Assembly: GCA_001054945.1 (NCBI GenBank)
Contig: JVKJ01000005.1
Location: 806,001-870,000 of the forward strand
Length of the DNA stretch: 64,000 nucleotides
Origin: Corynebacterium falsenii
Lineage (GTDB): Bacteria; Actinomycetota; Actinomycetes; Mycobacteriales; Mycobacteriaceae
Reading direction: 5' to 3'
The notes below the pieces were generated by a model, which saw nothing but the letters and a program-made list of their open reading frames with translations, was not told the origin of the DNA and made no database searches. This document shows, in pieces, positions 1 to 64,000 of this stretch. Both the position numbers and the translations under genes were made by a program. Within the stretch, counting starts at the first letter, position 1. Every line of letters begins with the position of its first letter.

Positions 1-2
1 GA

Positions 3-671
3 CACGAACTGGAAGAACTGGCCCGTCAAGCCAGTTCAGTGGTGATTCCCGATGCTCCGGGCAGCCCAGGAGAGATGGCGCAGACCGTTCCCCCGAAGCT
101 GGAAGGGCCCGGTCAAACCGGTGAACAGGCACAGGGCAGCGCTGATGCGCCGGTTCCTGCCGCGCCCGCGGTTCCCGAGAGTTCGGTGCGAGGCACAGGC
201 TTGGTTCACGGCGAAGGCCCGATGGGTGACATTGCTTCGACAGCTGACTCAACCCCGATAAGCGAACAGGGCCAGACCGAACAGGCCGAGAACTCGAGTT
301 CCGAGGTAGCCGGGGCGCCATCAGCTCAAGCGGCAGCAGCGGTGACCGCCGCGAAGACTCAGCTGGGCACTCCCTATGTCTGGGGCGGCACTACCCCAGG
401 GCAAGGTTTTGATTGCTCGGGCTTTACCCAGTGGGCCTACGGGCAAGCGGGTGTGGATATTCCCCGAGTCGCGAACGCGCAGGATGTGGGACCACAGATC
501 CCAATGGATCAGGTGGCTCCGGGCGATCTTGCAGTGTGGGACGGGCATGTGGCCATGGTCATCGAGGACGGACAGATGATCGAGGCAGGCGACCCGGTGA
601 GCATTAGCCCACTGCGAACTGAGAACATCGGTATGCAGTTTCATGGGTTTTACCGGCCGACAGCAGCATAA
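3..671 (+). CDS. NlpC/P60 family cell-wall peptidase, 5' end cut by the window
   Basis: The frame is open from the left edge of the window, so the N-terminus is missing. The visible part has a low-complexity Pro/Ala/Glu/Gln linker of about 95 residues, then a complete C-terminal NlpC/P60 domain. It shows the YVWGG lead-in, the catalytic Cys motif FDCSGF and a downstream GHVAMV His motif. The family cleaves peptidoglycan stem peptides outside the membrane. Such linkers usually join the catalytic domain to a coiled coil or targeting domain, which would lie in the missing part. A small ORF with a good ribosome site follows 15 nt after the stop. The fold is certain; the exact substrate is unknown. 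Confidence 0.9.
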   Translation, partial: HELEELARQASSVVIPDAPGSPGEMAQTVPPKLEGPGQTGEQAQGSADAPVPAAPAVPESSVRGTGLVHGEGPMGDIASTADSTPISEQGQTEQAENSSSEVAGAPSAQAAAAVTAAKTQLGTPYVWGGTTPGQGFDCSGFTQWAYGQAGVDIPRVANAQDVGPQIPMDQVAPGDLAVWDGHVAMVIEDGQMIEAGDPVSISPLRTENIGMQFHGFYRPTAA

Positions 672-686
672 AAGGGGACCGATGTA

Positions 687-869
687 ATGAACCGTCGAAG
701 CGCAAAAGTCGGTTTGGCGCGGATCGTGGCGCAGCCACCGGAGGTGGAGTACCACGTGGAGCAGTTCCTCGGCACTCCCCCGCCTGTCGTGCCAGCCGTT
801 CTGACAGATGACCTGAGAACTCCGCACACGCCGAGATCCCACACCGCTCACAGCCGACCGACCGGGTAG
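687..869 (+). CDS. Small hypothetical protein (60 aa)
   Basis: The ATG lies 15 nt after the NlpC/P60 stop and is preceded by AAGGGGA at good spacing, so it could be translated from the same message. The product has no signal peptide or membrane segment. Its second half is rich in Pro, Thr, His and Arg and looks poorly folded. I do not recognise it. Position and ribosome site favour a real gene, composition does not, and it may be a chance ORF. Confidence 0.35.
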   Translation: MNRRSAKVGLARIVAQPPEVEYHVEQFLGTPPPVVPAVLTDDLRTPHTPRSHTAHSRPTG

Positions 870-880
870 AATCCCGGGTC

Positions 881-2173
881 ATGGCTGACAACGCGCGACG
901 GAGTTCCATGACTGAGACGTCTGCATTCAAAGCGAGCACGGGCATCCACCCGCTCAAGATTTCGACCTTGAGCGGCGACTGGTTCACTCTGTGGGCGCCC
1001 TCATGGACAGAGCGGGGCGAAAAGTGGCAGGCCGTACTGGGCAAGGACGACCAGCTGTACGTCTTCGCCGATGCAGAGAACCTTCTGGCTTTCATCCGCA
1101 GTGGACAATCTCATGACCTCTTGGACCACCCGCAGTGGGGGAATTTTGCAGCGAAGGGGCACGAGGCGCTCATTGATGCTCGGATCGAGAAGATCGACCT
1201 CATTGACGTGCCGAATAAGCTTGCCTCGCGCCCAGGATACGAGGGGACTCGCCGCGTCAGCAGAGCATTCGAGCTACTTCAATCCCTCGGCAGCCTGCTT
1301 GGAGTGGAGTCCATCACGTCGTGGTTCCGCAGCTATTCGGTACTGCAAAACGTGAAGCGCGGGGCGGACCACTTTGCTTCTCAGAACGGCGAGGCCGAGT
1401 GGACCGGCATCGGCCGCACCGTCATTGAGCAGTGGGGGAAAATGCTCAAGGATCTTGAGGATCACCTCTACCAGCCGGAATCAGCGCAATCCGACGTCAA
1501 AGCGGCAAAGGCCGACATTGCAGAGGCCACCACGCTGCGCGAGGAGAGGATTGCTGCAGAGGAGAAGCGGCGGAAGGACGAGGCCACGAGCTCTCAAAAG
1601 GAGCAGGAAAACTCCGATCCATACGATTCCACGTTGTGGGCGCAGGCTGGCATCGATCCGATTCGAATCACGCTGAATGGTCAGCACGTGTACACGCTGC
1701 GTTGCTACCTCGGTGACTCGCCGCGCTTTCTCGGTCGGAACGGCCAGATCTTCACCTTCCCTAATTCCCGCTCACTGGTGCGGTGGATCGTCGATGCTGA
1801 CGAGCACGACCTGGAACCCCTCAGCACATGGACCGACCTGCAGACCGCTGCGAACGCTGGGGAGCTGGAGGTCGAGGTCCACGATTCGAACCAGTACGTC
1901 TTCACCGGCTTACGGGATGACATCGCCTCGGGCACCGACGCGGTCGACACGAAGCAACTTGGCCGGGCATATGAATTGCTGGCGGATGCCGCTGACTGGG
2001 CGGGCGATGACGGCGTCAACAAGATCCTCATTGCCTATCCGCGCCTACAGAACTACATCGCCTTCATGCTCGGATCGGCTTCTGGCACGGCACCCAGCGC
2101 ACCCTTCGACGAAGAGGTGAAGGGCTGGAAGGCGCTAGAAGATGACCTCATCAAGCGCTTCAGCAAATTCTAA
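881..2173 (+). CDS. Hypothetical protein with two copies of a repeat domain
   Basis: 430 residues with no signal peptide or membrane helix, so probably cytoplasmic. Two related segments can be aligned: about residues 25-75 (WFTLWAPSW ... QLYVFADAENLLAFI) and about 265-310 (VYTLRCYLG ... QIFTFPNSRSLVRWI). Each is followed by an acidic stretch and a later helix of the type RAFELL/RAYELL. A charged Glu/Lys/Ala-rich helix near residues 205-240 joins the halves. No catalytic motif is evident. An alternative ATG at 908 would remove nine residues and sits closer to a GGAG. It lies between a wall peptidase and a secreted lipase. Function unknown. Confidence 0.75.
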   Translation: MADNARRSSMTETSAFKASTGIHPLKISTLSGDWFTLWAPSWTERGEKWQAVLGKDDQLYVFADAENLLAFIRSGQSHDLLDHPQWGNFAAKGHEALIDARIEKIDLIDVPNKLASRPGYEGTRRVSRAFELLQSLGSLLGVESITSWFRSYSVLQNVKRGADHFASQNGEAEWTGIGRTVIEQWGKMLKDLEDHLYQPESAQSDVKAAKADIAEATTLREERIAAEEKRRKDEATSSQKEQENSDPYDSTLWAQAGIDPIRITLNGQHVYTLRCYLGDSPRFLGRNGQIFTFPNSRSLVRWIVDADEHDLEPLSTWTDLQTAANAGELEVEVHDSNQYVFTGLRDDIASGTDAVDTKQLGRAYELLADAADWAGDDGVNKILIAYPRLQNYIAFMLGSASGTAPSAPFDEEVKGWKALEDDLIKRFSKF

Positions 2174-2558
2174 AATTTTGCTTAACCAAAGCGTTCAAAC
2201 CCTTACAATTTGACCGTTTAACTGGGAAACTTTGTGCTAATCTGCTTCTTTTTCCCAGTGAAGGTTTACCCCATTTAAGGGGAGGACAATTTGCACGCAA
2301 TAAACTTTTCACATGCGCCTCACCTGTAGTTATCCAACTGAAGCGGCAGTCTTTTTTCAGTGATGTGTCAAATAAATAGTGCTTTCCACATACGAAATAG
2401 TTAGCGTTGAGATGCTGGTTCTAGATATGCTCATTCCTTAGCCGAATGCGCTTGCTGACCACCGAGGTTCTCAGGAAGTTGAACCCAGCGGCAGGGCAAG
2501 CGCAAAAGGCACGCGAATCAGTGTGCTGACTTGAAACCTTCAGAGCCGAAAGAAACGC
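2174..2558. other. AT-rich intergenic region, no gene seen
   Basis: 385 bases clearly lower in GC than the flanks. It contains a perfect 9-bp inverted repeat (ACTGGGAAA at 2221-2229, TTTCCCAGT at 2251-2259) and a small CCCC-N6-GGGG hairpin just downstream. Neither has a strong T-tract. It must carry the promoter of the following lipase gene, but I cannot pick a convincing -35/-10 pair. No ORF with a ribosome site was found. Confidence 0.5.
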
Positions 2559-3593
2559 ATGAATCTCAAAAAACGCTTTGCCGCTGCAGTTGCGACAGTG
2601 GGAGTGTCGCTGTCCTTGGTCCCCGCAGTTGCCAACGCACAGCCAGAACTTCCTCAGCTGCCCCCGCTGCCAGCGCCCCCGGCACCACCAGCGCTGCCTG
2701 GGAACATCCAGCTGCCGCCGTTGCCTGACAACATTCCCCTCCCACCCCTGCCCCCGGGACCGAACCTTTCTGCTCCGCCACAGGTGAACCAGGACGTGAA
2801 TGAGAGCTACGTCAGCTTCGGCGACTCTCTGGCCGCGAACCCCACGATGCTGGACATTGCGGTGAGTCGCTACCAGCGCCAGCACCCAGAGTTTAAGTGG
2901 CCCACAATCCGGGATGGCTTCTGTGCTCAGGGACCAAACAACTTCCCTAGCCAGACCGCTCAGAAGACCGGTCTGCGTCTGGCGGACTACTCCTGCGGTG
3001 GAGCCACGGCATATGTGCCCAGCAACCCAGGCGACCCGATCCCTCACACCACGCTCACTCAGCAGGTGGATCAGGCCATCGGCAATGGCGACTTGGACGG
3101 CCGCACCCGTTTGGTCTCCCTGTCCATCGGTGTGAACGACCTGTGGCAGCCCGGCAACGGTGAAAATGTCGGCCAGGCAGAGCGCAATCGCCTGTACCAC
3201 GAAACCGTGACCAGCCAGCTTCAGCGCATCAAGGCTGCAGCTCCGAATGCCAAGGTCATCATGGTGGGCGTGCCAGACCAGACCGATGGCGCCAACCACA
3301 CGTGCGCCACCAACCTGCTCGGCGTGACCAGCCACTGGTACTACCCAATCGTCCCCTACTACCAGGACGAACTGCGGAACCAGCAGCGCAGCGCCGCAGA
3401 GGCTGAAGGTGTCCAGTTCCTGGACATGGCAGACGAGATCTCCGCTGCCAGCGGCAAGAACGGCTGCTCCAACGACCCGAATCGTCTGAGCGCCGCCATC
3501 TTCGATGACGCTCCGCACAACTTCACCTTCCACCTGACCGATGCCGGCCATGTGTACTACTCCGACCGTCTCACGCAGGAGTACCGCGCCTAA
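2559..3593 (+). CDS. Secreted SGNH/GDSL-type lipase or esterase
   Basis: 344 residues with a Sec signal peptide (MNLKKRF, hydrophobic stretch, ANA cleavage region near residue 27). A proline-rich spacer follows, made of repeated LPPLP-type units (about residues 28-72), probably spanning the cell wall. The SGNH hydrolase domain has block I FGDSL with the nucleophile near Ser90, block III GVND, and the C-terminal block V TDAGH with Asp328 and His331. Four or more cysteines could form disulfides. It should hydrolyse lipid esters outside the cell. A 50-residue ORF with a strong ribosome site follows, then a terminator, suggesting a two-gene unit. Confidence 0.92.
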   Translation: MNLKKRFAAAVATVGVSLSLVPAVANAQPELPQLPPLPAPPAPPALPGNIQLPPLPDNIPLPPLPPGPNLSAPPQVNQDVNESYVSFGDSLAANPTMLDIAVSRYQRQHPEFKWPTIRDGFCAQGPNNFPSQTAQKTGLRLADYSCGGATAYVPSNPGDPIPHTTLTQQVDQAIGNGDLDGRTRLVSLSIGVNDLWQPGNGENVGQAERNRLYHETVTSQLQRIKAAAPNAKVIMVGVPDQTDGANHTCATNLLGVTSHWYYPIVPYYQDELRNQQRSAAEAEGVQFLDMADEISAASGKNGCSNDPNRLSAAIFDDAPHNFTFHLTDAGHVYYSDRLTQEYRA

Positions 3594-3638
3594 TCCGGCG
3601 CTGGCACGACCGACGTCCTGAATCACCAAGGAGACACC

Positions 3639-3791
3639 ATGTCCCCCGAATTCCTCATGCAGCTGGTGCGCGATTACCCGCTGACCACACCGGCTTTCCA
3701 CTTGACGGGCTTCCCCACGATCGATGATTTCTGGGGACGCACCCTGAACGCCTGGCCGGATATCAAACAGCTCTTCCAGATCTTCGGCTAA
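3639..3791 (+). CDS. Small protein (50 aa) downstream of the lipase
   Basis: ATG preceded by a consensus AAGGAGA (3628-3634) at 4-5 nt spacing, stop TAA at 3789-3791, strong terminator immediately after. The product begins MSPEFLMQLVRDYPL and ends QLFQIFG. It is amphipathic with several aromatic residues, and has no signal peptide or clear membrane helix. It lies 45 nt after the lipase stop and is probably cotranscribed. I do not recognise the family. The ribosome site, spacing and terminator make a translated gene likely. Confidence 0.6.
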   Translation: MSPEFLMQLVRDYPLTTPAFHLTGFPTIDDFWGRTLNAWPDIKQLFQIFG

Positions 3792-3797
3792 TCCTCA

Positions 3798-3825
3798 GGC
3801 CCGGCCCCGACGGGCCGGGCCTTTT
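3798..3825 (+). terminator. Rho-independent terminator after the lipase unit
   Basis: Perfect 10-bp GC stem (3798-3807 with 3812-3821), loop CGAC, followed by TTTT. Confidence 0.9.
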
Positions 3826-3873
3826 AGTTACCAAAGCTAACTCCCCGACGCTTTACCTAGGCTGAAATTCAGC
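3826..3873 (+). promoter_or_regulatory. Two palindromes upstream of the P450 gene (candidate operators)
   Basis: AGTTA-N7-TAACT (3826-3842) and the 13-bp palindrome GCTGAAATTCAGC (3861-3873) lie between the lipase terminator and the P450 start. The second is 33 nt before the start codon, where a promoter would be. The P450 start at 3907 has no Shine-Dalgarno sequence, so the transcript may be leaderless and these sites would then sit on the core promoter. Which regulator binds is unknown. Confidence 0.45.
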
Positions 3874-3906
3874 ACCAAACCACCTCCACAGCTGATAGCA
3901 CCACAA

Positions 3907-6900
3907 ATGACTGACACAACGTTCAAGAAATTCACCAAGAAGTCCTCCAAGGACAACCAAGCCACCGAGCCCCAGCCCAACATTCCTGGCCCTCGGTCCC
4001 TCCCCCTTGTCGGCACGGCGTACTCGATCAACACCGACAATCTCATGCAGTCGGCGGTCGATCTGGCCAAGAAGCACGGGCGTTTCTACCTACACGAGAT
4101 CCCCGGCCGCTCCCCGCTGTACATTGTCAGCTCCTATGCTCTCGTGGACGAACTCTCCAATGAGGACCGCTTCAAGAAGGTCGTCCACCCAGCAATCTCG
4201 GCAGTCAAGGGCTTCGCCGGCAACGGCTTGTTCACATCCGAGCAGGATGACCCCGAGTGGGCTAAGGCTCACCGCATTCTCATGCCCGCCTTCAACCCCA
4301 CCGCGCTGAAGGGCATGTACAGGGGCATGGTTGATGTCGCCGACCAGCTGATGCTCAAGTGGTCACGCACCCGTCCAGATGTGGACGTGGACGTCCCGAG
4401 TGACTTCACCCGTCTCACGCTGGACACCATCGCACTGTGTTCCTTCAGCTATCGCTTCAATTCTTTCTATTCGGAGAAGTTCCACCCATTTGTGGACGCC
4501 ATGGTCGACGGGCTGGCGGAATCAGGCAAGCGTGCGCACGCTCTTGAAATCCAAAAGAAGATCAACGTCCTGGGAGAACGTCGCTTCCAAAAGGACATCG
4601 ACGTGATGAAGGAAACGGTCGATGCCCTCATCGCAGAGCGTCGCCAGAATCCAAGTCCCAAGGGCGAGGAAGACGTCATGGACGTCATGCTTAACGCCAC
4701 GGACCCCGTCACCGGCCAAAAGCTCAGCGATGAAAACCTGCGCTACCAGCTGGTCACCTTCCTGATCGCCGGGCACGAGACCACCTCTGGCCTGCTCAGC
4801 TTCGCGGTCTACGAGCTGATCTCCAACCCCCGGGTGTACAAGAAAGCCCAGGGAATCGTGGACGAGGTCCTGGACGGTCGATTCCCACAGTTCGAGGACC
4901 TCCGCGACCTCGGTTACTTGGACCAGATCCTCCGCGAGGCACTGCGCAAGTACCCAACTGCGCCTGCTTACGCCGTCACGCCGTACGAGACCACGACCAT
5001 CGGCGAAAGCGGCGGAACCGCCGGGGAGCCCGTCACCGTCAACCCCGGGGATACCCTTCTGGTGCTCCTCCCCCACCTGCATACTGACCCCGAAGTGTGG
5101 GACAACCCAGACGAGTTCCGTCCGGAGCGCTTCGACTTCGAGAACGCGAAGAAGATCCCGCACAACGCGTGGAAGCCTTTCGGCAACGGGCAGCGCTCCT
5201 GCCTCGGCCGCGCATTTGCCCTGCAGGAAGCCACCATGGTGCTGGCCCTCCTGCTCCAGCACTTCGATTTCGAGTTCTCGGACCCGAACTACAAGTTGAA
5301 GATGCTGGATGGCCTCACCTCCAAGCCGGAGGACCTGTACATCCACGTCCACCAGCGTTCCAAGTACCCCTACCACGGTCCGCACGGTGGGGACGGGCTG
5401 AACTCCAGTGGAGGGGCGGCGTCAGGAATGGACAACCCCTTCGAGGACCTCAGCGAGGAAGTGGAGAGCAACGGGCACTGCATTCGGCTCCTGGTGGGGT
5501 CCAACGCAGGGACCTCTCGAAATTTTGCCAACCGTCTGGCCAGCTTCGCGGGCGCACAGGGATACGAGACTCGCGTGGAGGATCTCGACTCAGCGGTCGA
5601 CAACCTCGACCCCGAGGAAACCCTGCTCATCTGCACGTCCTCGTACGAGGGATTGCCTCCCGACAATGCGAAGAAGTTCGTGGCCTGGCTCGAACAGCAG
5701 CAGGAAGAAGGCAACAACACGGCCCTCAACGGCGTGAACTACGCGGTCTTCGGCTGCGGCAACAGTGAATGGGCAAGCACCTTCCACCGCATCCCCAAGC
5801 TGATCGATGATGGCTTGGAAAAGCTCGGCGCACATCGAATCACCGAGCGCGGCGAGGCAGATGTTCGCGGTGACTACGTTGGTGTGTTCCAGGACTGGAC
5901 AGAAAAGCTGTGGCCAAAGGTCGGTGAACTGACCGAAGTCAAGATCGATACCTCTCTCGGCTCAGAAGACATCAGCGCCGAGATCGTCGATGGCGGCCGT
6001 GGTGAAGTTCTGCGCTCCGAGGGCGCGGACGGATATGTCGTCGGGCACGTTGAGAACATCGAGAAGCTCAGCACCGATGCCGACGGCCCTGTCCCGGACA
6101 AGTACCGCGTGGACATTCGCCTGCCCGAGGGCACCGAATACACCACGGGCGACTACCTGGAGTTCCTTCCTCATAACTCGGACTCGCTGGTTGACCGTGT
6201 CCTGGATCGCCTGCACCTGACTGGCGACCAGCGCGTGGTCCTCGATGGGCGCTCAAGCTTCCTGCCGATCAACGAGCCCATTAGCCTTCGCGAGCTCCTG
6301 GGTTCGTATGTCGAGCTCAGCACGCCCGCAGGACAGCGGCAGGTCCGGGAACTGGCGGAGAATTGCCCCTGCCCACCCGAGCAGAAGGAATTGCAGGAGC
6401 TGGCCAGCGACGAGCACTACGATCGCATCCAGAAAGAGCGCCACAGTGTGCTGGATCTGTTGGAACGCTTCCCCTCCGTTCAGATCGACTTGTCGCAATA
6501 CCTGAGCATGCTCATGCCGCTGGCTCCACGCCGCTACTCCATCTCCTCCTCCGCGTTGAAGGATCCGCAGCTGGCCAGCATTACATTCTCCCGTGTGAGC
6601 TCCCCCGCCTGGTCCGGTCAGGGTGTCTTTGAGGGCGTGGCCACCAACCACCTCACCCGCCTAAAGGTGGGCGCACCGGTGACTGTCACCGTCGTGGAGG
6701 GCAGCGACGAGTTCCGCGGTGAAAAGGACGTGTCCCACCCGATGCTGCTGGTGGGAGCCGGCACGGGGATTGCCCCATTGCGCGCCTTCATTGAGGACGC
6801 CGCCATCAAGGCGGAATCCAACGACAGCGAGCCAGGCCAGTCCCTGCTGTTCTTCGGCTGCCACGGACCTGATTCTGACTTCCTCTACCGGGATGATCTT

Positions 6901-7212
6901 GAGAAGTGGGAGAAGCAGGGTGTGGTGGAAGTCCGTACGGCGTTCTCTCGCCACCCGGAGAATGGAGAAGAGGACGACATTCGGTACGTGCAGCACCGTC
7001 TGTGGAACGACCGTGAGGACGTCATCCAGTACCTCAACGACGGCGCTCGGGTGCTGGTCTGCGGTGATGCTTCCACGCTGGCCCCAGCTGTCCGCGAAAC
7101 CATGACGGACATCGTGGCTCAGCAGAAGGGCGTGTCCGCCGAAGAGGCCAAGAGCCTGGTCGAAAAGATGGAACGGGAGGAGTTCACTTACGTTTCCGAT
7201 GTCTTCACCTAG
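3907..7212 (+). CDS. Self-sufficient cytochrome P450-reductase fusion (CYP102/P450 BM3 type)
   Basis: 1101 residues, collinear with Bacillus P450 BM3. Heme domain: I-helix AGHETTSG (Thr292), ExxR in EALRKYP, heme-ligand loop FGNGQRSCLGR with Cys432. Positions equivalent to the BM3 fatty-acid contacts Arg47, Tyr51 and Phe87 are kept (Arg68, Tyr72, Phe109). The reductase half has an FMN-binding flavodoxin domain (from about residue 525, SNAGTS), the FAD motif RRYSISSS near 875 and the NADPH motif GAGTGIAPLRAF near 950. It should hydroxylate medium- to long-chain fatty acids near the omega end using NADPH and O2, in the cytosol. An acyl-CoA synthetase follows 97 nt later, a likely partner. There is no ribosome site before the ATG. 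Confidence 0.96.
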   Translation: MTDTTFKKFTKKSSKDNQATEPQPNIPGPRSLPLVGTAYSINTDNLMQSAVDLAKKHGRFYLHEIPGRSPLYIVSSYALVDELSNEDRFKKVVHPAISAVKGFAGNGLFTSEQDDPEWAKAHRILMPAFNPTALKGMYRGMVDVADQLMLKWSRTRPDVDVDVPSDFTRLTLDTIALCSFSYRFNSFYSEKFHPFVDAMVDGLAESGKRAHALEIQKKINVLGERRFQKDIDVMKETVDALIAERRQNPSPKGEEDVMDVMLNATDPVTGQKLSDENLRYQLVTFLIAGHETTSGLLSFAVYELISNPRVYKKAQGIVDEVLDGRFPQFEDLRDLGYLDQILREALRKYPTAPAYAVTPYETTTIGESGGTAGEPVTVNPGDTLLVLLPHLHTDPEVWDNPDEFRPERFDFENAKKIPHNAWKPFGNGQRSCLGRAFALQEATMVLALLLQHFDFEFSDPNYKLKMLDGLTSKPEDLYIHVHQRSKYPYHGPHGGDGLNSSGGAASGMDNPFEDLSEEVESNGHCIRLLVGSNAGTSRNFANRLASFAGAQGYETRVEDLDSAVDNLDPEETLLICTSSYEGLPPDNAKKFVAWLEQQQEEGNNTALNGVNYAVFGCGNSEWASTFHRIPKLIDDGLEKLGAHRITERGEADVRGDYVGVFQDWTEKLWPKVGELTEVKIDTSLGSEDISAEIVDGGRGEVLRSEGADGYVVGHVENIEKLSTDADGPVPDKYRVDIRLPEGTEYTTGDYLEFLPHNSDSLVDRVLDRLHLTGDQRVVLDGRSSFLPINEPISLRELLGSYVELSTPAGQRQVRELAENCPCPPEQKELQELASDEHYDRIQKERHSVLDLLERFPSVQIDLSQYLSMLMPLAPRRYSISSSALKDPQLASITFSRVSSPAWSGQGVFEGVATNHLTRLKVGAPVTVTVVEGSDEFRGEKDVSHPMLLVGAGTGIAPLRAFIEDAAIKAESNDSEPGQSLLFFGCHGPDSDFLYRDDLEKWEKQGVVEVRTAFSRHPENGEEDDIRYVQHRLWNDREDVIQYLNDGARVLVCGDASTLAPAVRETMTDIVAQQKGVSAEEAKSLVEKMEREEFTYVSDVFT

Positions 7213-7309
7213 GCGACCGCAGTAGCGACTACGCTTTCGTCTCCCCACAATCAATGAGCCCGGTCCGCCTCTGGCGGGCGCGGGTATCTGAACCCCACCG
7301 AAAGGCACC

Positions 7310-8995
7310 ATGACTTCGTACACTCTCCACCCCGAGAAGGACCACGGCGTTCCGAAGAAGGAAGTGTTCAAGCAGTTCCTGTTCTTCGTCCAGCAACTGC
7401 GCAAAAACAATATCTTCGAGCTCAACGGCAAAGAAGACCTGAAGCAGGCTGTTAAGGCCATGAAGCGATGGGGCGCCCTTGAGGGCGGCACCCTGGCCAA
7501 CGCCGCACGGCGCCACCCAGATCGCTTGGGGCTGATCGACGACGACGGTGAGCTAACGTACAGCGAATTCTTGGAAAAGGTGGTGAGCCTCGCCAACGGG
7601 CTGCAAAACCGCGGCGTAAAGAACGGTGGCAATGTGGCCGTGATGGCCCTCAACGGCCGTGCTGCGATCTTCCCGCTATGCGCTCGCCAGATGCTGGGCT
7701 ACCACATCTTCATGATCAACGCGAACAGTTCTGGCCCGCAGATCGAAAAGGTCCTGGATTTCCACGAGGTCGATACGCTGATCGTGGATCAGGAATTCTA
7801 CGAGCGCTTGACCCCGAAGACGAAGGACAGCTGCCGCATCATCATCGGCTACGTTGATGATGAAGCCGCGGTCCCCGCCGGCGTGGAGACGATGGCTCAG
7901 GTCATCGCATCCGCTGAACCGAACCCGGACACCTTGCCGGACAAGCCCACCAAATCCCAGCATGTGGTCATGACTTCCGGTACCACTGGCATGCCGAAGG
8001 GCGTTGTGCGTCGTCAGCTGAAGTCTCCCCAGGGAATTGCCCCGGCGTTGGCGTCCATCCCCTGGCGACAAAACCTGACCGTGATCCTCACCGGGGTGTT
8101 GTTCCACTTCTACGGCTGGGCGAACCTGCTGCTGTGCATGCTGACGAACTCGACCATCATCACCCACCGGAAGTTCGATGCACAGAAGGCGCTTGACGAT
8201 ATCCACACCTACAAGGTGAACGCCTGGGTGGCCTCCGCATCTCGCTTGCGGAACATGTTCACCTACATGGACCAGGAGGGCATCGACCGTGAAGATGGCC
8301 TCGAGTTCATCCTATCCTCCGGCAGCCCGCTGACCCCATTCGAGGTGCAGAAGGTGACCGAGAAGTTCGGTCCGGTGTTGCACAACAGCTACGGCAGCAC
8401 TGAGACCGCCGCCCTGGCGATTTCCGCCCGCGGCGAGCTGCCCAAGAACCCAACCTTGACCGGCACCATCTACCCCGGATACAAGGTGGAAATCCGGGAC
8501 GATGAGGGCAATCTCCTGCCCGATGGAGAAGTCGGCGACATCTACGCCGGTTGCTACGACATGTTTGCCGGTTACACCGACCCGTCCATCAAGGTGCCCA
8601 CCATTGGCGGTCTGTTGCGCATGGGCGACCGCGGATATCGCGAGGGCAACCGCCTGTACGTGAAGGGCCGCGCGGACGACTTGGTGATCACCCAGTTCGG
8701 CGAGAAGATCTTCCCCTCCGAGCTGGAGGATCTGCTCATTCGTGACGACCGGATCGACGATGTGCACGTCCACGGCGTGAAGGATCCGAAATACGGCCAA
8801 GCGCTGCGCTGCTACGTCATCCGTGATGAAAAGGCTTCCCCGGCGGACCTGACCGAGGACGATGTGCGCGAGATCGTGGTCAACGCGCTCTCCGATGCTC
8901 ACGCACCGCGCGATGTGTTCTTCGTAAAGGACTTCCCGCGCAACCCCATGGGCAAGGTGATTCGCCCAGAGCTGCCGGATCACTCGACCGCGTAG
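7310..8995 (+). CDS. Acyl-CoA synthetase, AMP-forming (FadD-like)
   Basis: 561 residues of the adenylate-forming (ANL) superfamily. Visible motifs are the ATP loop TSGTTGMPKG (about residues 222-231), the adenine motif YGSTET near 361, the GDRG motif near 438, the hinge region GRADD and the catalytic Lys549 in NPMGKVIRPEL. It activates a carboxylic acid, probably a fatty acid, to its CoA thioester through an acyl-adenylate. The ATG has GAAAGG just upstream. It follows the P450 fusion with no terminator between and is closed by a strong terminator, so the two are likely one transcript acting on the same fatty acids. The exact substrate cannot be read from sequence. Confidence 0.92.
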   Translation: MTSYTLHPEKDHGVPKKEVFKQFLFFVQQLRKNNIFELNGKEDLKQAVKAMKRWGALEGGTLANAARRHPDRLGLIDDDGELTYSEFLEKVVSLANGLQNRGVKNGGNVAVMALNGRAAIFPLCARQMLGYHIFMINANSSGPQIEKVLDFHEVDTLIVDQEFYERLTPKTKDSCRIIIGYVDDEAAVPAGVETMAQVIASAEPNPDTLPDKPTKSQHVVMTSGTTGMPKGVVRRQLKSPQGIAPALASIPWRQNLTVILTGVLFHFYGWANLLLCMLTNSTIITHRKFDAQKALDDIHTYKVNAWVASASRLRNMFTYMDQEGIDREDGLEFILSSGSPLTPFEVQKVTEKFGPVLHNSYGSTETAALAISARGELPKNPTLTGTIYPGYKVEIRDDEGNLLPDGEVGDIYAGCYDMFAGYTDPSIKVPTIGGLLRMGDRGYREGNRLYVKGRADDLVITQFGEKIFPSELEDLLIRDDRIDDVHVHGVKDPKYGQALRCYVIRDEKASPADLTEDDVREIVVNALSDAHAPRDVFFVKDFPRNPMGKVIRPELPDHSTA

Positions 8996-9012
8996 GGATC
9001 GCTCGTCCCCCT

Positions 9013-9047
9013 ATCCCCTGCTGCCCTCGTGGCGGCGGGGGATTTTT
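9013..9047 (+). terminator. Rho-independent terminator after the acyl-CoA synthetase
   Basis: 13-bp stem with two G-U pairs (9013-9025 with 9031-9043), 5-nt loop, then a T-run. Confidence 0.88.
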
Positions 9048-9077
9048 AATGCCTTCGGCAGGCGCTCCGCTGCAGGC

Positions 9078-9932
9078 TCAGTCCCTCGCCAGCTCGTGAC
9101 TCAGAGAATCCAGCTCTCCCCCGCCCGCCATGGCCAGGGTGAGCTGTTCCAGGGTCACGTCGTCATAGTCGGCGTTGAGCGTCTCCTCGCCCATATTGAG
9201 CAGAACGAAGCGGTCTCCCACCAGGTATGCGTGGTGGGGGTTGTGGGTAATCAGTACCACGCCCACCCCGCGCTCGCGGGCGGCCTTCACAAATCGCAGG
9301 ACCATGCCCGATTGCTTCACACCCAGGGCTGCGGTTGGCTCATCCAAAATGATGACGCGCGCACCGAAATACACCGCCCGCGCGATGGCCACGACCTGCC
9401 GCTGCCCGCCGGAGAGCGTACTGATCGGCACCTCCACATCTGCCAAGTTCACCCCCATGTCGGCCAGCTGCTCGCGGGTGATCCGCCGCATCTCGTCGCT
9501 CTTGAGCTTGCCCAGCGCCCCCGTGAGCTCCTGGCCTAGGAAGAAGTTGCGCCACACTGGCATCTGCCCCACCACCGCCAAGTCCTGATACACCGTGGCG
9601 ATCCCCTTCTCCAGAGCTTGCTTGGGGTTGTTGAAGCGGGTGGCCTCGCCATCTACCAGCAGTTCCCCGCTGGTTTGCTGGTGCAGGCCGGCAAGGATCT
9701 TGATGAGCGTGGACTTGCCCGCACCGTTGTCCCCCAACACGCAGGTGACCGTGCCCTCCCGCACGCTCAGGTCAATGCCCTTCAGGACCTCGATCTCACC
9801 GTAGGATTTGTGGACGCCACGAAGTTCGATCAGCGGCGCATCGTTCGCGTTCTGTTTTTCAGCGTTCGCGGTCGCCCGCGATGATTCCTGCCCCAGTGCG
9901 CTGGCCGGCCGCGCGGTGTTTCCCTGGCTCAT
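9078..9932 (-). CDS. CUT2-type sugar ABC transporter, ATP-binding protein
   Basis: 284 residues with a single ABC domain: Walker A GDNGAGKST, Q-loop VYQD, signature STLSGGQRQ, Walker B VIILDEPTAAL and switch His in ITHNPHH. Many CUT2 ATPases (RbsA type) carry two fused ABC domains. This one has one, as in the FrcA-like group, and would work as a dimer. The ATG overlaps the permease stop as ATGA, indicating translational coupling. The frame stays open further upstream, but that part only runs antisense-frame through the permease gene. Confidence 0.93.
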   Translation of the reverse strand: MSQGNTARPASALGQESSRATANAEKQNANDAPLIELRGVHKSYGEIEVLKGIDLSVREGTVTCVLGDNGAGKSTLIKILAGLHQQTSGELLVDGEATRFNNPKQALEKGIATVYQDLAVVGQMPVWRNFFLGQELTGALGKLKSDEMRRITREQLADMGVNLADVEVPISTLSGGQRQVVAIARAVYFGARVIILDEPTAALGVKQSGMVLRFVKAARERGVGVVLITHNPHHAYLVGDRFVLLNMGEETLNADYDDVTLEQLTLAMAGGGELDSLSHELARD

Positions 9933-10945
9933 GAGCGGTTTCCTCCCGTGAAGCGCGTGAATGAATTGTTGGTGATGACCGCGAACAGCAGCATGGCGCC
10001 CAGGAAGAATTTGAACCAGTCGGGGTTCCATCCGGCGTACACGATGCCCTGGTTGGTCATACCGAAGATGAGCGCGCCGATGGCGGTACCCACCGCCGTG
10101 CCGCGTCCGCCGGTGAGCGCACACCCGCCGATCACGGCGGCGATGATGTAGAGGAACTCGTTGCCCACGCCCTGGCCAGCCTGGATGGAATCGAAGGCGA
10201 ACAGGTTGTGCATGCCCACGAACCACGCCGCAAATCCCACCAGCATGAACAACAGAATCTTCACGCGACGCACGGGCACGCCGACAGCCCGGGCGGCGTT
10301 GGCGTCCCCTCCCACGGCAAAGATCCAGTTGCCCAAGCGGGTCTGGAAAAGCACAAAGCTCGCCAGCGCGACGAACAGCAGCCACCACACGACGGTGATC
10401 TTGATGTCCACGCCGAAGACATGGAAGGAGGATGCGAAGACTTTCCGCGCGGACTCATATCCCTGCATGTCCGAGATCGTGGGGGTGGCCACTTGTCCGG
10501 TCACCAGCTTTGTCACGGCGAGATTGATGCCTTGCAGCATGAGGAACATCGCCAGTGTGATGAGGAACGAGGGGATGCCGGTCCGGGTCACCAGATAGCC
10601 ATTGATCGCCCCGATAAGCAGAGCGAAGAGCAACGACAGGCCCACTCCGGCCCAGGAATTGAGCCAGAAGTTGTAGTTCAGCATCGTCGCGGTGAGCGCG
10701 GTGGTGGTTACCGCGACGCCCGAGGACAGATCAAACTCGTCGCCGATCATGAGCAGCCCCACGGCCAAGGCGATGATCCCCATCGTCGACGATGCGTACA
10801 ACACGGTGGCAAAAGCATCCGCACTACGGAACGCCGGAGCCATGACCATAAACAGCGCAAAGATCAAGATCGCGCCGACAACGCTGGCCATCTCCGGTCG
10901 TTTGATCACCCGCATGAGCGGGGACTGTGTGTTGCTCTCTGCCAT
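9929..10945 (-). CDS. CUT2-type sugar ABC transporter, permease (RbsC/FrcC family)
   Basis: 338 residues with eight to ten hydrophobic segments and the conserved family blocks GEFDLS-like (IGDEFDLSSG), NGYLVT and the C-terminal VIGGCALTGGRGTAVGT. It forms the membrane channel for the binding protein and ATPase encoded on either side. Its start overlaps the upstream stop by one base (TAATG) and its stop overlaps the ATPase start (ATGA), so all three genes are translationally coupled. The imported sugar or nucleoside is not identifiable from sequence. Confidence 0.93.
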   Translation of the reverse strand: MAESNTQSPLMRVIKRPEMASVVGAILIFALFMVMAPAFRSADAFATVLYASSTMGIIALAVGLLMIGDEFDLSSGVAVTTTALTATMLNYNFWLNSWAGVGLSLLFALLIGAINGYLVTRTGIPSFLITLAMFLMLQGINLAVTKLVTGQVATPTISDMQGYESARKVFASSFHVFGVDIKITVVWWLLFVALASFVLFQTRLGNWIFAVGGDANAARAVGVPVRRVKILLFMLVGFAAWFVGMHNLFAFDSIQAGQGVGNEFLYIIAAVIGGCALTGGRGTAVGTAIGALIFGMTNQGIVYAGWNPDWFKFFLGAMLLFAVITNNSFTRFTGGNRS

Positions 10946-12003
10946 TAACGCAAGCCCTTCTTCGCGGCGTCCTCAATCTTGTCCACATTGCTCTTGTCCA
11001 CGAAGCTCGGCCCCGTGAACACCGGCTGTCCTCCACCGACGGTAGAGCCGTTGCGCTTGGCGAGCCAGAGCGCGTCGATGGCCATATACCCCTGCAGATA
11101 GGGCTGCTGATCCGCTGCCCAGTCCACGTCACCCTTCTTGATGGCCGTCACCAGCTCAGCGTTCGTATCGAAGGTGGAGATCTTGGCATGGGAGCCAGCT
11201 GCCTCGCGGGACTTCACGGCCGCCAGCGCCACGGGCGCGACCAACCCCATGACTCGGTCCACGTCCTTGTCCTGGGCCAGCTTCGCTTGAATCGTGGACT
11301 GCACAGCGGTGAGATCCATGCCGTTGACGTAGAGGGTTTCCACCTTGCCGTCGCTGCCGGAGGCCTTCAGCCCCTTCTGGATGCCCGAGCAGCGCGCTTC
11401 CTGCGACGGGTTGCCCTGCTCGTGAATGACGCACAGGACCTTGTGTGCCTTGTCTGCACCCAGCCGCTTGCCAGCCTCGGCGCCGGCGGTGGATTCGTCC
11501 TGGCCGAAAAACGCGGACAGCCCGTACTTCTTGTAGTTGTCCATACCGGAATTCAGTCCCACGACGGGGATCCCCTGATCCACAGCCTTCTTCGCTACCG
11601 GGCCGAGAGCCTCTGCGGTGGGCATGGTCAGCGCGATGCCATCGGATTTCGCGTCGATCGCGTTCTGCACCAGATTTGCCTGGTCGGGCGCCTGCGGCGT
11701 GGAGGAATACCGTAGCTCAAGATTGTCCTTCTTCGCCGCGTCCTCAGCGCCGGCGCGCACCAGATCCCAGAAGGTGTCACCCGGGGCACCGTGGCTCACC
11801 ATGCTCACGGTGTACCGCGGGGTGTCCACCCCTCCCCCGCCGTTTCCGTTCCCGGCGGTGTCCCGGGGCCGTCCCCCGGTCGACGAGCACGCTCCCAAGA
11901 TAAGGGACGCCAGCGTCACCGTGGCGACGATGGCCACGCGCGAGCGTGAGCGGCGGGACGTGTGCGCGGACAGGGGGCCTGAATTTGAGCTGGGTGAAGT
12001 CAC
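10945..12003 (-). CDS. CUT2-type sugar ABC transporter, substrate-binding lipoprotein
   Basis: 352 residues. A basic N-terminus and hydrophobic stretch end in the lipobox LILGAC (Cys39), so it is anchored to the outer face of the membrane. The mature part is a type I periplasmic binding fold of the Peripla_BP_4/RbsB group: YTVSMVSHG at the first strand, DGIALTMPT, GIPVVGLNSG and a C-terminal DQQPYLQGYMA. A Gly/Asn linker follows the lipobox. It is the first gene of the three-gene importer. Its promoter should lie in the AT-rich stretch 12004-12080. The ligand is unknown; the neighbouring adenosine deaminase makes a nucleoside or pentose worth testing. Confidence 0.92.
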   Translation of the reverse strand: MTSPSSNSGPLSAHTSRRSRSRVAIVATVTLASLILGACSSTGGRPRDTAGNGNGGGGVDTPRYTVSMVSHGAPGDTFWDLVRAGAEDAAKKDNLELRYSSTPQAPDQANLVQNAIDAKSDGIALTMPTAEALGPVAKKAVDQGIPVVGLNSGMDNYKKYGLSAFFGQDESTAGAEAGKRLGADKAHKVLCVIHEQGNPSQEARCSGIQKGLKASGSDGKVETLYVNGMDLTAVQSTIQAKLAQDKDVDRVMGLVAPVALAAVKSREAAGSHAKISTFDTNAELVTAIKKGDVDWAADQQPYLQGYMAIDALWLAKRNGSTVGGGQPVFTGPSFVDKSNVDKIEDAAKKGLR

Positions 12004-12133
12004 GTCGTCGATTATTCGCAGGTCAGAGGGCTAAGTCAAAATTTTTCCACCCGCTACTTTATCCATTCAGAGGCGCTTAGCTGGGAAAAGTCTGGGCAGG
12101 GGTCCTTCCATATCTGCTACGCAGAAACGTGTG

Positions 12134-13537
12134 CTACTTCGCGCCCCCGCTCGGATCGGCACCGCCCTTGGCATCGTCTTCGCCGTTGGAGTCTTCATCA
12201 TTGGTGACCCCGTCATCGGCATCGTCATCGTCGAGGCTTAACCCCAGCTGCTCGAGCTCGTGCTTCAGGTTCTCCATCGACAGCTCGATCTGCTCGTGAT
12301 CCGCTCCGCCCATTTTCCCGGCGACGGGCCCCTTGCCGCGATGAAGCGCGTTCAGCCCGCCGGACAGCCGGGCGCCCTCGCTCTCGTCATCGGCGAACAG
12401 GGATGGATCGCCTTCGACGTGGTCGATGCCATCGATATCGGAGGTCAGGTCACCGCCCAGCTCCGCGTACGCGGGGAAGATGATGTACTGCTCCAGCTCG
12501 CTACGCAATGGCGCGGGGCAGAAGGCGACCTCGAGCGCATTGGTGGTGAATTCCAGCAGTTGCCAGTACTCGAGATCGAAGGCTTCCGCCAAGGCGGTGA
12601 ATTCTCGGGTCATGGTCGTACCGGAAACCAGGCGATTGTCCGTGTTGACCGTGCACATAAAGCCCATGTCGTACAGCAGGTTAAAGGGGTGATCCGCCAC
12701 GTCATCGCACACTCCGGTTTGAGTGTTCGAGGTTGGGCAGATTTCCAGCGGAATGCGCTGGTCGCGGACCACGCGTGCGACCTCGCCCAACTCGACGCCG
12801 CTCATAGTCGCTTCGAAGTCCTCGTAGATTCGTACGCCGTGCCCCAATCGGCGTGCGCCCTGTGCCAGGGCGTCTCGAATGGAATCCACACCGGCCGCCT
12901 CCCCAGCATGAGCGGTAAAGGGCACAAGATTGCGCCGCAAGAGGTCGAAGGCCTCGCTGTGGTTGGAGGCGGGGAAGCCATCTTCAGCCCCCGCGATATC
13001 GAATCCGACGACGTAGCCCTCCCCGGGCGAATTCTCCCCAAAATTATCCACAGTCAGCTGGGCAATCTCGGTGGCGCGATCCGCATGCCGCATTGCGCAC
13101 AAAATCAGCCGGGCATGAATTCTGCCGCCCTTTTCCTGGACCACCCGCTCGCCTTCTTTGGCTCCCTGGACCGTCGCCTCTACAACTTCCTGGAGGCTGA
13201 GGCCACCGGCCAGATGCTGCTCGGGAGCGTAGCGCAACTCCGCATAGCAAACATTGTCTGCGCCGAGGTCTTCCACCGCCTCGCGGGTGACTCGAACCAG
13301 CGCGTCCTTCGTCTGCATGACGGCGGTGGTGTGATCGAAGGTCGTGAGATAAGTCGGAAGGTCACCGGAATTTGCGGCATCGTAGAACCACTGCTCGAGT
13401 TCCTGCGCATCCGTCGTGGGGAGCTGGTGATCGACCTTCTCGGCCAGTTCGATAATGGTGGCGGGTCTCAACCCGCCATCCAGGTGATCGTGGATCTCAA
13501 CTTTAGGCAGCTTCGCGATGACGTCCGAATCAATCAT
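12134..13537 (-). CDS. add: Adenosine deaminase
   Basis: 467 residues of the metal-dependent deaminase family: zinc-binding HDHLDG at the N-terminus, FTAHAGE, LGHGVRI, CPTSNTQTG and the zinc Asp in VNTDNR. The TDN form replaces the TDDP of E. coli, as in other actinobacterial members. It converts adenosine or deoxyadenosine to inosine in the cytosol for purine salvage. The last 90 or so residues are a polar, very acidic tail with runs of Asp and Glu beyond the barrel, dispensable-looking and unlike the short E. coli enzyme. It is followed on the same strand by the sugar ABC operon, about 130 nt away. Confidence 0.93.
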   Translation of the reverse strand: MIDSDVIAKLPKVEIHDHLDGGLRPATIIELAEKVDHQLPTTDAQELEQWFYDAANSGDLPTYLTTFDHTTAVMQTKDALVRVTREAVEDLGADNVCYAELRYAPEQHLAGGLSLQEVVEATVQGAKEGERVVQEKGGRIHARLILCAMRHADRATEIAQLTVDNFGENSPGEGYVVGFDIAGAEDGFPASNHSEAFDLLRRNLVPFTAHAGEAAGVDSIRDALAQGARRLGHGVRIYEDFEATMSGVELGEVARVVRDQRIPLEICPTSNTQTGVCDDVADHPFNLLYDMGFMCTVNTDNRLVSGTTMTREFTALAEAFDLEYWQLLEFTTNALEVAFCPAPLRSELEQYIIFPAYAELGGDLTSDIDGIDHVEGDPSLFADDESEGARLSGGLNALHRGKGPVAGKMGGADHEQIELSMENLKHELEQLGLSLDDDDADDGVTNDEDSNGEDDAKGGADPSGGAK

Positions 13538-13575
13538 GGCGCAAAGTCTACCGATGGCCCCGGCAGCTGGGGCCG

Positions 13576-14661
13576 TTAGTGCTTACGGAAGAGCGTGGAG
13601 AATGCCCCACCGATCAGCACGCCTGCCGCCGCGCCCGCGCCGAGGAGCCCCGCCTTGCTGCGGTCAGAAGAGCCGCTCCGGACCTCTTGGCGGACTCGAA
13701 TCACTGCAGCCGGCGGCAGATCCGGCTCAACCTCGTGCATCGATTCCTCGGAGGTCGCAGCCCATGCGGAGCAGTACAGCACGATGCGCCATACGAAGTA
13801 CAACAGCACCATCACGCCGATGATCGGACCGAATGCCGCGCCCGCGGGGTTCTTCAGCGCGTTGGAGAAGAACAAAGTGCCGAACTGCTTGAAGATTTCA
13901 AAAGCGATCGCGCCGATGACCGCGGCCTGCACCGCGGAACGGCGAGGTACCCGCGTGCGCGGCAAGTACAGGATCAGCCACAGGAAGACGATGAAGTTCG
14001 CCACCAGAGCCACCGCCAGCGCGACCAGGAAGGTCAGGATGCGGATGCCCGGGATGTTCGCCAACCCAATGGAATCCAAGATGCGTTCCGTCAGGCCAGA
14101 GTTGCCAATCGCCGTCACGGCAAACGCGACGATCATGGCAATGATCAGAACGATCAACCCCAGGAGATCCTTGAGCTTGCCACTCACAAAGCTCTTAGCG
14201 GTGCCGTCAACTCGCCACATCTCCGATACGCCCATGCGCAAGTGGCTCATCCAGCCCAGCCCGGTCCACAGGGCCATCAGCAGACCGATGGAGAACACGG
14301 AGGTGCGCTGCTCGACGGCCTGCTTCACGATCTTGGTCAGCATGTCCCCCATTTGGCCGTCGCCAGTGTTCGCAACCTTGTCCAGCACCTGATCCATCAG
14401 GTGCTGATTATTGGCCAACACAATGGCCAGAATGGAGAAGGTCACCATAAGCAGCGGGAACAGCGACAGAACCGAGAAGTAGGTAATCCCTGCCGCGTAC
14501 TGGTTGCCGCCCTGCTTGGAGTACCGCTCCTGCATGCGCATGAGGTGGTCAAACCATGGCCACTGGTCACGGTACTTCTGAATCGCACCTTCGTCGTCCT
14601 TACGGGTGCGCTCAACGCCGTGATGGTCGAGCTTGTCCCGGTTTGGGTCGGTGGTTGCCAC
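13576..14661 (-). CDS. YihY/BrkB family inner-membrane protein
   Basis: 361 residues, a hydrophilic N-terminus of about 45 residues, then six predicted membrane helices with the family pattern AAGITYFSVLSLFPLLM in the first and the later FGPIIGVMVLLYFVWRIVLYCSAW. The C-terminus is a basic cytoplasmic tail with a last Gly/Ala-rich segment. The family was once annotated as ribonuclease BN or BrkB; its molecular function is unsettled. It lies between trpS and adenosine deaminase on the same strand. The gap to adenosine deaminase is 38 nt, so the two may share a message. Confidence 0.9.
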   Translation of the reverse strand: MATTDPNRDKLDHHGVERTRKDDEGAIQKYRDQWPWFDHLMRMQERYSKQGGNQYAAGITYFSVLSLFPLLMVTFSILAIVLANNQHLMDQVLDKVANTGDGQMGDMLTKIVKQAVEQRTSVFSIGLLMALWTGLGWMSHLRMGVSEMWRVDGTAKSFVSGKLKDLLGLIVLIIAMIVAFAVTAIGNSGLTERILDSIGLANIPGIRILTFLVALAVALVANFIVFLWLILYLPRTRVPRRSAVQAAVIGAIAFEIFKQFGTLFFSNALKNPAGAAFGPIIGVMVLLYFVWRIVLYCSAWAATSEESMHEVEPDLPPAAVIRVRQEVRSGSSDRSKAGLLGAGAAAGVLIGGAFSTLFRKH

Positions 14662-14761
14662 GGCCCGTCCTCTCTATCCAGATCCGGTGATTCCTAAAAC
14701 ACTTATTTCTGCCCAATTACCTTAATGTAATCGAAGAAATCGCGAAGTTTGCCCGTAACAA

Positions 14762-14792
14762 AACCCCGCCCCTCAATGTGTGGGGCGGGGTT
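14762..14792 (-). terminator. Terminator of trpS
   Basis: 11-bp perfect GC-rich inverted repeat (14762-14772 with 14782-14792), with TTTTGTT after the stem on the minus strand and TTGTTTT on the plus strand, so it could act both ways. It sits 56 nt past the trpS stop. Confidence 0.88.
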
Positions 14793-14847
14793 GTTTTCGA
14801 CAAGAGCCCAGGGCGACACAACGGTGGCGTCCCCAAACGAGTGAGAC

Positions 14848-15918
<1,071 letters not shown>

Positions 15919-16881
15919 TCAGTTCTCCCGGGGCTCCCCTGGATTAGTTGCAGGGTGGTCCCCTGGGTTAGTTGCAGGTTGGTTCCCCGGGTTCGATGCG
16001 GGGTTACCCTCCGCCTTCCGCTTCCTCGGGCCTCCCGGTGGACGCACCCTGAGGAACCTTCTTGTGGACGCCACCTTCTGACTGTGATCCTCATCCGACT
16101 CCGCGAGCGGGCGTTCACGCATCGAGCGACGGCGGGCGATCCGATCTTGCTGCGCCTTGACGATGCCCTGTGTGGTCCTCTCCTTGGGCGAAATAGAGGG
16201 ACGAGGCAGCGGCAAGCTCCTCCGTTGCAGGAATTGGGTGAGCCGATTGCGAGCGTCGCGGTTGTACACCCGCTCCTGATATTCGAAGACGGGCAGCGAC
16301 CATTGAAAGTAGATGACCAACAGGCGGAAGATGAACGTCGCAACGATCGCGACAGCAGCCGATAAGCCATCCGAGGCGTGCAGCGGCCCTTCCAACAGTG
16401 CGTACAGCAGCGCTCCGAAAACGGCCACGCTGGCATACATCTCGCTGCGGAAAACCAAGGGAATGCGGTCCGTGAGGATATCGCGGAGCACGCCTCCGAA
16501 GATGCCGGTGACCACGGCAGACACGACGGCAATGAGCACGCCGTGGCCCAGCTCCAGTGCGGCCTTGGTACCGAGCATGACGAACACGGACAGCCCCAGC
16601 GCATCCAACAGCAGAAACACCTGGTGGAAATGGTGCATCAGGATGGACATGGAAACAGCCACCATGGCTGCCGAGACAATGAACACGAGGTAAATCGGGT
16701 GCTCGACCCAGGTCAGGGGGTAATTATTTAGGAGCAGGTCGCGGACCGTTCCGCCGCCGATGGCCGTGACGCACGCGATCAGCGAGACGCCGAAAAGGTC
16801 CAGTCGCTCCCGCCCTGCCGCCAGGGCACCTGTCATCCCCTCGGCCGTGATGCCGATGACGTAGAGCACGATGACCAGCAT
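15919..16881 (-). CDS. UPF0126/TRIC family membrane channel protein
   Basis: About 320 residues from the ATG at 16881, chosen because AAGGAGG stands just before it; the frame is open further upstream without a ribosome site. Seven hydrophobic segments form the duplicated glycine-rich channel fold, with AIGGGTVRDLLL in the first repeat and GIFGGVLRDILT in the second, both diagnostic. Prokaryotic TRIC members conduct monovalent cations. After the membrane part is an unusual hydrophilic, Arg/Ser-rich cytoplasmic tail of about 120 residues ending in tandem NPGxxPAT repeats, not part of the usual domain. Confidence 0.88.
   Translation of the reverse strand: MLVIVLYVIGITAEGMTGALAAGRERLDLFGVSLIACVTAIGGGTVRDLLLNNYPLTWVEHPIYLVFIVSAAMVAVSMSILMHHFHQVFLLLDALGLSVFVMLGTKAALELGHGVLIAVVSAVVTGIFGGVLRDILTDRIPLVFRSEMYASVAVFGALLYALLEGPLHASDGLSAAVAIVATFIFRLLVIYFQWSLPVFEYQERVYNRDARNRLTQFLQRRSLPLPRPSISPKERTTQGIVKAQQDRIARRRSMRERPLAESDEDHSQKVASTRRFLRVRPPGGPRKRKAEGNPASNPGNQPATNPGDHPATNPGEPREN
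15937..16005 (-). repeat. 24-bp tandem repeats coding NPGxxPAT units
   Basis: About three imperfect 24-bp units at the 3' end of the UPF0126 gene encode NPGNQPAT, NPGDHPAT and NPGEP. Tandem units of this kind can change in number by slippage without shifting the frame. Confidence 0.75.
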
Positions 16882-16906
16882 CGCGGACCTCCTTCGGAGC
16901 TGAGAC

Positions 16907-17947
16907 TTAACGGTATTCCACGATAACCGGGGAGTGGTCAGACCACCGCTGATCGTAAGCGGCGGCCTTGTCCACCCACGCCTTCTGCGCTCGATCGCGC
17001 AGTCCGTGGGTGGCGGTCTGAAGGTCCAGCCGCCAGCCCGCATCATTGTCAAAGGCCTGCCCGCGGAACGTCCACCAGGAATAGGGTCCGTCTTCGTCCG
17101 GGCGAAGGGAGCGCATCACGTCCGTCCACCCCGGGGCTTCGGGCGCCCCTTTCTCAATCCGCTGGCGGGCGAACTCGGAGGCCGTGTAGTTGACCGCGCC
17201 GAAGAACTCTCCGACCTGCCCGGCGGGATTTCCGTTGCGACCGGCATCTGTGTTGTCCCCGATCTGACTCTCAGCATCGGGACTGGTGCCCAGGATGTGT
17301 TCCATGAAGGCGCGCTCGTCCGGCAGGAATCCAGACTTGGTCCTGTTTGTTCGCCAATTCTTGAGGTCCTGGCGGCGGTGGCAGATGTTCCAGTCACCAC
17401 CGATCAGCATGTCTGGAGCTGCACCGCTGTTGGCTGCCTCGGCTCGGGCAGAAAGGAATTGTCCGAAAACATCGAGGAAACGGTACTTTTCATCCTGCTT
17501 CTCGGAACCCGCATTGCCACTGGGCAGGTAGAGCGAGGCCACGACAAGGTCCTTCGGCCCGTCATCCGCAGGCACCGTGACTGTTGCCTCGATGTACCTT
17601 CCGGCATCGTCGAATTCGCGAGCATCGACCAGCTCTCGGTCGCCCGGGTGATTATCTAGCCCGTGGCCGAATCCGATATGCACGTCACGCAGAGGCAGCT
17701 TGGACAGGATCGCTACTCCCGCCCTCCCCTTGGCTGCAGCGGGAGCTTGCACCAGCTGCCATCCGGCGTCCAGGGCAGGTCGGAGTGCTTCCTGCGTTTG
17801 TTCCTCGTTGGCCCGGACCTCCTGCATGAGGACAATGTCTGCCGGGGTGTTTTCCAACCAAGGCACCATGCCGTGGTTGTTCTCATTGCGGACCTTGGTT
17901 GCGGCCCGAATGCCATTGACGTTGACGGTGGCAATCGTGAAAGTCAT
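16907..17947 (-). CDS. xthA: Exodeoxyribonuclease III
   Basis: 346 residues of the exonuclease-endonuclease-phosphatase fold: TVNVNGIRAA at the start, catalytic Glu in LMQEVR, the GGDWNICH block and the terminal SDHSPVIVEY. It acts on abasic DNA sites (AP endonuclease) and removes 3' ends in base-excision repair. An internal segment of about 25 residues before FFGAVNYT is a larger loop than in E. coli. It is flanked by an MFS gene 9 nt upstream and a membrane channel gene 25 nt downstream on the same strand, so these three may form one transcription unit. Confidence 0.93.
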   Translation of the reverse strand: MTFTIATVNVNGIRAATKVRNENNHGMVPWLENTPADIVLMQEVRANEEQTQEALRPALDAGWQLVQAPAAAKGRAGVAILSKLPLRDVHIGFGHGLDNHPGDRELVDAREFDDAGRYIEATVTVPADDGPKDLVVASLYLPSGNAGSEKQDEKYRFLDVFGQFLSARAEAANSGAAPDMLIGGDWNICHRRQDLKNWRTNRTKSGFLPDERAFMEHILGTSPDAESQIGDNTDAGRNGNPAGQVGEFFGAVNYTASEFARQRIEKGAPEAPGWTDVMRSLRPDEDGPYSWWTFRGQAFDNDAGWRLDLQTATHGLRDRAQKAWVDKAAAYDQRWSDHSPVIVEYR

Positions 17948-17956
17948 GGAAACAGC

Positions 17957-19312
17957 CTATCGGGCTGCGTGTCCGGCCACGGCGCGGCGCCGAAGTGTGT
18001 ACGCGATGACCCAGACCACGGCTCCGCACCCCGCCATGGCTGCGCCCGCGAGGGCGGGGGCAGAATAGCTGTAACCCGCCCCGATCACAGCTCCGCCAAT
18101 GGCGGCGCCACCAGCGTTGGCCATGTTCAGCGCGGAGTGATTGAGGGCCGCCGCCAAGTTTTGGGCGTCTCCAGCAACATCCATGAGGCGGGTTTGCAGG
18201 CTGGGCACCAGCATGGAGCCGAACATCCCGATGAGGCCGAAGTTGGTAATGCCCGCGATGGAGTTCGTGGACGTGAAGTAAAAAGCACCCAAGATGACCA
18301 CCAGGGACAACAGCACTCCCGCGATGGTGAACTCCAAATTGCGGTCCGCGAGCAGACCGCCGATGTACGTGCCCAGAACCATGCCAATGCCGTAGACCAT
18401 CAGCGGCACCCACACGAGGTCTGCGGAGAACCCTGCCCTCTCGGTGAGGGTCCAAGAAATATAGGTGTAGACGGCAAACATTCCGCCGAAGCCCACCGTG
18501 CCCGTCGCCAAGGTAAGGAGCACCTGCGGATTGATTAGAGCGCCAAGCTCAGTAGCTGGATTCGTTGCCGGCATGCGGGTCATGTGCGGGACGGTGAACC
18601 AGAGGGCCACCAAAGTCGCCAGCCCGATGAGCGCCACCAGCATGAATGCCTTGCTCCAACCGAAGTTCGCACCCAGCCATTGCGCAGCGGGGACTCCGAG
18701 GACTGTCGCGAAGGACAGGCCCAGCCCGGAGAAGGCCACGGCCTTGCCGCGCTGACCAGCCGGGGCCATCGATGCGGCGATCAGGGCGGTCACGGAAAAG
18801 AAAGCACCGTGGGGCAACCCAGCGATGAAGCGCGAGGCCATCAGCATCCCATAGGACCCCGCGAAGACCGAGAGCCCATTGCCCACTGTGAAGGCCAACA
18901 TCAGCAGCAGCGCCAAGCGGCGGCGCGGCACCCGACCGGTGAGCGTGGTGATCAGCGGAGCGCCCACGACCACGCCGAGGGCGTATGCCGAGATCACATT
19001 GCCGGCCTGGGCCTCACTGATCCCAAAGTCCTCCGCGATGAGATTCAACAGCCCCATCGCCACGAACTCCGTGGTGCCAATGGCGAAACCGCCCACAGCG
19101 AACGCGATCATCGTGAACAGGCGGCGGCGCTCCCCCATCTCTGTTTGGCGGGGAATGGGTCGGCGCCACTCTTTGGCGCTGGCAATCTGTCCGTTCGAGG
19201 TGGCGTCCACCTCCTCTACGGGCGTTCGCAACGCGGGGCGCATTCGAGGGCTTCGGCGAGGGGAATGGGAGTCGCTAGAGCTCCCAGCGTGAGGATGATG
19301 TGATTCCGGCAC
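17957..19312 (-). CDS. Major facilitator superfamily exporter (drug:H+ antiporter-1, AraJ/Cmx-like)
   Basis: 451 residues. A hydrophilic N-terminal extension of about 60 residues precedes twelve hydrophobic segments. The first segment reads GGFAIGTTEFVAMGLL, which is diagnostic for the AraJ/YdhP/Cmx group, and the loop after segment 2 has GRVPRRR. It probably exports a small molecule at the expense of protons; the substrate is not predictable. The extension may mean that the true start is the internal ATG before GERRRLF (about residue 58). It is divergent from icd across a 162-bp gap. Confidence 0.88.
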   Translation of the reverse strand: MPESHHPHAGSSSDSHSPRRSPRMRPALRTPVEEVDATSNGQIASAKEWRRPIPRQTEMGERRRLFTMIAFAVGGFAIGTTEFVAMGLLNLIAEDFGISEAQAGNVISAYALGVVVGAPLITTLTGRVPRRRLALLLMLAFTVGNGLSVFAGSYGMLMASRFIAGLPHGAFFSVTALIAASMAPAGQRGKAVAFSGLGLSFATVLGVPAAQWLGANFGWSKAFMLVALIGLATLVALWFTVPHMTRMPATNPATELGALINPQVLLTLATGTVGFGGMFAVYTYISWTLTERAGFSADLVWVPLMVYGIGMVLGTYIGGLLADRNLEFTIAGVLLSLVVILGAFYFTSTNSIAGITNFGLIGMFGSMLVPSLQTRLMDVAGDAQNLAAALNHSALNMANAGGAAIGGAVIGAGYSYSAPALAGAAMAGCGAVVWVIAYTLRRRAVAGHAAR

Positions 19313-19474
19313 AGGCGACGTGATTCTTCCTAATTTGTTCTAAAAATATTTTGGAAATGACAGACGGGGCTTAGCCATGCCCGTAACATTCACTGGTTCC
19401 CCGTTTGACGTACTGTTGGAATGGTAAAACAGACGAATTCCAATTGACGAACCAAGGCAGGGAGATACGCCCAC
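19313..19474. promoter_or_regulatory. Divergent promoter region, MFS gene and icd
   Basis: This 162-bp gap is AT-rich in its left part and must hold both promoters. TTGACG followed by TAAAAC lies about 50-80 nt before icd, but with a short spacer of 14. TTGGAA and TTCCAA form an inverted repeat (N16) near 19418-19446. The icd ribosome site is AGGGAGA, about 10 nt before the ATG. Confidence 0.4.
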
Positions 19475-21691
19475 ATGGCAAAGATCATCTACACCCGCAC
19501 CGACGAAGCCCCCTTGTTGGCTACTTATTCGCTCAAGCCCATCGTGGAGGCTTTCGCATCAACGTCCGGCGTGGAGGTAGAGACCCGCGACATCTCCTTG
19601 GCTGCGCGCATCCTCGCGGTATTCAATGACAAGCTGCCCGAGGATCAGCGAGTCAATGACGCACTGGCAGAGCTGGGTTCCCTGGTGAAGGAGCCCGAAG
19701 CAAACATCATCAAGCTCCCGAACATCTCTGCGTCCATCCCGCAGCTCAAGGCCGCGATCGCGGAACTCCAGAAGGCCGGATTCAGCCTTCCCGATTACCC
19801 CAACGAGCCATCCACCGATGAGGAAAAGGACGCCCGGAAGCGCTACGACTCCGTCAAGGGCTCGGCCGTGAACCCCGTGCTCCGCGAGGGCAACTCCGAC
19901 CGTCGCGCGCCGAAGGCCGTAAAGAATTTCGTGCGCAAGCACCCCCACACCATGGGCGCGTGGACCGCCGACTCCAAGACCAACGTGGCCACGATGGATG
20001 ACAACGACTTCCGCCACAATGAGCAGTCCGTCATCCTCCCCGCCGATGACACGCTGCGCATCCAGTTGGTCAACGCCGACGGGAAGACCGAAGTGCTCAA
20101 GGATGCTCTTCCGGTACTCAAGGATGAGATTGTGGACGCCACCGTGTTGCGCGCGAAGGAATTGGACAGCTTCCTGCGTGCTCAGGTTTCCCGCGCCGCC
20201 GCCGAAGACATCCTGTTCTCCGTGCACCTGAAGGCAACGATGATGAAGGTTTCCGACCCCATCATCTTCGGCCACGCGGTGCGCGCCTACTTCGCCGATG
20301 TTTACGACGAATACGGTGAGGAGCTGATCAAGGCAGGCCTCAACGGAGAGAATGGCCTGGGTGCCATCCTGGACGGATTGGACCAGCTGGACAACGGCGA
20401 CGAGATTCGCGCGGCATTCGAAAAGGGATTGGAAAACGGTCCGGACCTGGCCATGGTGAATTCCGACAAGGGCATTACCAACCTGCACGTGCCCTCGGAT
20501 GTCATCGTGGATGCGTCCATGCCAGCCATGATCCGCAACTCCGGCCAGATGTGGAACAAGAACAACGAGACTCAGGACACCCTGGCCGTGCTGCCCGATT
20601 CCTCCTACGCCGGCATCTACCAGGTTGTCATCGATGATTGCCGTAAGAATGGCGCCTTCGATCCGACCACCATGGGCACCGTGCCGAACGTGGGCCTGAT
20701 GGCGCAGAAGGCCGAAGAATACGGTTCTCACGACAAGACCTTCAAGATCCCCTTCGACGGCCGCGTGCAGGTGATCAACGGCGCGGGCGATGTGCTGATG
20801 GAGCACGAGGTCGCCGAGGGCGACATCTGGCGCGCCTGCCAGGCCAAGGACGTGCCGGTACAGGACTGGGTGAAGCTGGCTGTCACGCGGGCGAAGGAGT
20901 CCGGGGCTCCGGCTGTGTTCTGGCTGGATCCGGAGCGCGCTCACGATCGCAACATGATCTCCCAGGTGGAGAAGTACCTGAAGGATCATGACACCGAGGG
21001 GCTGGACATTCGCATCATGTCCCCCGTGGAGGCCTGCCAGTTCTCCCTGGACCGCATCCGCAAGGGCGAAGACACGATCTCCGTCACCGGCAATGTGCTG
21101 CGCGACTACCTGACGGACCTGTTCCCCATCATGGAACTGGGCACCTCCGCGAAGATGCTGTCCATCGTTCCGCTCATTGCGGGTGGTGGTCTGTTCGAGA
21201 CCGGCGCCGGCGGATCCGCTCCGAAGCACGTGCAGCAGCTGCAGGAGGAAAACCACCTGCGCTGGGATTCGCTGGGTGAGTTCCTGGCACTGGCCGAGTC
21301 CCTGCGCAAGCTGCAGGAAACGGACAACAACCCCCGCACCCCCATTCTCGGCGACGCGCTGGATGTGGCTACGGAAGCCGTGCTCAATGAGGGCAAGTCC
21401 CCTTCCCGCAAGGTGAACGAACTGGACAATCGCGGTTCGCACTTCTACCTGGCGAAGTTCTGGGCGCGCGAGCTGGCTAACCAGGACAAGGACAAGGAGC
21501 TGGCAGAAATCTTCGCGCCGGTGGCAGATGCACTGGAGGCCAAGGAAGAGCAGATCGCCAAGGAGCTCTTGGACGTTCAGGGCAGCGCGGCTGACCTGGG
21601 CGGCTACTACTGGCTGGACGAGGAGAAGGCAGCTGATGTGATGCGCCCATCCTCCACGTTCAACGAGATCATCGAGGGACTTAAGAAGTAG
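19475..21691 (+). CDS. icd: Isocitrate dehydrogenase, NADP-dependent, monomeric type
   Basis: 738 residues, the length and sequence of the monomeric IDH-II family of C. glutamicum and Azotobacter, unrelated in length to the 45-kDa dimeric enzymes. It shows SVNP-region [19 protein letters not shown], the metal/substrate block [12 protein letters not shown], and the C-terminal [12 protein letters not shown]. It oxidises isocitrate to 2-oxoglutarate in the TCA cycle, making NADPH that also supports glutamate synthesis. The ribosome site AGGGAGA precedes the ATG. A strong terminator follows, so it is monocistronic. Confidence 0.97.
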
Positions 21692-21729
21692 CTCGCTTTA
21701 TGTAGCTCACTGAGTTGCTCCCCCTCCCC

Positions 21730-21770
21730 ACCGGGGCGACCGCGCCACCACCGCGGTCGCCCCGGTTTTG
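21730..21770 (+). terminator. Terminator of icd
   Basis: Perfect 15-bp GC-rich stem (21730-21744 with 21752-21766), 7-nt loop, then TTTTG. Confidence 0.93.
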
Positions 21771-21856
21771 TCTATCCACCCCCAAAAGCGAACCGCTTTG
21801 TCTGTTTTCTTTTTATCGTTATGACCTGGCATTACGGCGAAATACGTCACCCGAAA

Positions 21857-21872
21857 TAGACAGAGCGGTTTA
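21857..21872 (+). promoter_or_regulatory. McbR-like operator 1 upstream of metY
   Basis: TAGAC-AGAGCG-GTTTA matches the published C. glutamicum McbR consensus TAGAC-N6-GTCTA in 9 of 10 positions. McbR is the TetR-type repressor of sulfur-amino-acid genes, including metY, and is released by S-adenosylhomocysteine. The site is about 175 nt before the metY start. Confidence 0.7.
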
Positions 21873-21931
21873 CTTTCGTGGGCGAGCTGGCTAGTCTATG
21901 TTTTCAACACCCACGAATCGCGGGTGAAACA

Positions 21932-21947
21932 AATACCAAGCGGTCTA
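21932..21947 (+). promoter_or_regulatory. McbR-like operator 2 upstream of metY
   Basis: AATAC-CAAGCG-GTCTA matches the McbR consensus in 8 of 10 positions. It shares the core AAGCGGTCTAC with operator 1 (AGAGCGGTTTAC), 75 nt apart, roughly seven helical turns. Confidence 0.5.
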
Positions 21948-22046
21948 CTCGGGCACAGAATTGTGTCCGATACGCGGATAATTTCACCGATCCACCGACA
22001 TCGTTCAACCAAGAAACCACAAACCCACAACCCCAGGACTTTCGAT

Positions 22047-23381
22047 ATGACCACCAAGTACTCCAATGAGAACGTCGACCAGTGGAGCTTCGCCACCCGG
22101 CAGATCCACGCGGGCCAGCCCGTGGACGAGACCGGCGCCCGCAACCTGCCCATCCACCTGTCCACGTCCTTCGTCTTCAATTCCGCGGAGCACGCGAAGG
22201 AGCGTTTCGCTCTAGAAGACCTGGGCCCCGTTTACTCCCGCCTGACGAACCCCACTGTGGAGGTCCTGGAAAACCGCATCGCCTCCCTCGAGGGCGGTGT
22301 GCACGCCGTTGCCTTCGCCTCCGGCCAGGCAGCAGAGACGGCAGCCATCCTGAACCTCGCCTCCGCAGGCGACCACATCGTGGCGTCTCCCCGTCTCTAC
22401 GGCGGCACCGAAACCCTCCTGCTGGTGACCCTCCCCCGCCTGGGAATTACCACGACCTTTGTCGAAGACCCGGACGACCCAGAGTCCTGGGCTGCAGCCG
22501 CACAGGACAACACGGTCGCTTTCTACGGCGAGACCTTCGCAAACCCGCAGGCAGACATCCTGGACATCCCCACGATCGCCGAGGTCGCCCACAAGCACAA
22601 CGTCCCGCTCATCGTGGACAACACCGTCGCTACCGCCGCGGCTGTCCGTCCACTCGAGCTCGGCGCGGACATTGTCGTGGCTTCCCTGACGAAGTTCTAC
22701 ACGGGCAATGGCTCCGCCCTCGGCGGCGTGCTGGTGGATGGCGGCTCCTTCGACTGGACCCAGGAGCGCGACGGCAAGCCCGTCTTCCCCGGCTTCATCA
22801 CTCCGGACCCGGCCTACCACGGCCTGAAGTACGCAGATCTGGGCGCGGCAGCGTTCGGCCTGAAGGCCCGCGTGGGTCTGCTCCGCGATACCGGCGCCAC
22901 CCTCTCCGCTTTCAATGCCTGGGTCGCCACCCAAGGCCTGGATACGCTGTCCCTTCGCGTGGACAAGCACAACGAGAACGCCAAGGCGGTTGCCGAGTAC
23001 CTGGATCAGAATCCGAAGGTGGCCAAGGTGAACTTCGCGGGGCTGCCCAACTCCCCGTGGTACCCAATCAAGGAGAAGCTGAACCTGAAGTACACGGGGT
23101 CCGTCCTCTCCTTCGACCTGGAGGTCGGTGACCGCTCCCCGGACGAGGCGAAGGACCTCGCGTGGGCCTTCATCGACGCGCTCCGACTGCACTCCAACCT
23201 GGCCAACATCGGCGATGTCCGTTCCTTGGTCGTACACCCCGCAACCACCACGCACTCTCAGTCCACGGAGGAGAACCTGACCTCCGCGGGCATCTCGCAG
23301 GCGACGGTCCGCCTGTCTGTGGGCATCGAGGACATCGATGACATTCTCAACGACCTCAAGCAGGCTTTCGAGGCCATTTAG
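22047..23381 (+). CDS. metY: O-acetylhomoserine sulfhydrylase
   Basis: 444 residues, PLP-dependent Cys/Met-metabolism family. The pyridoxal lysine is Lys216 in SLTKFYTGNGSALGG, with SGQAAET and the ATTTHSQ block (VVHPATTTHSQSTEE). It makes homocysteine directly from O-acetylhomoserine and sulfide. The start at 22047 (MTTKYSNE) has AGGA upstream and fits family length; the longer frame would only read through the regulatory region. metX follows after 3 nt, so substrate maker and user are coupled in one operon behind two McbR-like operators. Confidence 0.95.
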   Translation: MTTKYSNENVDQWSFATRQIHAGQPVDETGARNLPIHLSTSFVFNSAEHAKERFALEDLGPVYSRLTNPTVEVLENRIASLEGGVHAVAFASGQAAETAAILNLASAGDHIVASPRLYGGTETLLLVTLPRLGITTTFVEDPDDPESWAAAAQDNTVAFYGETFANPQADILDIPTIAEVAHKHNVPLIVDNTVATAAAVRPLELGADIVVASLTKFYTGNGSALGGVLVDGGSFDWTQERDGKPVFPGFITPDPAYHGLKYADLGAAAFGLKARVGLLRDTGATLSAFNAWVATQGLDTLSLRVDKHNENAKAVAEYLDQNPKVAKVNFAGLPNSPWYPIKEKLNLKYTGSVLSFDLEVGDRSPDEAKDLAWAFIDALRLHSNLANIGDVRSLVVHPATTTHSQSTEENLTSAGISQATVRLSVGIEDIDDILNDLKQAFEAI

Positions 23382-23384
23382 CCT

Positions 23385-24515
23385 ATGCCGGTACCTTCCC
23401 CACAGCTCCCCCGCCCGGGCACGTTCGCAGACATCCCCGTCGGTGACGTGGTCACCGAGGCGGGTGCGCTCATTCCGGACGTGTCGTTGCGGTGCTTCCT
23501 TTTTTCGGACGCCAATGACGAGCACACCCCGGAGGAAACAAAGGCATTCATTCTGGTTGAGCACGCCCTGACCGGCGACGGCGATGTGGCGAGTTGGTGG
23601 TCGGAGATGGTCGGTCCGGGAAAGCCCCTGGATACCCGGCGATATCGCATCCTCTGCGCCAACGCACTGGGCGGCTGCCAGGGGTCCACGGGCCCAGGGT
23701 CCTTACACCCTGAAGGGGGCTATTGGGGTTCGCGCTTCCCCGGCATCAGCATTCGCGACCAGGTTCAGGCTGAACGCCAGCTGCTCCACGCGCTGGGTAT
23801 TGACTCCCTGCATGCCGTATTGGGGGCCTCGATGGGCGGAGCGCGAACGTTGGAGTGGACGCTGATGTACCCGGACATGGTGAATGCCGCCTTGGTCATT
23901 GCGGTATCCGCCCGCGCTTCGGGCTGGCAGATCGGGATGCAGTCCAGCCAGATCCGCGCGATCGAGGCGGACCCAGCGTGGCACGGCGGCGACTATTACG
24001 AAGCGGGTCCGGGCCCTGTTTGGGGTCTGGGACAGGCACGCAGAATTGCGCACTTAACCTACCGCGGGGAGCTGGAGATTGATGAGCGCTTTGGTGTGGA
24101 TCCACAGCCGGGCGAGGACCCATATGGCCCGTGCCGCGGCCCTTCACACCGGTTCTCGGTCGAAGGTTACTTGGATTGGCAGGCCCAGAAACTGCAGAAT
24201 CGCTTCGATGCCGGTTCTTATGTAGCTCTCACCGATGCGCTGAATCGCCACGATGTGGGTCGCGGTCGTGGCGGAATGAACGCGGCGCTGGGCATGTCGC
24301 AGGTCCCCACGATGGTGGCTGGGGTGGACACGGATATTTTGTATCCCTTCCACCAGCAGGAGCACTTATCCCGGAACCTGGGCAACTTCATCGGCCTGTC
24401 TAAAATCACGTCCCCGACCGGCCATGATGGGTTCCTGATCGAGTCGCGGCAGATGGGTCAGATCTTGGAGAAGTTCCTGGGTAAAGCGGATTTGTTAGCC
24501 AATCAATTGAGTTAG
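23385..24515 (+). CDS. metX: Homoserine O-acetyltransferase
   Basis: 376 residues, alpha/beta hydrolase fold. Nucleophile Ser149 in GASMGGARTLEW, catalytic Asp in GVDTDILYP and His in GHDGFLIE complete the triad. The PGSLHPEGGYWGSRFPG region is typical of MetX. It transfers acetyl from acetyl-CoA to homoserine, producing the metY substrate. It starts 3 nt after metY. Its last codons overlap by 4 nt the end of the convergent DUF3017 gene, which leaves no room for an ordinary terminator between them. Confidence 0.95.
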   Translation: MPVPSPQLPRPGTFADIPVGDVVTEAGALIPDVSLRCFLFSDANDEHTPEETKAFILVEHALTGDGDVASWWSEMVGPGKPLDTRRYRILCANALGGCQGSTGPGSLHPEGGYWGSRFPGISIRDQVQAERQLLHALGIDSLHAVLGASMGGARTLEWTLMYPDMVNAALVIAVSARASGWQIGMQSSQIRAIEADPAWHGGDYYEAGPGPVWGLGQARRIAHLTYRGELEIDERFGVDPQPGEDPYGPCRGPSHRFSVEGYLDWQAQKLQNRFDAGSYVALTDALNRHDVGRGRGGMNAALGMSQVPTMVAGVDTDILYPFHQQEHLSRNLGNFIGLSKITSPTGHDGFLIESRQMGQILEKFLGKADLLANQLS

Positions 24516-24943
24516 CTCCCCAGGGGGTCGATGCTCACAGCAATGAGCAGCATGAGCGCCCCGATTGTTCCGGCGAAGAAACTGTCGAAGCGCCGGGAGC
24601 GGACAGCGAGCACGCCGAGGACTCGGCTGTCCACGAACTGGCGGATAACACTCAAGTAGATCAAGGCTCCGCCCAGGAGCATCCCGCCTCGCCTCCACCG
24701 ATCCACCCCGATGAGCACGAGCGCTAAGAAGACGATCACCACGAACGTGATGACAAGGCCCTGCTGCAATCGTGTGCTCAACCGGGAGGAGGGCAGTGCG
24801 CGGTCGTGGGGATTGTCCAGCAGCTTCTGCCGAGCCTGTCCCATCTGGGCAGGGGCCAAATCAGCGGTAGCGGGCTTCGCCTTCGACTCCGTGCGCGGGG
24901 GCAGCCGCTTCAGTGACTGCCCAATCCTTCGCTTTCGTTCCAT
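24512..24943 (-). CDS. DUF3017 family membrane protein
   Basis: 143 residues. About 60 hydrophilic basic residues are followed by three hydrophobic segments (LVITFVVIVFLALVLIGV, MLLGGALIYLSVI, SFFAGTIGALMLLIAVSI), with the RxVDSRVLGVLAVRSRRFD loop between them. DUF3017 genes commonly follow folD in actinobacteria, as here, 45 nt downstream on the same strand. Function unknown. The stop overlaps the convergent metX stop. Confidence 0.85.
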   Translation of the reverse strand: MERKRRIGQSLKRLPPRTESKAKPATADLAPAQMGQARQKLLDNPHDRALPSSRLSTRLQQGLVITFVVIVFLALVLIGVDRWRRGGMLLGGALIYLSVIRQFVDSRVLGVLAVRSRRFDSFFAGTIGALMLLIAVSIDPLGS

Positions 24944-24988
24944 GCGGGGCCTATCCTGCTCGCCGTACCCAGGTTCTTTCAGCGGAAA

Positions 24989-25861
24989 TTAGACGTTCGC
25001 CCCGCCTGCCAGACGTTCGGCTCGTTCCACGACATTGCGCACCAGGAAAGCACGGGTCAGTGGCCCCACACCGCCCGGATTCGGCGACACCGCCCCGGCG
25101 ACATCCCAGACATCCGGGTGGACATCTCCGGCGAGTTTTCCATCCAGGCGCGAAACACCCACGTCCAAAATTGCTGCCCCCGGCTTAACCATGTCAGCGG
25201 TCAGCATGTGGGGCTTACCAGCAGCGGCGACGATCACGTCGGCAGCCTTCGTCTCTGCAGCCAGGTCTCGCGTGCCGGTGTGGCACAGGGTGACCGTGGA
25301 GTTCTCGGAGCGGCGGGTGAGCATCAGGCCGATGGGGCGACCAACGGTCACGCCGCGGCCGATGACAACGACCTTGGCGCCGTTGAGTTCGACATCGAAT
25401 CGGCGCAGCAGCGCAATGGCACCATTCGGCGTGCAGGGCAGTGGGGCTTGCTCGTTGAGGACAAGCTTGCCCAGGTTGACGGGGTGCAGGCCATCGGCAT
25501 CCTTGGCTGGGTCAATGCGCTCCAGCACCGCGTTTTCATCCAGGTGCTTGGGAAGGGGGAGCTGCACGATGTAGCCCGTGCAGGCCGGATCCTCGTTCAG
25601 TTCGTCAATCACCGAGTGCAGCTGTTCCTGCGTCACATCAGCTGGCAGGTCCTTGCGGATGCTGTTGATGCCGACCTGCTCACAGTCGCGGTGCTTCATC
25701 TTCACGTATGACTGGCTGGCCGGATCCTCCCCCACCAGAACCGTCGCCAACCCCGGAGTGATTCCCTTTTCCTTCAGCGCAGCGACACGAGTCTCCAGGT
25801 CCGCGAAGATCTCGTCTCGAAACAGTTTTCCATCCAACTTGATCGCAGCCATGGTGGCCAT
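24989..25861 (-). CDS. folD: Bifunctional methylenetetrahydrofolate dehydrogenase/cyclohydrolase
   Basis: About 290 residues. Catalytic Lys in [15 protein letters not shown], the [11 protein letters not shown] block, [11 protein letters not shown], and the NADP motif [11 protein letters not shown]. It interconverts 5,10-methylene-, methenyl- and 10-formyl-tetrahydrofolate, feeding one-carbon units to purine and methionine synthesis, which fits the neighbouring met genes. The start may be the second ATG (25852, MAAIKLDG), closer to family length; neither ATG has a clear ribosome site. Confidence 0.95.
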
Positions 25862-25926
25862 TATTCCACGTCGGTCGCGACACCCGGCTTCCCTCCCGCC
25901 GCAGGGAGGCGAAAATTTTCTGAACA

Positions 25927-25963
25927 GGGTGGATCACCCCTTCATCACTTTGGTCCCGATGAA
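25927..25963 (+). promoter_or_regulatory. Palindrome and hairpin upstream of folD
   Basis: GGGTG-GAT-CACCC (25927-25939) is followed by a TTCATC/GATGAA stem (25941-25963). They lie 66-102 nt upstream of folD, and the second stem abuts a GGAG on the plus strand. Possible operator or leader structure, not assigned. Confidence 0.3.
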
Positions 25964-25978
25964 GGAGAACGAGAAACC

Positions 25979-26086
25979 ATGGCGTCCCCAAACCCCACCC
26001 CAGAAACGTGCACCCATCACCCTCGGAGATATTCAACGCGCGGTTGGATTAGCGGTGGTCCGGGTTCAATGGCCCCGAAGCTCTGA
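25979..26086 (+). CDS. Possible 35-aa peptide
   Basis: ATG with AAGGAG upstream at a rather long spacing (11 nt), running to a TGA six bases before the trmL stop on the other strand. The peptide is polar and rich in Pro, Gly and Ser (MASPNPTPETCTHH...). Nothing else supports it; may be chance. Confidence 0.2.
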   Translation: MASPNPTPETCTHHPRRYSTRGWISGGPGSMAPKL

Positions 26087-26091
26087 GGCCA

Positions 26092-26652
26092 CTACGCTCC
26101 CCGGAAACCCAGCTGCCGCCACGTCTCGTACGCGGCAACGGCTGCCGCGTTGGAGAGGTTCATGCTGCGCCGCCCGGGCAACATCGGGATGCGGATGAGC
26201 TGGTCCACGTGCGGGTCCTCTAGCACGTCTTGTGGCAGCCCACTGGGCTCGGTGCCGAAGAGCAGCACGTCGCCCTCGCGGTAGGTGATCTCAGTGTGCC
26301 AGGTGGACGCGTGCGTGGTGAAGGCGAAGATCCTGGGGCGCGTTGGAGCACCGAGACCGCGGTCCTCGCCAAGCTGCCGATTCAGCTGGTCGAAGTACTC
26401 AAAAGCCGCCGAGATGTTGTCATGCTGCCGGACCACCGCGAGGTCGTGATAGTCCAGCCCGGCGCGCCGCAGGTTCTTCTCCTCTAGATTGAACCCCAGC
26501 GGCCCAGCTAGGTGCAGGGTCGCCCCCGTGCCAGCGCACATGCGGATCGCGTTGCCCGTGTTCGGCGGAATCACCGGCTGGTTAAACACAACGTGAAAAG
26601 GCGGGCGCTCTGCACGCTGCCCGCTGGTCACCGCGCCGCGATTGCTCCCCAT
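26092..26652 (-). CDS. trmL: tRNA (cytidine34-2'-O)-methyltransferase, SPOUT family
   Basis: 186 residues of the SpoU/TrmL type. It has the early NTGNAIRMCAG block, the SAM-knot motifs LLFGTEPSGLP and IPMLPGRRSMNLSNAAAVAAYE, and LGFNLEEKNLRRAGLDYHD, which separates TrmL from other SPOUT enzymes. It methylates the wobble ribose in leucine tRNAs. The short extra N-terminus before FHVVFNQP suggests that the start may be slightly downstream. It is convergent or unlinked to its neighbours except folD on the same strand, 230 nt away. Confidence 0.88.
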   Translation of the reverse strand: MGSNRGAVTSGQRAERPPFHVVFNQPVIPPNTGNAIRMCAGTGATLHLAGPLGFNLEEKNLRRAGLDYHDLAVVRQHDNISAAFEYFDQLNRQLGEDRGLGAPTRPRIFAFTTHASTWHTEITYREGDVLLFGTEPSGLPQDVLEDPHVDQLIRIPMLPGRRSMNLSNAAAVAAYETWRQLGFRGA

Positions 26653-26766
26653 GGTCTCCCTTTCATTGCTTTACCGCCCTATCTCGACCGCTCTAGTTTA
26701 GTGACTTCCCCCGTTTCCGAGCCTGTCAGGCCACATTTTTGACCGCGCACATTTAGAGTCTGTGAC

Positions 26767-27903
26767 ATGAGCAAATATGTGAACGCGTATTCCACCGTGC
26801 GTGAGGAGGTCCCGTGGCCCGCGGGGATCGCACACTCCGGGCCGATTCACTCCCGCACCGTGGCCTCAGGGGGAGGACGCCACCCCGTCATTGCCTCACC
26901 GTATGAAGGGGACGATGCTGCTGAGATGCAAGACCATCTGGAGGGGTTCTACCGCTACGCGGTGTCACAGGGGATGGAGCGCGCCGGATCATACAATTCT
27001 TTGATTCACAGCACGGCCCAACACATTGCCACCACTCGGCGCCAGTATGTGTTCGAACGCGGTGACGATTTTCAGCCCAGCGACCTGGCCGAATTCCGAG
27101 ACTGGGCGGCGGCCAGCAACTCGGTTTTCTTCATCCAGGGGGATAACCGTGTGCGCGATGCGGCGGGGGCTGATCTGCTGGATCCCGCTACTGTGCAGCG
27201 GGACTCGTCTTATACAGCACCGCAGCATCCGGAGGCTCGTCGACGTCGGGATCGCATTCGCGGCAATCTCTGGGACGAGGGCATCAAAATTGCGCCGACG
27301 CTTCCACCGGTGGTCTCCGAGTCGGAGATCATCCTCCGCCCGCCGCAGCAGTTGGTGGAACGAGCGACGGCGCTGTTCGTGACTGCGGAAGTGGCAACAC
27401 ATGTGTTGGATAACCGCGCTGTGGATGTAGAGCACCTCCGCACCGTCGCCCCGGTGGGCTTCGATTCCAACACGGATGCCGAATCCGCATTCATCTCGAA
27501 GGCAGAGGCGGAAAGTCCGAACTACTCCGCACACACCAAACAAGATGCGGTTCATTTCGGGTGGGGATTCGTGTCCGCGGAATTGCTGGGGTGGGCAGCG
27601 AACCAGTTCGATGCAGACGTGACGACGATAGAGCCAGCGAAGGTAGACCGCCTTCGGGAATGGCTTCTGCCCGGACCCCAAGCCGTCGAGTTCCGCTCAC
27701 TCGCCGAGATATGCGACGCCTACGAATACACCTTCTCCATGCGCTGGCTGGCTGTCGAGGAAGGTCTAGCGCAAGAGCGGCAATCCTCGCCGGAGCTGCA
27801 TTTGCAGCCCATGCAGCACTCCATCCTGCTGGAGCGCCATCACGCATTCGCGTGGATGACCACGCCCCGGAGCTCCTGGGACGAAGTGGACTTGTCCACG
27901 TAG
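26767..27903 (+). CDS. DUF4272 domain protein
   Basis: 378 residues. The C-terminal two thirds match the DUF4272 pattern: EGIKIAPTLPPVVSESEIILRPPQQLVERATALFV, then FGWGFVSAELLGWA and the final LLERHHAFAWM ... SWDEVDLST. The first 130 residues are a variable domain with RGDDFQPSDLAEFRDWAA that may form a separate alpha/beta unit. No signal peptide, so cytoplasmic. Function of the family is unknown. It stands alone between trmL and a convergent esterase, only 9 nt from that gene's stop. Confidence 0.75.
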   Translation: MSKYVNAYSTVREEVPWPAGIAHSGPIHSRTVASGGGRHPVIASPYEGDDAAEMQDHLEGFYRYAVSQGMERAGSYNSLIHSTAQHIATTRRQYVFERGDDFQPSDLAEFRDWAAASNSVFFIQGDNRVRDAAGADLLDPATVQRDSSYTAPQHPEARRRRDRIRGNLWDEGIKIAPTLPPVVSESEIILRPPQQLVERATALFVTAEVATHVLDNRAVDVEHLRTVAPVGFDSNTDAESAFISKAEAESPNYSAHTKQDAVHFGWGFVSAELLGWAANQFDADVTTIEPAKVDRLREWLLPGPQAVEFRSLAEICDAYEYTFSMRWLAVEEGLAQERQSSPELHLQPMQHSILLERHHAFAWMTTPRSSWDEVDLST

Positions 27904-27912
27904 TAGGGCGAG

Positions 27913-29040
27913 CTAGCGCGCGTGCCGGGCGAAGAACTTCAGCAGTTCCGCTGACGCATCTGGCTTGGCCAAGGGCCACCGGTGCTGCATGTCGGCAACC
28001 TGAAGGTGCATGACCTCGCCGCGTCCATCGGCATTGGCACACCCGGGCCACTGGACCTGCAAGATTTTATTGCTGACCCGAGTAGTTCGGGGCGAGCCTT
28101 CACACCCCGCGCGGCCCGCATAGGCATTCATCCAGGTCATCACAGGTAAATAGGGTGTCGAGTGCCGGGTCCCGCCGCGGTACTCGATGGTGGCGTCCTG
28201 CTCCCCGTGGATCTCCAGAAACGGCGCGGTATGCCCGCTGGTGAAGCGGACGGGCCCGCTGGCGGATTGGTCCACGCAGCTTTCGTAGGTGCCCGGGTAG
28301 TACGCGCCCGCCACGGAGCCCAGGGCAGCAAACTGCTCCGGCATTTCGCAGGCGAGCTTCGCCACGAATCCCCCGCCGTTGGACATCCCCGCGGCGTAGA
28401 TTCGGCGCTGGTCGACGTTGTACGTGGCGCTGACTCGGTCGATGAGGTCTTGAACGAATTGGAAGTCCTCCTGCTTCGTGGACTTCGCATAGGGGGCGCC
28501 GGACCACGCTCCGCCGATGCCGCCGGCGTATACAACCAGGGCTCCGTCCTGCCCCAGTCGGCCGTAACCGGACATGGATTCAGGAGTTTCACGGTAGCCA
28601 TGGAAGGCCAGGACCAGCGGCAGAGGCGCGCCCTCTTCCCCGGTGCGGGTGGCCTTGGGCGGGACGGCCATCACTCCGTGGCGATCCCTGTTCCCCACCG
28701 TCATGACGATCTCAGAGACAGAGTTCGCCGCGGGCGGGTTGAGCAGCGGTTTGGAATTCGGACTGTCCTTGCGCACAGGTGGCGGGTCTTGCGGGGTGAT
28801 GCGGGAGGTGTTGTTCTCAGTGTCCGCCGTGTTCGCCGTATTTTCGGGCAGCGAGCCAGCCTCGAATTTCGGCGGCTCGTCGATCGTGGTGTGCTGGGCC
28901 CAGTCCTTGTCGCTCCACCCGGTGACTTTTTGTAGGCCTACACCGATGCATGCGGACCCAACCAGGCTCAGGCCAGTGGCAATCGCAGTGGCTATGAGCC
29001 GGTTGCGACGAACTGGCCTGTGGGTAGGTCGAGAGTGCAC
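27913..29040 (-). CDS. Exported LpqC-like esterase (PHB depolymerase family)
   Basis: 375 residues. Basic N-terminus, hydrophobic segment (about residues 14-33) ending GSAC, close to but not a textbook lipobox, then a disordered Thr/Asn/Pro linker to about residue 105. The catalytic alpha/beta hydrolase domain has the nucleophile elbow GMSNGG, Asp in HGEQDATIEYRGG and His in QHRWP, with conserved FHGYRETPESM. The family (esterase PHB, LpqC) cleaves ester bonds in polyesters or phenolic esters. It acts outside the membrane. The divergent bioA begins about 97 nt away. Confidence 0.87.
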   Translation of the reverse strand: MHSRPTHRPVRRNRLIATAIATGLSLVGSACIGVGLQKVTGWSDKDWAQHTTIDEPPKFEAGSLPENTANTADTENNTSRITPQDPPPVRKDSPNSKPLLNPPAANSVSEIVMTVGNRDRHGVMAVPPKATRTGEEGAPLPLVLAFHGYRETPESMSGYGRLGQDGALVVYAGGIGGAWSGAPYAKSTKQEDFQFVQDLIDRVSATYNVDQRRIYAAGMSNGGGFVAKLACEMPEQFAALGSVAGAYYPGTYESCVDQSASGPVRFTSGHTAPFLEIHGEQDATIEYRGGTRHSTPYLPVMTWMNAYAGRAGCEGSPRTTRVSNKILQVQWPGCANADGRGEVMHLQVADMQHRWPLAKPDASAELLKFFARHAR

Positions 29041-29110
29041 CCCACGATTGTTCGTGCGAACAGCCGGGATGTCAACGTTTCCACCGACTCGGGGAGCTAC
29101 CCCCTTGACT

Positions 29111-29123
29111 TGAACAGCGTTCA
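29111..29123 (+). promoter_or_regulatory. BioQ-type operator upstream of bioA
   Basis: TGAAC-AGC-GTTCA is a perfect 13-bp palindrome matching the C. glutamicum BioQ motif (TGAAC-N3-GTTAC). It is preceded directly by TTGACT, a good -35 element (29105-29110), so a bound repressor would block RNA polymerase. It ends 14 nt before the bioA start. Confidence 0.8.
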
Positions 29124-29137
29124 GTTAGGGTGTTCCC

Positions 29138-30502
29138 ATGATGCAGGACCCTTCCACCATTGCCGCGTTGGACCGCGCTCACGTGTGGCATCCGTACGAA
29201 CCGCGCCACTCCCCCAACCCCCAGATCCCCGTCGCTTCCACTGAGGGCACCCACATCACCCTGCACGATGGCACCCGCCTGATCGACGGCATGAGCTCCT
29301 GGTGGTCCGCGTGCCACGGGCACGGCCACCCACACCTCAAGGAGGCCGCCCACCGCCAGATCGACCAGATGAGCCACGTCATGTTCGGCGGCCTCACCCA
29401 CGAACCGGCCGCACAACTCGCCCACCGCCTGAGCCGCCTGTGTTCGTCAACCACCGGCGAGCTCCCGCACGTGTTCTTTTCCGATTCGGGCTCCGTCTCC
29501 GTGGAAGTGGCGCTAAAGATGGCATTGCAGTTTCAGCGTGGCGTCCATAAACCCTTCAAAGACCGGTTCCTGACCTGGAGGAACGGCTACCACGGGGACA
29601 CCCAGGGACCCATGAGCGTGTGCGACCCCGAAGGTGGAATGCACGCACTGTGGGAAGGGACCTTGACGAGGCAGGTATTCGTGCCCGCCCCTCCCCCGCG
29701 CGGTTGCGGTGCGCGGGCACGGGAGGAGTTTCTGGACGCCACCCGCGCGACCATCGAGCGCCACAACGCATCCGAGCACGGCATCGCGGCGGTGGTTATC
29801 GAACCGATCGTGCAGGGCGCGGGCGGAATGCGCTTTCATGATGCGGAGCTTGTCGCCGGAATGCGAGAGGTCTGCAATAGCACGGGGACGTTGCTCATAT
29901 TGGACGAGATCGCGACGGGGTTCGGGCGAACCGGAGAGACCTTTGCATGCCATGCAGCGGGGATTGCCCCGGATATTTTATGCCTCGGGAAGGCGCTGAC
30001 CGGCGGTTTCATGAGTTTCGCAGCGACGTTGACGACTGATCGAGTAGCGCGAAGCATCGAGACCGCCGAGGGTGGTGGGGCGCTGATGCACGGGCCGACG
30101 TTCATGGGGAACCCGCTGGCGTGCGCGGTGGGTAATGCGGCATTGGACCTGGTGGAGAGCGAGTACTGGCGGCCCCAGGTAGCGATGATCGAACGGGAGC
30201 TACGTCGCGGGCTGGAACCGCTGATGGCCAGCGGCCGCGGGGTTGACAGCGGGGCGGTCCGAGGGCGGGGCATCGTGGCGGATGCACGAGTTCTGGGCGC
30301 GATCGGGGTGGTGGAACTGTCCGCCGAACACGGTGGTGTGGACATGCGGACGGCGACCCGGGTGGCCATTGAGCACGGTGTGTGGCTGCGCCCATTTGGG
30401 CGGCTTGTGTATGCGATGCCGCCGTTTGTGTGCGATGAAGCGGAGATTGCGTCCATCTGCGCGGCCATTCGCGCGGTCGTCGAAGAGGAGGCGAAGAACT
30501 GA
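29138..30502 (+). CDS. bioA: Adenosylmethionine-8-amino-7-oxononanoate aminotransferase
   Basis: 454 residues, class III aminotransferase. It has the early DGMSSWWSACHGHGHP block typical of BioA, the PLP lysine Lys285 in CLGKALTGG, and the Asp-containing LLILDEIATGFGRTG. It uses S-adenosylmethionine as amino donor to make 7,8-diaminopelargonate. The start is one of two adjacent ATGs, with AGGG upstream. The stop overlaps the bioD start (TGATG), so the two are coupled. Confidence 0.95.
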   Translation: MMQDPSTIAALDRAHVWHPYEPRHSPNPQIPVASTEGTHITLHDGTRLIDGMSSWWSACHGHGHPHLKEAAHRQIDQMSHVMFGGLTHEPAAQLAHRLSRLCSSTTGELPHVFFSDSGSVSVEVALKMALQFQRGVHKPFKDRFLTWRNGYHGDTQGPMSVCDPEGGMHALWEGTLTRQVFVPAPPPRGCGARAREEFLDATRATIERHNASEHGIAAVVIEPIVQGAGGMRFHDAELVAGMREVCNSTGTLLILDEIATGFGRTGETFACHAAGIAPDILCLGKALTGGFMSFAATLTTDRVARSIETAEGGGALMHGPTFMGNPLACAVGNAALDLVESEYWRPQVAMIERELRRGLEPLMASGRGVDSGAVRGRGIVADARVLGAIGVVELSAEHGGVDMRTATRVAIEHGVWLRPFGRLVYAMPPFVCDEAEIASICAAIRAVVEEEAKN

Positions 30503-31293
30503 TGATTCTGTGCGTCACTGGCACTGGCACGGATGTTGGCAAAACGGTTGTCACCGCGGCGCTGGCTGTCGCGCTGCGAGAGCGCGGATGGGACGTTCAC
30601 GTGGTCAAGCCCGCACAGACCGGGGAACCGGCGGGGCGCGGGGACGTGTTCACAGTGCAGCGGTTGGCGGGGCTGGCGGATAGCCGGATTCACGAATTCG
30701 CGCGCTTTCCCGAACCATTGGCCCCCATCACGGCCGCCCGGCGCGCGGGGTTGGCGCCCTTGAGCTTGGACGAGTGTGCGCGGCGCGTGCGAGACCTTGA
30801 TAATGACTCTGTCAATGACGCGGAACTGGACAGTAGTGAGGGTGCATCGCTGCGATCCCGCGCCATCCTGGTGGAGGGCTCTGGCGGGATGTTGGTGCCG
30901 CTGGGAACCGGCAAAACGGAAGCCAACGGCTCGCCGTTTACGCCTGGAGTCCTTGTGGCGAAGAACGAGTGGACCATTGCGGACCTTGCCGCCGATCTCG
31001 GCGCGCAGCTTATTGTTGCGACCAGCACGGGGTTGGGTTCCCTCAACGAGGCGGCTCTGACGGTCACCGCGGCACAGAATTACGGATGCGCAGTTGCCGG
31101 GATGATCGGTGGTCGGCTGCCGCAGCATCCCGACCTGGCGACGCGGTGCAATATCGAAGAATTCGCGTTCGGCCGCTGGTCGGCGGCCCCGTGGCTGGGC
31201 GGGATTCCCGATGGCGCGGGGAGGTTAAGCCCCACGGAGTTCGCCAGCAGTCGGTGGATTCGCCTTCCAGCAGATCTGCAATCGGTGGATTGA
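30502..31293 (+). CDS. bioD: Dethiobiotin synthetase
   Basis: 263 residues, P-loop GTGTDVGKT at the N-terminus, VVKPAQTG, and the VEGSGGMLVPL block. It closes the ureido ring of 7,8-diaminopelargonate with CO2 and ATP to give dethiobiotin. It is translationally coupled to bioA by a one-base overlap and shares the BioQ-type operator. The segment at about residues 85-115 is a longer, acidic loop than in E. coli. Confidence 0.94.
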   Translation: MILCVTGTGTDVGKTVVTAALAVALRERGWDVHVVKPAQTGEPAGRGDVFTVQRLAGLADSRIHEFARFPEPLAPITAARRAGLAPLSLDECARRVRDLDNDSVNDAELDSSEGASLRSRAILVEGSGGMLVPLGTGKTEANGSPFTPGVLVAKNEWTIADLAADLGAQLIVATSTGLGSLNEAALTVTAAQNYGCAVAGMIGGRLPQHPDLATRCNIEEFAFGRWSAAPWLGGIPDGAGRLSPTEFASSRWIRLPADLQSVD

Positions 31294-31366
31294 CTGAGGG
31301 ACTTTCCACGAGCGGGGCACTACCCATCAGCGCTGACCATCAATGGGTGAGCATCAATGGATTGCC

Positions 31367-32410
31367 CTAGCTAGAGAGGAACTTCTTCAGATCGTCGGCG
31401 ATCTGGATGGCGCCTGTAGGGCCCAGGCCGAGGAACCACACGTCATCCTCAACACGGTGGGCACGGCCCTCCTTGACCGCCTTCAGGTTCTTCCAGGAAT
31501 TGCTATTGACGACAGTCTCCTCACCGGTGGCCTTCGGATCGTCGTAACTTGAGTAGAAGACGTAATCCGCGTCAGCCTCGTCAATTTTCTCGGGAGAGAT
31601 TTCGGCGGCCAGCTCGTCACGATCTTGAGATTTCGGTCGCTTCAGTCCGGCATCCTGCAAGACCACGCCGATCAGAGATTTGTTGGCATACAGGCGGAGT
31701 TTCTCGGGCATGAAGCGGACCATCGAGACGGTCGTACCGGGCTTGACGTCATTTTTGATGCTGTTGACCTTGCGCTCGTATTCACCCAGCACCTGGTCAG
31801 CCTTTTCTTCTCGACCCAGGGCGGCGGCAGCCAGTGTGAAGTTCTCCTTCCATGGGAAGCCCGGTCGAATGGAGAACACAGTGGGGGCGATTTGAGACAG
31901 CTCCGGGTACAGCTTCTCTGCGCGCAGTTGGCTGCCAATGATCAGATCTGGCTTCAGCTCAGCGATCTTTTCTACGTTGAGCTCTTGGATTGTCCCCACC
32001 GTTTCCACGTCCTTGACCTGGTCAGCCAAGTTCTTCGGCACCGGGTTGGCCCCCTTGGTCGTGACCATTCCCACTGGGGTGACTCCCAGGGACAGGGTGG
32101 CGTCCAACTCCCCGGTATCCAAAACCACCACGCGCTGTGGCTCCTGCTTGATTTCTGTGGTGCCCATCGCGTGCTTCACCTGGCGCGGGAATTCACCGTT
32201 TTTGGCTTCAGATCCAAACTCTGCCGTCTTCTGATCCGCGGTTCCGAAGTCCTTGCCACCGGTCGCGACCTGAGAACTCCCCTGCTGTTCTTTCGACGAG
32301 GAGGACGTGTCTGACGACGGCGTGCACGCGCCCAGGGCCAGTGAAAACGCAGCAACTGCGGCAGCAAAAGCGATCCGGTTGGACCGGGTGGGAATGAAAT
32401 TAATAACCAT
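31367..32410 (-). CDS. Iron-siderophore ABC transporter, substrate-binding lipoprotein
   Basis: 347 residues, lipobox LALGAC (Cys29), then a Ser-rich linker and a FecB/FhuD-type class III binding fold: RVVVLDTGELDATLSLGV, LKPDLIIGSQ, the long central helix and WFLGLGPTGAIQIADDL. It presents a ferric siderophore to the permease encoded divergently. The start lies beside a DtxR box shared with the permease-ATPase operon, so iron should repress both units. Which siderophore is bound cannot be read. Confidence 0.93.
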   Translation of the reverse strand: MVINFIPTRSNRIAFAAAVAAFSLALGACTPSSDTSSSSKEQQGSSQVATGGKDFGTADQKTAEFGSEAKNGEFPRQVKHAMGTTEIKQEPQRVVVLDTGELDATLSLGVTPVGMVTTKGANPVPKNLADQVKDVETVGTIQELNVEKIAELKPDLIIGSQLRAEKLYPELSQIAPTVFSIRPGFPWKENFTLAAAALGREEKADQVLGEYERKVNSIKNDVKPGTTVSMVRFMPEKLRLYANKSLIGVVLQDAGLKRPKSQDRDELAAEISPEKIDEADADYVFYSSYDDPKATGEETVVNSNSWKNLKAVKEGRAHRVEDDVWFLGLGPTGAIQIADDLKKFLSS

Positions 32411-32416
32411 GGATGG

Positions 32417-32435
32417 TTATGCTAGCCTAACCTTA
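32417..32435 (+). promoter_or_regulatory. DtxR iron box between the divergent siderophore genes
   Basis: The 19-bp site matches the DtxR consensus (TTAGGTTAGSCTAACCTAA) in 16 of 19 positions, with a perfect TAGCCTAACCT core. It is 6 nt from the binding-protein start and 27 nt from the permease start, so it can control both directions. Confidence 0.88.
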
Positions 32436-32462
32436 ATTTCCTTACCCCAAGATGAGGTTGCC

Positions 32463-33512
32463 ATGACATCTGTACTGGCTCGGAGGGCCCAGCGCGGAGG
32501 GGTGCGAGCCCGTGATCCCCGCGCGGCTGTTCCGATGCCGCTAGCCTTCGGTTTCGCAACGCTGGCTGCCCTTCTCGCTATCGCCAGTCTGTGCATCGGG
32601 GCTCGGCATATCCCTGTGGCCGAGATATGGGATGCCCTGATCAATCACGATCCGGCTTCGCCTGTCCACGACATCATTCGCGAGCGCCGAATTCCGCGGA
32701 CAATGGTCGCGCTCATCGCGGGGGCGTCCCTGTCCTTGGCCGGTGCACTGCTGCAGACCATGACCCGAAATCCCCTGGCCGATACCGGCGTGCTTGGGGT
32801 CAATGCGGGGGCAGCGTTCCTCGCGGCTGTCACGCTCAGTGTCCTCGGGTGGAGCTCCCCTGTGCTGTTCGTGCTGGCCGCGCTGACTGGAGCAGCGCTG
32901 ACGATCGGTCTGATCAGCAAGATCGGCAAGAACGAATTCGGCACATTGGATCCGCTGAAGATTGTCCTGGCCGGTGTGGCCATCGGCGCGGTCTTGGAGG
33001 GGGTGTCCGACGGACTGACCTTGGTGGACCCGCAGGTCTTCGCGCGCGTGCGCGGCTGGCTGCTGGGGTCGGTGGACGTCACCGGCTACTCGGCAATCGG
33101 CATCGTGAGTGCTGGGCTCGTGGTCGGGATCGCATTGATCGTGCCCATACTGGGCAGCATCAACCAGCTCGCCATGGGTGAGGATTCTGCTGCGGCGCTG
33201 GGTGTAAATGTGCGACGCACCCGCCTGCTGCTGTTGCTCGCGGTCACGGTGCTCGCATCAACGACAACCGCCGCCGTCGGGGTGTTTACCTTTGTTGGCC
33301 TGGCCACCCCACACATCATTCGACGGATGGGTTTCTACGCAGACCGGCAGCTCATCATTCTTTCCGCCCTCGCCGGGCCCAGCTTGGTGCTGGCAGCCGA
33401 TATCTTGGGCCGCGTGATTGTGCGCAGTGAACTTCCTGCGAGCGTGGTGGTCGCCTTTATCGCTGGGCCCATCCTGATCGCTCTGGCACAGAAGGAAGGG
33501 CTGTATCGATGA
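32463..33512 (+). CDS. Iron-siderophore ABC transporter, permease 1 (FecCD family)
   Basis: 349 residues from the ATG at 32463, which has GAGG upstream; the frame is open further upstream but that would run through the DtxR box. Nine to ten membrane helices with family blocks RIPRTMVALIAGASLSLAGALLQ, NPLADTGVLGVNAGAAF, GEDSAAALGVNV, and FVGLATPHIIRR. It forms half of the channel. Its stop overlaps the next start as ATGA. Confidence 0.93.
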   Translation: MTSVLARRAQRGGVRARDPRAAVPMPLAFGFATLAALLAIASLCIGARHIPVAEIWDALINHDPASPVHDIIRERRIPRTMVALIAGASLSLAGALLQTMTRNPLADTGVLGVNAGAAFLAAVTLSVLGWSSPVLFVLAALTGAALTIGLISKIGKNEFGTLDPLKIVLAGVAIGAVLEGVSDGLTLVDPQVFARVRGWLLGSVDVTGYSAIGIVSAGLVVGIALIVPILGSINQLAMGEDSAAALGVNVRRTRLLLLLAVTVLASTTTAAVGVFTFVGLATPHIIRRMGFYADRQLIILSALAGPSLVLAADILGRVIVRSELPASVVVAFIAGPILIALAQKEGLYR

Positions 33513-34594
33513 CAGTGAGGACTGCGCCAGAATTGAGCTCCGACAGCGCGACCGGTAATCCCAGCCGCTCGCCGCGCACGTGGACTTTCCGGGCCGGGCC
33601 GGCGAGCTTCTTGATGGACACACGGACGGTGCTGGTCACGGTGATGGCGATCGCGGTTGCTCTCGCGCTAGCCATGATTGCCGCAGTGCTGCCCGGCGCG
33701 GGTGTGTCCACCGCCGAGGCACTGCACGTACTGACTGGTTCTGGGGAGAAATTCGCACAGACCGTGGTGACTCAGTGGCGGTTGCCCCGAGTGGTGGCCG
33801 CCCTTGTGGTCGGCGCAGCCCTCGGTGTCTCCGGTGCGTTGATGCAGGTCATCACCCGCAATCCTCTGGGATCCCCGGATATTCTGGGCTTCAACACGGG
33901 CGCGTACACCGGCGTGATTCTGGGGCTGTCCTTAGGTCTGACCAGCTTCACCGCGACCGCGGCCTCCGCCCTCGTCGGCGGGCTCGTGACCGCCGGGCTG
34001 GTGCTATTCCTCGCCATCCGTCGACAGACCGGTGGACTGCGACTAATCCTGGTGGGCATCGGAGTGTCGATGATGCTGTCCGCGCTGAACCGTTGGCTGG
34101 TGCTGCGCGGGGATGTCGATACCTCTATCTCTGCTGCAGCCTGGGGCGCTGGCACCTTGAACGGTCTGCGCTGGGAGCAGGTGTTCTATGCGAACTTCAT
34201 CTTGATCCCGCTGATTCTGATCGGCTTCGCGCTGCGCCGCCGGACTGAAGCTCTGCTTTTTGGAACGGACGTCGCGCAATCGACCGGGCTGCACACGGGC
34301 AGGGCATTCCGCTGGGCAGTGGTGGTGTCCGTGAGCTTGACGGCCGCGGCTACTGCTCTGGCGGGTCCAATCTCATTCATCGCACTGGCCGCGCCACACA
34401 TCGCCCGGCTGCTGACCCGGTCGTCCCGGCTGCCTTTATTAACCACCGCGGCCATCGGTGCGAGCACGTTGCTGATCTCGGATATCGCCGCGCAGCGCCT
34501 CTTCTCCCCCGCCCAGTTGCCGGTGGGGCTGGTGACGGTGTGCATCGGAGGTGGCTATCTGCTGTGGTTGATGCGTCACGCGAAGACCGTGTAG
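33509..34594 (+). CDS. Iron-siderophore ABC transporter, permease 2 (FecCD family)
   Basis: 361 residues. A polar N-terminus of about 38 residues precedes the membrane helices. Family blocks are RLPRVVAALVVGAALGVSGALMQ, NPLGSPDILGFNTGAY, GTDVAQSTGL and FIALAAPHIARLL. It pairs with permease 1 as a heterodimer. Translationally coupled to it by a 4-nt overlap, and followed by the ATPase gene. Confidence 0.93.
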   Translation: MTVRTAPELSSDSATGNPSRSPRTWTFRAGPASFLMDTRTVLVTVMAIAVALALAMIAAVLPGAGVSTAEALHVLTGSGEKFAQTVVTQWRLPRVVAALVVGAALGVSGALMQVITRNPLGSPDILGFNTGAYTGVILGLSLGLTSFTATAASALVGGLVTAGLVLFLAIRRQTGGLRLILVGIGVSMMLSALNRWLVLRGDVDTSISAAAWGAGTLNGLRWEQVFYANFILIPLILIGFALRRRTEALLFGTDVAQSTGLHTGRAFRWAVVVSVSLTAAATALAGPISFIALAAPHIARLLTRSSRLPLLTTAAIGASTLLISDIAAQRLFSPAQLPVGLVTVCIGGGYLLWLMRHAKTV

Positions 34595-34729
34595 CCAATG
34601 CCACCACCCCAGCCGCCAAGGAACCAACTCTCCTTAACTCAGCCACCCAGCCTCGCGCCACCAGGCACTTCGCCGCTCGCTACTTCCAAGCCCAAAGCTC
34701 AACAATCAGTCAGGGGAATTCCCAACCGC

Positions 34730-35503
34730 ATGGACCCAGCAATTCGTGTCTCCGACCTCTCGGTCGCATTGGACGGTCGTTCCATCATCAACGGTCTGAA
34801 TGTGGACGTGCCAGCCAACGCCGTCACGGCGATCGTGGGGCCGAACGGCTGCGGAAAATCCACCCTCTTGCGGTCGATGTGCGGAATTCTCCCCGCTGCG
34901 ACGGGCACGATCACCGCGGGTGGGACGGATATTTCCACGCTATCCCGCAAGCAGATTTCCCAGCGGGTGTCCTTCATGGCCCAGTCGGCGATCGCCCCGG
35001 AGGGCATTACCGTCCGGGAGCTGGTCGCTCGTGGGCGTTTTCCTTATCAGTCCTGGTTGAACCAGTGGAGCCGGGAAGATGAGGCCGCGGTAGATACGGC
35101 CATCCGCCGCGCAAACCTCAGCGACATCACGGATCGGAAGGTGCATCACCTTTCTGGAGGTCAACGCCAGCGCGCCTGGCTGGGGTTGGTGTTGGCCCAG
35201 GACACCCCGACTGTGCTGCTCGATGAACCCACCACGTTCCTGGATATCGGCCACCAGCACGCGCTTTTGCGTTTAGTCGGTGATCTGACAAACGATGGCC
35301 GTACCGTCATCACCGTGCTGCACGACCTCCAGCAGGCCGTGCACTATGCGGACTTCCTCGTGATCATGAACCGCGGTGAGATCGTGGCTACGGGCAGCCC
35401 GAAGGAGACGATCACCACGGATTTGATCTCCGAGGTCTTTGAGATGGATGCCGAGGTCACCACCGCCGGTCCCGCCGAGCAGATCGTTGTCCTCCCCCGC
35501 TAG
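34730..35503 (+). CDS. Iron-siderophore ABC transporter, ATP-binding protein (FepC/FhuC type)
   Basis: 257 residues from ATG 34730 (MDPAIRVSDL), the start that fits family length. The frame is open to an ATG at 34598, which would add 44 low-complexity Pro/Ser residues; neither start has an ideal ribosome site. Walker A GPNGCGKST, Q-loop MAQSA, signature HHLSGGQRQRAW, Walker B VLLDEPTTFLD and HDLQQA switch His. It powers ferric-siderophore import with the two upstream permeases. Confidence 0.92.
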   Translation: MDPAIRVSDLSVALDGRSIINGLNVDVPANAVTAIVGPNGCGKSTLLRSMCGILPAATGTITAGGTDISTLSRKQISQRVSFMAQSAIAPEGITVRELVARGRFPYQSWLNQWSREDEAAVDTAIRRANLSDITDRKVHHLSGGQRQRAWLGLVLAQDTPTVLLDEPTTFLDIGHQHALLRLVGDLTNDGRTVITVLHDLQQAVHYADFLVIMNRGEIVATGSPKETITTDLISEVFEMDAEVTTAGPAEQIVVLPR

Positions 35504-35571
35504 CGCGGCATCCTCGCTGAACGAGCCCTGCTCATTCAGCTCATCCAGCCCATCAGGCTCATCAGGCCTGA

Positions 35572-36771
35572 TCAGCTACCTGATCGCCGAATCTTTCGCA
35601 GGGCCTCCAGCAACCGCTCCACATCCTCCGCCGTGTGCGTGGCCATCACCGTCACCCTCAGTATCGCCGCTCCCCTTCGCACGGTCGGGTACCGGATCGC
35701 CGGCACGTGGAAACCTGCCTCCCGCAGCTCCGCAGCCACACGCATCGCCTCCACCTCATCGCCAATGAGCACCGGCACGATGGGGGTTTCATCCTCCGGA
35801 ACCTCCCACCCCAGCTCTGCCAGGCCCGCACGCAGTTGCCGCACCCGTGCGCGTAGTTGCCCGGTGCGCCACTCGCCCTCGTCATTGAGGACGCCAACCG
35901 CCGCGCCCACCGCCGCCATTTGCGGAGCAGACAGGCTTGTCGAAAAGACGAACGAGCGCCCCTGGTTGCGCAGCAGATGTGCAATGGTCGGATTTGTGCA
36001 GATGAATCCCCCTTCTGCCCCGAGCGCTTTGCTGGCGGTACCCACCAGGATGTCTGGCGCCAACTCGGTTCCCTGCAGCTCCTCCGTGCAGCCTCGGCCG
36101 GTAGATCCGCAGGTCCCGATGCCATGCGCATCGTCCACCAGTACCAATGCTCCGTGGCGGTGCGCCACAGCCACCAGATCCGCCACGTTGGCGATGGTGC
36201 CGTCCATGGAAAACACTCCATCGGTGATGACCAGCTTCATTTCTGCATCGGCTTCGCCAGACAGCGCGTCGTCCAGGGCCTTCACGTCCCGGTTCGGGTA
36301 GATGATGGTGCGGGCGCCGGCCGATTTTGCCAAGCGGGTGCCATCGATCAGGGAGGCATGGTTGTTGGCGTCCGAAAAGATGACCGCGCCCTCCGTGGCG
36401 AGTGAGGCGACCGCGGCGAGGTTGGCCTGGAACCCGGTGCTGAAGAACACGCACTCCGGGTATCGCAGCCAGTTGGCGATGCTGCGCTCGACCTGGGAGT
36501 GCAGGACGGTTGTTCCCGTGGTGAGGCGGGAGCCGCCGGAGCCCATGCCGTAGGTGTGGGCGGCGGTGACGGCGGCGCGGATAACCTCCGGGTGGGTGGA
36601 CAGGCCCAGGTAGTTACTGGAGCTGAAGAGCAGGCGCGAGGTGCCGTCGATCGTGGAGGTGGGGTTCTGAGCCGTGGTGAAGTCGACGGTCGAGCGGGCG
36701 AGGCCGGCGGCGTCCCAGGCTTCGACTCGGCGCGCGAGGTGGACGTATGTGGCTTCGAGGTCAGTGGTCAT
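35572..36771 (-). CDS. bioF: 8-amino-7-oxononanoate synthase-type alpha-oxoamine synthase
   Basis: 399 residues, class II PLP enzyme: SSSNYLGLSTHPEV, GSGGSRLTTGTTVLHSQVE, FSMDGTIANV, the DDAHGIG motif and PLP lysine in GTASKALGAEGG. BioF condenses pimeloyl-ACP or -CoA with alanine, the step before BioA. KBL or other alpha-oxoamine synthases share these motifs, but the bioA-bioD neighbourhood favours BioF. No BioQ-type palindrome was seen in the 142-bp gap before it. The last bases carry the palindrome ATCAGGCCTGAT at the convergent junction with the siderophore ATPase. Confidence 0.85.
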   Translation of the reverse strand: MTTDLEATYVHLARRVEAWDAAGLARSTVDFTTAQNPTSTIDGTSRLLFSSSNYLGLSTHPEVIRAAVTAAHTYGMGSGGSRLTTGTTVLHSQVERSIANWLRYPECVFFSTGFQANLAAVASLATEGAVIFSDANNHASLIDGTRLAKSAGARTIIYPNRDVKALDDALSGEADAEMKLVITDGVFSMDGTIANVADLVAVAHRHGALVLVDDAHGIGTCGSTGRGCTEELQGTELAPDILVGTASKALGAEGGFICTNPTIAHLLRNQGRSFVFSTSLSAPQMAAVGAAVGVLNDEGEWRTGQLRARVRQLRAGLAELGWEVPEDETPIVPVLIGDEVEAMRVAAELREAGFHVPAIRYPTVRRGAAILRVTVMATHTAEDVERLLEALRKIRRSGS

Positions 36772-36913
36772 AAGTGCTGGTGGTCCTGGGGTTGCCGTTG
36801 AAGGGTGATGGGTTGGCTTGTCACCGCGCTCTGCGATTTTTCACATTCTGATGCTAGTTGCCGCGCCGCTGCTAGTTGCCGCGCCCTACGCGCGGGCCTG
36901 CCCCGCCACAAAC

Positions 36914-39900
36914 TCAGCGGAAGTCGCGCGAGGATCCGGCCAGAGATTCCCTCATCCCCCACGCTCGCAGCTCTGGTTCGACAGCCTCGATCAGGTCAGC
37001 TGTCACGCTCGCTGCCCCGGAGGCATTGTGGACAATCCCGCGGATGACCACCATCTTCGCCGTCGCCGCCACCGTCCGCTGCGCTTTCCACAGACCGCGC
37101 GTGACCATGACGTTCGCCAGCCCAGTCTCATCCTCCACCCCGAAGAACACCACGCCGCCCGCTGTTGCCGGGCGCTGCCGATGGGTCACCACTCCCGCCA
37201 CGCGGATGCGCGTGCCATCCGGCACAGTCAACAGCGCATTAGCCGGCACCACGGCTGCGTCCCCCCGCCGCGGCAACTCATGCCACCGCGCCAGGAACTC
37301 CCGGATCAGCGCCACCGGGTGCCCACCCGGTGTCATCCCCACCGACGCCAGATCTGCCGCCGCCAGCTCAAACGCATTCATCCCCGGCAGCGCCGGCACG
37401 CTCGGCGTGGAGGTCCCCGGCAACATCCCCGGCCGCTCCGTCGCCGCGAGCCCCGCGGCCCACACCGCCTGCCGCCGATCCAGCCCCAAGCACTCCAGCG
37501 CCCCCGCCCGCGCCAGCGCCTCCACCTGCGCCACACTCAGCCCGACCTCCCTTGATAGGTCGCTGACCTGGCGAAACTCACCGATCCGCTCACGTGTCTC
37601 CACGATGCGCCGCGCCACGTCCTCCCCGATGCCCGCGATCGAAGCCAGCCCCAGCCGAATCGCCCCCACGGGCTCTGCCGTCCCCCGCCCAAGTCCGTGC
37701 ACTCCCCGCGGTTCGTTCCTTTTGTTGTGGACGCCACCGTCCCCGCCACAATCCTCCAGGACCGTGTCAGCCTGCACGTCAGACAGGTTGGCGTCTACCC
37801 CCAAAATCCGAACCCCGTGGCGCCGCGCGTCCGCGATCAACGACTGAGGCGAGTAGAACCCCATCGGCTGCGCGCGAAGGAGGGCCACGCAGAATTCGGC
37901 GGGATAGTGATGCTTGAACCACGCCGAGTAGTACACCAGCGAGGCGAAGGACTGGCTGTGCGACTCCGGAAAGCCGTAGCTGGCGAACGCGACGATCTTG
38001 TCCCACAGGCGCTCCGCGACCTCGCCGGTGATGCCGTTGGTCTGTTCGAGGCCGTCGTAGAAGCGCTGCTGCAGCTTCGCCATCCGCTCCGGGGAACGCT
38101 TGGAGCCCATGGCGCGGCGCAACGTATCGGCCTCTGCGGCGGAGAACCCGGCGGCATCGACCACAACCTGCATCAGTTGTTCTTGGAACAGGGGGATGCC
38201 CAGGGTTTTCGTCAGCGCGGGTTCCAGGCAGGGGTGGTCAAAGGTGACCGGCTCCAGCCCGTTGCGCCGGCGGATGAACGGGTGGACGCTACCGCCCTGG
38301 ATCGGACCGGGGCGGATGAGCGCGACCTGCACCACGAGGTCGTAGAATCGGCGGGGCTTCAGGCGCGGGAGGGTGTTCATCTGGGCACGGGATTCCACCT
38401 GAAACACGCCGACGGCATCGGCGCGGCAGAGCATGTCGTACACGGCCGCTTCGGTGGGGTCCAACCGCCAGAGCTCGATGTCACGTCCGCGGTGCTCGCG
38501 AACCTGGTCCACGGCGTGATGGATGGCCTCCAGCATGCCCAGCCCCAGCAGGTCAAACTTCACCAATCCCACGGCTGCGCAGTCATCTTTATCCCACTGC
38601 ACCACGGAGCGGTCCTCCATGCGCGCCCATTCGGTGGGCACCACGTCGGCGATTGGGCGGTCGCAGATGACCATGCCTCCGGAGTGGATCCCCAGGTGGC
38701 GGGGGTGTCCTTTCAGCTGCTCAGCCACGTGTTCGACGAGCGCGGGTGGCTCCTCCACCCCGCGCGACCAGGCGTCGACCTGCCCCATGGGGTGCCCCAG
38801 GGCACGGGCGGCGTCCCGCAGCGCACCCTTCCGCCGATAGGTGATGACGTTCGCGACCTGCGCGGCGTTCTCGCGCCCGTAGCGGCGGTAGACGTACTGG
38901 ATCGCCTCCTCGCGGCGACCGGATTCGATGTCCAGGTCGATGTCGGGTGGGCCGTCGCGTTCCGGGGAGAGGAAACGCTCGAACAGCAATCCGGCGGCCA
39001 CGGCGTCCACGCTGGTGATCCCGAGCGCGAAGCACACCGCGGAGTTCGCAGCTGAGCCGCGCCCCTGGCAGAAGATGTTATTGGAGTGGCAGAAGTCCAC
39101 GATGTCGTGAACGATCAGGAAGTATCCGGGGAAGTTCAAAGCCTCAATGACCCCGAGTTCGCGGTCGATCACCGCCCAGGCTCGCTGGGTTGCCGACCGA
39201 GCGGCGCTACCCGCACGGTCCGCACTAGCTGCACTGCCCGAACCTCCCGCACTGCCTGCACTTCCCGCGCCTCCCCGCGGCCCATAGCGGTGCGTGGCTC
39301 CGCGCTCCACCAATGCTCGGAGCCACGTCATTTCCGTGTGCCCTTCCGGCACTGGGTAGTTCGGCAGATTCGGCGCCACCAGATTCAGGGTGAAGGCGCA
39401 CTCCTCGGCCAGCACTGTGCTTTGTTCCACTGCCGTGCGCAGCCACTCGCAGTCTCCCGCGAGCTGCGTCATCTCCTCCCCGTCGCGCATCCATCCCCCG
39501 CCTACGGGGTGCGTGCCGGGCATCGCCGCCCCGACATCCAGCCGGTCGTGCAGCGCCGCCTTCACCCCGGCGAGCCGCGCCTCCGCTGGTGTTGCGCACG
39601 TGGGTCGCGCGCTCACGATCTCTCGCAGGCCGTGCCGTTCCGCGAATTCATGGAGCCGAGTGTTCCGGTCGCTATCCGCCGGATCCATCGTGTGTTGCAG
39701 CTCTACCACGCAATTGTTCGCCCCGAACGCCTGTACGATACCCTCGCCGCGCTTGTCCAGGTTTCGCCAGTCCAGGAGAACCACCCAGTTCCCGTCTCCC
39801 GCTGCGGCGATCTCATCCAGCGGCGGATAGCTCACCGCATCCTTGTCTCGGTCGGCCATCCGCGCGCGAGCAATCACCCGCGACAGCCGCCGATACCCTT

Positions 39901-40378
39901 CCTGCCCGCGGCACAGCACCGCCAGGGGTTCCCGATCCGCGCCGTCGATGCTCAGCTCCGCGCCGAAGACGGTTGCCAGTTCACGTTGCCCGGGCTGGCT
40001 CGCCTCAGCCGCTGCTGTTGCCATCCGCGCCGCCCCGTAGAATCCGTCCCGATCTAGGCAGGCCAGGGCCGTCATCCCCCGCTCCATCGCTTCGGCCACC
40101 AGCGCTTCGGGTTCGCTCGCTCCCCGGAGGAAGTTATAGGCACTCTGGGCGTGGAGTTCCGCAAATTTTTTGGTGACGCCACCGCCCCGCCCCCCTGCCC
40201 ACCTCGTCGGGCTCGTGCGGTCGAACAGCTCCACTTTGGCCGTCTCTCCCACACCTTCGGCCACCCCCACTGCGTGGAGAGGGCCGGCGCGTTTGCCGGA
40301 GAGGATGCGTTCAATGCGCGACCAGCTGAGCGCTTTGGGGTTCCCGAACCCTCGCGCCGCATGCCGATTATCGCTCAT
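36914..40378 (-). CDS. dnaE2: Error-prone DNA polymerase III alpha subunit
   Basis: 1154 residues. N-terminus ALSWSRIERILSGK is typical of DnaE2. The PHP domain starts FAELHAQSAYNFLRGAS. The palm has the catalytic PDIDLDIE and the finger block DTLRRAMGSKR. The C-terminal part ends in helix-hairpin-helix (IAGIGEDVARRI) and an OB-fold (RVAGVVTHRQRP). A Gly/Ser/Ala-rich insertion near residues 375-395 interrupts the palm approach and is unusual. DnaE2 works with ImuA' and ImuB, encoded 14 kb away, in SOS mutagenesis. No ribosome site precedes the start; see the promoter entry. Confidence 0.95.
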   Translation of the reverse strand: MSDNRHAARGFGNPKALSWSRIERILSGKRAGPLHAVGVAEGVGETAKVELFDRTSPTRWAGGRGGGVTKKFAELHAQSAYNFLRGASEPEALVAEAMERGMTALACLDRDGFYGAARMATAAAEASQPGQRELATVFGAELSIDGADREPLAVLCRGQEGYRRLSRVIARARMADRDKDAVSYPPLDEIAAAGDGNWVVLLDWRNLDKRGEGIVQAFGANNCVVELQHTMDPADSDRNTRLHEFAERHGLREIVSARPTCATPAEARLAGVKAALHDRLDVGAAMPGTHPVGGGWMRDGEEMTQLAGDCEWLRTAVEQSTVLAEECAFTLNLVAPNLPNYPVPEGHTEMTWLRALVERGATHRYGPRGGAGSAGSAGGSGSAASADRAGSAARSATQRAWAVIDRELGVIEALNFPGYFLIVHDIVDFCHSNNIFCQGRGSAANSAVCFALGITSVDAVAAGLLFERFLSPERDGPPDIDLDIESGRREEAIQYVYRRYGRENAAQVANVITYRRKGALRDAARALGHPMGQVDAWSRGVEEPPALVEHVAEQLKGHPRHLGIHSGGMVICDRPIADVVPTEWARMEDRSVVQWDKDDCAAVGLVKFDLLGLGMLEAIHHAVDQVREHRGRDIELWRLDPTEAAVYDMLCRADAVGVFQVESRAQMNTLPRLKPRRFYDLVVQVALIRPGPIQGGSVHPFIRRRNGLEPVTFDHPCLEPALTKTLGIPLFQEQLMQVVVDAAGFSAAEADTLRRAMGSKRSPERMAKLQQRFYDGLEQTNGITGEVAERLWDKIVAFASYGFPESHSQSFASLVYYSAWFKHHYPAEFCVALLRAQPMGFYSPQSLIADARRHGVRILGVDANLSDVQADTVLEDCGGDGGVHNKRNEPRGVHGLGRGTAEPVGAIRLGLASIAGIGEDVARRIVETRERIGEFRQVSDLSREVGLSVAQVEALARAGALECLGLDRRQAVWAAGLAATERPGMLPGTSTPSVPALPGMNAFELAAADLASVGMTPGGHPVALIREFLARWHELPRRGDAAVVPANALLTVPDGTRIRVAGVVTHRQRPATAGGVVFFGVEDETGLANVMVTRGLWKAQRTVAATAKMVVIRGIVHNASGAASVTADLIEAVEPELRAWGMRESLAGSSRDFR

Positions 40379-40415
40379 GCGTTCTAATTTACATTTTGTC
40401 GATCAGGTGTTCCAA
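40373..40415 (-). promoter_or_regulatory. Leaderless dnaE2 promoter with a half SOS box on the start codon
   Basis: On the minus strand, -35 TTGGAA (40410-40415), 18-bp spacer, -10 TAAATT (40386-40391), then 7 nt to the ATG, which would place the transcript start at or next to the start codon. TTAGAACGCATG across the start is identical to the left 12 bases of the imuA' SOS palindrome. The other half (TTCTAA) is replaced by coding sequence (AGCGAT). Confidence 0.55.
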
Positions 40416-40578
40416 TCTTGCGCTTCACCGCCCACACCGTAAAGACTCTTCCCTACCCCTTCCCTACTGTGAGGACAGCTTCCCAGAACACAGCTGCTGC
40501 GGTGAGTACCGAAGGAACTACCAGGACCCCACTTCATTAACGCTGCGAGAACCACGAACATCGCAGTACAATGCGCCC

Positions 40579-40905
40579 ATGGCCAATCTCACCTCATTTG
40601 CCCTGAACAGTCGGGTGAGAACTGCCTTTGAATCTGACATGCGCCCCATTACCTTTGCGCTGCTCCTGGCAGGAATTTTCACTTCCGCCAATGTCTTCAT
40701 GACATGGAGCGACCCGATTCCTTGGTGGGCTCATCTTGTCACTTTTCTGCTATTTACTTGCCTCGCCCTGGGGAGCGTTAAGGCGGCAGCTAAGGAAGTA
40801 TCCCCCTCAGTTTACGAACTTCCCCACAACAAGAAATTACTAATCTTTTCCGCGGTCATGGCGGTGGTCTTTATCATCGGTATTGTCATTTACACCTTGG
40901 CTTAG
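40579..40905 (+). CDS. Small membrane protein, unknown function
   Basis: 108 residues from ATG 40579. Three hydrophobic segments: FALLLAGIFTSANVFMTW, WWAHLVTFLLFTCLALGSV and LLIFSAVMAVVFIIGIVIYTL. The N-terminal 25 residues and the loop before the last helix are polar. A start further upstream in the same frame (40396) would lack a ribosome site. I do not recognise the family. It is divergent from dnaE2 and begins the accessory stretch. Confidence 0.6.
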   Translation: MANLTSFALNSRVRTAFESDMRPITFALLLAGIFTSANVFMTWSDPIPWWAHLVTFLLFTCLALGSVKAAAKEVSPSVYELPHNKKLLIFSAVMAVVFIIGIVIYTLA

Positions 40906-40989
40906 ATCAGACATGCGGGCGCCTACCAGCTACTCTCTAGCACTCCAGCGCTGGGGCGTGCACTGCACATAGTTATCTGGGCTTATAGA

Positions 40990-41130
40990 TCAATGCTGTT
41001 CCGCCTTTAGAAATGCGTCAACCGCGAGGTCCGATTCAGAAGTGCGGCGCGGACCAGTGTAATTGGCGATCGCGTCTACAGCAGCATCAGATTCTGCCCA
41101 CTGTGAAAGAATGTGGTCGGTAGCACTCAT
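40990..41130 (-). CDS. Small acidic protein (46 aa), antitoxin-like
   Basis: ATG preceded by a strong GGAGG at good spacing. Product MSATDHILSQWAES ... FLKAEQH is helical, acidic and soluble. The region downstream on the same strand has no toxin-sized frame: a TTG reading begins at once but stops after six codons. It overlaps the extended 5' frame of the S51 gene, which supports the shorter start of that gene and makes the two divergent. Could be an orphan antitoxin or a leftover of a degraded pair. Confidence 0.4.
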   Translation of the reverse strand: MSATDHILSQWAESDAAVDAIANYTGPRRTSESDLAVDAFLKAEQH

Positions 41131-41158
41131 AAAAACCTCCAAATTTCAGGGTAACCGC

Positions 41159-41752
41159 ATGACCTTACTCCTTGCTTCGTACTTGCACCCACATCTTGGG
41201 AAGTACGTGACCGGAAGAGTCCTCTATATCGATGACGCAGCATTCGCGATGAGACAAGCTCCATTTGCCCAAGAAGAACTACAAACTGTGGGCGAGGCAG
41301 CGGAAACACTTGTTACCCTCACAGTGTCACAGACAGACCAAGCGGACTTCCGACGCGAGCTTGAATTGGCTGACTGCATATACGTTGCAGGTGGCGAAAC
41401 TTTTCGCTTGCTTCATGCACTGCGATCCACGGGTGCCGACCAGCTAATTATTAATGCGGTACGTGATGGAAAGTTATACGCAGGTAGCTCCGCTGGAGCT
41501 ATCGTGGCTGGCCCCTCAATTGAACCGGCAACAGTGATGGATGACCCTTCAGTCGCGCCTGAGCTCACAGACTATGCCGGGCTCAATCTCACAGATTTTG
41601 TGGCGGTTCCGCATGCTCAAGGAACAACGGGCCCCTATCCCATTACAACCATCAGCAAAACGGTGGAAGAATACGGCGAGGAATGGAAATTGCTATTACT
41701 GAGGGATGGGCAGGCTCTCTACGTTGATAACGAGAATTCGATGCTTGTTTAA
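41159..41752 (+). CDS. Peptidase S51 family protein (dipeptidase E-like)
   Basis: 197 residues from ATG 41159. Class I glutamine-amidotransferase-like fold with the nucleophile Ser in GSSAGAIVAG, and IYVAGGETFRLLHAL before it. The start LLLASYLHPHLGKYVTGRVLYIDDAA is normal for the family, though somewhat short. Members cleave N-terminal Asp dipeptides or act as cyanophycinase-type peptidases. No signal peptide. Neighbourhood is accessory, GC is lower than in core genes, so it may be acquired. Confidence 0.8.
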   Translation: MTLLLASYLHPHLGKYVTGRVLYIDDAAFAMRQAPFAQEELQTVGEAAETLVTLTVSQTDQADFRRELELADCIYVAGGETFRLLHALRSTGADQLIINAVRDGKLYAGSSAGAIVAGPSIEPATVMDDPSVAPELTDYAGLNLTDFVAVPHAQGTTGPYPITTISKTVEEYGEEWKLLLLRDGQALYVDNENSMLV

Positions 41753-41799
41753 GTCAGGGCGTCCCCATAAGAGAACTTAAAAACGTCGTCCGCACCTAG

Positions 41800-42057
41800 A
41801 AATCCCGCGACCAGGAGCCTCCCACACCATCATGGCTCTACGCCGATCAACGACAAGCTGCAGCCGGTTCACTTGACCTCGTTGCTGAGATCGCCGGCGC
41901 CATGGAAACCACCGGCGAGACCACCCCGAGCCACAGTGCAGGTACAACCACTCCGAGAGGTTTAGAATCCTTGCCCCTCCACCGATACATCACCGGCTGG
42001 TCATCGCTACCGAAATCAGAAGAGATCTCACTCAATCAAGAACTCATATCAATCTAA
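41800..42057 (+). pseudogene. Decayed coding fragment
   Basis: An 85-codon open stretch without a good start codon, ending at TAA 42055-42057. The translation reads like the C-terminal end of a protein (SWLYADQRQAAAGSLDLVAE, then a Thr/Pro stretch). It carries the first copy of the 46-bp direct repeat, in the same reading phase as the second copy. I cannot name the parent gene. Confidence 0.4.
41915..41960 (+). repeat. 46-bp direct repeat, copy A
   Basis: 40 of 46 bases match copy B (42843-42888). Both are read in the phase encoding ETTPSH-TTTP. The two copies flank the yjdF gene and its structured leader. Confidence 0.75.
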
Positions 42058-42203
42058 TTTCACGCGAAAAAGATTGCTATGCGTCTTCCTCCACTAGATC
42101 TCGGAATAAAACTTACTTATCCAATAAAGCACTTCTGCTAGAGAAGGAAGTTTGACAGCTATAAGACAGCGCTGTGAGGGAATTCATTTTCAGATGATTG
42201 GAC
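42058..42203. other. AT-rich region downstream of yjdF, no gene seen
   Basis: Together with the decayed fragment this fills 41753-42203. Low GC, no ORF with a ribosome site and no clear terminator for yjdF. Confidence 0.4.
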
Positions 42204-42626
42204 CTATTTTCCTTTTCGCTTAGAGATTCGCTTTTCTTGGCGCTGCTTCCATGACCGTTCTTTACTCTTCCGGCGTTGCTCAATTGTAACTTTCTTTTGA
42301 TGAGCTTTGGCAAGTTCAAAATCAAGATGCAATGCATCCTGCGCTTTCGAAGATGGGCCATCTTCCTTCAATTTTTTATTAATTGCACGACGCAATCTCT
42401 TTGGATTGCCTCGTGTTGGTGCAGCAAGAGTTCCCGATACCGGCGCTGCAGAGTGAGCATCCCGAACCAATTTTGCTCCGTGGATCAGCATCCAGTCGTA
42501 TAGTTGCGCGTTCGTGGGCTCTGGACCAAAGGTCACCATGACGGCGCGTAGTTGGTGATGAGACGAAGTTTCATACACTCCGCGCCAAAATTGTCCATCG
42601 AAAAAAAGAGTAAATTGTGCAGGCAT
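42204..42626 (-). CDS. yjdF: YjdF family protein (DUF2992)
   Basis: 140 residues. The N-terminus QFTLFFDGQFWRGVYE and FGPEPTNAQLYDWM match YjdF of Bacillus, as does the middle NPKRLRRAINKK. The C-terminal 40 residues are a very basic Lys/Arg/Glu coiled helix ending KRISKRKGK. Function is unknown; in Bacillus the gene is controlled by the yjdF riboswitch, which binds azaaromatic compounds. Low GC here and placement among decayed fragments suggest transfer, perhaps from Firmicutes. No Shine-Dalgarno stands before the ATG; a hairpin ends about 10 nt upstream of it. Confidence 0.82.
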   Translation of the reverse strand: MPAQFTLFFDGQFWRGVYETSSHHQLRAVMVTFGPEPTNAQLYDWMLIHGAKLVRDAHSAAPVSGTLAAPTRGNPKRLRRAINKKLKEDGPSSKAQDALHLDFELAKAHQKKVTIEQRRKSKERSWKQRQEKRISKRKGK

Positions 42627-42790
42627 AAAGGTCTTTCAGGTTCGCGTAAGGCGGACCTGATGACACCGGATTCCCCAATATCTGAATTGGGGCGACGAAC
42701 GCCTGCTAGGCATCGCCCGGACTTCCTACCGGGACTGTGCGTTTTGTTACATCAGGATCGTACGGTTCCCATCGTAACAGCGTGCAAATA
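42627..42790 (-). ncRNA. Structured RNA beside yjdF (candidate yjdF-type riboswitch leader)
   Basis: About 160 nt that can fold almost entirely into consecutive stems. From the yjdF side: a 10-bp stem with TCAGGT/ACCTGA (within 42636-42661), CCCCAAT/ATTGGGG (42673-42692), GGGCGA/TCGCCC enclosing GCCT/AGGC (within 42690-42720), CCCGG/CCGGG (42716-42733) and TGTTAC/GTAACA (42745-42779). It immediately precedes yjdF, which points to a 5' leader on the minus strand. However, two helices pair better through G-U on the plus strand, so the transcribed strand is open. I could not check it against the riboswitch consensus from memory. Confidence 0.55.
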
Positions 42791-42842
42791 TGTCAGCTTG
42801 CAAAGTCCAAATTTTGTGAGTCAATCCTCCCACCCCACACCA

Positions 42843-42888
42843 GCGAGACCACCCCGAGCCACAGGGAAGCCACAACCACTCCGGGGGG
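42843..42888 (+). repeat. 46-bp direct repeat, copy B
   Basis: Partner of copy A, 928 bp apart. It lies in an open frame running to a TGA at 42977-42979, which looks like another coding tail without a credible start and overlaps the structured region. Confidence 0.75.
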
Positions 42889-42959
42889 AATCAGCGCCCG
42901 AAACAGACCAAGCGGTGCGCCTCAAAAGACCCCAGCACGGTGCACAAACGAAAAGTTTC

Positions 42960-43166
42960 TAGACCAAGTTGTTCACTGAACTAATGGGTGCTAGTTTTGT
43001 GTGCCAACAGCCCGCGATACCCATCGCAGGCGCATTCCAGTGGCGACCTACCCACTGGGGAACACTTAAACCAAGCCCACAACCACGCTGAAGGATCCCC
43101 GGCCCACCCCCAGCACGCGCCGGAGAGACCCCACAACGACCGGGCGCGCACCCAAGGAGGACCAAC
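42960..43166 (+). promoter_or_regulatory. metQ upstream region with weak McbR-like site and two hairpins
   Basis: TAGAC-CAAGTT-GTTCA (42960-42975) matches the McbR consensus in 8 of 10 positions. Two perfect hairpins follow: GCGAT-ACCC-ATCGC (43014-43027) and CCAGTGG-N8-CCACTGG (43037-43058). The metQ ribosome site AAGGAGG is at about 43153-43159. No known SAM-riboswitch signature was recognised. Confidence 0.45.
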
Positions 43167-44060
43167 ATGTCCCTTCGCCGAAAGTCCATCCGCCGCAAGT
43201 CCATCGCGGCCATCACCGCCACTGCTGCCGCACTGTCCCTCTCTGCCTGCGGGGCCGGCAATGACAAGGACACGATCACCATCGGCACCACCGATGCCGA
43301 TCAGAAGCAATGGAAGGTCTTCGAGCAGGAGCTGGATAAGGCGGGCGTCAAGGCCAAGATCCAGTCCTTCAACGACTACAACATCCCCAACCAGTCCTTG
43401 ATCGACGGCCAGACGGACATCAACAACTTCCAGCACATGATGTTCCTGGCGCAGTACAACACGGGCAACAACTCCGACCTGGTGCCCGTCGGTGCTACGG
43501 AAATCGTCCCGCTGGCTTTGTATTTCAAGGACCACAAGGACGTCAAGGATGTGGAGAAGGCTGGCGAGGTCGCCATCCCGAACGATTCCACCAACCAGGG
43601 CCGCGCCATTAACCTGCTCGCCCAGAACAAGCTGGTCACCCTCAAGAAGGAGGGTCTGCTGACCCCGACGCCCGCAGACATCGACACCGGGAAGTCGAAG
43701 GTCAAGGTCACGCCTGTGGACGCCGCCCAGACGGCCACCTCCTACCTCGACGGAACACCTGCTGTGATCAACAACTCCTTCCTGTCCAAGGCAGACATCG
43801 ACCCGAAGTCCGCCGTGCTGCAAGATGATCCGAAGAACGATGCGGCCAAGCCCTACATCAACGGCTTTGTCACCACCAAGGAGCACCAAGACGATCCGCA
43901 GTACCAAAAGCTGGTGGATATCTGGCACTCCAAGCCCGTGCAGGACGCTGTCAACGAGGAGTCCGGCGGCACTTCCGTGGAGGTCAAGATGGGCGGGAAG
44001 GAACTGGAAAAGATCCTGACGGACACCGAGAAGAAGCTGAAGGAACAGGGCCAGAACTAA
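43167..44060 (+). CDS. metQ: Methionine ABC transporter, substrate-binding lipoprotein
   Basis: 297 residues. Signal with lipobox LSLSAC (Cys28), then the NlpA/MetQ fold: KDTITIGTTDADQKQWKVFEQEL, the NQSLIDGQTDINNFQHMMFL block and VPVGATEIVPLALY. It binds D- or L-methionine outside the membrane for MetNI. Strong AAGGAGG before the ATG. It is the first gene of a complete metQNI unit; the order with the binding protein first differs from metNIQ of E. coli. A short GGCCC-GTGA-GGGCC hairpin lies just after the stop. Confidence 0.94.
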   Translation: MSLRRKSIRRKSIAAITATAAALSLSACGAGNDKDTITIGTTDADQKQWKVFEQELDKAGVKAKIQSFNDYNIPNQSLIDGQTDINNFQHMMFLAQYNTGNNSDLVPVGATEIVPLALYFKDHKDVKDVEKAGEVAIPNDSTNQGRAINLLAQNKLVTLKKEGLLTPTPADIDTGKSKVKVTPVDAAQTATSYLDGTPAVINNSFLSKADIDPKSAVLQDDPKNDAAKPYINGFVTTKEHQDDPQYQKLVDIWHSKPVQDAVNEESGGTSVEVKMGGKELEKILTDTEKKLKEQGQN

Positions 44061-44150
44061 CCCCCGGCCCGTGAGGGCCAGGCCTCCACCCCAGGTTTGG
44101 CCCTTTCATTGCGTTTGATCTCATCACGTATGACACAAAAAAGAGGCTCC

Positions 44151-45209
44151 ATGAGCGAAAGCAGTGCCACCGCGCAACGCACCGGAACCGAGGTGGAATT
44201 CCGCAACGTCACCAAGGAATTCCGCCAAGGGAAGAAGACCATTACCGCGCTGGACGATGTGAACATCCACATCCCGGCGGGCTCCATCGTCGGCGTGATC
44301 GGCTACTCCGGCGCGGGCAAGTCCACCTTGGTACGGCAGATCAACGGCCTGGACCGGCCAACCGCGGGTGAGATCCTGCTGGACGGCCAGAACATCGTGC
44401 CGTTGAAGGAATCGAAGATGCGGGAGCTGCGCCGAGACATCGGCATGATCTTCCAGCAATTCAACCTGTTCAATAGCCGCAACGTGGCGAAGAATGTCGC
44501 CTACCCGCTCAAGCTGCAGGGAATGCCCAAGGCGGAGCGCACCCGGCGCGTGGAGGAACTGCTGGAGTTCGTGGGCCTGGCCGATAAGGGCAAGGCCTAC
44601 CCGGAACAGCTATCCGGCGGACAGAAGCAGCGCGTGGGCATCGCCCGCGCGCTAGCCACCAATCCCAGCCTGCTCCTGGCTGATGAGGCCACCAGCGCCC
44701 TTGACCCCTCCACCACGCGCGACGTGCTGGAGCTCCTGCGCAAGGTGAACCGCGAGTTCGGCATCACCATCGTGGTGATTACCCACGAAATGGAGGTCGT
44801 CCGGTCTATCGCGGACAACGTGGTCGTGATGCAACAGGGCCGCGTGGTGGAGCAAGGCAGCGTGTACGGGGTCTTCTCCAACCCGCAGACCGATACGGCG
44901 GGCAACTTCGTGGCGACGTCGCTGCGGAACACTCCAGACATGGTGGAGGCAGAATCGCTGCAGTCCGAAACCGGGCGCCTGTTCACCATCACCATGAAGG
45001 AGGGCATGGGGTTCTTCAACGCCGTCTCCGAGATGACGGACCAGGGCGTGGGCGTCAACATCGTCCACGGCGGTGTGACCACACTGCAGCAGCATTCCTT
45101 CGGCCGTCTGACGCTGCGCCTCACCCCTGAAGGTGAGGCCGGCGAGGCCGCGATCGAAAAGTTTTACCAGGCGTTGAGCGCCACGACTGAGATTGAGGAG
45201 ATCCGATGA
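44151..45209 (+). CDS. metN: Methionine ABC transporter, ATP-binding protein
   Basis: 352 residues from ATG 44151, chosen for GAGG upstream and the family start EVEFRNVTKEF; an ATG at 44130 and one further upstream are possible. Walker A GYSGAGKST, signature QLSGGQKQRVGIARAL, Walker B LLLADEATSALD and switch ITHEMEVV. A C-terminal NIL domain (from about residue 270, LFTITMKEGMGFFNAVSEM) is the methionine sensor that inhibits transport when methionine is high. The stop overlaps metI as ATGA. Confidence 0.95.
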   Translation: MSESSATAQRTGTEVEFRNVTKEFRQGKKTITALDDVNIHIPAGSIVGVIGYSGAGKSTLVRQINGLDRPTAGEILLDGQNIVPLKESKMRELRRDIGMIFQQFNLFNSRNVAKNVAYPLKLQGMPKAERTRRVEELLEFVGLADKGKAYPEQLSGGQKQRVGIARALATNPSLLLADEATSALDPSTTRDVLELLRKVNREFGITIVVITHEMEVVRSIADNVVVMQQGRVVEQGSVYGVFSNPQTDTAGNFVATSLRNTPDMVEAESLQSETGRLFTITMKEGMGFFNAVSEMTDQGVGVNIVHGGVTTLQQHSFGRLTLRLTPEGEAGEAAIEKFYQALSATTEIEEIR

Positions 45210-45961
45210 GCGCAAGCACCACCTACGCTTCCGATATCTGGTCCACCGGCGCCGGCTTCGCACCGGGAGCCACGCCACAGACCTTCGTTCTAGCCAAGGG
45301 CGGCTTGGAGTGGGACCGCCTCGGCGACACGTTCAAGGACGCGACCGTTGAGACCCTCACGATGGTCCTGGTCACCCTGCTGATCTCCGGGATCTTGGGC
45401 TTGGTCATTGGCATGCTGCTGTACACCACCCGCTCCGGCGGCATCCTGTCGAACCGACCCGTCTACTGGGTGCTGAACTTCCTGGTGAACTTCGTGCGCC
45501 CGATCCCCTTCATCATCTTGCTGACGGCCCTGGGGCCGCTGACAGATGCGCTGGTGGGCACACGCATCGGCCTTGAGGCCGCCATCGTCGGAATGGTCAT
45601 CGCGGCCACGTTTGGCGCCGCCCGCATTGTGGAGCAGAACCTGGTCAGCCTGGATCCCGGCATGATCGAGGCCGCGAAGGCCATGGGTGCCTCGCCGCTG
45701 CGCATCATCTTTACCGTGATCGTGCCAGAGGCGCTGGGGCCACTGATCCTGGGCTTCACCTTCATGTTCATCGCGATCGTGGATATGTCCGCCATGGCGG
45801 GCTACATCGGCGCCGGCGGCCTGGGAGACTTCGCCATCGTCTACGGTTACCGCGCGTTCAATGACCAGGTCACCTGGCTGACCGTTTTGGTCATCATCGT
45901 GATCGTTCAGGTCGCGCAGTTGTTCGGCAACTGGCTGGCTCGAAAGGTCATGCGCCGCTAA
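45206..45961 (+). CDS. metI: Methionine ABC transporter, permease
   Basis: 251 residues. About five membrane helices with the binding-protein-dependent transport block: GMIEAAKAMGASPLRII (EAA loop) and GGLGDFAIVYGY near the C-terminus. The N-terminal 40 residues are hydrophilic. It forms a homodimeric channel with MetN. It is coupled to metN by a 4-nt overlap. Confidence 0.94.
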   Translation: MSASTTYASDIWSTGAGFAPGATPQTFVLAKGGLEWDRLGDTFKDATVETLTMVLVTLLISGILGLVIGMLLYTTRSGGILSNRPVYWVLNFLVNFVRPIPFIILLTALGPLTDALVGTRIGLEAAIVGMVIAATFGAARIVEQNLVSLDPGMIEAAKAMGASPLRIIFTVIVPEALGPLILGFTFMFIAIVDMSAMAGYIGAGGLGDFAIVYGYRAFNDQVTWLTVLVIIVIVQVAQLFGNWLARKVMRR

Positions 45962-46008
45962 TTCCCAACCGCCACTCCGTTGTGGCTGATGTGGCTAGAG
46001 TGGAAAGT

Positions 46009-46776
46009 ATGAACATCCACCAGCCACACGCCCACCGCAACCACCCCCACGCTGATCGCCTCTCGCACCGACTGGGATCAGCCCGCCGTCCCGCTGCTGC
46101 CGGGGCGGCGTTCTGCGTTGCTGCGGGGTTGGTGCTCGCCGGCTGCTCGCCGCAGGAGGATCACGGGAACGAGCCCTCCGCCGCCAGCCGGCAGGATGCC
46201 GTGACCAGCAGCAGTGCCGCGCAGCCCAGCGACCAGAAGGATGCGGGGAAGAATACGGAAGGAAGTGGGACGGTGGCGTCCACAAATAAGGGTGACCACA
46301 ACGACCAGGACAGCGGCCTGCTCCCCGCCCCTGGGAACCACCCGGACAACACGGGCAAGGGGTCAGAGCCGTTGGACATGCTGCCCTCGAAGGATTCGCA
46401 GCTGGATGTGACGTCCATTCGCAGCGCGAAGCACGAGGGATTCGATCGGGTCGTGGTGGAGCTCAGCGGGCCGGGCACCCCGGGGTGGAACGTGACGCTC
46501 ACGGATAAGCCGCTGGGGGACGCTTCCGGGCGGGCGGTGCACTACGAGGGTGCGCAGGCGATGGTGGTGCACCTGCGCGGCACGACGATGCCGCAGCAGG
46601 ACGTGGATCGCTCCGGGTGGAATTCGAACACGAAGATGATTCAGTCGCTGACGGATGACGGGTGGTTCGAGGGGACGCACCGGTTCGTGATCGGGCTGCG
46701 CACGGCGAACCCGAAGATCACCGTGCACAAGATGGACAATCCGAAGCGGCTGGTGATTGATATTCCGCACTCGTAG
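46009..46776 (+). CDS. AMIN-like domain lipoprotein
   Basis: 255 residues from ATG 46009, with GGAAAG upstream. A His/Arg-rich N-terminus, hydrophobic stretch and lipobox LVLAGC precede a Ser/Asp/Lys disordered linker to about residue 120. The C-terminal domain (LDVTSIRSAKHEGFDRVVVELSG ... GWFEGTHRFVIGLR ... RLVIDIPHS) is the AMIN-like beta domain of actinobacterial lipoproteins, believed to bind cell-wall material. It faces outward. Not clearly linked to the met operon, 47 nt upstream. Confidence 0.85.
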   Translation: MNIHQPHAHRNHPHADRLSHRLGSARRPAAAGAAFCVAAGLVLAGCSPQEDHGNEPSAASRQDAVTSSSAAQPSDQKDAGKNTEGSGTVASTNKGDHNDQDSGLLPAPGNHPDNTGKGSEPLDMLPSKDSQLDVTSIRSAKHEGFDRVVVELSGPGTPGWNVTLTDKPLGDASGRAVHYEGAQAMVVHLRGTTMPQQDVDRSGWNSNTKMIQSLTDDGWFEGTHRFVIGLRTANPKITVHKMDNPKRLVIDIPHS

Positions 46777-46825
46777 GGGCGTTTGGTTCGGGGCGCCCCC
46801 TGAGATGGGGCGGACGATTGTACCC

Positions 46826-49261
46826 CTAGGCGTTCGCCTGGATCTGTCGCAGCAATGCGCCGACACGGCCGTCCACCAGCGGCGCGTGCCACACGGTGTC
46901 TCCCATGAACATGGCCTGTTGGTTATACATCGCTAGACACGCGAGGCATTCTTCTGTGCTGAGGCTGTCCATGCTTCGCTGCGCCAGAAACGACTCAAGG
47001 TTGCGACCTCCGAGCACGCTCAGGGGATCTGCTGGGAGGTGCGGGCTCAGTGCCTTCCTGAGCGACTCGCGCTGATCCCTGGTTTCGGAGGCTTCGACGC
47101 TGCTGCCCTCGATCTGCTCAATATGCGGGATGAGTGCGAGAAGCGCGTTATACGGTCCGGGATCAACTTCCTCGGCGGCCACGTCGCTGGGCGGTGCATC
47201 GGCATCTCCGGATGTCGAGCGAAGATAGAAGAGGATGTCGTCAGGATCGTAGCCAATAGATGCACAGACGCGCCGAAGCAAGGAAATCTTCTGCGCTGTG
47301 CTGTTCTTCACGTGGACCCCAAGGGCGGGGTCAATCTTCCGATATTTTCCGGTGGACGCTGTCGGGGAGGTAAATGGTGTGAGCAGCAATGAGTCATCCT
47401 CAGCGACAGAAAGCACACCATCGCGATCGAGGTCGAGGAACGTGCTCAGCACAATCTCGACGGCATCCACCCACGTCTTGACTGCCGTTTTCGCCCCTTC
47501 AAGCTCGACGGCGACGACCTCTCGCCCGGTAAAGCTTTGCTCCTCCCCCAGCGGCACTTGCTCAAAAACTTCGCGAACGGGCTCGAACGTCGTGTCAGGC
47601 AGCGGCCAAAGCTCGAGCGCCCGTTGCGCGAGCGCCTCGGACCTCTCTTCAAGCTGGTGCAAACCCCATTCCGATTGTCGCTTGATGTAATCGTTGAGCG
47701 AATACGGAGAGTCTTTGAAGCCGTTCTTCATCTCAAGTTTCTTGGAGAAAGACGAATTGGAGTATTGCGCGTTATAGCCGGTGATCGTCAAGTTGGCGAG
47801 CCTATTCACCCAGGTAGAATGAATTTTTTCGGCGTCCGGACCCAGTTCTTCCCTCCACGCATTGCTCAACGTTTGAGGCATGATGTGCTCGATGGTGAGG
47901 TCTCCTTGAGAGATGCTCGCCGCGATGTCGACAACATCTTTCGAGCTTCCTCTCTCCAGCATCTGGAAGAGGTAGGGCTTGTAGCTTGCCTGGAGGCGGT
48001 AGAAATCGCGAACCCGCACTTCGTCGAGAAACTCCGCGTCATCCGGGAACCGTCCGCTGTGGCTGCGGTGCAGGAACATGTAAGCGAGAATATCGCTGTA
48101 ACGTTCACCGGAGCGGCGCATTTTGCGCAGTTCAGAGTGCCCATTGGCGAAGATCTTGTTCAATGAGTTCGAAGCAACCGAGACAACAACGCGGCGGAAC
48201 ACATAGCTTTCGATGATCCCGAGCACGGAGGCGAAGTCGTGGGCGTCGATGTCCCCTTCGATGAGGTCACGGTAGGTGAGCCATAGGAAGGGTTTGACGA
48301 CGTCGCCAAACACCATATTGGATGTCCTTAACCTGCGGTCCACATCCGGATAGTTGGTGTTGGCCTGGGACAACGCCTTGGCAAACGTAGAGAAGCGATG
48401 CATGTCTTCCACCACGTCGACTGCACTATTCGGCGACTTGTGCACGTAGTCTTTAAAGGCTTCGAAGACGTCCGCTTCTTTCGGGGTCTTCGAGGTCTGG
48501 GCCGTGAGGTACCAGCGGATGAAATTGTCGGTGCGGAAGTCGACGTTCTTTTCCATCTCGTTCCAGTACTTCTCATACACCCGGGTCTGCTCAACGTGTG
48601 GGAGGCCCATGAGAACGAAATTTCGGATTTTGTCAGCCTCTTTCAGAGCCAAGCCCGTGGAATTGAGCGATTCGAAGATCCGCTGGGGATCATCGTGAGA
48701 CTCCAGGTCGAGGTGCATGACTTCAAGGCGGGAAATCCCGCTGCCCCAAATCTGGTCTGCGTCGTAATTGGTCTCACGGAGGCGATCTCGGAAGTACCGA
48801 TAGTTCGCCGTGAGCTTCGACTTTTCGTTGAAGAACTCTTCGGGGCCAAACAATTTTGCGTAGGAGGAGCTGTCGTCCTTGATGGGCTTCAGCTTGAATT
48901 TCTCGCTGCCTGTACCGGTGAGCTGCAGATAGTTGGTCATAAGCTTGCGCCCCAGGTCTCCAGAGGGATCTTTGACCTCACCGGCCTCAATGGCGTGGAC
49001 GAGTGCCAGCATGAGCAAGCTCACCGTGGTCATACGTTGCTGACCGTCGATGACAACCCAGGTAAAGGAATCCTCCGGGTTGCCCACGACTGCGCCGAAA
49101 AAGTGTTTCTGACGACGAGTGGCGATCATGTCCTCAATGTCGTTGAAGAGCCGCTCGCATTGCTTCGGCGTCCAGTCGTAATTCCGCTGGTAGACGGGAA
49201 TGACTAGTTTTTTATCCGATCCGTCGAAGGCTTTGTAGATGTCAACGACATTGCCCTTCAT
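46826..49261 (-). CDS. DUF262/DUF1524 protein, GmrSD-like predicted restriction system
   Basis: 811 residues. The DUF262 (GmrS-like) part has IPVYQRNYDW and VIDGQQRMTTVSLLML, the ParB-like nucleotide-binding motifs, and then ESLNSTGLALKEADKIRNFVL. The DUF1524 (GmrD-like) HNH domain near residue 460 has IEHIMPQTL with WVNRLANLTITGYNAQYSNSSF. An extra C-terminal part of about 250 residues has no family I recognise. GmrSD cuts phage DNA with glucosylated hydroxymethylcytosine; single-chain relatives act in other anti-phage systems. It stands alone without a methylase, as expected for a type IV enzyme. Confidence 0.88.
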   Translation of the reverse strand: MKGNVVDIYKAFDGSDKKLVIPVYQRNYDWTPKQCERLFNDIEDMIATRRQKHFFGAVVGNPEDSFTWVVIDGQQRMTTVSLLMLALVHAIEAGEVKDPSGDLGRKLMTNYLQLTGTGSEKFKLKPIKDDSSSYAKLFGPEEFFNEKSKLTANYRYFRDRLRETNYDADQIWGSGISRLEVMHLDLESHDDPQRIFESLNSTGLALKEADKIRNFVLMGLPHVEQTRVYEKYWNEMEKNVDFRTDNFIRWYLTAQTSKTPKEADVFEAFKDYVHKSPNSAVDVVEDMHRFSTFAKALSQANTNYPDVDRRLRTSNMVFGDVVKPFLWLTYRDLIEGDIDAHDFASVLGIIESYVFRRVVVSVASNSLNKIFANGHSELRKMRRSGERYSDILAYMFLHRSHSGRFPDDAEFLDEVRVRDFYRLQASYKPYLFQMLERGSSKDVVDIAASISQGDLTIEHIMPQTLSNAWREELGPDAEKIHSTWVNRLANLTITGYNAQYSNSSFSKKLEMKNGFKDSPYSLNDYIKRQSEWGLHQLEERSEALAQRALELWPLPDTTFEPVREVFEQVPLGEEQSFTGREVVAVELEGAKTAVKTWVDAVEIVLSTFLDLDRDGVLSVAEDDSLLLTPFTSPTASTGKYRKIDPALGVHVKNSTAQKISLLRRVCASIGYDPDDILFYLRSTSGDADAPPSDVAAEEVDPGPYNALLALIPHIEQIEGSSVEASETRDQRESLRKALSPHLPADPLSVLGGRNLESFLAQRSMDSLSTEECLACLAMYNQQAMFMGDTVWHAPLVDGRVGALLRQIQANA

Positions 49262-49403
49262 GGAGCCTCCTTACTCGCTGAAACACTTATCCCGCATGCT
49301 ATCGGGGCCAAGGAATGCGACGTGAGCTTTCCAGTAGCTCTTTGCGTGAAACTAGTTACCTACACCAAGCGAATCATAGCCCACTTGAATAACATTGCAG
49401 GTC

Positions 49404-50315
49404 ATGAAGCGTTCCACTTCTCGCCGGCTTCTGAGCCGCCGCGACGTACTCCGCGCGGGCCTTGCGCTGCCGATTATTGGCGCCGCTGGGACTGCAGCGT
49501 CGTGCGCGGAGCCAGGTCCCCACGGGTCTGCGGACGGTGGACAATCTCCCTTGAGCTCAGCGGCAAACACCACGGCGAATCAAGCGGGCACTCCCGCGCC
49601 TCGCCCCGCCGATATCGTGGCGCGCTACAACAATGCAAGCGCCCACGATTGGGGCTTGGACCTCCCAGGAATCGTGCGCACGGTGGACCCGAATCAAAAG
49701 ACGATCGCCCTGACATTCGACGCATGCGGAGGGCAGCACGGCTCGCTCATCGACGATGCATTAATTAAGTTCCTCCAAGATCAAGCGGTACCGGCGACAC
49801 TGTTTTGGAATAAGCGCTGGATCGAGGCAAACCAAACTCGGGCGCACCATCTAGCGCAGTCCCCGCTGTTCCAGATCGAGAACCACGGCACCATGCACAA
49901 GCCGCTCTCCGTGAATGGTCACGCGGCGTACGGAATCCCGGGCACTGCCAACGTCGCTGAGCTGGTGGAGGAAATCGAAGGCAACCGCCAGTTCCTTCGG
50001 GAGTCCCTGGGAGTGGATTCGCACTGGTTTCGGGCGGGGACTGCGTTTTATGACGACATCGCGGTGCAAATCGCACGCGACCTCGGTGTCAGTCTTGCTG
50101 GCTTCGCTGTCAACGGCGACGCGGGGGCGAGCCTCCCCGGACCCGTGGTGGCGAAGAACCTCAAGGCGGCTACCCCGGGATCGATTGTTCTCATGCACAT
50201 GAACCAGCCAGGGCACGGCACCGCTGACGGCGTAACAACGGCGATCCCCCAGCTCCGCGCGGCGGGCTTCACCTTTGTGAAGTTGGGAGCTGCACCAACG
50301 GCGCGGCAGGGGTGA
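49404..50315 (+). CDS. Tat-exported polysaccharide deacetylase family protein
   Basis: 303 residues from ATG 49404; a TTG three codons earlier is possible. Twin-arginine signal SRRDVLRAGLALPIIGAAG, ending ASC, perhaps a lipoprotein. The NodB domain has TFDACGG at motif 1 (second Asp of the usual TFDDG replaced by Ala, as in a known subfamily), ENHGTMHK at motif 2 (metal His pair), WFRAGTAFYD at motif 3 and VLMHMNQPGHGT at motif 5. It should deacetylate a wall or surface polysaccharide. Metal use may differ because of the changed motif 1. Confidence 0.87.
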   Translation: MKRSTSRRLLSRRDVLRAGLALPIIGAAGTAASCAEPGPHGSADGGQSPLSSAANTTANQAGTPAPRPADIVARYNNASAHDWGLDLPGIVRTVDPNQKTIALTFDACGGQHGSLIDDALIKFLQDQAVPATLFWNKRWIEANQTRAHHLAQSPLFQIENHGTMHKPLSVNGHAAYGIPGTANVAELVEEIEGNRQFLRESLGVDSHWFRAGTAFYDDIAVQIARDLGVSLAGFAVNGDAGASLPGPVVAKNLKAATPGSIVLMHMNQPGHGTADGVTTAIPQLRAAGFTFVKLGAAPTARQG

Positions 50316-50362
50316 TTGTCGCAGCAGGTCACCGGTGAGCGGGAGGGACTTTTGCCCTTCGC

Positions 50363-50635
50363 ATGAGGGCGGATGCTCCTGCCTTCAAAAGTTCTCCCTA
50401 TTTAGCTTCGCTCCTGCGCCCGTCCGCGCTGGAGCACCTACTGCACCGGGTGTTCGCGTCCGTGCGTTTGGATGCCTCCGTCCTCGACGGGGTCGGTGGG
50501 ACCACCGCCGCAACCGAGTGGTTTGTTGTGCCGCTGACCGTGATCGACCGCGCCATCGAGCTCATCATGTCCGACGATATCGTCCACTACGTCTACGACC
50601 CGGCGGCGGGGCAACTGGTTGAGCGACCCAGCTGA
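50363..50635 (+). pseudogene. C-terminal fragment resembling GIY-YIG/T5orf172 nucleases
   Basis: 90 residues, SALEHLLHRVFASVRLD ... TEWFVVPLTVIDRAIELI ... YDPAAGQL. The LEHLLH-x-F-x-x-x-R and EWF-x-V pattern resembles the tail of T5orf172/MUG113 GIY-YIG domains. The GIY-YIG start itself is missing: the frame closes at 50336-50338. Either a remnant or a small stand-alone protein. Confidence 0.4.
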
Positions 50636-50659
50636 AAGGCGCCCTAACCGACAGGTGCC

Positions 50660-51682
50660 CTAGCTGACGGGCTCCACGGAGACCGCCACCCAGAACCGCG
50701 ATTGTTTCGGCGCGTCCCCGCAGCTCGAAATCACTTGAACCCCGTCGCGCAGCTCCAGGTCCACGCGCCAAGCGCGCTGGGAGCATGTGTCCGTGACGAG
50801 GCGGGACGCGGACTTTGGTGAGCCGGTGCGCGTGGCTGCCCCTACCTCCTCCACGGTCAGGGACGCCAGCCCGACGGTCAGTCCGTCATCCGCCATCATG
50901 CGGGCGACCTCTAGCTCCGCGACCTGGGCGGGCACGTCATGGATCCCGCGTCCGCGGTTCCCCAGCAGGCGAAGCTCGCCTTGGCGAGCCTTCTGCAGGA
51001 CCTCGGTGGCACCATTGGGCGCCAAGTGCCCAAAAGAGTAGTTGGCAGGCAGGAGCAGCATCGACGGCGCGAAGCGGTGGCCCTTGGTGTGGGAGGACTC
51101 CCAAATCTCATCGCCGCCGGAGAAACGCTTCGCCAGGGCGGCGGCGAGGGGCCGACCGCGCATCGCGCAGCACTGGTCCCGGCGCCCGTGGGTGCAGATC
51201 AGTAGCAGCGGGTGGTCCACGCGAATTGCGCTGGGGATTCGCCCAGGTCCGGTGAGGTCGAGCTCCAGCAGATCCTCGGGGCCGTGCACAGTCAACCGTT
51301 CAAGGATGGGTTTCGTGGGGTCTGCCTCCCCCGTAGCCCAGGAGATATACAGCACCCGCGACGGATCGTCGTCCCTCCGCTGGCCCGCCCTCCCCGGGCG
51401 TCGGATGAACTGCAGTTCGGCGCCATTGTCTTTGAGGAACTTCTTCAGCTTGGTGGACAGCTCCGCCCCCAGCGCGTCTCCATCCAGGATGTCCCTCCCC
51501 CAGCCACGCGGGTATTCCAGCGCGAGGATGATTTTCCCACCCTTCGCCGTGCCGGCGAGCTGCTCGCCAGAGAGGGTGGAGCACATCGCGCTAGCGCGTG
51601 TCCCCGCGGCGGAACCCGCTTCGCAAGCGACAGGCGCAGTCACCCCTGCGCGCGGGTTCCTCCTGGTGGGCATGTCATTCAA
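50660..51682 (-). CDS. Sucrase/ferredoxin-like (Apd1 family) protein
   Basis: 340 residues, thioredoxin-like fold. The C-terminal signature CTHGRRDQCCAMRGRPLAAAL and ESSHTKGHRFAPSMLLLP supply the Cys and His ligands for a [2Fe-2S] cluster as in yeast Apd1. An N-terminal CEAGSA and MCSTLSG may contribute cysteines. It is cytosolic and probably acts in redox or stress handling; the sucrase name is historical. Start may be the second Met. It lies between the GIY-like fragment and a small basic protein. Confidence 0.85.
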   Translation of the reverse strand: MNDMPTRRNPRAGVTAPVACEAGSAAGTRASAMCSTLSGEQLAGTAKGGKIILALEYPRGWGRDILDGDALGAELSTKLKKFLKDNGAELQFIRRPGRAGQRRDDDPSRVLYISWATGEADPTKPILERLTVHGPEDLLELDLTGPGRIPSAIRVDHPLLLICTHGRRDQCCAMRGRPLAAALAKRFSGGDEIWESSHTKGHRFAPSMLLLPANYSFGHLAPNGATEVLQKARQGELRLLGNRGRGIHDVPAQVAELEVARMMADDGLTVGLASLTVEEVGAATRTGSPKSASRLVTDTCSQRAWRVDLELRDGVQVISSCGDAPKQSRFWVAVSVEPVS

Positions 51683-51745
51683 CGTTAGCAGGGCACATGC
51701 GCTGGAGCGGCTGCAGGTTTGTTGTTCGCGGGTGAACGCGGTGGT

Positions 51746-51955
51746 TTACTTGAACACGTCCCACACGCTGAACGTGGTGCGCTTGTAGATCGCGTTCTTC
51801 ACGGCTCGCTCGGGATCCTTGATGTATCCCATGCCCTTGCGGCCATAGCCGGGGATCAGAGCTCTCTTAACCGCGCGCGTGGCCCGCCCCTTCGTGCGAG
51901 CACTGATCGACTTTTGAAGCGATGGTTTCCTCATCCCAATCTTCATGTTTTTCAC
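51746..51955 (-). CDS. Small basic protein (69 aa), conserved hypothetical
   Basis: MKNMKIGMRKPSLQ start, core SARTKGRATRAVKRAL, IPGYGRKGMGYIKDP and C-terminal TTFSVWDVF. Net charge strongly positive, no membrane segment. Similar small proteins with a PGYGKKGMG block occur in Firmicutes and actinobacteria, function unknown. GGGTG upstream serves as ribosome site. An inverted repeat TGTGAC-N10-GTCACA lies in its promoter region. Confidence 0.65.
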   Translation of the reverse strand: MKNMKIGMRKPSLQKSISARTKGRATRAVKRALIPGYGRKGMGYIKDPERAVKNAIYKRTTFSVWDVFK

Positions 51956-51988
51956 CCTAACAGCTCGCTTTTGTGATCACTTCGCCTC

Positions 51989-52010
51989 TGTGACTCGAGT
52001 TCTCGTCACA
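51989..52010. promoter_or_regulatory. Inverted repeat TGTGAC-N10-GTCACA
   Basis: 22-bp interrupted palindrome 34-55 nt upstream of the small basic protein gene. Half-sites resemble those of GlxR (TGTGA-N6-TCACA) but the spacing is too long. Operator of unknown regulator. Confidence 0.35.
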
Positions 52011-52079
52011 ATTTTCCCAGTCCGCTCTTCTTTCATTGGTTAGCTGCCGACGGGTGCTCCTCCCCCCCACAGCGCCGCC

Positions 52080-53759
52080 TCAGTACGTCGCTTCGATCCT
52101 CCAGCGGCTGCCCTTGCAGACCAGCAGGTACGCCGCCGGTTCATCCGTGCTGACCTGCAGGCGCGCATACCGGCGCCCCTCTGCCCACCAGTTCTCGTCC
52201 ACCGGCCACGGACCTGCCCAACCGGTGACCCGATAGCGGCGCGCGCCCCAGCACAGCGTGGCAGGCTGCGCGCTCATCAGCCCGCGACCGTTGACCTCGA
52301 TCGCCTCCCCATCGGCACCCTGCAGCTCCACCCGCGCAGCCGGGTGCGCACCCGGCAGGGAGCGCACCGCTGCCCCACCCTGGGGCGGCCCCACCACCGC
52401 CGGCAGCGGCGCCACCAGCTGCCCGACCCACTCGCGGGTGCGCATCGCCTCCACGTGTTCCGGGTCCTGGTCACCATAGGCAACCATCACCACCCGGCCC
52501 GCCACGGCGCGCCCGCCGCGATGGATGGCCCGCAGCACCCCCTGCGTGCCAATCAGCGCCTGAGCCCGGCCAGCGGCCGCCCGCGCCGCCCGAATGCCAT
52601 CGTCCGGCCCACCCCACAGCGGTGCAACCACCGTCCCAGCGGGCACCGTCTCCACGGGCACTAGCTCGATCGCGGTGATCCCCGCCTCGCCACTGCTGAA
52701 GCTCTCCGCTTCCTCGCCGAACTCCCCCGTCGGCGCTGCCTTCTGCCGCAGCCTGGAGATCCACCCATCCAACTGCCAGCGCACCCGCTGAGTGGTCTCC
52801 TCCTCCGACAGGGGCTCGCGGCAGCGCCAGGACCGCTCCACAACCTGTGGCTCGCTATTCGGCTCCGGAGGCTGCACGTGCGCCCTCACGGACAACCGAA
52901 GGCACGCATCCCCCGCCTGGAACAACGCGGTGTGCAGCTTAGCCGCCGCCTGGCGGGCCACGAATGCTGCCGTCTCCGCGTTCGTCACTGGCTCCTCCAG
53001 CTCATGCCGAACCTCCAGCGGGTCCTCCACCCGGCGCGGCGCCACCTCGCGCCCCGGCTGCCCGGCGGCCAGGCGGTGCCACTCCACCGCCTCCTGTCCG
53101 AAGCGCCCGGCCACGTCCGTCCGGCTAAGCGCACAAAAGTCCCGCAGTGTGCGCACACCCAGCTGGGAGAGCACTCCCACGAGCTCCCGGGGCCCGTTCA
53201 ACGCGGGCTCGCTCACCAGCGAGGAGATCGGCAACCTCGCGAGGAACTCCGCACTTCGCCCAGCTGGAATAGACTTCCCGGCTCGCGCCGCCCACGTCGC
53301 GGTGACCAGTCCATCGGCCACCCCGGCCAGGCAGTCCGCCTCCATGCGCACCGCGGTATCCAGCAGCAGCTCCACCGCGCGCTCCTCGCTGCCATAAAAC
53401 CTCGCCAGCGGTCCCGCAGCCATGGCCACCAGTCCGGGCCGCAGAGTCTCCACGCCCGCGGCGACCTCCGCCAGGGCACTCACCACGTCCTCGTGTACCG
53501 CCGCCTGGCGCACTGGATTATCTGGCGCCACCAGCAGCTGCGGGCAGGTTGCCAGCGCGTGGCGTTGCTTCATCCCCACGCGCACGCCCGCCTGGCGCGC
53601 GGCCACGTTGCAGGCCAGCACCTTGTGCTCGCTGATGATGGCCGCCGGCGCAAGCACATCCCACCCCAGCTCCCGCCCCACGGCATACACCGGCCAGTCG
53701 GGGAACCACAGCACGATCACGCGTTCCAGCTGGGCCTCCTCTGCCCGCAAGCCACTCAT
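52080..53759 (-). CDS. imuB: ImuB-like Y-family polymerase homologue (catalytically inactive)
   Basis: 559 residues. The start VIVLWFPDWPVYAVG has the ImuB replacement of the MDxDxFFASVE of active DinB. The region that would be SIDEAFLD reads GPLARFYGSE, so the catalytic acids are gone. The thumb and little-finger parts follow, then a C-terminal tail with CWGARRYRVTGWAGPWP and WWAEGRRYARLQVST, typical of ImuB. It is the hub that brings DnaE2 and the beta clamp together in SOS mutagenesis. Coupled to imuA' by a 4-nt overlap. Confidence 0.92.
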   Translation of the reverse strand: MSGLRAEEAQLERVIVLWFPDWPVYAVGRELGWDVLAPAAIISEHKVLACNVAARQAGVRVGMKQRHALATCPQLLVAPDNPVRQAAVHEDVVSALAEVAAGVETLRPGLVAMAAGPLARFYGSEERAVELLLDTAVRMEADCLAGVADGLVTATWAARAGKSIPAGRSAEFLARLPISSLVSEPALNGPRELVGVLSQLGVRTLRDFCALSRTDVAGRFGQEAVEWHRLAAGQPGREVAPRRVEDPLEVRHELEEPVTNAETAAFVARQAAAKLHTALFQAGDACLRLSVRAHVQPPEPNSEPQVVERSWRCREPLSEEETTQRVRWQLDGWISRLRQKAAPTGEFGEEAESFSSGEAGITAIELVPVETVPAGTVVAPLWGGPDDGIRAARAAAGRAQALIGTQGVLRAIHRGGRAVAGRVVMVAYGDQDPEHVEAMRTREWVGQLVAPLPAVVGPPQGGAAVRSLPGAHPAARVELQGADGEAIEVNGRGLMSAQPATLCWGARRYRVTGWAGPWPVDENWWAEGRRYARLQVSTDEPAAYLLVCKGSRWRIEATY

Positions 53760-54490
53760 CGGGCCCGCCTCCCGCCAAAGTCCACGATGTGGGCGGTGCT
53801 GCCGGCAGCCTCGCTGGCGTCCCCAAACATGGCGCCATCATCCACGCCGACCGTGCCGTGAATTCTCTGCGGCGGCTGGGCCTTACCCCACACCCGACCG
53901 CTGAGCTCCACGCCTCGCACGCGCCCGCTGCCGCGCCCGAGCCCGTGGACCCCACTGACCATCACATCCACGGTGACGCGCGCGCCCGGCCACGTCCCGC
54001 CCGCGACCACCAGCGCGCAGGCGCTCTTCCGCAGCCGCGCCTCCACCGGGCGAGCGAACGTGGGCGCAATATTCCCCTCCGGCGCGTACAGCACCATATC
54101 TAGCCCCTCGACCAGGGTCCCCAGCACGGCGCCGGCGTGCGGAGCTGGGTCGGGCACGATCACCAGCCTCTCCAGATCGCCACCGGAGGCATCCACCGCC
54201 GCCAGGGCCAGCGTGGGATAGCCGACCACCGCCGCGCACCCGCCCTGGGACGTCACCGTGGCGAGCATGTCGACCAGCGCCGTCGGACAGTTGGCCATCG
54301 CGGTCACCGCGCCGCGGGGCAGCCCGCCGTGCAGCGCGCGTCCCAGCCACCGGGGCATAGCTAGCCCGTTCGCGTTCCCCTCCGGGGGGCGCGCCTCCGG
54401 GACATATTCACCGCCAGCGCCCACGCGCCCCATTTTTTGACGCAGTGTTTCGATCACATGTTCTTTTTCTATAGCGCGCAATTCACCCAC
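53756..54490 (-). CDS. imuA': ImuA' (RecA-like SOS mutagenesis factor)
   Basis: 244 residues from a GTG start with GAGGTGA upstream. N-terminal helix IEKEHVIETLRQKMG, the RALHGGLPRGAVTAMA region in place of a canonical Walker A loop, and VVGYPTLALAAVDASGGDLERLVIVPDP. ImuA' binds ImuB and is needed for DnaE2-dependent lesion bypass in mycobacteria. The gene is about 150 nt downstream of a perfect SOS box. Its stop overlaps imuB. Confidence 0.88.
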   Translation of the reverse strand: MGELRAIEKEHVIETLRQKMGRVGAGGEYVPEARPPEGNANGLAMPRWLGRALHGGLPRGAVTAMANCPTALVDMLATVTSQGGCAAVVGYPTLALAAVDASGGDLERLVIVPDPAPHAGAVLGTLVEGLDMVLYAPEGNIAPTFARPVEARLRKSACALVVAGGTWPGARVTVDVMVSGVHGLGRGSGRVRGVELSGRVWGKAQPPQRIHGTVGVDDGAMFGDASEAAGSTAHIVDFGGRRAR

Positions 54491-54641
54491 ATTCTCACCT
54501 CGATTCCTTCGCTTTTCACCTGGTTACATTTACCCATAGAACGGTAATTACCCCTTTGAGGAGCGCCATCCGAGTGCGATCACCAGTTCTAGCACCCGCC
54601 TCCGACACGGCGGCGCGCTTTACTCACGAAATCGATCATAG

Positions 54642-54659
54642 TTAGAACATGCGTTCTAA
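54642..54659 (-). promoter_or_regulatory. SOS (LexA) box upstream of imuA'-imuB
   Basis: TTAGAAC-ATGC-GTTCTAA (plus strand) is a perfect 18-bp palindrome with the LexA core GAAC-N4-GTTC. Only 16 codons of a possible leaderless peptide (ATG 54638-54636 to TAG) lie directly downstream, then a leader of about 100 nt to imuA'. Confidence 0.9.
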
Positions 54660-54740
54660 ACAACGCTGCCGGTAGAGCACTCCCAGCTCCTCCGATACAC
54701 CCCCTCAGATCCATCCACCCCGCCCCGCACCTGCCCAAAG

Positions 54741-54770
54741 AAAAAGCGGCGAGGCCTCATGCCTCGCCGC
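54741..54770 (-). terminator. Terminator of guaA
   Basis: Perfect 10-bp stem GCGGCGAGGC/GCCTCGCCGC (54746-54770), 5-nt loop, followed on the minus strand by TTTTTCTTT. Confidence 0.92.
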
Positions 54771-54786
54771 CGCCCCGCTGAAGGGC

Positions 54787-56367
54787 CTACTCCCACTCGA
54801 TCGTTCCCGGTGGCTTGGACGTCACGTCCAAGACCACGCGGTTCACCTCCGCCACCTCATTGGTAATACGGGTGGAGATGCGCTCCAGCACGTCGTACGG
54901 AATGCGCGTCCAATCGGCGGTCATTGCATCCTCGGAGGACACGGGGCGCAGCACAATTGGGTGGCCATAGGTACGCCCGTCGCCCTGCACGCCCACGGAG
55001 CGCACATCGGCCAGCAGCACCACCGGGCACTGCCAGATCGTGTCGTCCAGCCCCGCCGCCGTCAGCTCGGCGCGGGCGATCGCATCGGCCGCCCGCAGCG
55101 TCTCCAGGCGGTCCTCCGTCACCTCACCGATGATGCGAATGCCCAGGCCCGGCCCCGGGAATGGCTGGCGCGCCACGATTTCCTCCGGCAGCCCCAGCTC
55201 GCGGCCCACCGCACGGACCTCGTCCTTGAACAGCAGGCGCAGCGGCTCCACCAGCTTGAACTCCACATCGTCCGGCAGTCCGCCCACGTTGTGGTGGCTC
55301 TTGATGTTCGCCGTGCCGGAGCCGCCGCCCGATTCCACCACGTCCGGGTACAGCGTGCCCTGCACCAGGAAGTCCACGGTGGACCCTTCCGGGGCATCGT
55401 CCAGCACCTGCGCCACGGCACGCTCGAAGGAGCGGATGAACTCCGCGCCGATGGCCTTGCGCTTCGCCTCTGGGTCCGTCACGCCAGAAAGTTTGTTCAG
55501 GAAGGCCTCGCGCTCGTCCACCGTCACCAGCTTCGCGCCGGTCGCGGCCACAAAGTCCTTCTCCACCTGCTCGCGCTCGCCCTGGCGCAGCAGGCCATGA
55601 TCCACGAACACGCAGGTCAAACGGTCCCCGATCGCCCGCTGCACCAGCGCAGCCGCCACCGCGGAATCCACGCCACCGGACAGGCCGCAGATCGCCCGCC
55701 CCTCCGGGCCGACCTGCTCACGCACCTGCTCCACCAACTGATCAGCGATGTTCCCTGCCGTCCAGGTCGGCTCCAGGCCCGCAACATCCAGCAGGAAGCG
55801 ACGCAGCACCTCCTGCCCCTTCGGAGAGTGCAGCACCTCCGGGTGGTACTGCACGCCCGCCATGCGCTTATTCAGGCACTCGAACGCCGCGACGGGCGCC
55901 CCCTCCGTCGTCGCCGTCACCTCAAAATCGGCCGGCGCCTCGGAGACGGAATCTCCGTGGCTCATCCACACCATCTGCTTGTCCCCCATGCCGTCATGGA
56001 GGGAGCCGCCAGCAATGTTCAGCTCCGTGCGCCCGTATTCACGCAACCCGGTCTCTGCCACGGTGCCGCCCAGGGCATTCGTCATCGCCTGGAAGCCGTA
56101 GCAAATGCCGAACACGGGAACGCCCAGCTCCAGCAGCCCCTCCTGCAAGGCCGGGGCGCCATCCGCATACACGGACGACGGTCCACCGGACAAGATCAGG
56201 GCGGATGGGTTCTTGGCAGCGACATCCTCCGCGCTCATCGTGTGCGGAACGACCTCGGAGTAGAGGTTCACTTCACGCACCCGACGCGCGATCAGCTGCG
56301 CGTACTGCGCGCCGAAATCGACCACCAAGACTGGACGCGGGGTACTCAAATCTTCAGGCTGTGTCAC
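54787..56367 (-). CDS. guaA: GMP synthase (glutamine-hydrolysing)
   Basis: 526 residues. N-terminal class I amidotransferase with nucleophile Cys in [10 protein letters not shown] and His/Glu in YHPEV, then the ATP-pyrophosphatase domain with PP-loop [10 protein letters not shown], and the C-terminal dimer domain ending PPGTIEWE. It aminates XMP to GMP in the cytosol. Last gene of the guaB-guaB3-guaA run, 10 nt after guaB3, then a strong terminator. Confidence 0.98.
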
Positions 56368-56377
56368 GGCACGTATC

Positions 56378-57514
56378 TTACCGGACGACCAAATCGACCT
56401 TTTGGAAGCTCTTCAAGTCCGTATAGCCGCACTTCGCCATCGATCGGCGCAGCCCGCCCACGATGTTCTCCTCGCCCCAAGGGTTCGGGGTCGGGCCGAA
56501 CAGGACCGCTTCCAGGGTCAGGTCATCACGGGTATCCAGCGGTTGCACCATGCCGCGCGGGGCCTGGGGGTGCGCCGCAGTGGAGGGCCAGTAGGTTCCC
56601 CGACCGCCCGCACTATTTGCGGACGCCAACGGGGCGCCCAGAGAAACCGCATCCGCACCACAGGCGATAGCCTTCGCCACATCACCGGACGTGCGCAGCT
56701 CCGAATCGGCGATGACGTGCACGTAGCGCCCGCCCGTCTCGTCCAGGTAATCCCGGCGCGCCGCCGCCGCATCGGCGATGGCCGTGGCCATCGGCACGTC
56801 GATGCCCAGGCTCACATCATTCGTCGTCTCGCCGGCGCCCACGATCACGCCGGCCGCGCCCGTGCGCATGAGGTGCATGGCCGTGGTGTAATCCACCACG
56901 CCGCCGGCGATCACCGGCACGTCCAGGGAGCCAATGAATTCCTTCAGGTTCAGCGGCTCGCCACCCCGGTGCACGTGCTCTGCGGACAGCAGCGTGCCCT
57001 GCACCACCAGCAGGTCCATCCCGCCCTTGATCAGCGCAGGCGCCAGCTCCCGGGCGTTCTGCGGAGACACACGCACGCCGAACTGCACGCCCGAGTCGCG
57101 CACGATCTGCAGCCTTTCCTCCAACAGTTCGGAGTCAATCGGCTGGGCGTGCAGGCGCTGCAGGGCTTCGTTTCCGGCTGCCAGGTTCGCCGTCATGCCG
57201 GATTCGCCCGCGCTCGCTGCGGTCACAACCTCCTGGAGCGCGGCGTCCAAATCCTGGGCGCGTCCCCACAGGCCCTCCGCATTGATCACCGGCAACCCAC
57301 CGAGCTTGCCGAACTCCACCGCGAATTCCGGAGTGACCACCGCGTCGGTGGGGTGGGCCATCACGGGGATATCGAACTCGTAGGCATCGATTTTCCAGGT
57401 GGTATCCACGTCATGAGAGGAACGCGTGCGACGCGAAGGGACGATATCCACCTGATTCAGCCCGAACACGCGGCGCGCAGTACGGCCTCGGCCAATGTCG
57501 ACGAAATTCTGCAT
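56378..57514 (-). CDS. guaB3: GuaB3 family IMP dehydrogenase-related protein
   Basis: 378 residues, IMPDH/GMP-reductase barrel without CBS domains. [16 protein letters not shown] at the start, [24 protein letters not shown] in the phosphate-binding half. It lacks the usual catalytic SICTTR loop (the aligned region reads [10 protein letters not shown]), so normal IMPDH chemistry is doubtful. In actinobacteria it always accompanies guaB; the role is uncertain. Seventeen nt downstream of guaB. Confidence 0.93.
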
Positions 57515-57530
57515 GAGTCCTCAGATCCCT

Positions 57531-59578
<2,048 letters not shown>

Positions 59579-59614
59579 AGCCCGCGACAGCCCCCTCGTG
59601 GGGTTGTCCGGGCT
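59579..59614. terminator. Bidirectional hairpin between convergent genes
   Basis: Long stem with one bulge and one G-T pair (59579-59594 with 59600-59614), 5-nt loop, between the DUF5319 stop and the rsdA stop. No strong T-tract on either side. Confidence 0.6.
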
Positions 59615-59621
59615 CTGAAAG

Positions 59622-60548
59622 TTACTGCTGGCTGCCCAGCCCGTCGCCAGGCTCTGCCCCGTCACGAGGCTGGGCAGTATCCTCCGGGTCTGCTGGCAGC
59701 GAGTAATTACCGGTATCGCCCGTCGACTTATCCGAGGGGTCGCTCGCCGGGGAATCTCCGCTGGTGCTCGTGGTATCGGTGGTCCCCGTGGGCGCTGTCG
59801 CCCCGAGCGGACCGTAGACGTTATCGTCCACCCAATCGCTGCCGCTATCCCCGTGCTCACCATCGAAGGGGAAGGTGCCCGGATTCTTCGTCGCACTCGG
59901 CGACGAGGTCTTCGTCCCCTCACCCTTGCTTGAGGTCTCGGTGGGAGCCTTCGTGGTTCCGTTGGTCGAGGTGGACTCGGAGGATCCGCTCTCAGAGGAG
60001 GAAGGATCCTTGGGGACGCCATCCTTATCCGTAGCCTTCTCAGCCTCACCGGGCTTCTTATCGCGCGCATCGGTCCGGCCAGCGGCGGTAGCTCGCTGGT
60101 CACCATCGGCAGCATTCTCCGCCGTGGAGGACGTGGACTGAGTATCAGAGGAGGCAGCCCCCTGGTTGCTGTTCACCGCGGGCTGATTGGAGGAGTACGC
60201 GGCGTACCCCAATCCGCCGACGGCAAGTGCGGCTGCAACACCACCTGCGATCAACAGCGAGCTCACCGATGCTCCGCCGGCGGCAGCGCCACGGAGTAGT
60301 CGGCGACGGATGGGGACGACGTTGTCAGTGGCGTCCTCCCCCTCAGTGCCCGCGGCGAACCCGGGGAAGTCGGCAAGTGCGGGCGCCTCCGGAATACCCT
60401 CCCCGGCCTGCCGGTGCGCACGGGACAACAGTGTGATCAGCTGGTCGTCCTCCACGGACTCCCCCCGCGCAATGGCATCGAGCAGACTATCAGCAGCCCA
60501 GACATGGGGTTCGCCCCCATGTCCTGCATTCTCGCTGTTCTTCGCCAT
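59622..60548 (-). CDS. rsdA: Anti-sigma-D factor RsdA
   Basis: 308 residues. N-terminal sigma-binding segment VWAADSLLDAIARGESVEDDQLITLLSRAH, then VVPIRRRLLRGA and one transmembrane helix (about residues 98-120, SLLIAGGVAAALAVGGLGYAAY). The rest is a long extracytoplasmic Ser/Thr/Asp/Gly-rich low-complexity tail. In M. tuberculosis RsdA holds SigD inactive until it is degraded. It is 42 nt downstream of sigD, the usual sigma/anti-sigma pair. Confidence 0.9.
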   Translation of the reverse strand: MAKNSENAGHGGEPHVWAADSLLDAIARGESVEDDQLITLLSRAHRQAGEGIPEAPALADFPGFAAGTEGEDATDNVVPIRRRLLRGAAAGGASVSSLLIAGGVAAALAVGGLGYAAYSSNQPAVNSNQGAASSDTQSTSSTAENAADGDQRATAAGRTDARDKKPGEAEKATDKDGVPKDPSSSESGSSESTSTNGTTKAPTETSSKGEGTKTSSPSATKNPGTFPFDGEHGDSGSDWVDDNVYGPLGATAPTGTTDTTSTSGDSPASDPSDKSTGDTGNYSLPADPEDTAQPRDGAEPGDGLGSQQ

Positions 60549-60590
60549 TGCCTTGCACTTCCTTTATGAGTTATCCGTGTTTGTGAATTC

Positions 60591-61256
60591 TTATCGTTTC
60601 TTCCGAGCTTGATTCGTCGTGGGCCGAGGAGGTCCTGGATCGAATTGGGTGGTTTCGACGTTGGCGAAGGCATCGTCCCTCACCGTCGCTGGAACCGAAT
60701 CCATGTGCTTTCGAAGTTTTTCCAGTGCGCGGAATTGAGCCACTCTGACGGCTCCGGCGGTCATGCCCATAATCTTGGCTGTCTCCTCAGCGGAGTAACC
60801 GTTAAATACACGAAGAGTGATAATCTCGCGCGCCTTGTCATTGAGAACATCGAGCAAACGGACAGCATCGTTACATGCATCCCTCGTGATGGCCTCTTCT
60901 TCGGGGCTATCGTTGGAGGCTTGCTCATCGGGAACCTCCTCGGTGGGTGAGGACATGTCTCGACTGTGGATCCTGCGGGCGTCCACGATCTTGTTCGCGG
61001 CAACACGATAGACAAAGGCCATGAAAGGAAGTCCTTTGTCCTCATAAGTTTCAATCGAGCGCGCCACCGCGAGGCAAACTTCCTGAGCGATGTCTTCCGG
61101 AGTGGGGTATTTGGCGGAGGTGATGCGACCGCGGCAGTAACGAACCACGGGAGGGTGGATGAGATTGATGAGCTTCTGTAACGCCCGGGGATCGCCAGCG
61201 ATTGCCTGAGGAACGGCAGCCTGAATGGCTGCGTCCTGGTCCGCTGACGATGTCAT
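60591..61256 (-). CDS. sigD: ECF sigma factor SigD
   Basis: 221 residues. Region 2 has ITSAKYPTPEDIAQEVCLAVARSI and FMAFVYRVAANKIVDARR. Region 4 has NDKAREIITLRVFNGYSAEETAKIMGMTAGAVRVAQFRALEKLR with a helix-turn-helix. It directs RNA polymerase to SigD promoters; in corynebacteria SigD controls cell-envelope genes. rsdA follows. The acidic linker EEVPDEQASNDSPEEE between regions 2 and 4 is usual. Confidence 0.95.
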   Translation of the reverse strand: MTSSADQDAAIQAAVPQAIAGDPRALQKLINLIHPPVVRYCRGRITSAKYPTPEDIAQEVCLAVARSIETYEDKGLPFMAFVYRVAANKIVDARRIHSRDMSSPTEEVPDEQASNDSPEEEAITRDACNDAVRLLDVLNDKAREIITLRVFNGYSAEETAKIMGMTAGAVRVAQFRALEKLRKHMDSVPATVRDDAFANVETTQFDPGPPRPTTNQARKKR

Positions 61257-61602
61257 GATTCACTCCGGTTCCCAAGGGGAACAATGTCGTCCATTCCCCG
61301 CTAATTTCCTATTAGAACCTAGCACAGCGTGCAGTTCTTCGAGCGGGGCACCGAAGTCCCAGCAGGATTGTTACCGTCCCCCTGGATTGGGGCCCATTGT
61401 TCAACAAAGCACGGCTGAACAAACAATTCACTCAACGTTTACCTATGCGGGTATACCCAGGTTGAGCGCACGAAATTCTCCGGCGATGGGAAGAAATGGC
61501 ACACCGGCCATCTTCCCGGCACTGAGGATTAACCTTTAGTTCACACGAGCATTGGACGCTCCTTGAGTCACTGGAACACTGACTGCAAGGAGAACAGTTT
61601 TC
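61257..61602. promoter_or_regulatory. Divergent control region, sigD and the whiB-family gene
   Basis: 346 bases, less GC than its flanks. Contains the palindrome GGGTATACCC (61449-61458), and the WhiB ribosome site AAGGAGA (about 61587-61593) close to its right end. Regulatory, no gene seen. Confidence 0.5.
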
Positions 61603-61902
61603 ATGGCTCAGCCCAGCAAGCTCCCCGGCCCCACATCCTCCATCTGGGAATGGCAGCTGCACGGTTCCTGCCGCGGCGCAGACTCTTCAGTCTTCTTCCA
61701 TCCCGAAGGGGAACGCGGCCGCGCACGCGCCATGCGGGAGCACCGCGCAAAGGCTATCTGCAAGCAGTGTCCAGTCATCGAACAATGCCGCCAGCACGCG
61801 CTCAGCGTGGGCGAGCCCTACGGCATCTGGGGCGGGATGAGCGAGTCTGAGAGGGACGCCATCGTCCGGCCCCTGGCCCGCAATCGCCGCCGCGTGTCCT
61901 AA
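61603..61902 (+). CDS. whcB: WhiB-family iron-sulfur transcription regulator (WhcB/WhiB3-like)
   Basis: 99 residues. Four conserved Cys: GSCRG, then ICKQCPVIEQC, ligate a [4Fe-4S] cluster. The PYGIWGG beta-turn is followed by a basic C-terminal tail ARNRRRVS for DNA binding. Members bind sigma factor region 4 and sense redox or NO. Position divergent from sigD corresponds to whiB3 in M. tuberculosis and whcB in C. glutamicum. Confidence 0.9.
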   Translation: MAQPSKLPGPTSSIWEWQLHGSCRGADSSVFFHPEGERGRARAMREHRAKAICKQCPVIEQCRQHALSVGEPYGIWGGMSESERDAIVRPLARNRRRVS

Positions 61903-61922
61903 CCATCTCCCCCACCGCCCTC

Positions 61923-61951
61923 AAAAAGGGCGCATCCCATAGGATGCGCCC
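61923..61951 (-). terminator. Terminator of groES-groEL
   Basis: Perfect 10-bp stem GGGCGCATCC/GGATGCGCCC (61928-61951), CATA loop, with TTTTT after it on the minus strand. Might also stop the WhiB transcript coming from the other side. Confidence 0.88.
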
Positions 61952-62004
61952 GGTTTGTGCAGCGGCACGCTGGGGGTCATTCACTCCCCAACGTGTTGTG
62001 ACAC

Positions 62005-63633
<1,629 letters not shown>

Positions 63634-63933
63634 TTACTTTTCGATGATGGCGAGGATATCGCGCTGGTTCAGCAGCAGGTATTCCTCACCCTCGTACTTC
63701 AGCTCGGTGCCGCCGAACTTGGAGAAGACGACGGTATCGCCCTCCTTCACATCCATGGGGATGCGATCGTCGTCATCTGCCCAACGGCCCGGGCCAACTG
63801 CGACGACGGTTGCTTCTTGAGGCTTTTCCTTCGCGGAATCCGGGATGACCAGACCGGAAGCAGTGGTGGTCTCTGCTTCCACGATCTGCACCAGAACGCG
63901 GTCCTCGAGAGGCTTGATGTTGACGTTCGCCAC
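63634..63933 (-). CDS. groES: Co-chaperonin GroES (10 kDa)
   Basis: 99 residues from a GTG start with GGAGG seven nt upstream. [27 protein letters not shown] and the mobile loop, then [32 protein letters not shown]. It caps the GroEL ring. First gene of the groESL unit. No complete CIRCE element is visible in the 67 bases left before the window ends, so it would lie outside. Confidence 0.97.
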
Positions 63934-63935
63934 GT

Positions 63936-63953
63936 GAATACCTCCATGTATTC
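63936..63953 (-). promoter_or_regulatory. Hairpin around the groES ribosome site
   Basis: GAATAC-ATGGAG-GTATTC (minus strand) places most of the GGAGG in the loop and its last bases in the 6-bp stem, directly before the GTG start. Confidence 0.5.
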
Positions 63954-64000
63954 GTGAAGTGTCTGATTGTTATCGTGCCGGTTTGTTCGCCGAGCACAGC

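Follow-up and report, generated by a model that had tools for sequence, protein, structure and literature searches.

The azaaromatic or yjdF riboswitch (Rfam RF01764) has been described as occurring almost exclusively with yjdF, for which reason its discoverers could not infer its natural ligands from the neighbouring genes in 2016 (PMC4793209). In the crystal structure, the A14-U55 pair is the floor under the ligand and A15 touches A97 at the side, while the scaffold is held by the contacts A17-U58, C18-G57 and G53G54-C117C118 (PMC10987639). Some actinobacterial yjdF riboswitches were already reported with the class (PMC4793209), and leaders from Nocardia, Coriobacteria and some Streptomyces (type A below) score above the Rfam cut-off, so that occurrence in actinobacteria is not in itself new; an earlier note on this DNA had described the class as known mainly from Firmicutes.

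We investigated a yjdF leader within a 64,000-nucleotide stretch of Corynebacterium falsenii DNA (hereafter the window). A structured leader does lie beside yjdF, as had been proposed, with the PF11208 gene starting at 42626. The 164-nt stretch first singled out folds at -56.1 kcal/mol on the minus strand (z -2.41, with 4 of 200 shuffles as good), and its plus-strand fold is also better than shuffles (z -3.71). The strong structure claimed is thus borne out by both values and by comparative covariation; the minus-strand z of -2.4 is by itself modest and unconvincing, and the comparative evidence is decisive.

The gene is sporadic in Corynebacterium (4/201 genomes). For its relatives, a search of genome contigs with a single protein gave no match and an alignment query succeeded; the yjdF loci read came from Corynebacterium, Rhodococcus-type, Actinomyces, Pseudonocardiaceae and other actinobacterial genomes. 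Plasmid DNA searched with the leader region gave no match. A 51-bp direct repeat, 86% identical (41910-41960 and 42838-42888, 928 bp apart), brackets the yjdF unit and occurs nowhere else in the genome, possibly as the trace of a yjdF cassette insertion.

An Rfam scan of the whole 64-kb window found no family at gathering scores. At relaxed thresholds (E<=5, 701 nt searched), RF01764 was the sole family, matching the whole length of its model to 42760-42647 of the minus strand at 19.6 bits, with an E of 1.3 over 4227 families, or by division about 3e-4 as a one-family test. The suggested kinship with RF01764 therefore stood in so far as this was the only family on either strand, and fell short in that 19.6 bits lies far below the 45-bit cut-off. 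We additionally built a covariance model, R1, from 14 type C actinobacterial yjdF leaders (alignment A2) with the window excluded. R1 matched 42759-42622 of the minus strand at full length (92.6 bits, E 7.5e-23), the only significant match in the 64 kb; a second match (6896-6972, 12.1 bits) was taken as chance. Over all yjdF loci, R1 recovered the classic type A and B leaders at the right place, the best reciprocal match being a Firmicutes classic leader (34 bits, E 6e-7).

The test for covariation among homologous leaders that the earlier note had proposed came out in favour of the RNA, with the held-out window recovered as above. Within P2 to P5 of A2, both sides had changed in 16 of the 27 pairs, 90.6% of cells were paired against 25-49% with a slid partner, and the covariation score was 0.48 against 0.05-0.14, although alignments of 14-16 related sequences make such counts overstate the independent events. 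For P1, 110 of 128 cells were paired over 16 leaders, a value that none of 2000 shuffles attained, kinship being ignored. The P2 core was common to the leaders of all intact actinobacterial yjdF genes inspected. Together, the held-out match, the covariation and the reciprocal matches show that the RNA is real, lies on the minus strand and is homologous to the yjdF riboswitch; from the full-length alignment and reciprocal matches up to E 6e-7, the aptamer core shares ancestry with RF01764. The strand, previously considered unsettled, is the minus strand as judged from the strand-specific R1 match and from the relatives. The features of the locus are as follows.

42204..42626, minus strand: yjdF gene (DUF2992, 140 aa; PF11208, E 7.8e-34), the presumed controlled gene
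42622..42759, minus strand: whole putative variant yjdF-type riboswitch, subtype C2 (R1 match)
42776-42771, minus strand: candidate -10 hexamer TACGAT, from the TANNNT pattern
42756-42750, minus strand: P1 5' strand CCUGAUG, pairing with 42662-42656
42737..42741, minus strand: J1/2 positions 14-18, C14 G15 C16 A17 C18 (numbering of PMC10987639)
42715..42735, minus strand: P2 stem with loop L2 UAGGAAGU (42728-42721), from A2 covariation and R1
42698..42714, minus strand: P3 hairpin, a covarying helix in R1
42693..42697, minus strand: J3/4 CGUCG (equivalents of G95 U96 C97), from alignment A2
42673..42692, minus strand: P4 hairpin CCCCAAU/AUUGGGG, its loop not an anti-Shine-Dalgarno (fold, R1)
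42668..42669, minus strand: J4/1 CC (equivalents of C117-C118), the invariant CC of A2
42662-42656, minus strand: P1 3' strand (P1') CAUCAGG, overlapping the 5' arm of P5
42660-42636, minus strand: P5 hairpin UCAGGU-C-CGC / GCG-A-ACCUGA, mutually exclusive with P1 and ending at the ribosome-binding site
42637-42633, minus strand: probable degenerate Shine-Dalgarno GAAAG, at the place of GGAGA or GGAGG in relatives

This anatomy departs from the five consecutive stems drawn previously, which missed P1 and included promoter DNA; the real elements are a long-range P1, P2, P3, P4 and a P5 that competes with P1. The outermost helix of that drawing (42736/42785) is probably untranscribed, because it overlaps the promoter-like TACGAT at 42776-42771. 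Of 17 leaders, 13 have a TANNNT hexamer whose end lies 6-18 nt ahead of P1, and in the window the transcript is predicted to start at about 42764. The helix at 42636-42660 had been thought to pair fully only as plus-strand RNA; its tenth pair is a C-A mismatch that reads as G-U on the plus strand. Relatives carry C-U at this site, giving 8/10 pairs on the plus strand and 9/10 on the minus strand, and a plus-strand RNA, whose perfect 10-bp helix is not kept in relatives, was rejected. In Rhodococcus-type leaders P1 is reduced to just 5 bp. The GG of L2 and the CC of J4/1 are invariant in A2 and are predicted, by analogy with the G53-G54 contact (PMC10987639), to pair with each other. An extra helix between J1/2 and J3/4, proposed by RNAalifold, is 91% paired in relatives but still 87.5% when slid by 3 columns, and the window keeps 2 of its 4 pairs.

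We identified a set of leader types distinguished by the residues at positions 14, 15 and 55. Of the classic leaders, 53 of 56 have AA/U at these positions; the residues are CU/U in all 20 of type C1 (Pseudonocardiaceae and the leader L012), CG or UG/A in 10/10 of type C2 (Corynebacterium, Actinomyces and Rhodococcus-like leaders, including the window), GY/U in 11 of 12 type D leaders and GA/U in 8/9 of type E. The window carries C14 G15 and A55 (A42724) in place of the classic A14 A15 and U55. Position 97, as read by eye from A2, is A in classic leaders, U in C1 and C in C2. The pair 17-58 is canonical in all of 107 leaders (A-U in 93, G-C in 11, G-U in 3). With residues 14, 15, 55 and 97 differing around preserved scaffold contacts, a shift in the ligand set is probable, and such a concerted change around a kept scaffold would fit the pattern of variant riboswitches with altered specificity. 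Scores against RF01764 were 34-55 bits, where scored, for type B leaders (Streptosporangiaceae, some Streptomyces) and 19.6-25 bits for type C leaders, with one relative at 25 and most relatives unreported. In L044 and the type B leaders, G-C replaces A-U at the pair 17-58, and the crystal contact is thereby tested by a natural compensatory change. One further Corynebacterium locus (L009, genome G042) has a decayed type C leader with an extra hairpin before P2, and its yjdF matches DUF2992 over the first 33 residues only. In a tree of the short YjdF protein, bootstrap values were unsettled and the leader types clustered, with C1 and C2 not single clades; its "A" label took in genes without the RNA, and the tree was left out of the conclusions.

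The yjdF start had been described as having no Shine-Dalgarno. The position exists, being GGAG[AG] in relatives and the degenerate GAAAG here; the 16S tail of this genome is CCTCCTTTCT (GGATCACCTCCTTTCT occurs 4 times), and GAAAG could pair with its CUUUC. A CCUCC in P4 complementing the Shine-Dalgarno, present in most type A leaders, is absent in the window, and in most type C leaders the Shine-Dalgarno partner sits in P5. P5 either covers the Shine-Dalgarno or lies directly against it, and shares part of P1' through its 5' arm, which points to a translational ON switch by exchange of P1 and P5. For every one of the 16 leaders computed, the fold with P5 is more stable than that with P1 by 1.3-11.2 kcal/mol without ligand, energies that ignore tertiary structure as well as the ligand. 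Without ligand, P5 would form and hide the ribosome-binding site beside the yjdF start (OFF). Sandwiched between L2, J1/2 and J4/1, a planar aromatic ligand would lock P1, removing the 5' arm of P5 and freeing the site, so that YjdF could be translated (ON); the ON direction is that suggested by the modelled folds. A type C aptamer in Actinomyces oris (L057) has another downstream hairpin over the Shine-Dalgarno (GGGACUCC...GGAGUCCC), its platform having been replaced.

In 249 Pseudonocardiaceae genomes, R1 scored 100-116 bits on the yjdF leaders, recovering all six, and 35-46 bits on four more sites, each of the four lying upstream of an FAD-binding_3 (PF01494) monooxygenase. RF01764 independently matched the same four (40.6 bits with an E of 6e-5, 31.9, 24.3 and 22.9), and a monooxygenase-linked leader found later (L122) reached 45.1 bits, just above cut-off. 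A model built from the four (R2) matched 28 of 75 genomes of one genus; the sites inspected comprised type C1 yjdF leaders, nine of type D and eleven of type E (one, L146, matched on the opposite strand and was typed from the reverse complement). The inspected D and E leaders lie directly before monooxygenase-like ORFs, with PF01494 in 8/8 tested and the L132 protein outside the test. A model of type E leaders alone (R3) finds type D up to E 2e-7 and types A, B and C weakly, which places type E, with its enlarged L2, within the yjdF superfamily. Types D and E both show a hairpin resembling P5 that carries the Shine-Dalgarno (AAGGGA or AAGGGG) and adjoins or overlaps P1'. Among the best-scoring relatives of these enzymes in NCBIfam and PDB are the FAD-dependent urate hydroxylase HpxO, Tet(X) and rifampicin-type monooxygenases, at scores far below equivalog cut-offs. 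Three genomes with monooxygenase leaders (G1176, G1246, G1164) have no detected yjdF, and among the Pseudonocardiaceae with D or E leaders before FAD-dependent monooxygenases (L113-L125, L132-L149) some also have yjdF (G1259, G1291). One type C leader (L136, in G1330) is followed by neither yjdF nor another recognisable ORF, and is either an orphaned switch or one whose gene was lost. On plasmids, the monooxygenase search gave only matches below 40% among those listed. The word "monooxygenase" is absent from the main text of PMC4793209, and among the open-access main texts searched we found no paper joining yjdF, riboswitch and monooxygenase. The monooxygenase link is consistent with an RNA that would sense an aromatic toxin or metabolite and induce its oxidation or neutralisation.

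We conclude with good confidence that the leader is a cis-acting variant riboswitch of type C2 within the yjdF (azaaromatic) superfamily, a predicted ON switch of P1 and P5 whose ligand set has probably shifted; it likely works as the yjdF riboswitch does. It is not filed as a member of RF01764, because its score lies below the cut-off and its pocket residues and expression platform are other than those of that family. What is new is the C2-type subtype, in its pocket residues, in its expression platform and in relatives linked to monooxygenases. The suspicion that the locus held a yjdF-riboswitch relative of different layout, whether a new member of the class or another RNA, is upheld, and the checks suggested along with it proved apt.

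An ordinary yjdF riboswitch that has merely drifted, with the same broad azaaromatic ligands and an Rfam model that fails on GC-rich actinobacteria, is the most serious alternative, and has an appreciable though lesser chance of being right. The gene is the same, as is the scaffold of L2 and J4/1, several scores are intermediate, and the classic RNA is promiscuous, so that pocket changes may leave its ligand range unaltered (PMC4793209). However, the pocket changes are concerted and type-specific (10/10, 20/20, 11/12 and 8/9), which is not drift, the expression platform is different, and related types have another target gene. It is unlikely that the leader is instead protein-binding or autoregulatory, bound for example by the basic YjdF: the C terminus of that protein is rich in Lys and Arg (PMC4793209, and visible in the sequence here), but the homologous class has solved ligand-bound structures (PMC10987639) and related leaders precede unrelated monooxygenases in the three genomes where yjdF was undetected. 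A structured antisense RNA on the plus strand opposite the yjdF leader, for which the better single-sequence z and the one perfect 10-bp helix speak, is highly improbable, given that the helix is lost in relatives, that the strand-specific R1 matches the minus strand and that in homologues the gene follows on the leader's own strand.

For the variant riboswitch favoured here, the relatives with systematically changed pockets provide a clue to the ligand, as they precede a gene of known biochemistry, encoding FAD-dependent aromatic monooxygenases that belong by fold with Tet(X), HpxO and rifampicin monooxygenase. Tentatively, and at somewhat less than an even chance, types C, D and E may be variant aptamers with re-tuned pockets, those of Pseudonocardiaceae inducing FAD monooxygenases, with enzyme substrates as the natural ligands and YjdF serving the same detoxification. 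The link makes the ligand question testable, the candidate ligand being the enzyme substrate, and the natural series of pockets (A14A15/U55, C14U15/U55, Y14G15/A55, G14Y15/U55, G14A15/U55) can be read against the crystal structure.

Compared with the classic yjdF riboswitch (RF01764; PMC4793209; PMC10987639), the window shares the yjdF leader position, P1 to P4 around the GGNAG loop of P2, C16, C18-G57, G53G54 with a downstream CC, the pair 17-58 kept by covariation and, as predicted here, a translational ON switch. It differs in scoring 19.6 bits against 45, in the change of A14A15/U55 to Y14G15/A55 in its subtype, and in a P4 without anti-Shine-Dalgarno, with control of the Shine-Dalgarno falling to the P5 that overlaps P1'. 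The type B leaders of Streptosporangiaceae and Streptomyces are likewise actinobacterial, precede yjdF and have CGAA in J1/2, but they keep A14A15/U55, have G17-C58 rather than A17-U58, and in several cases carry a Shine-Dalgarno complement in the P4 region. Types D and E share with the window P1, the P2 loop, the CAC before P2 and a Shine-Dalgarno in the 3' arm of P5 by P1', and the models cross-detect; they differ in G14Y15/U55 (D), in G14A15/U55 and an enlarged L2 (E), and in the downstream gene.
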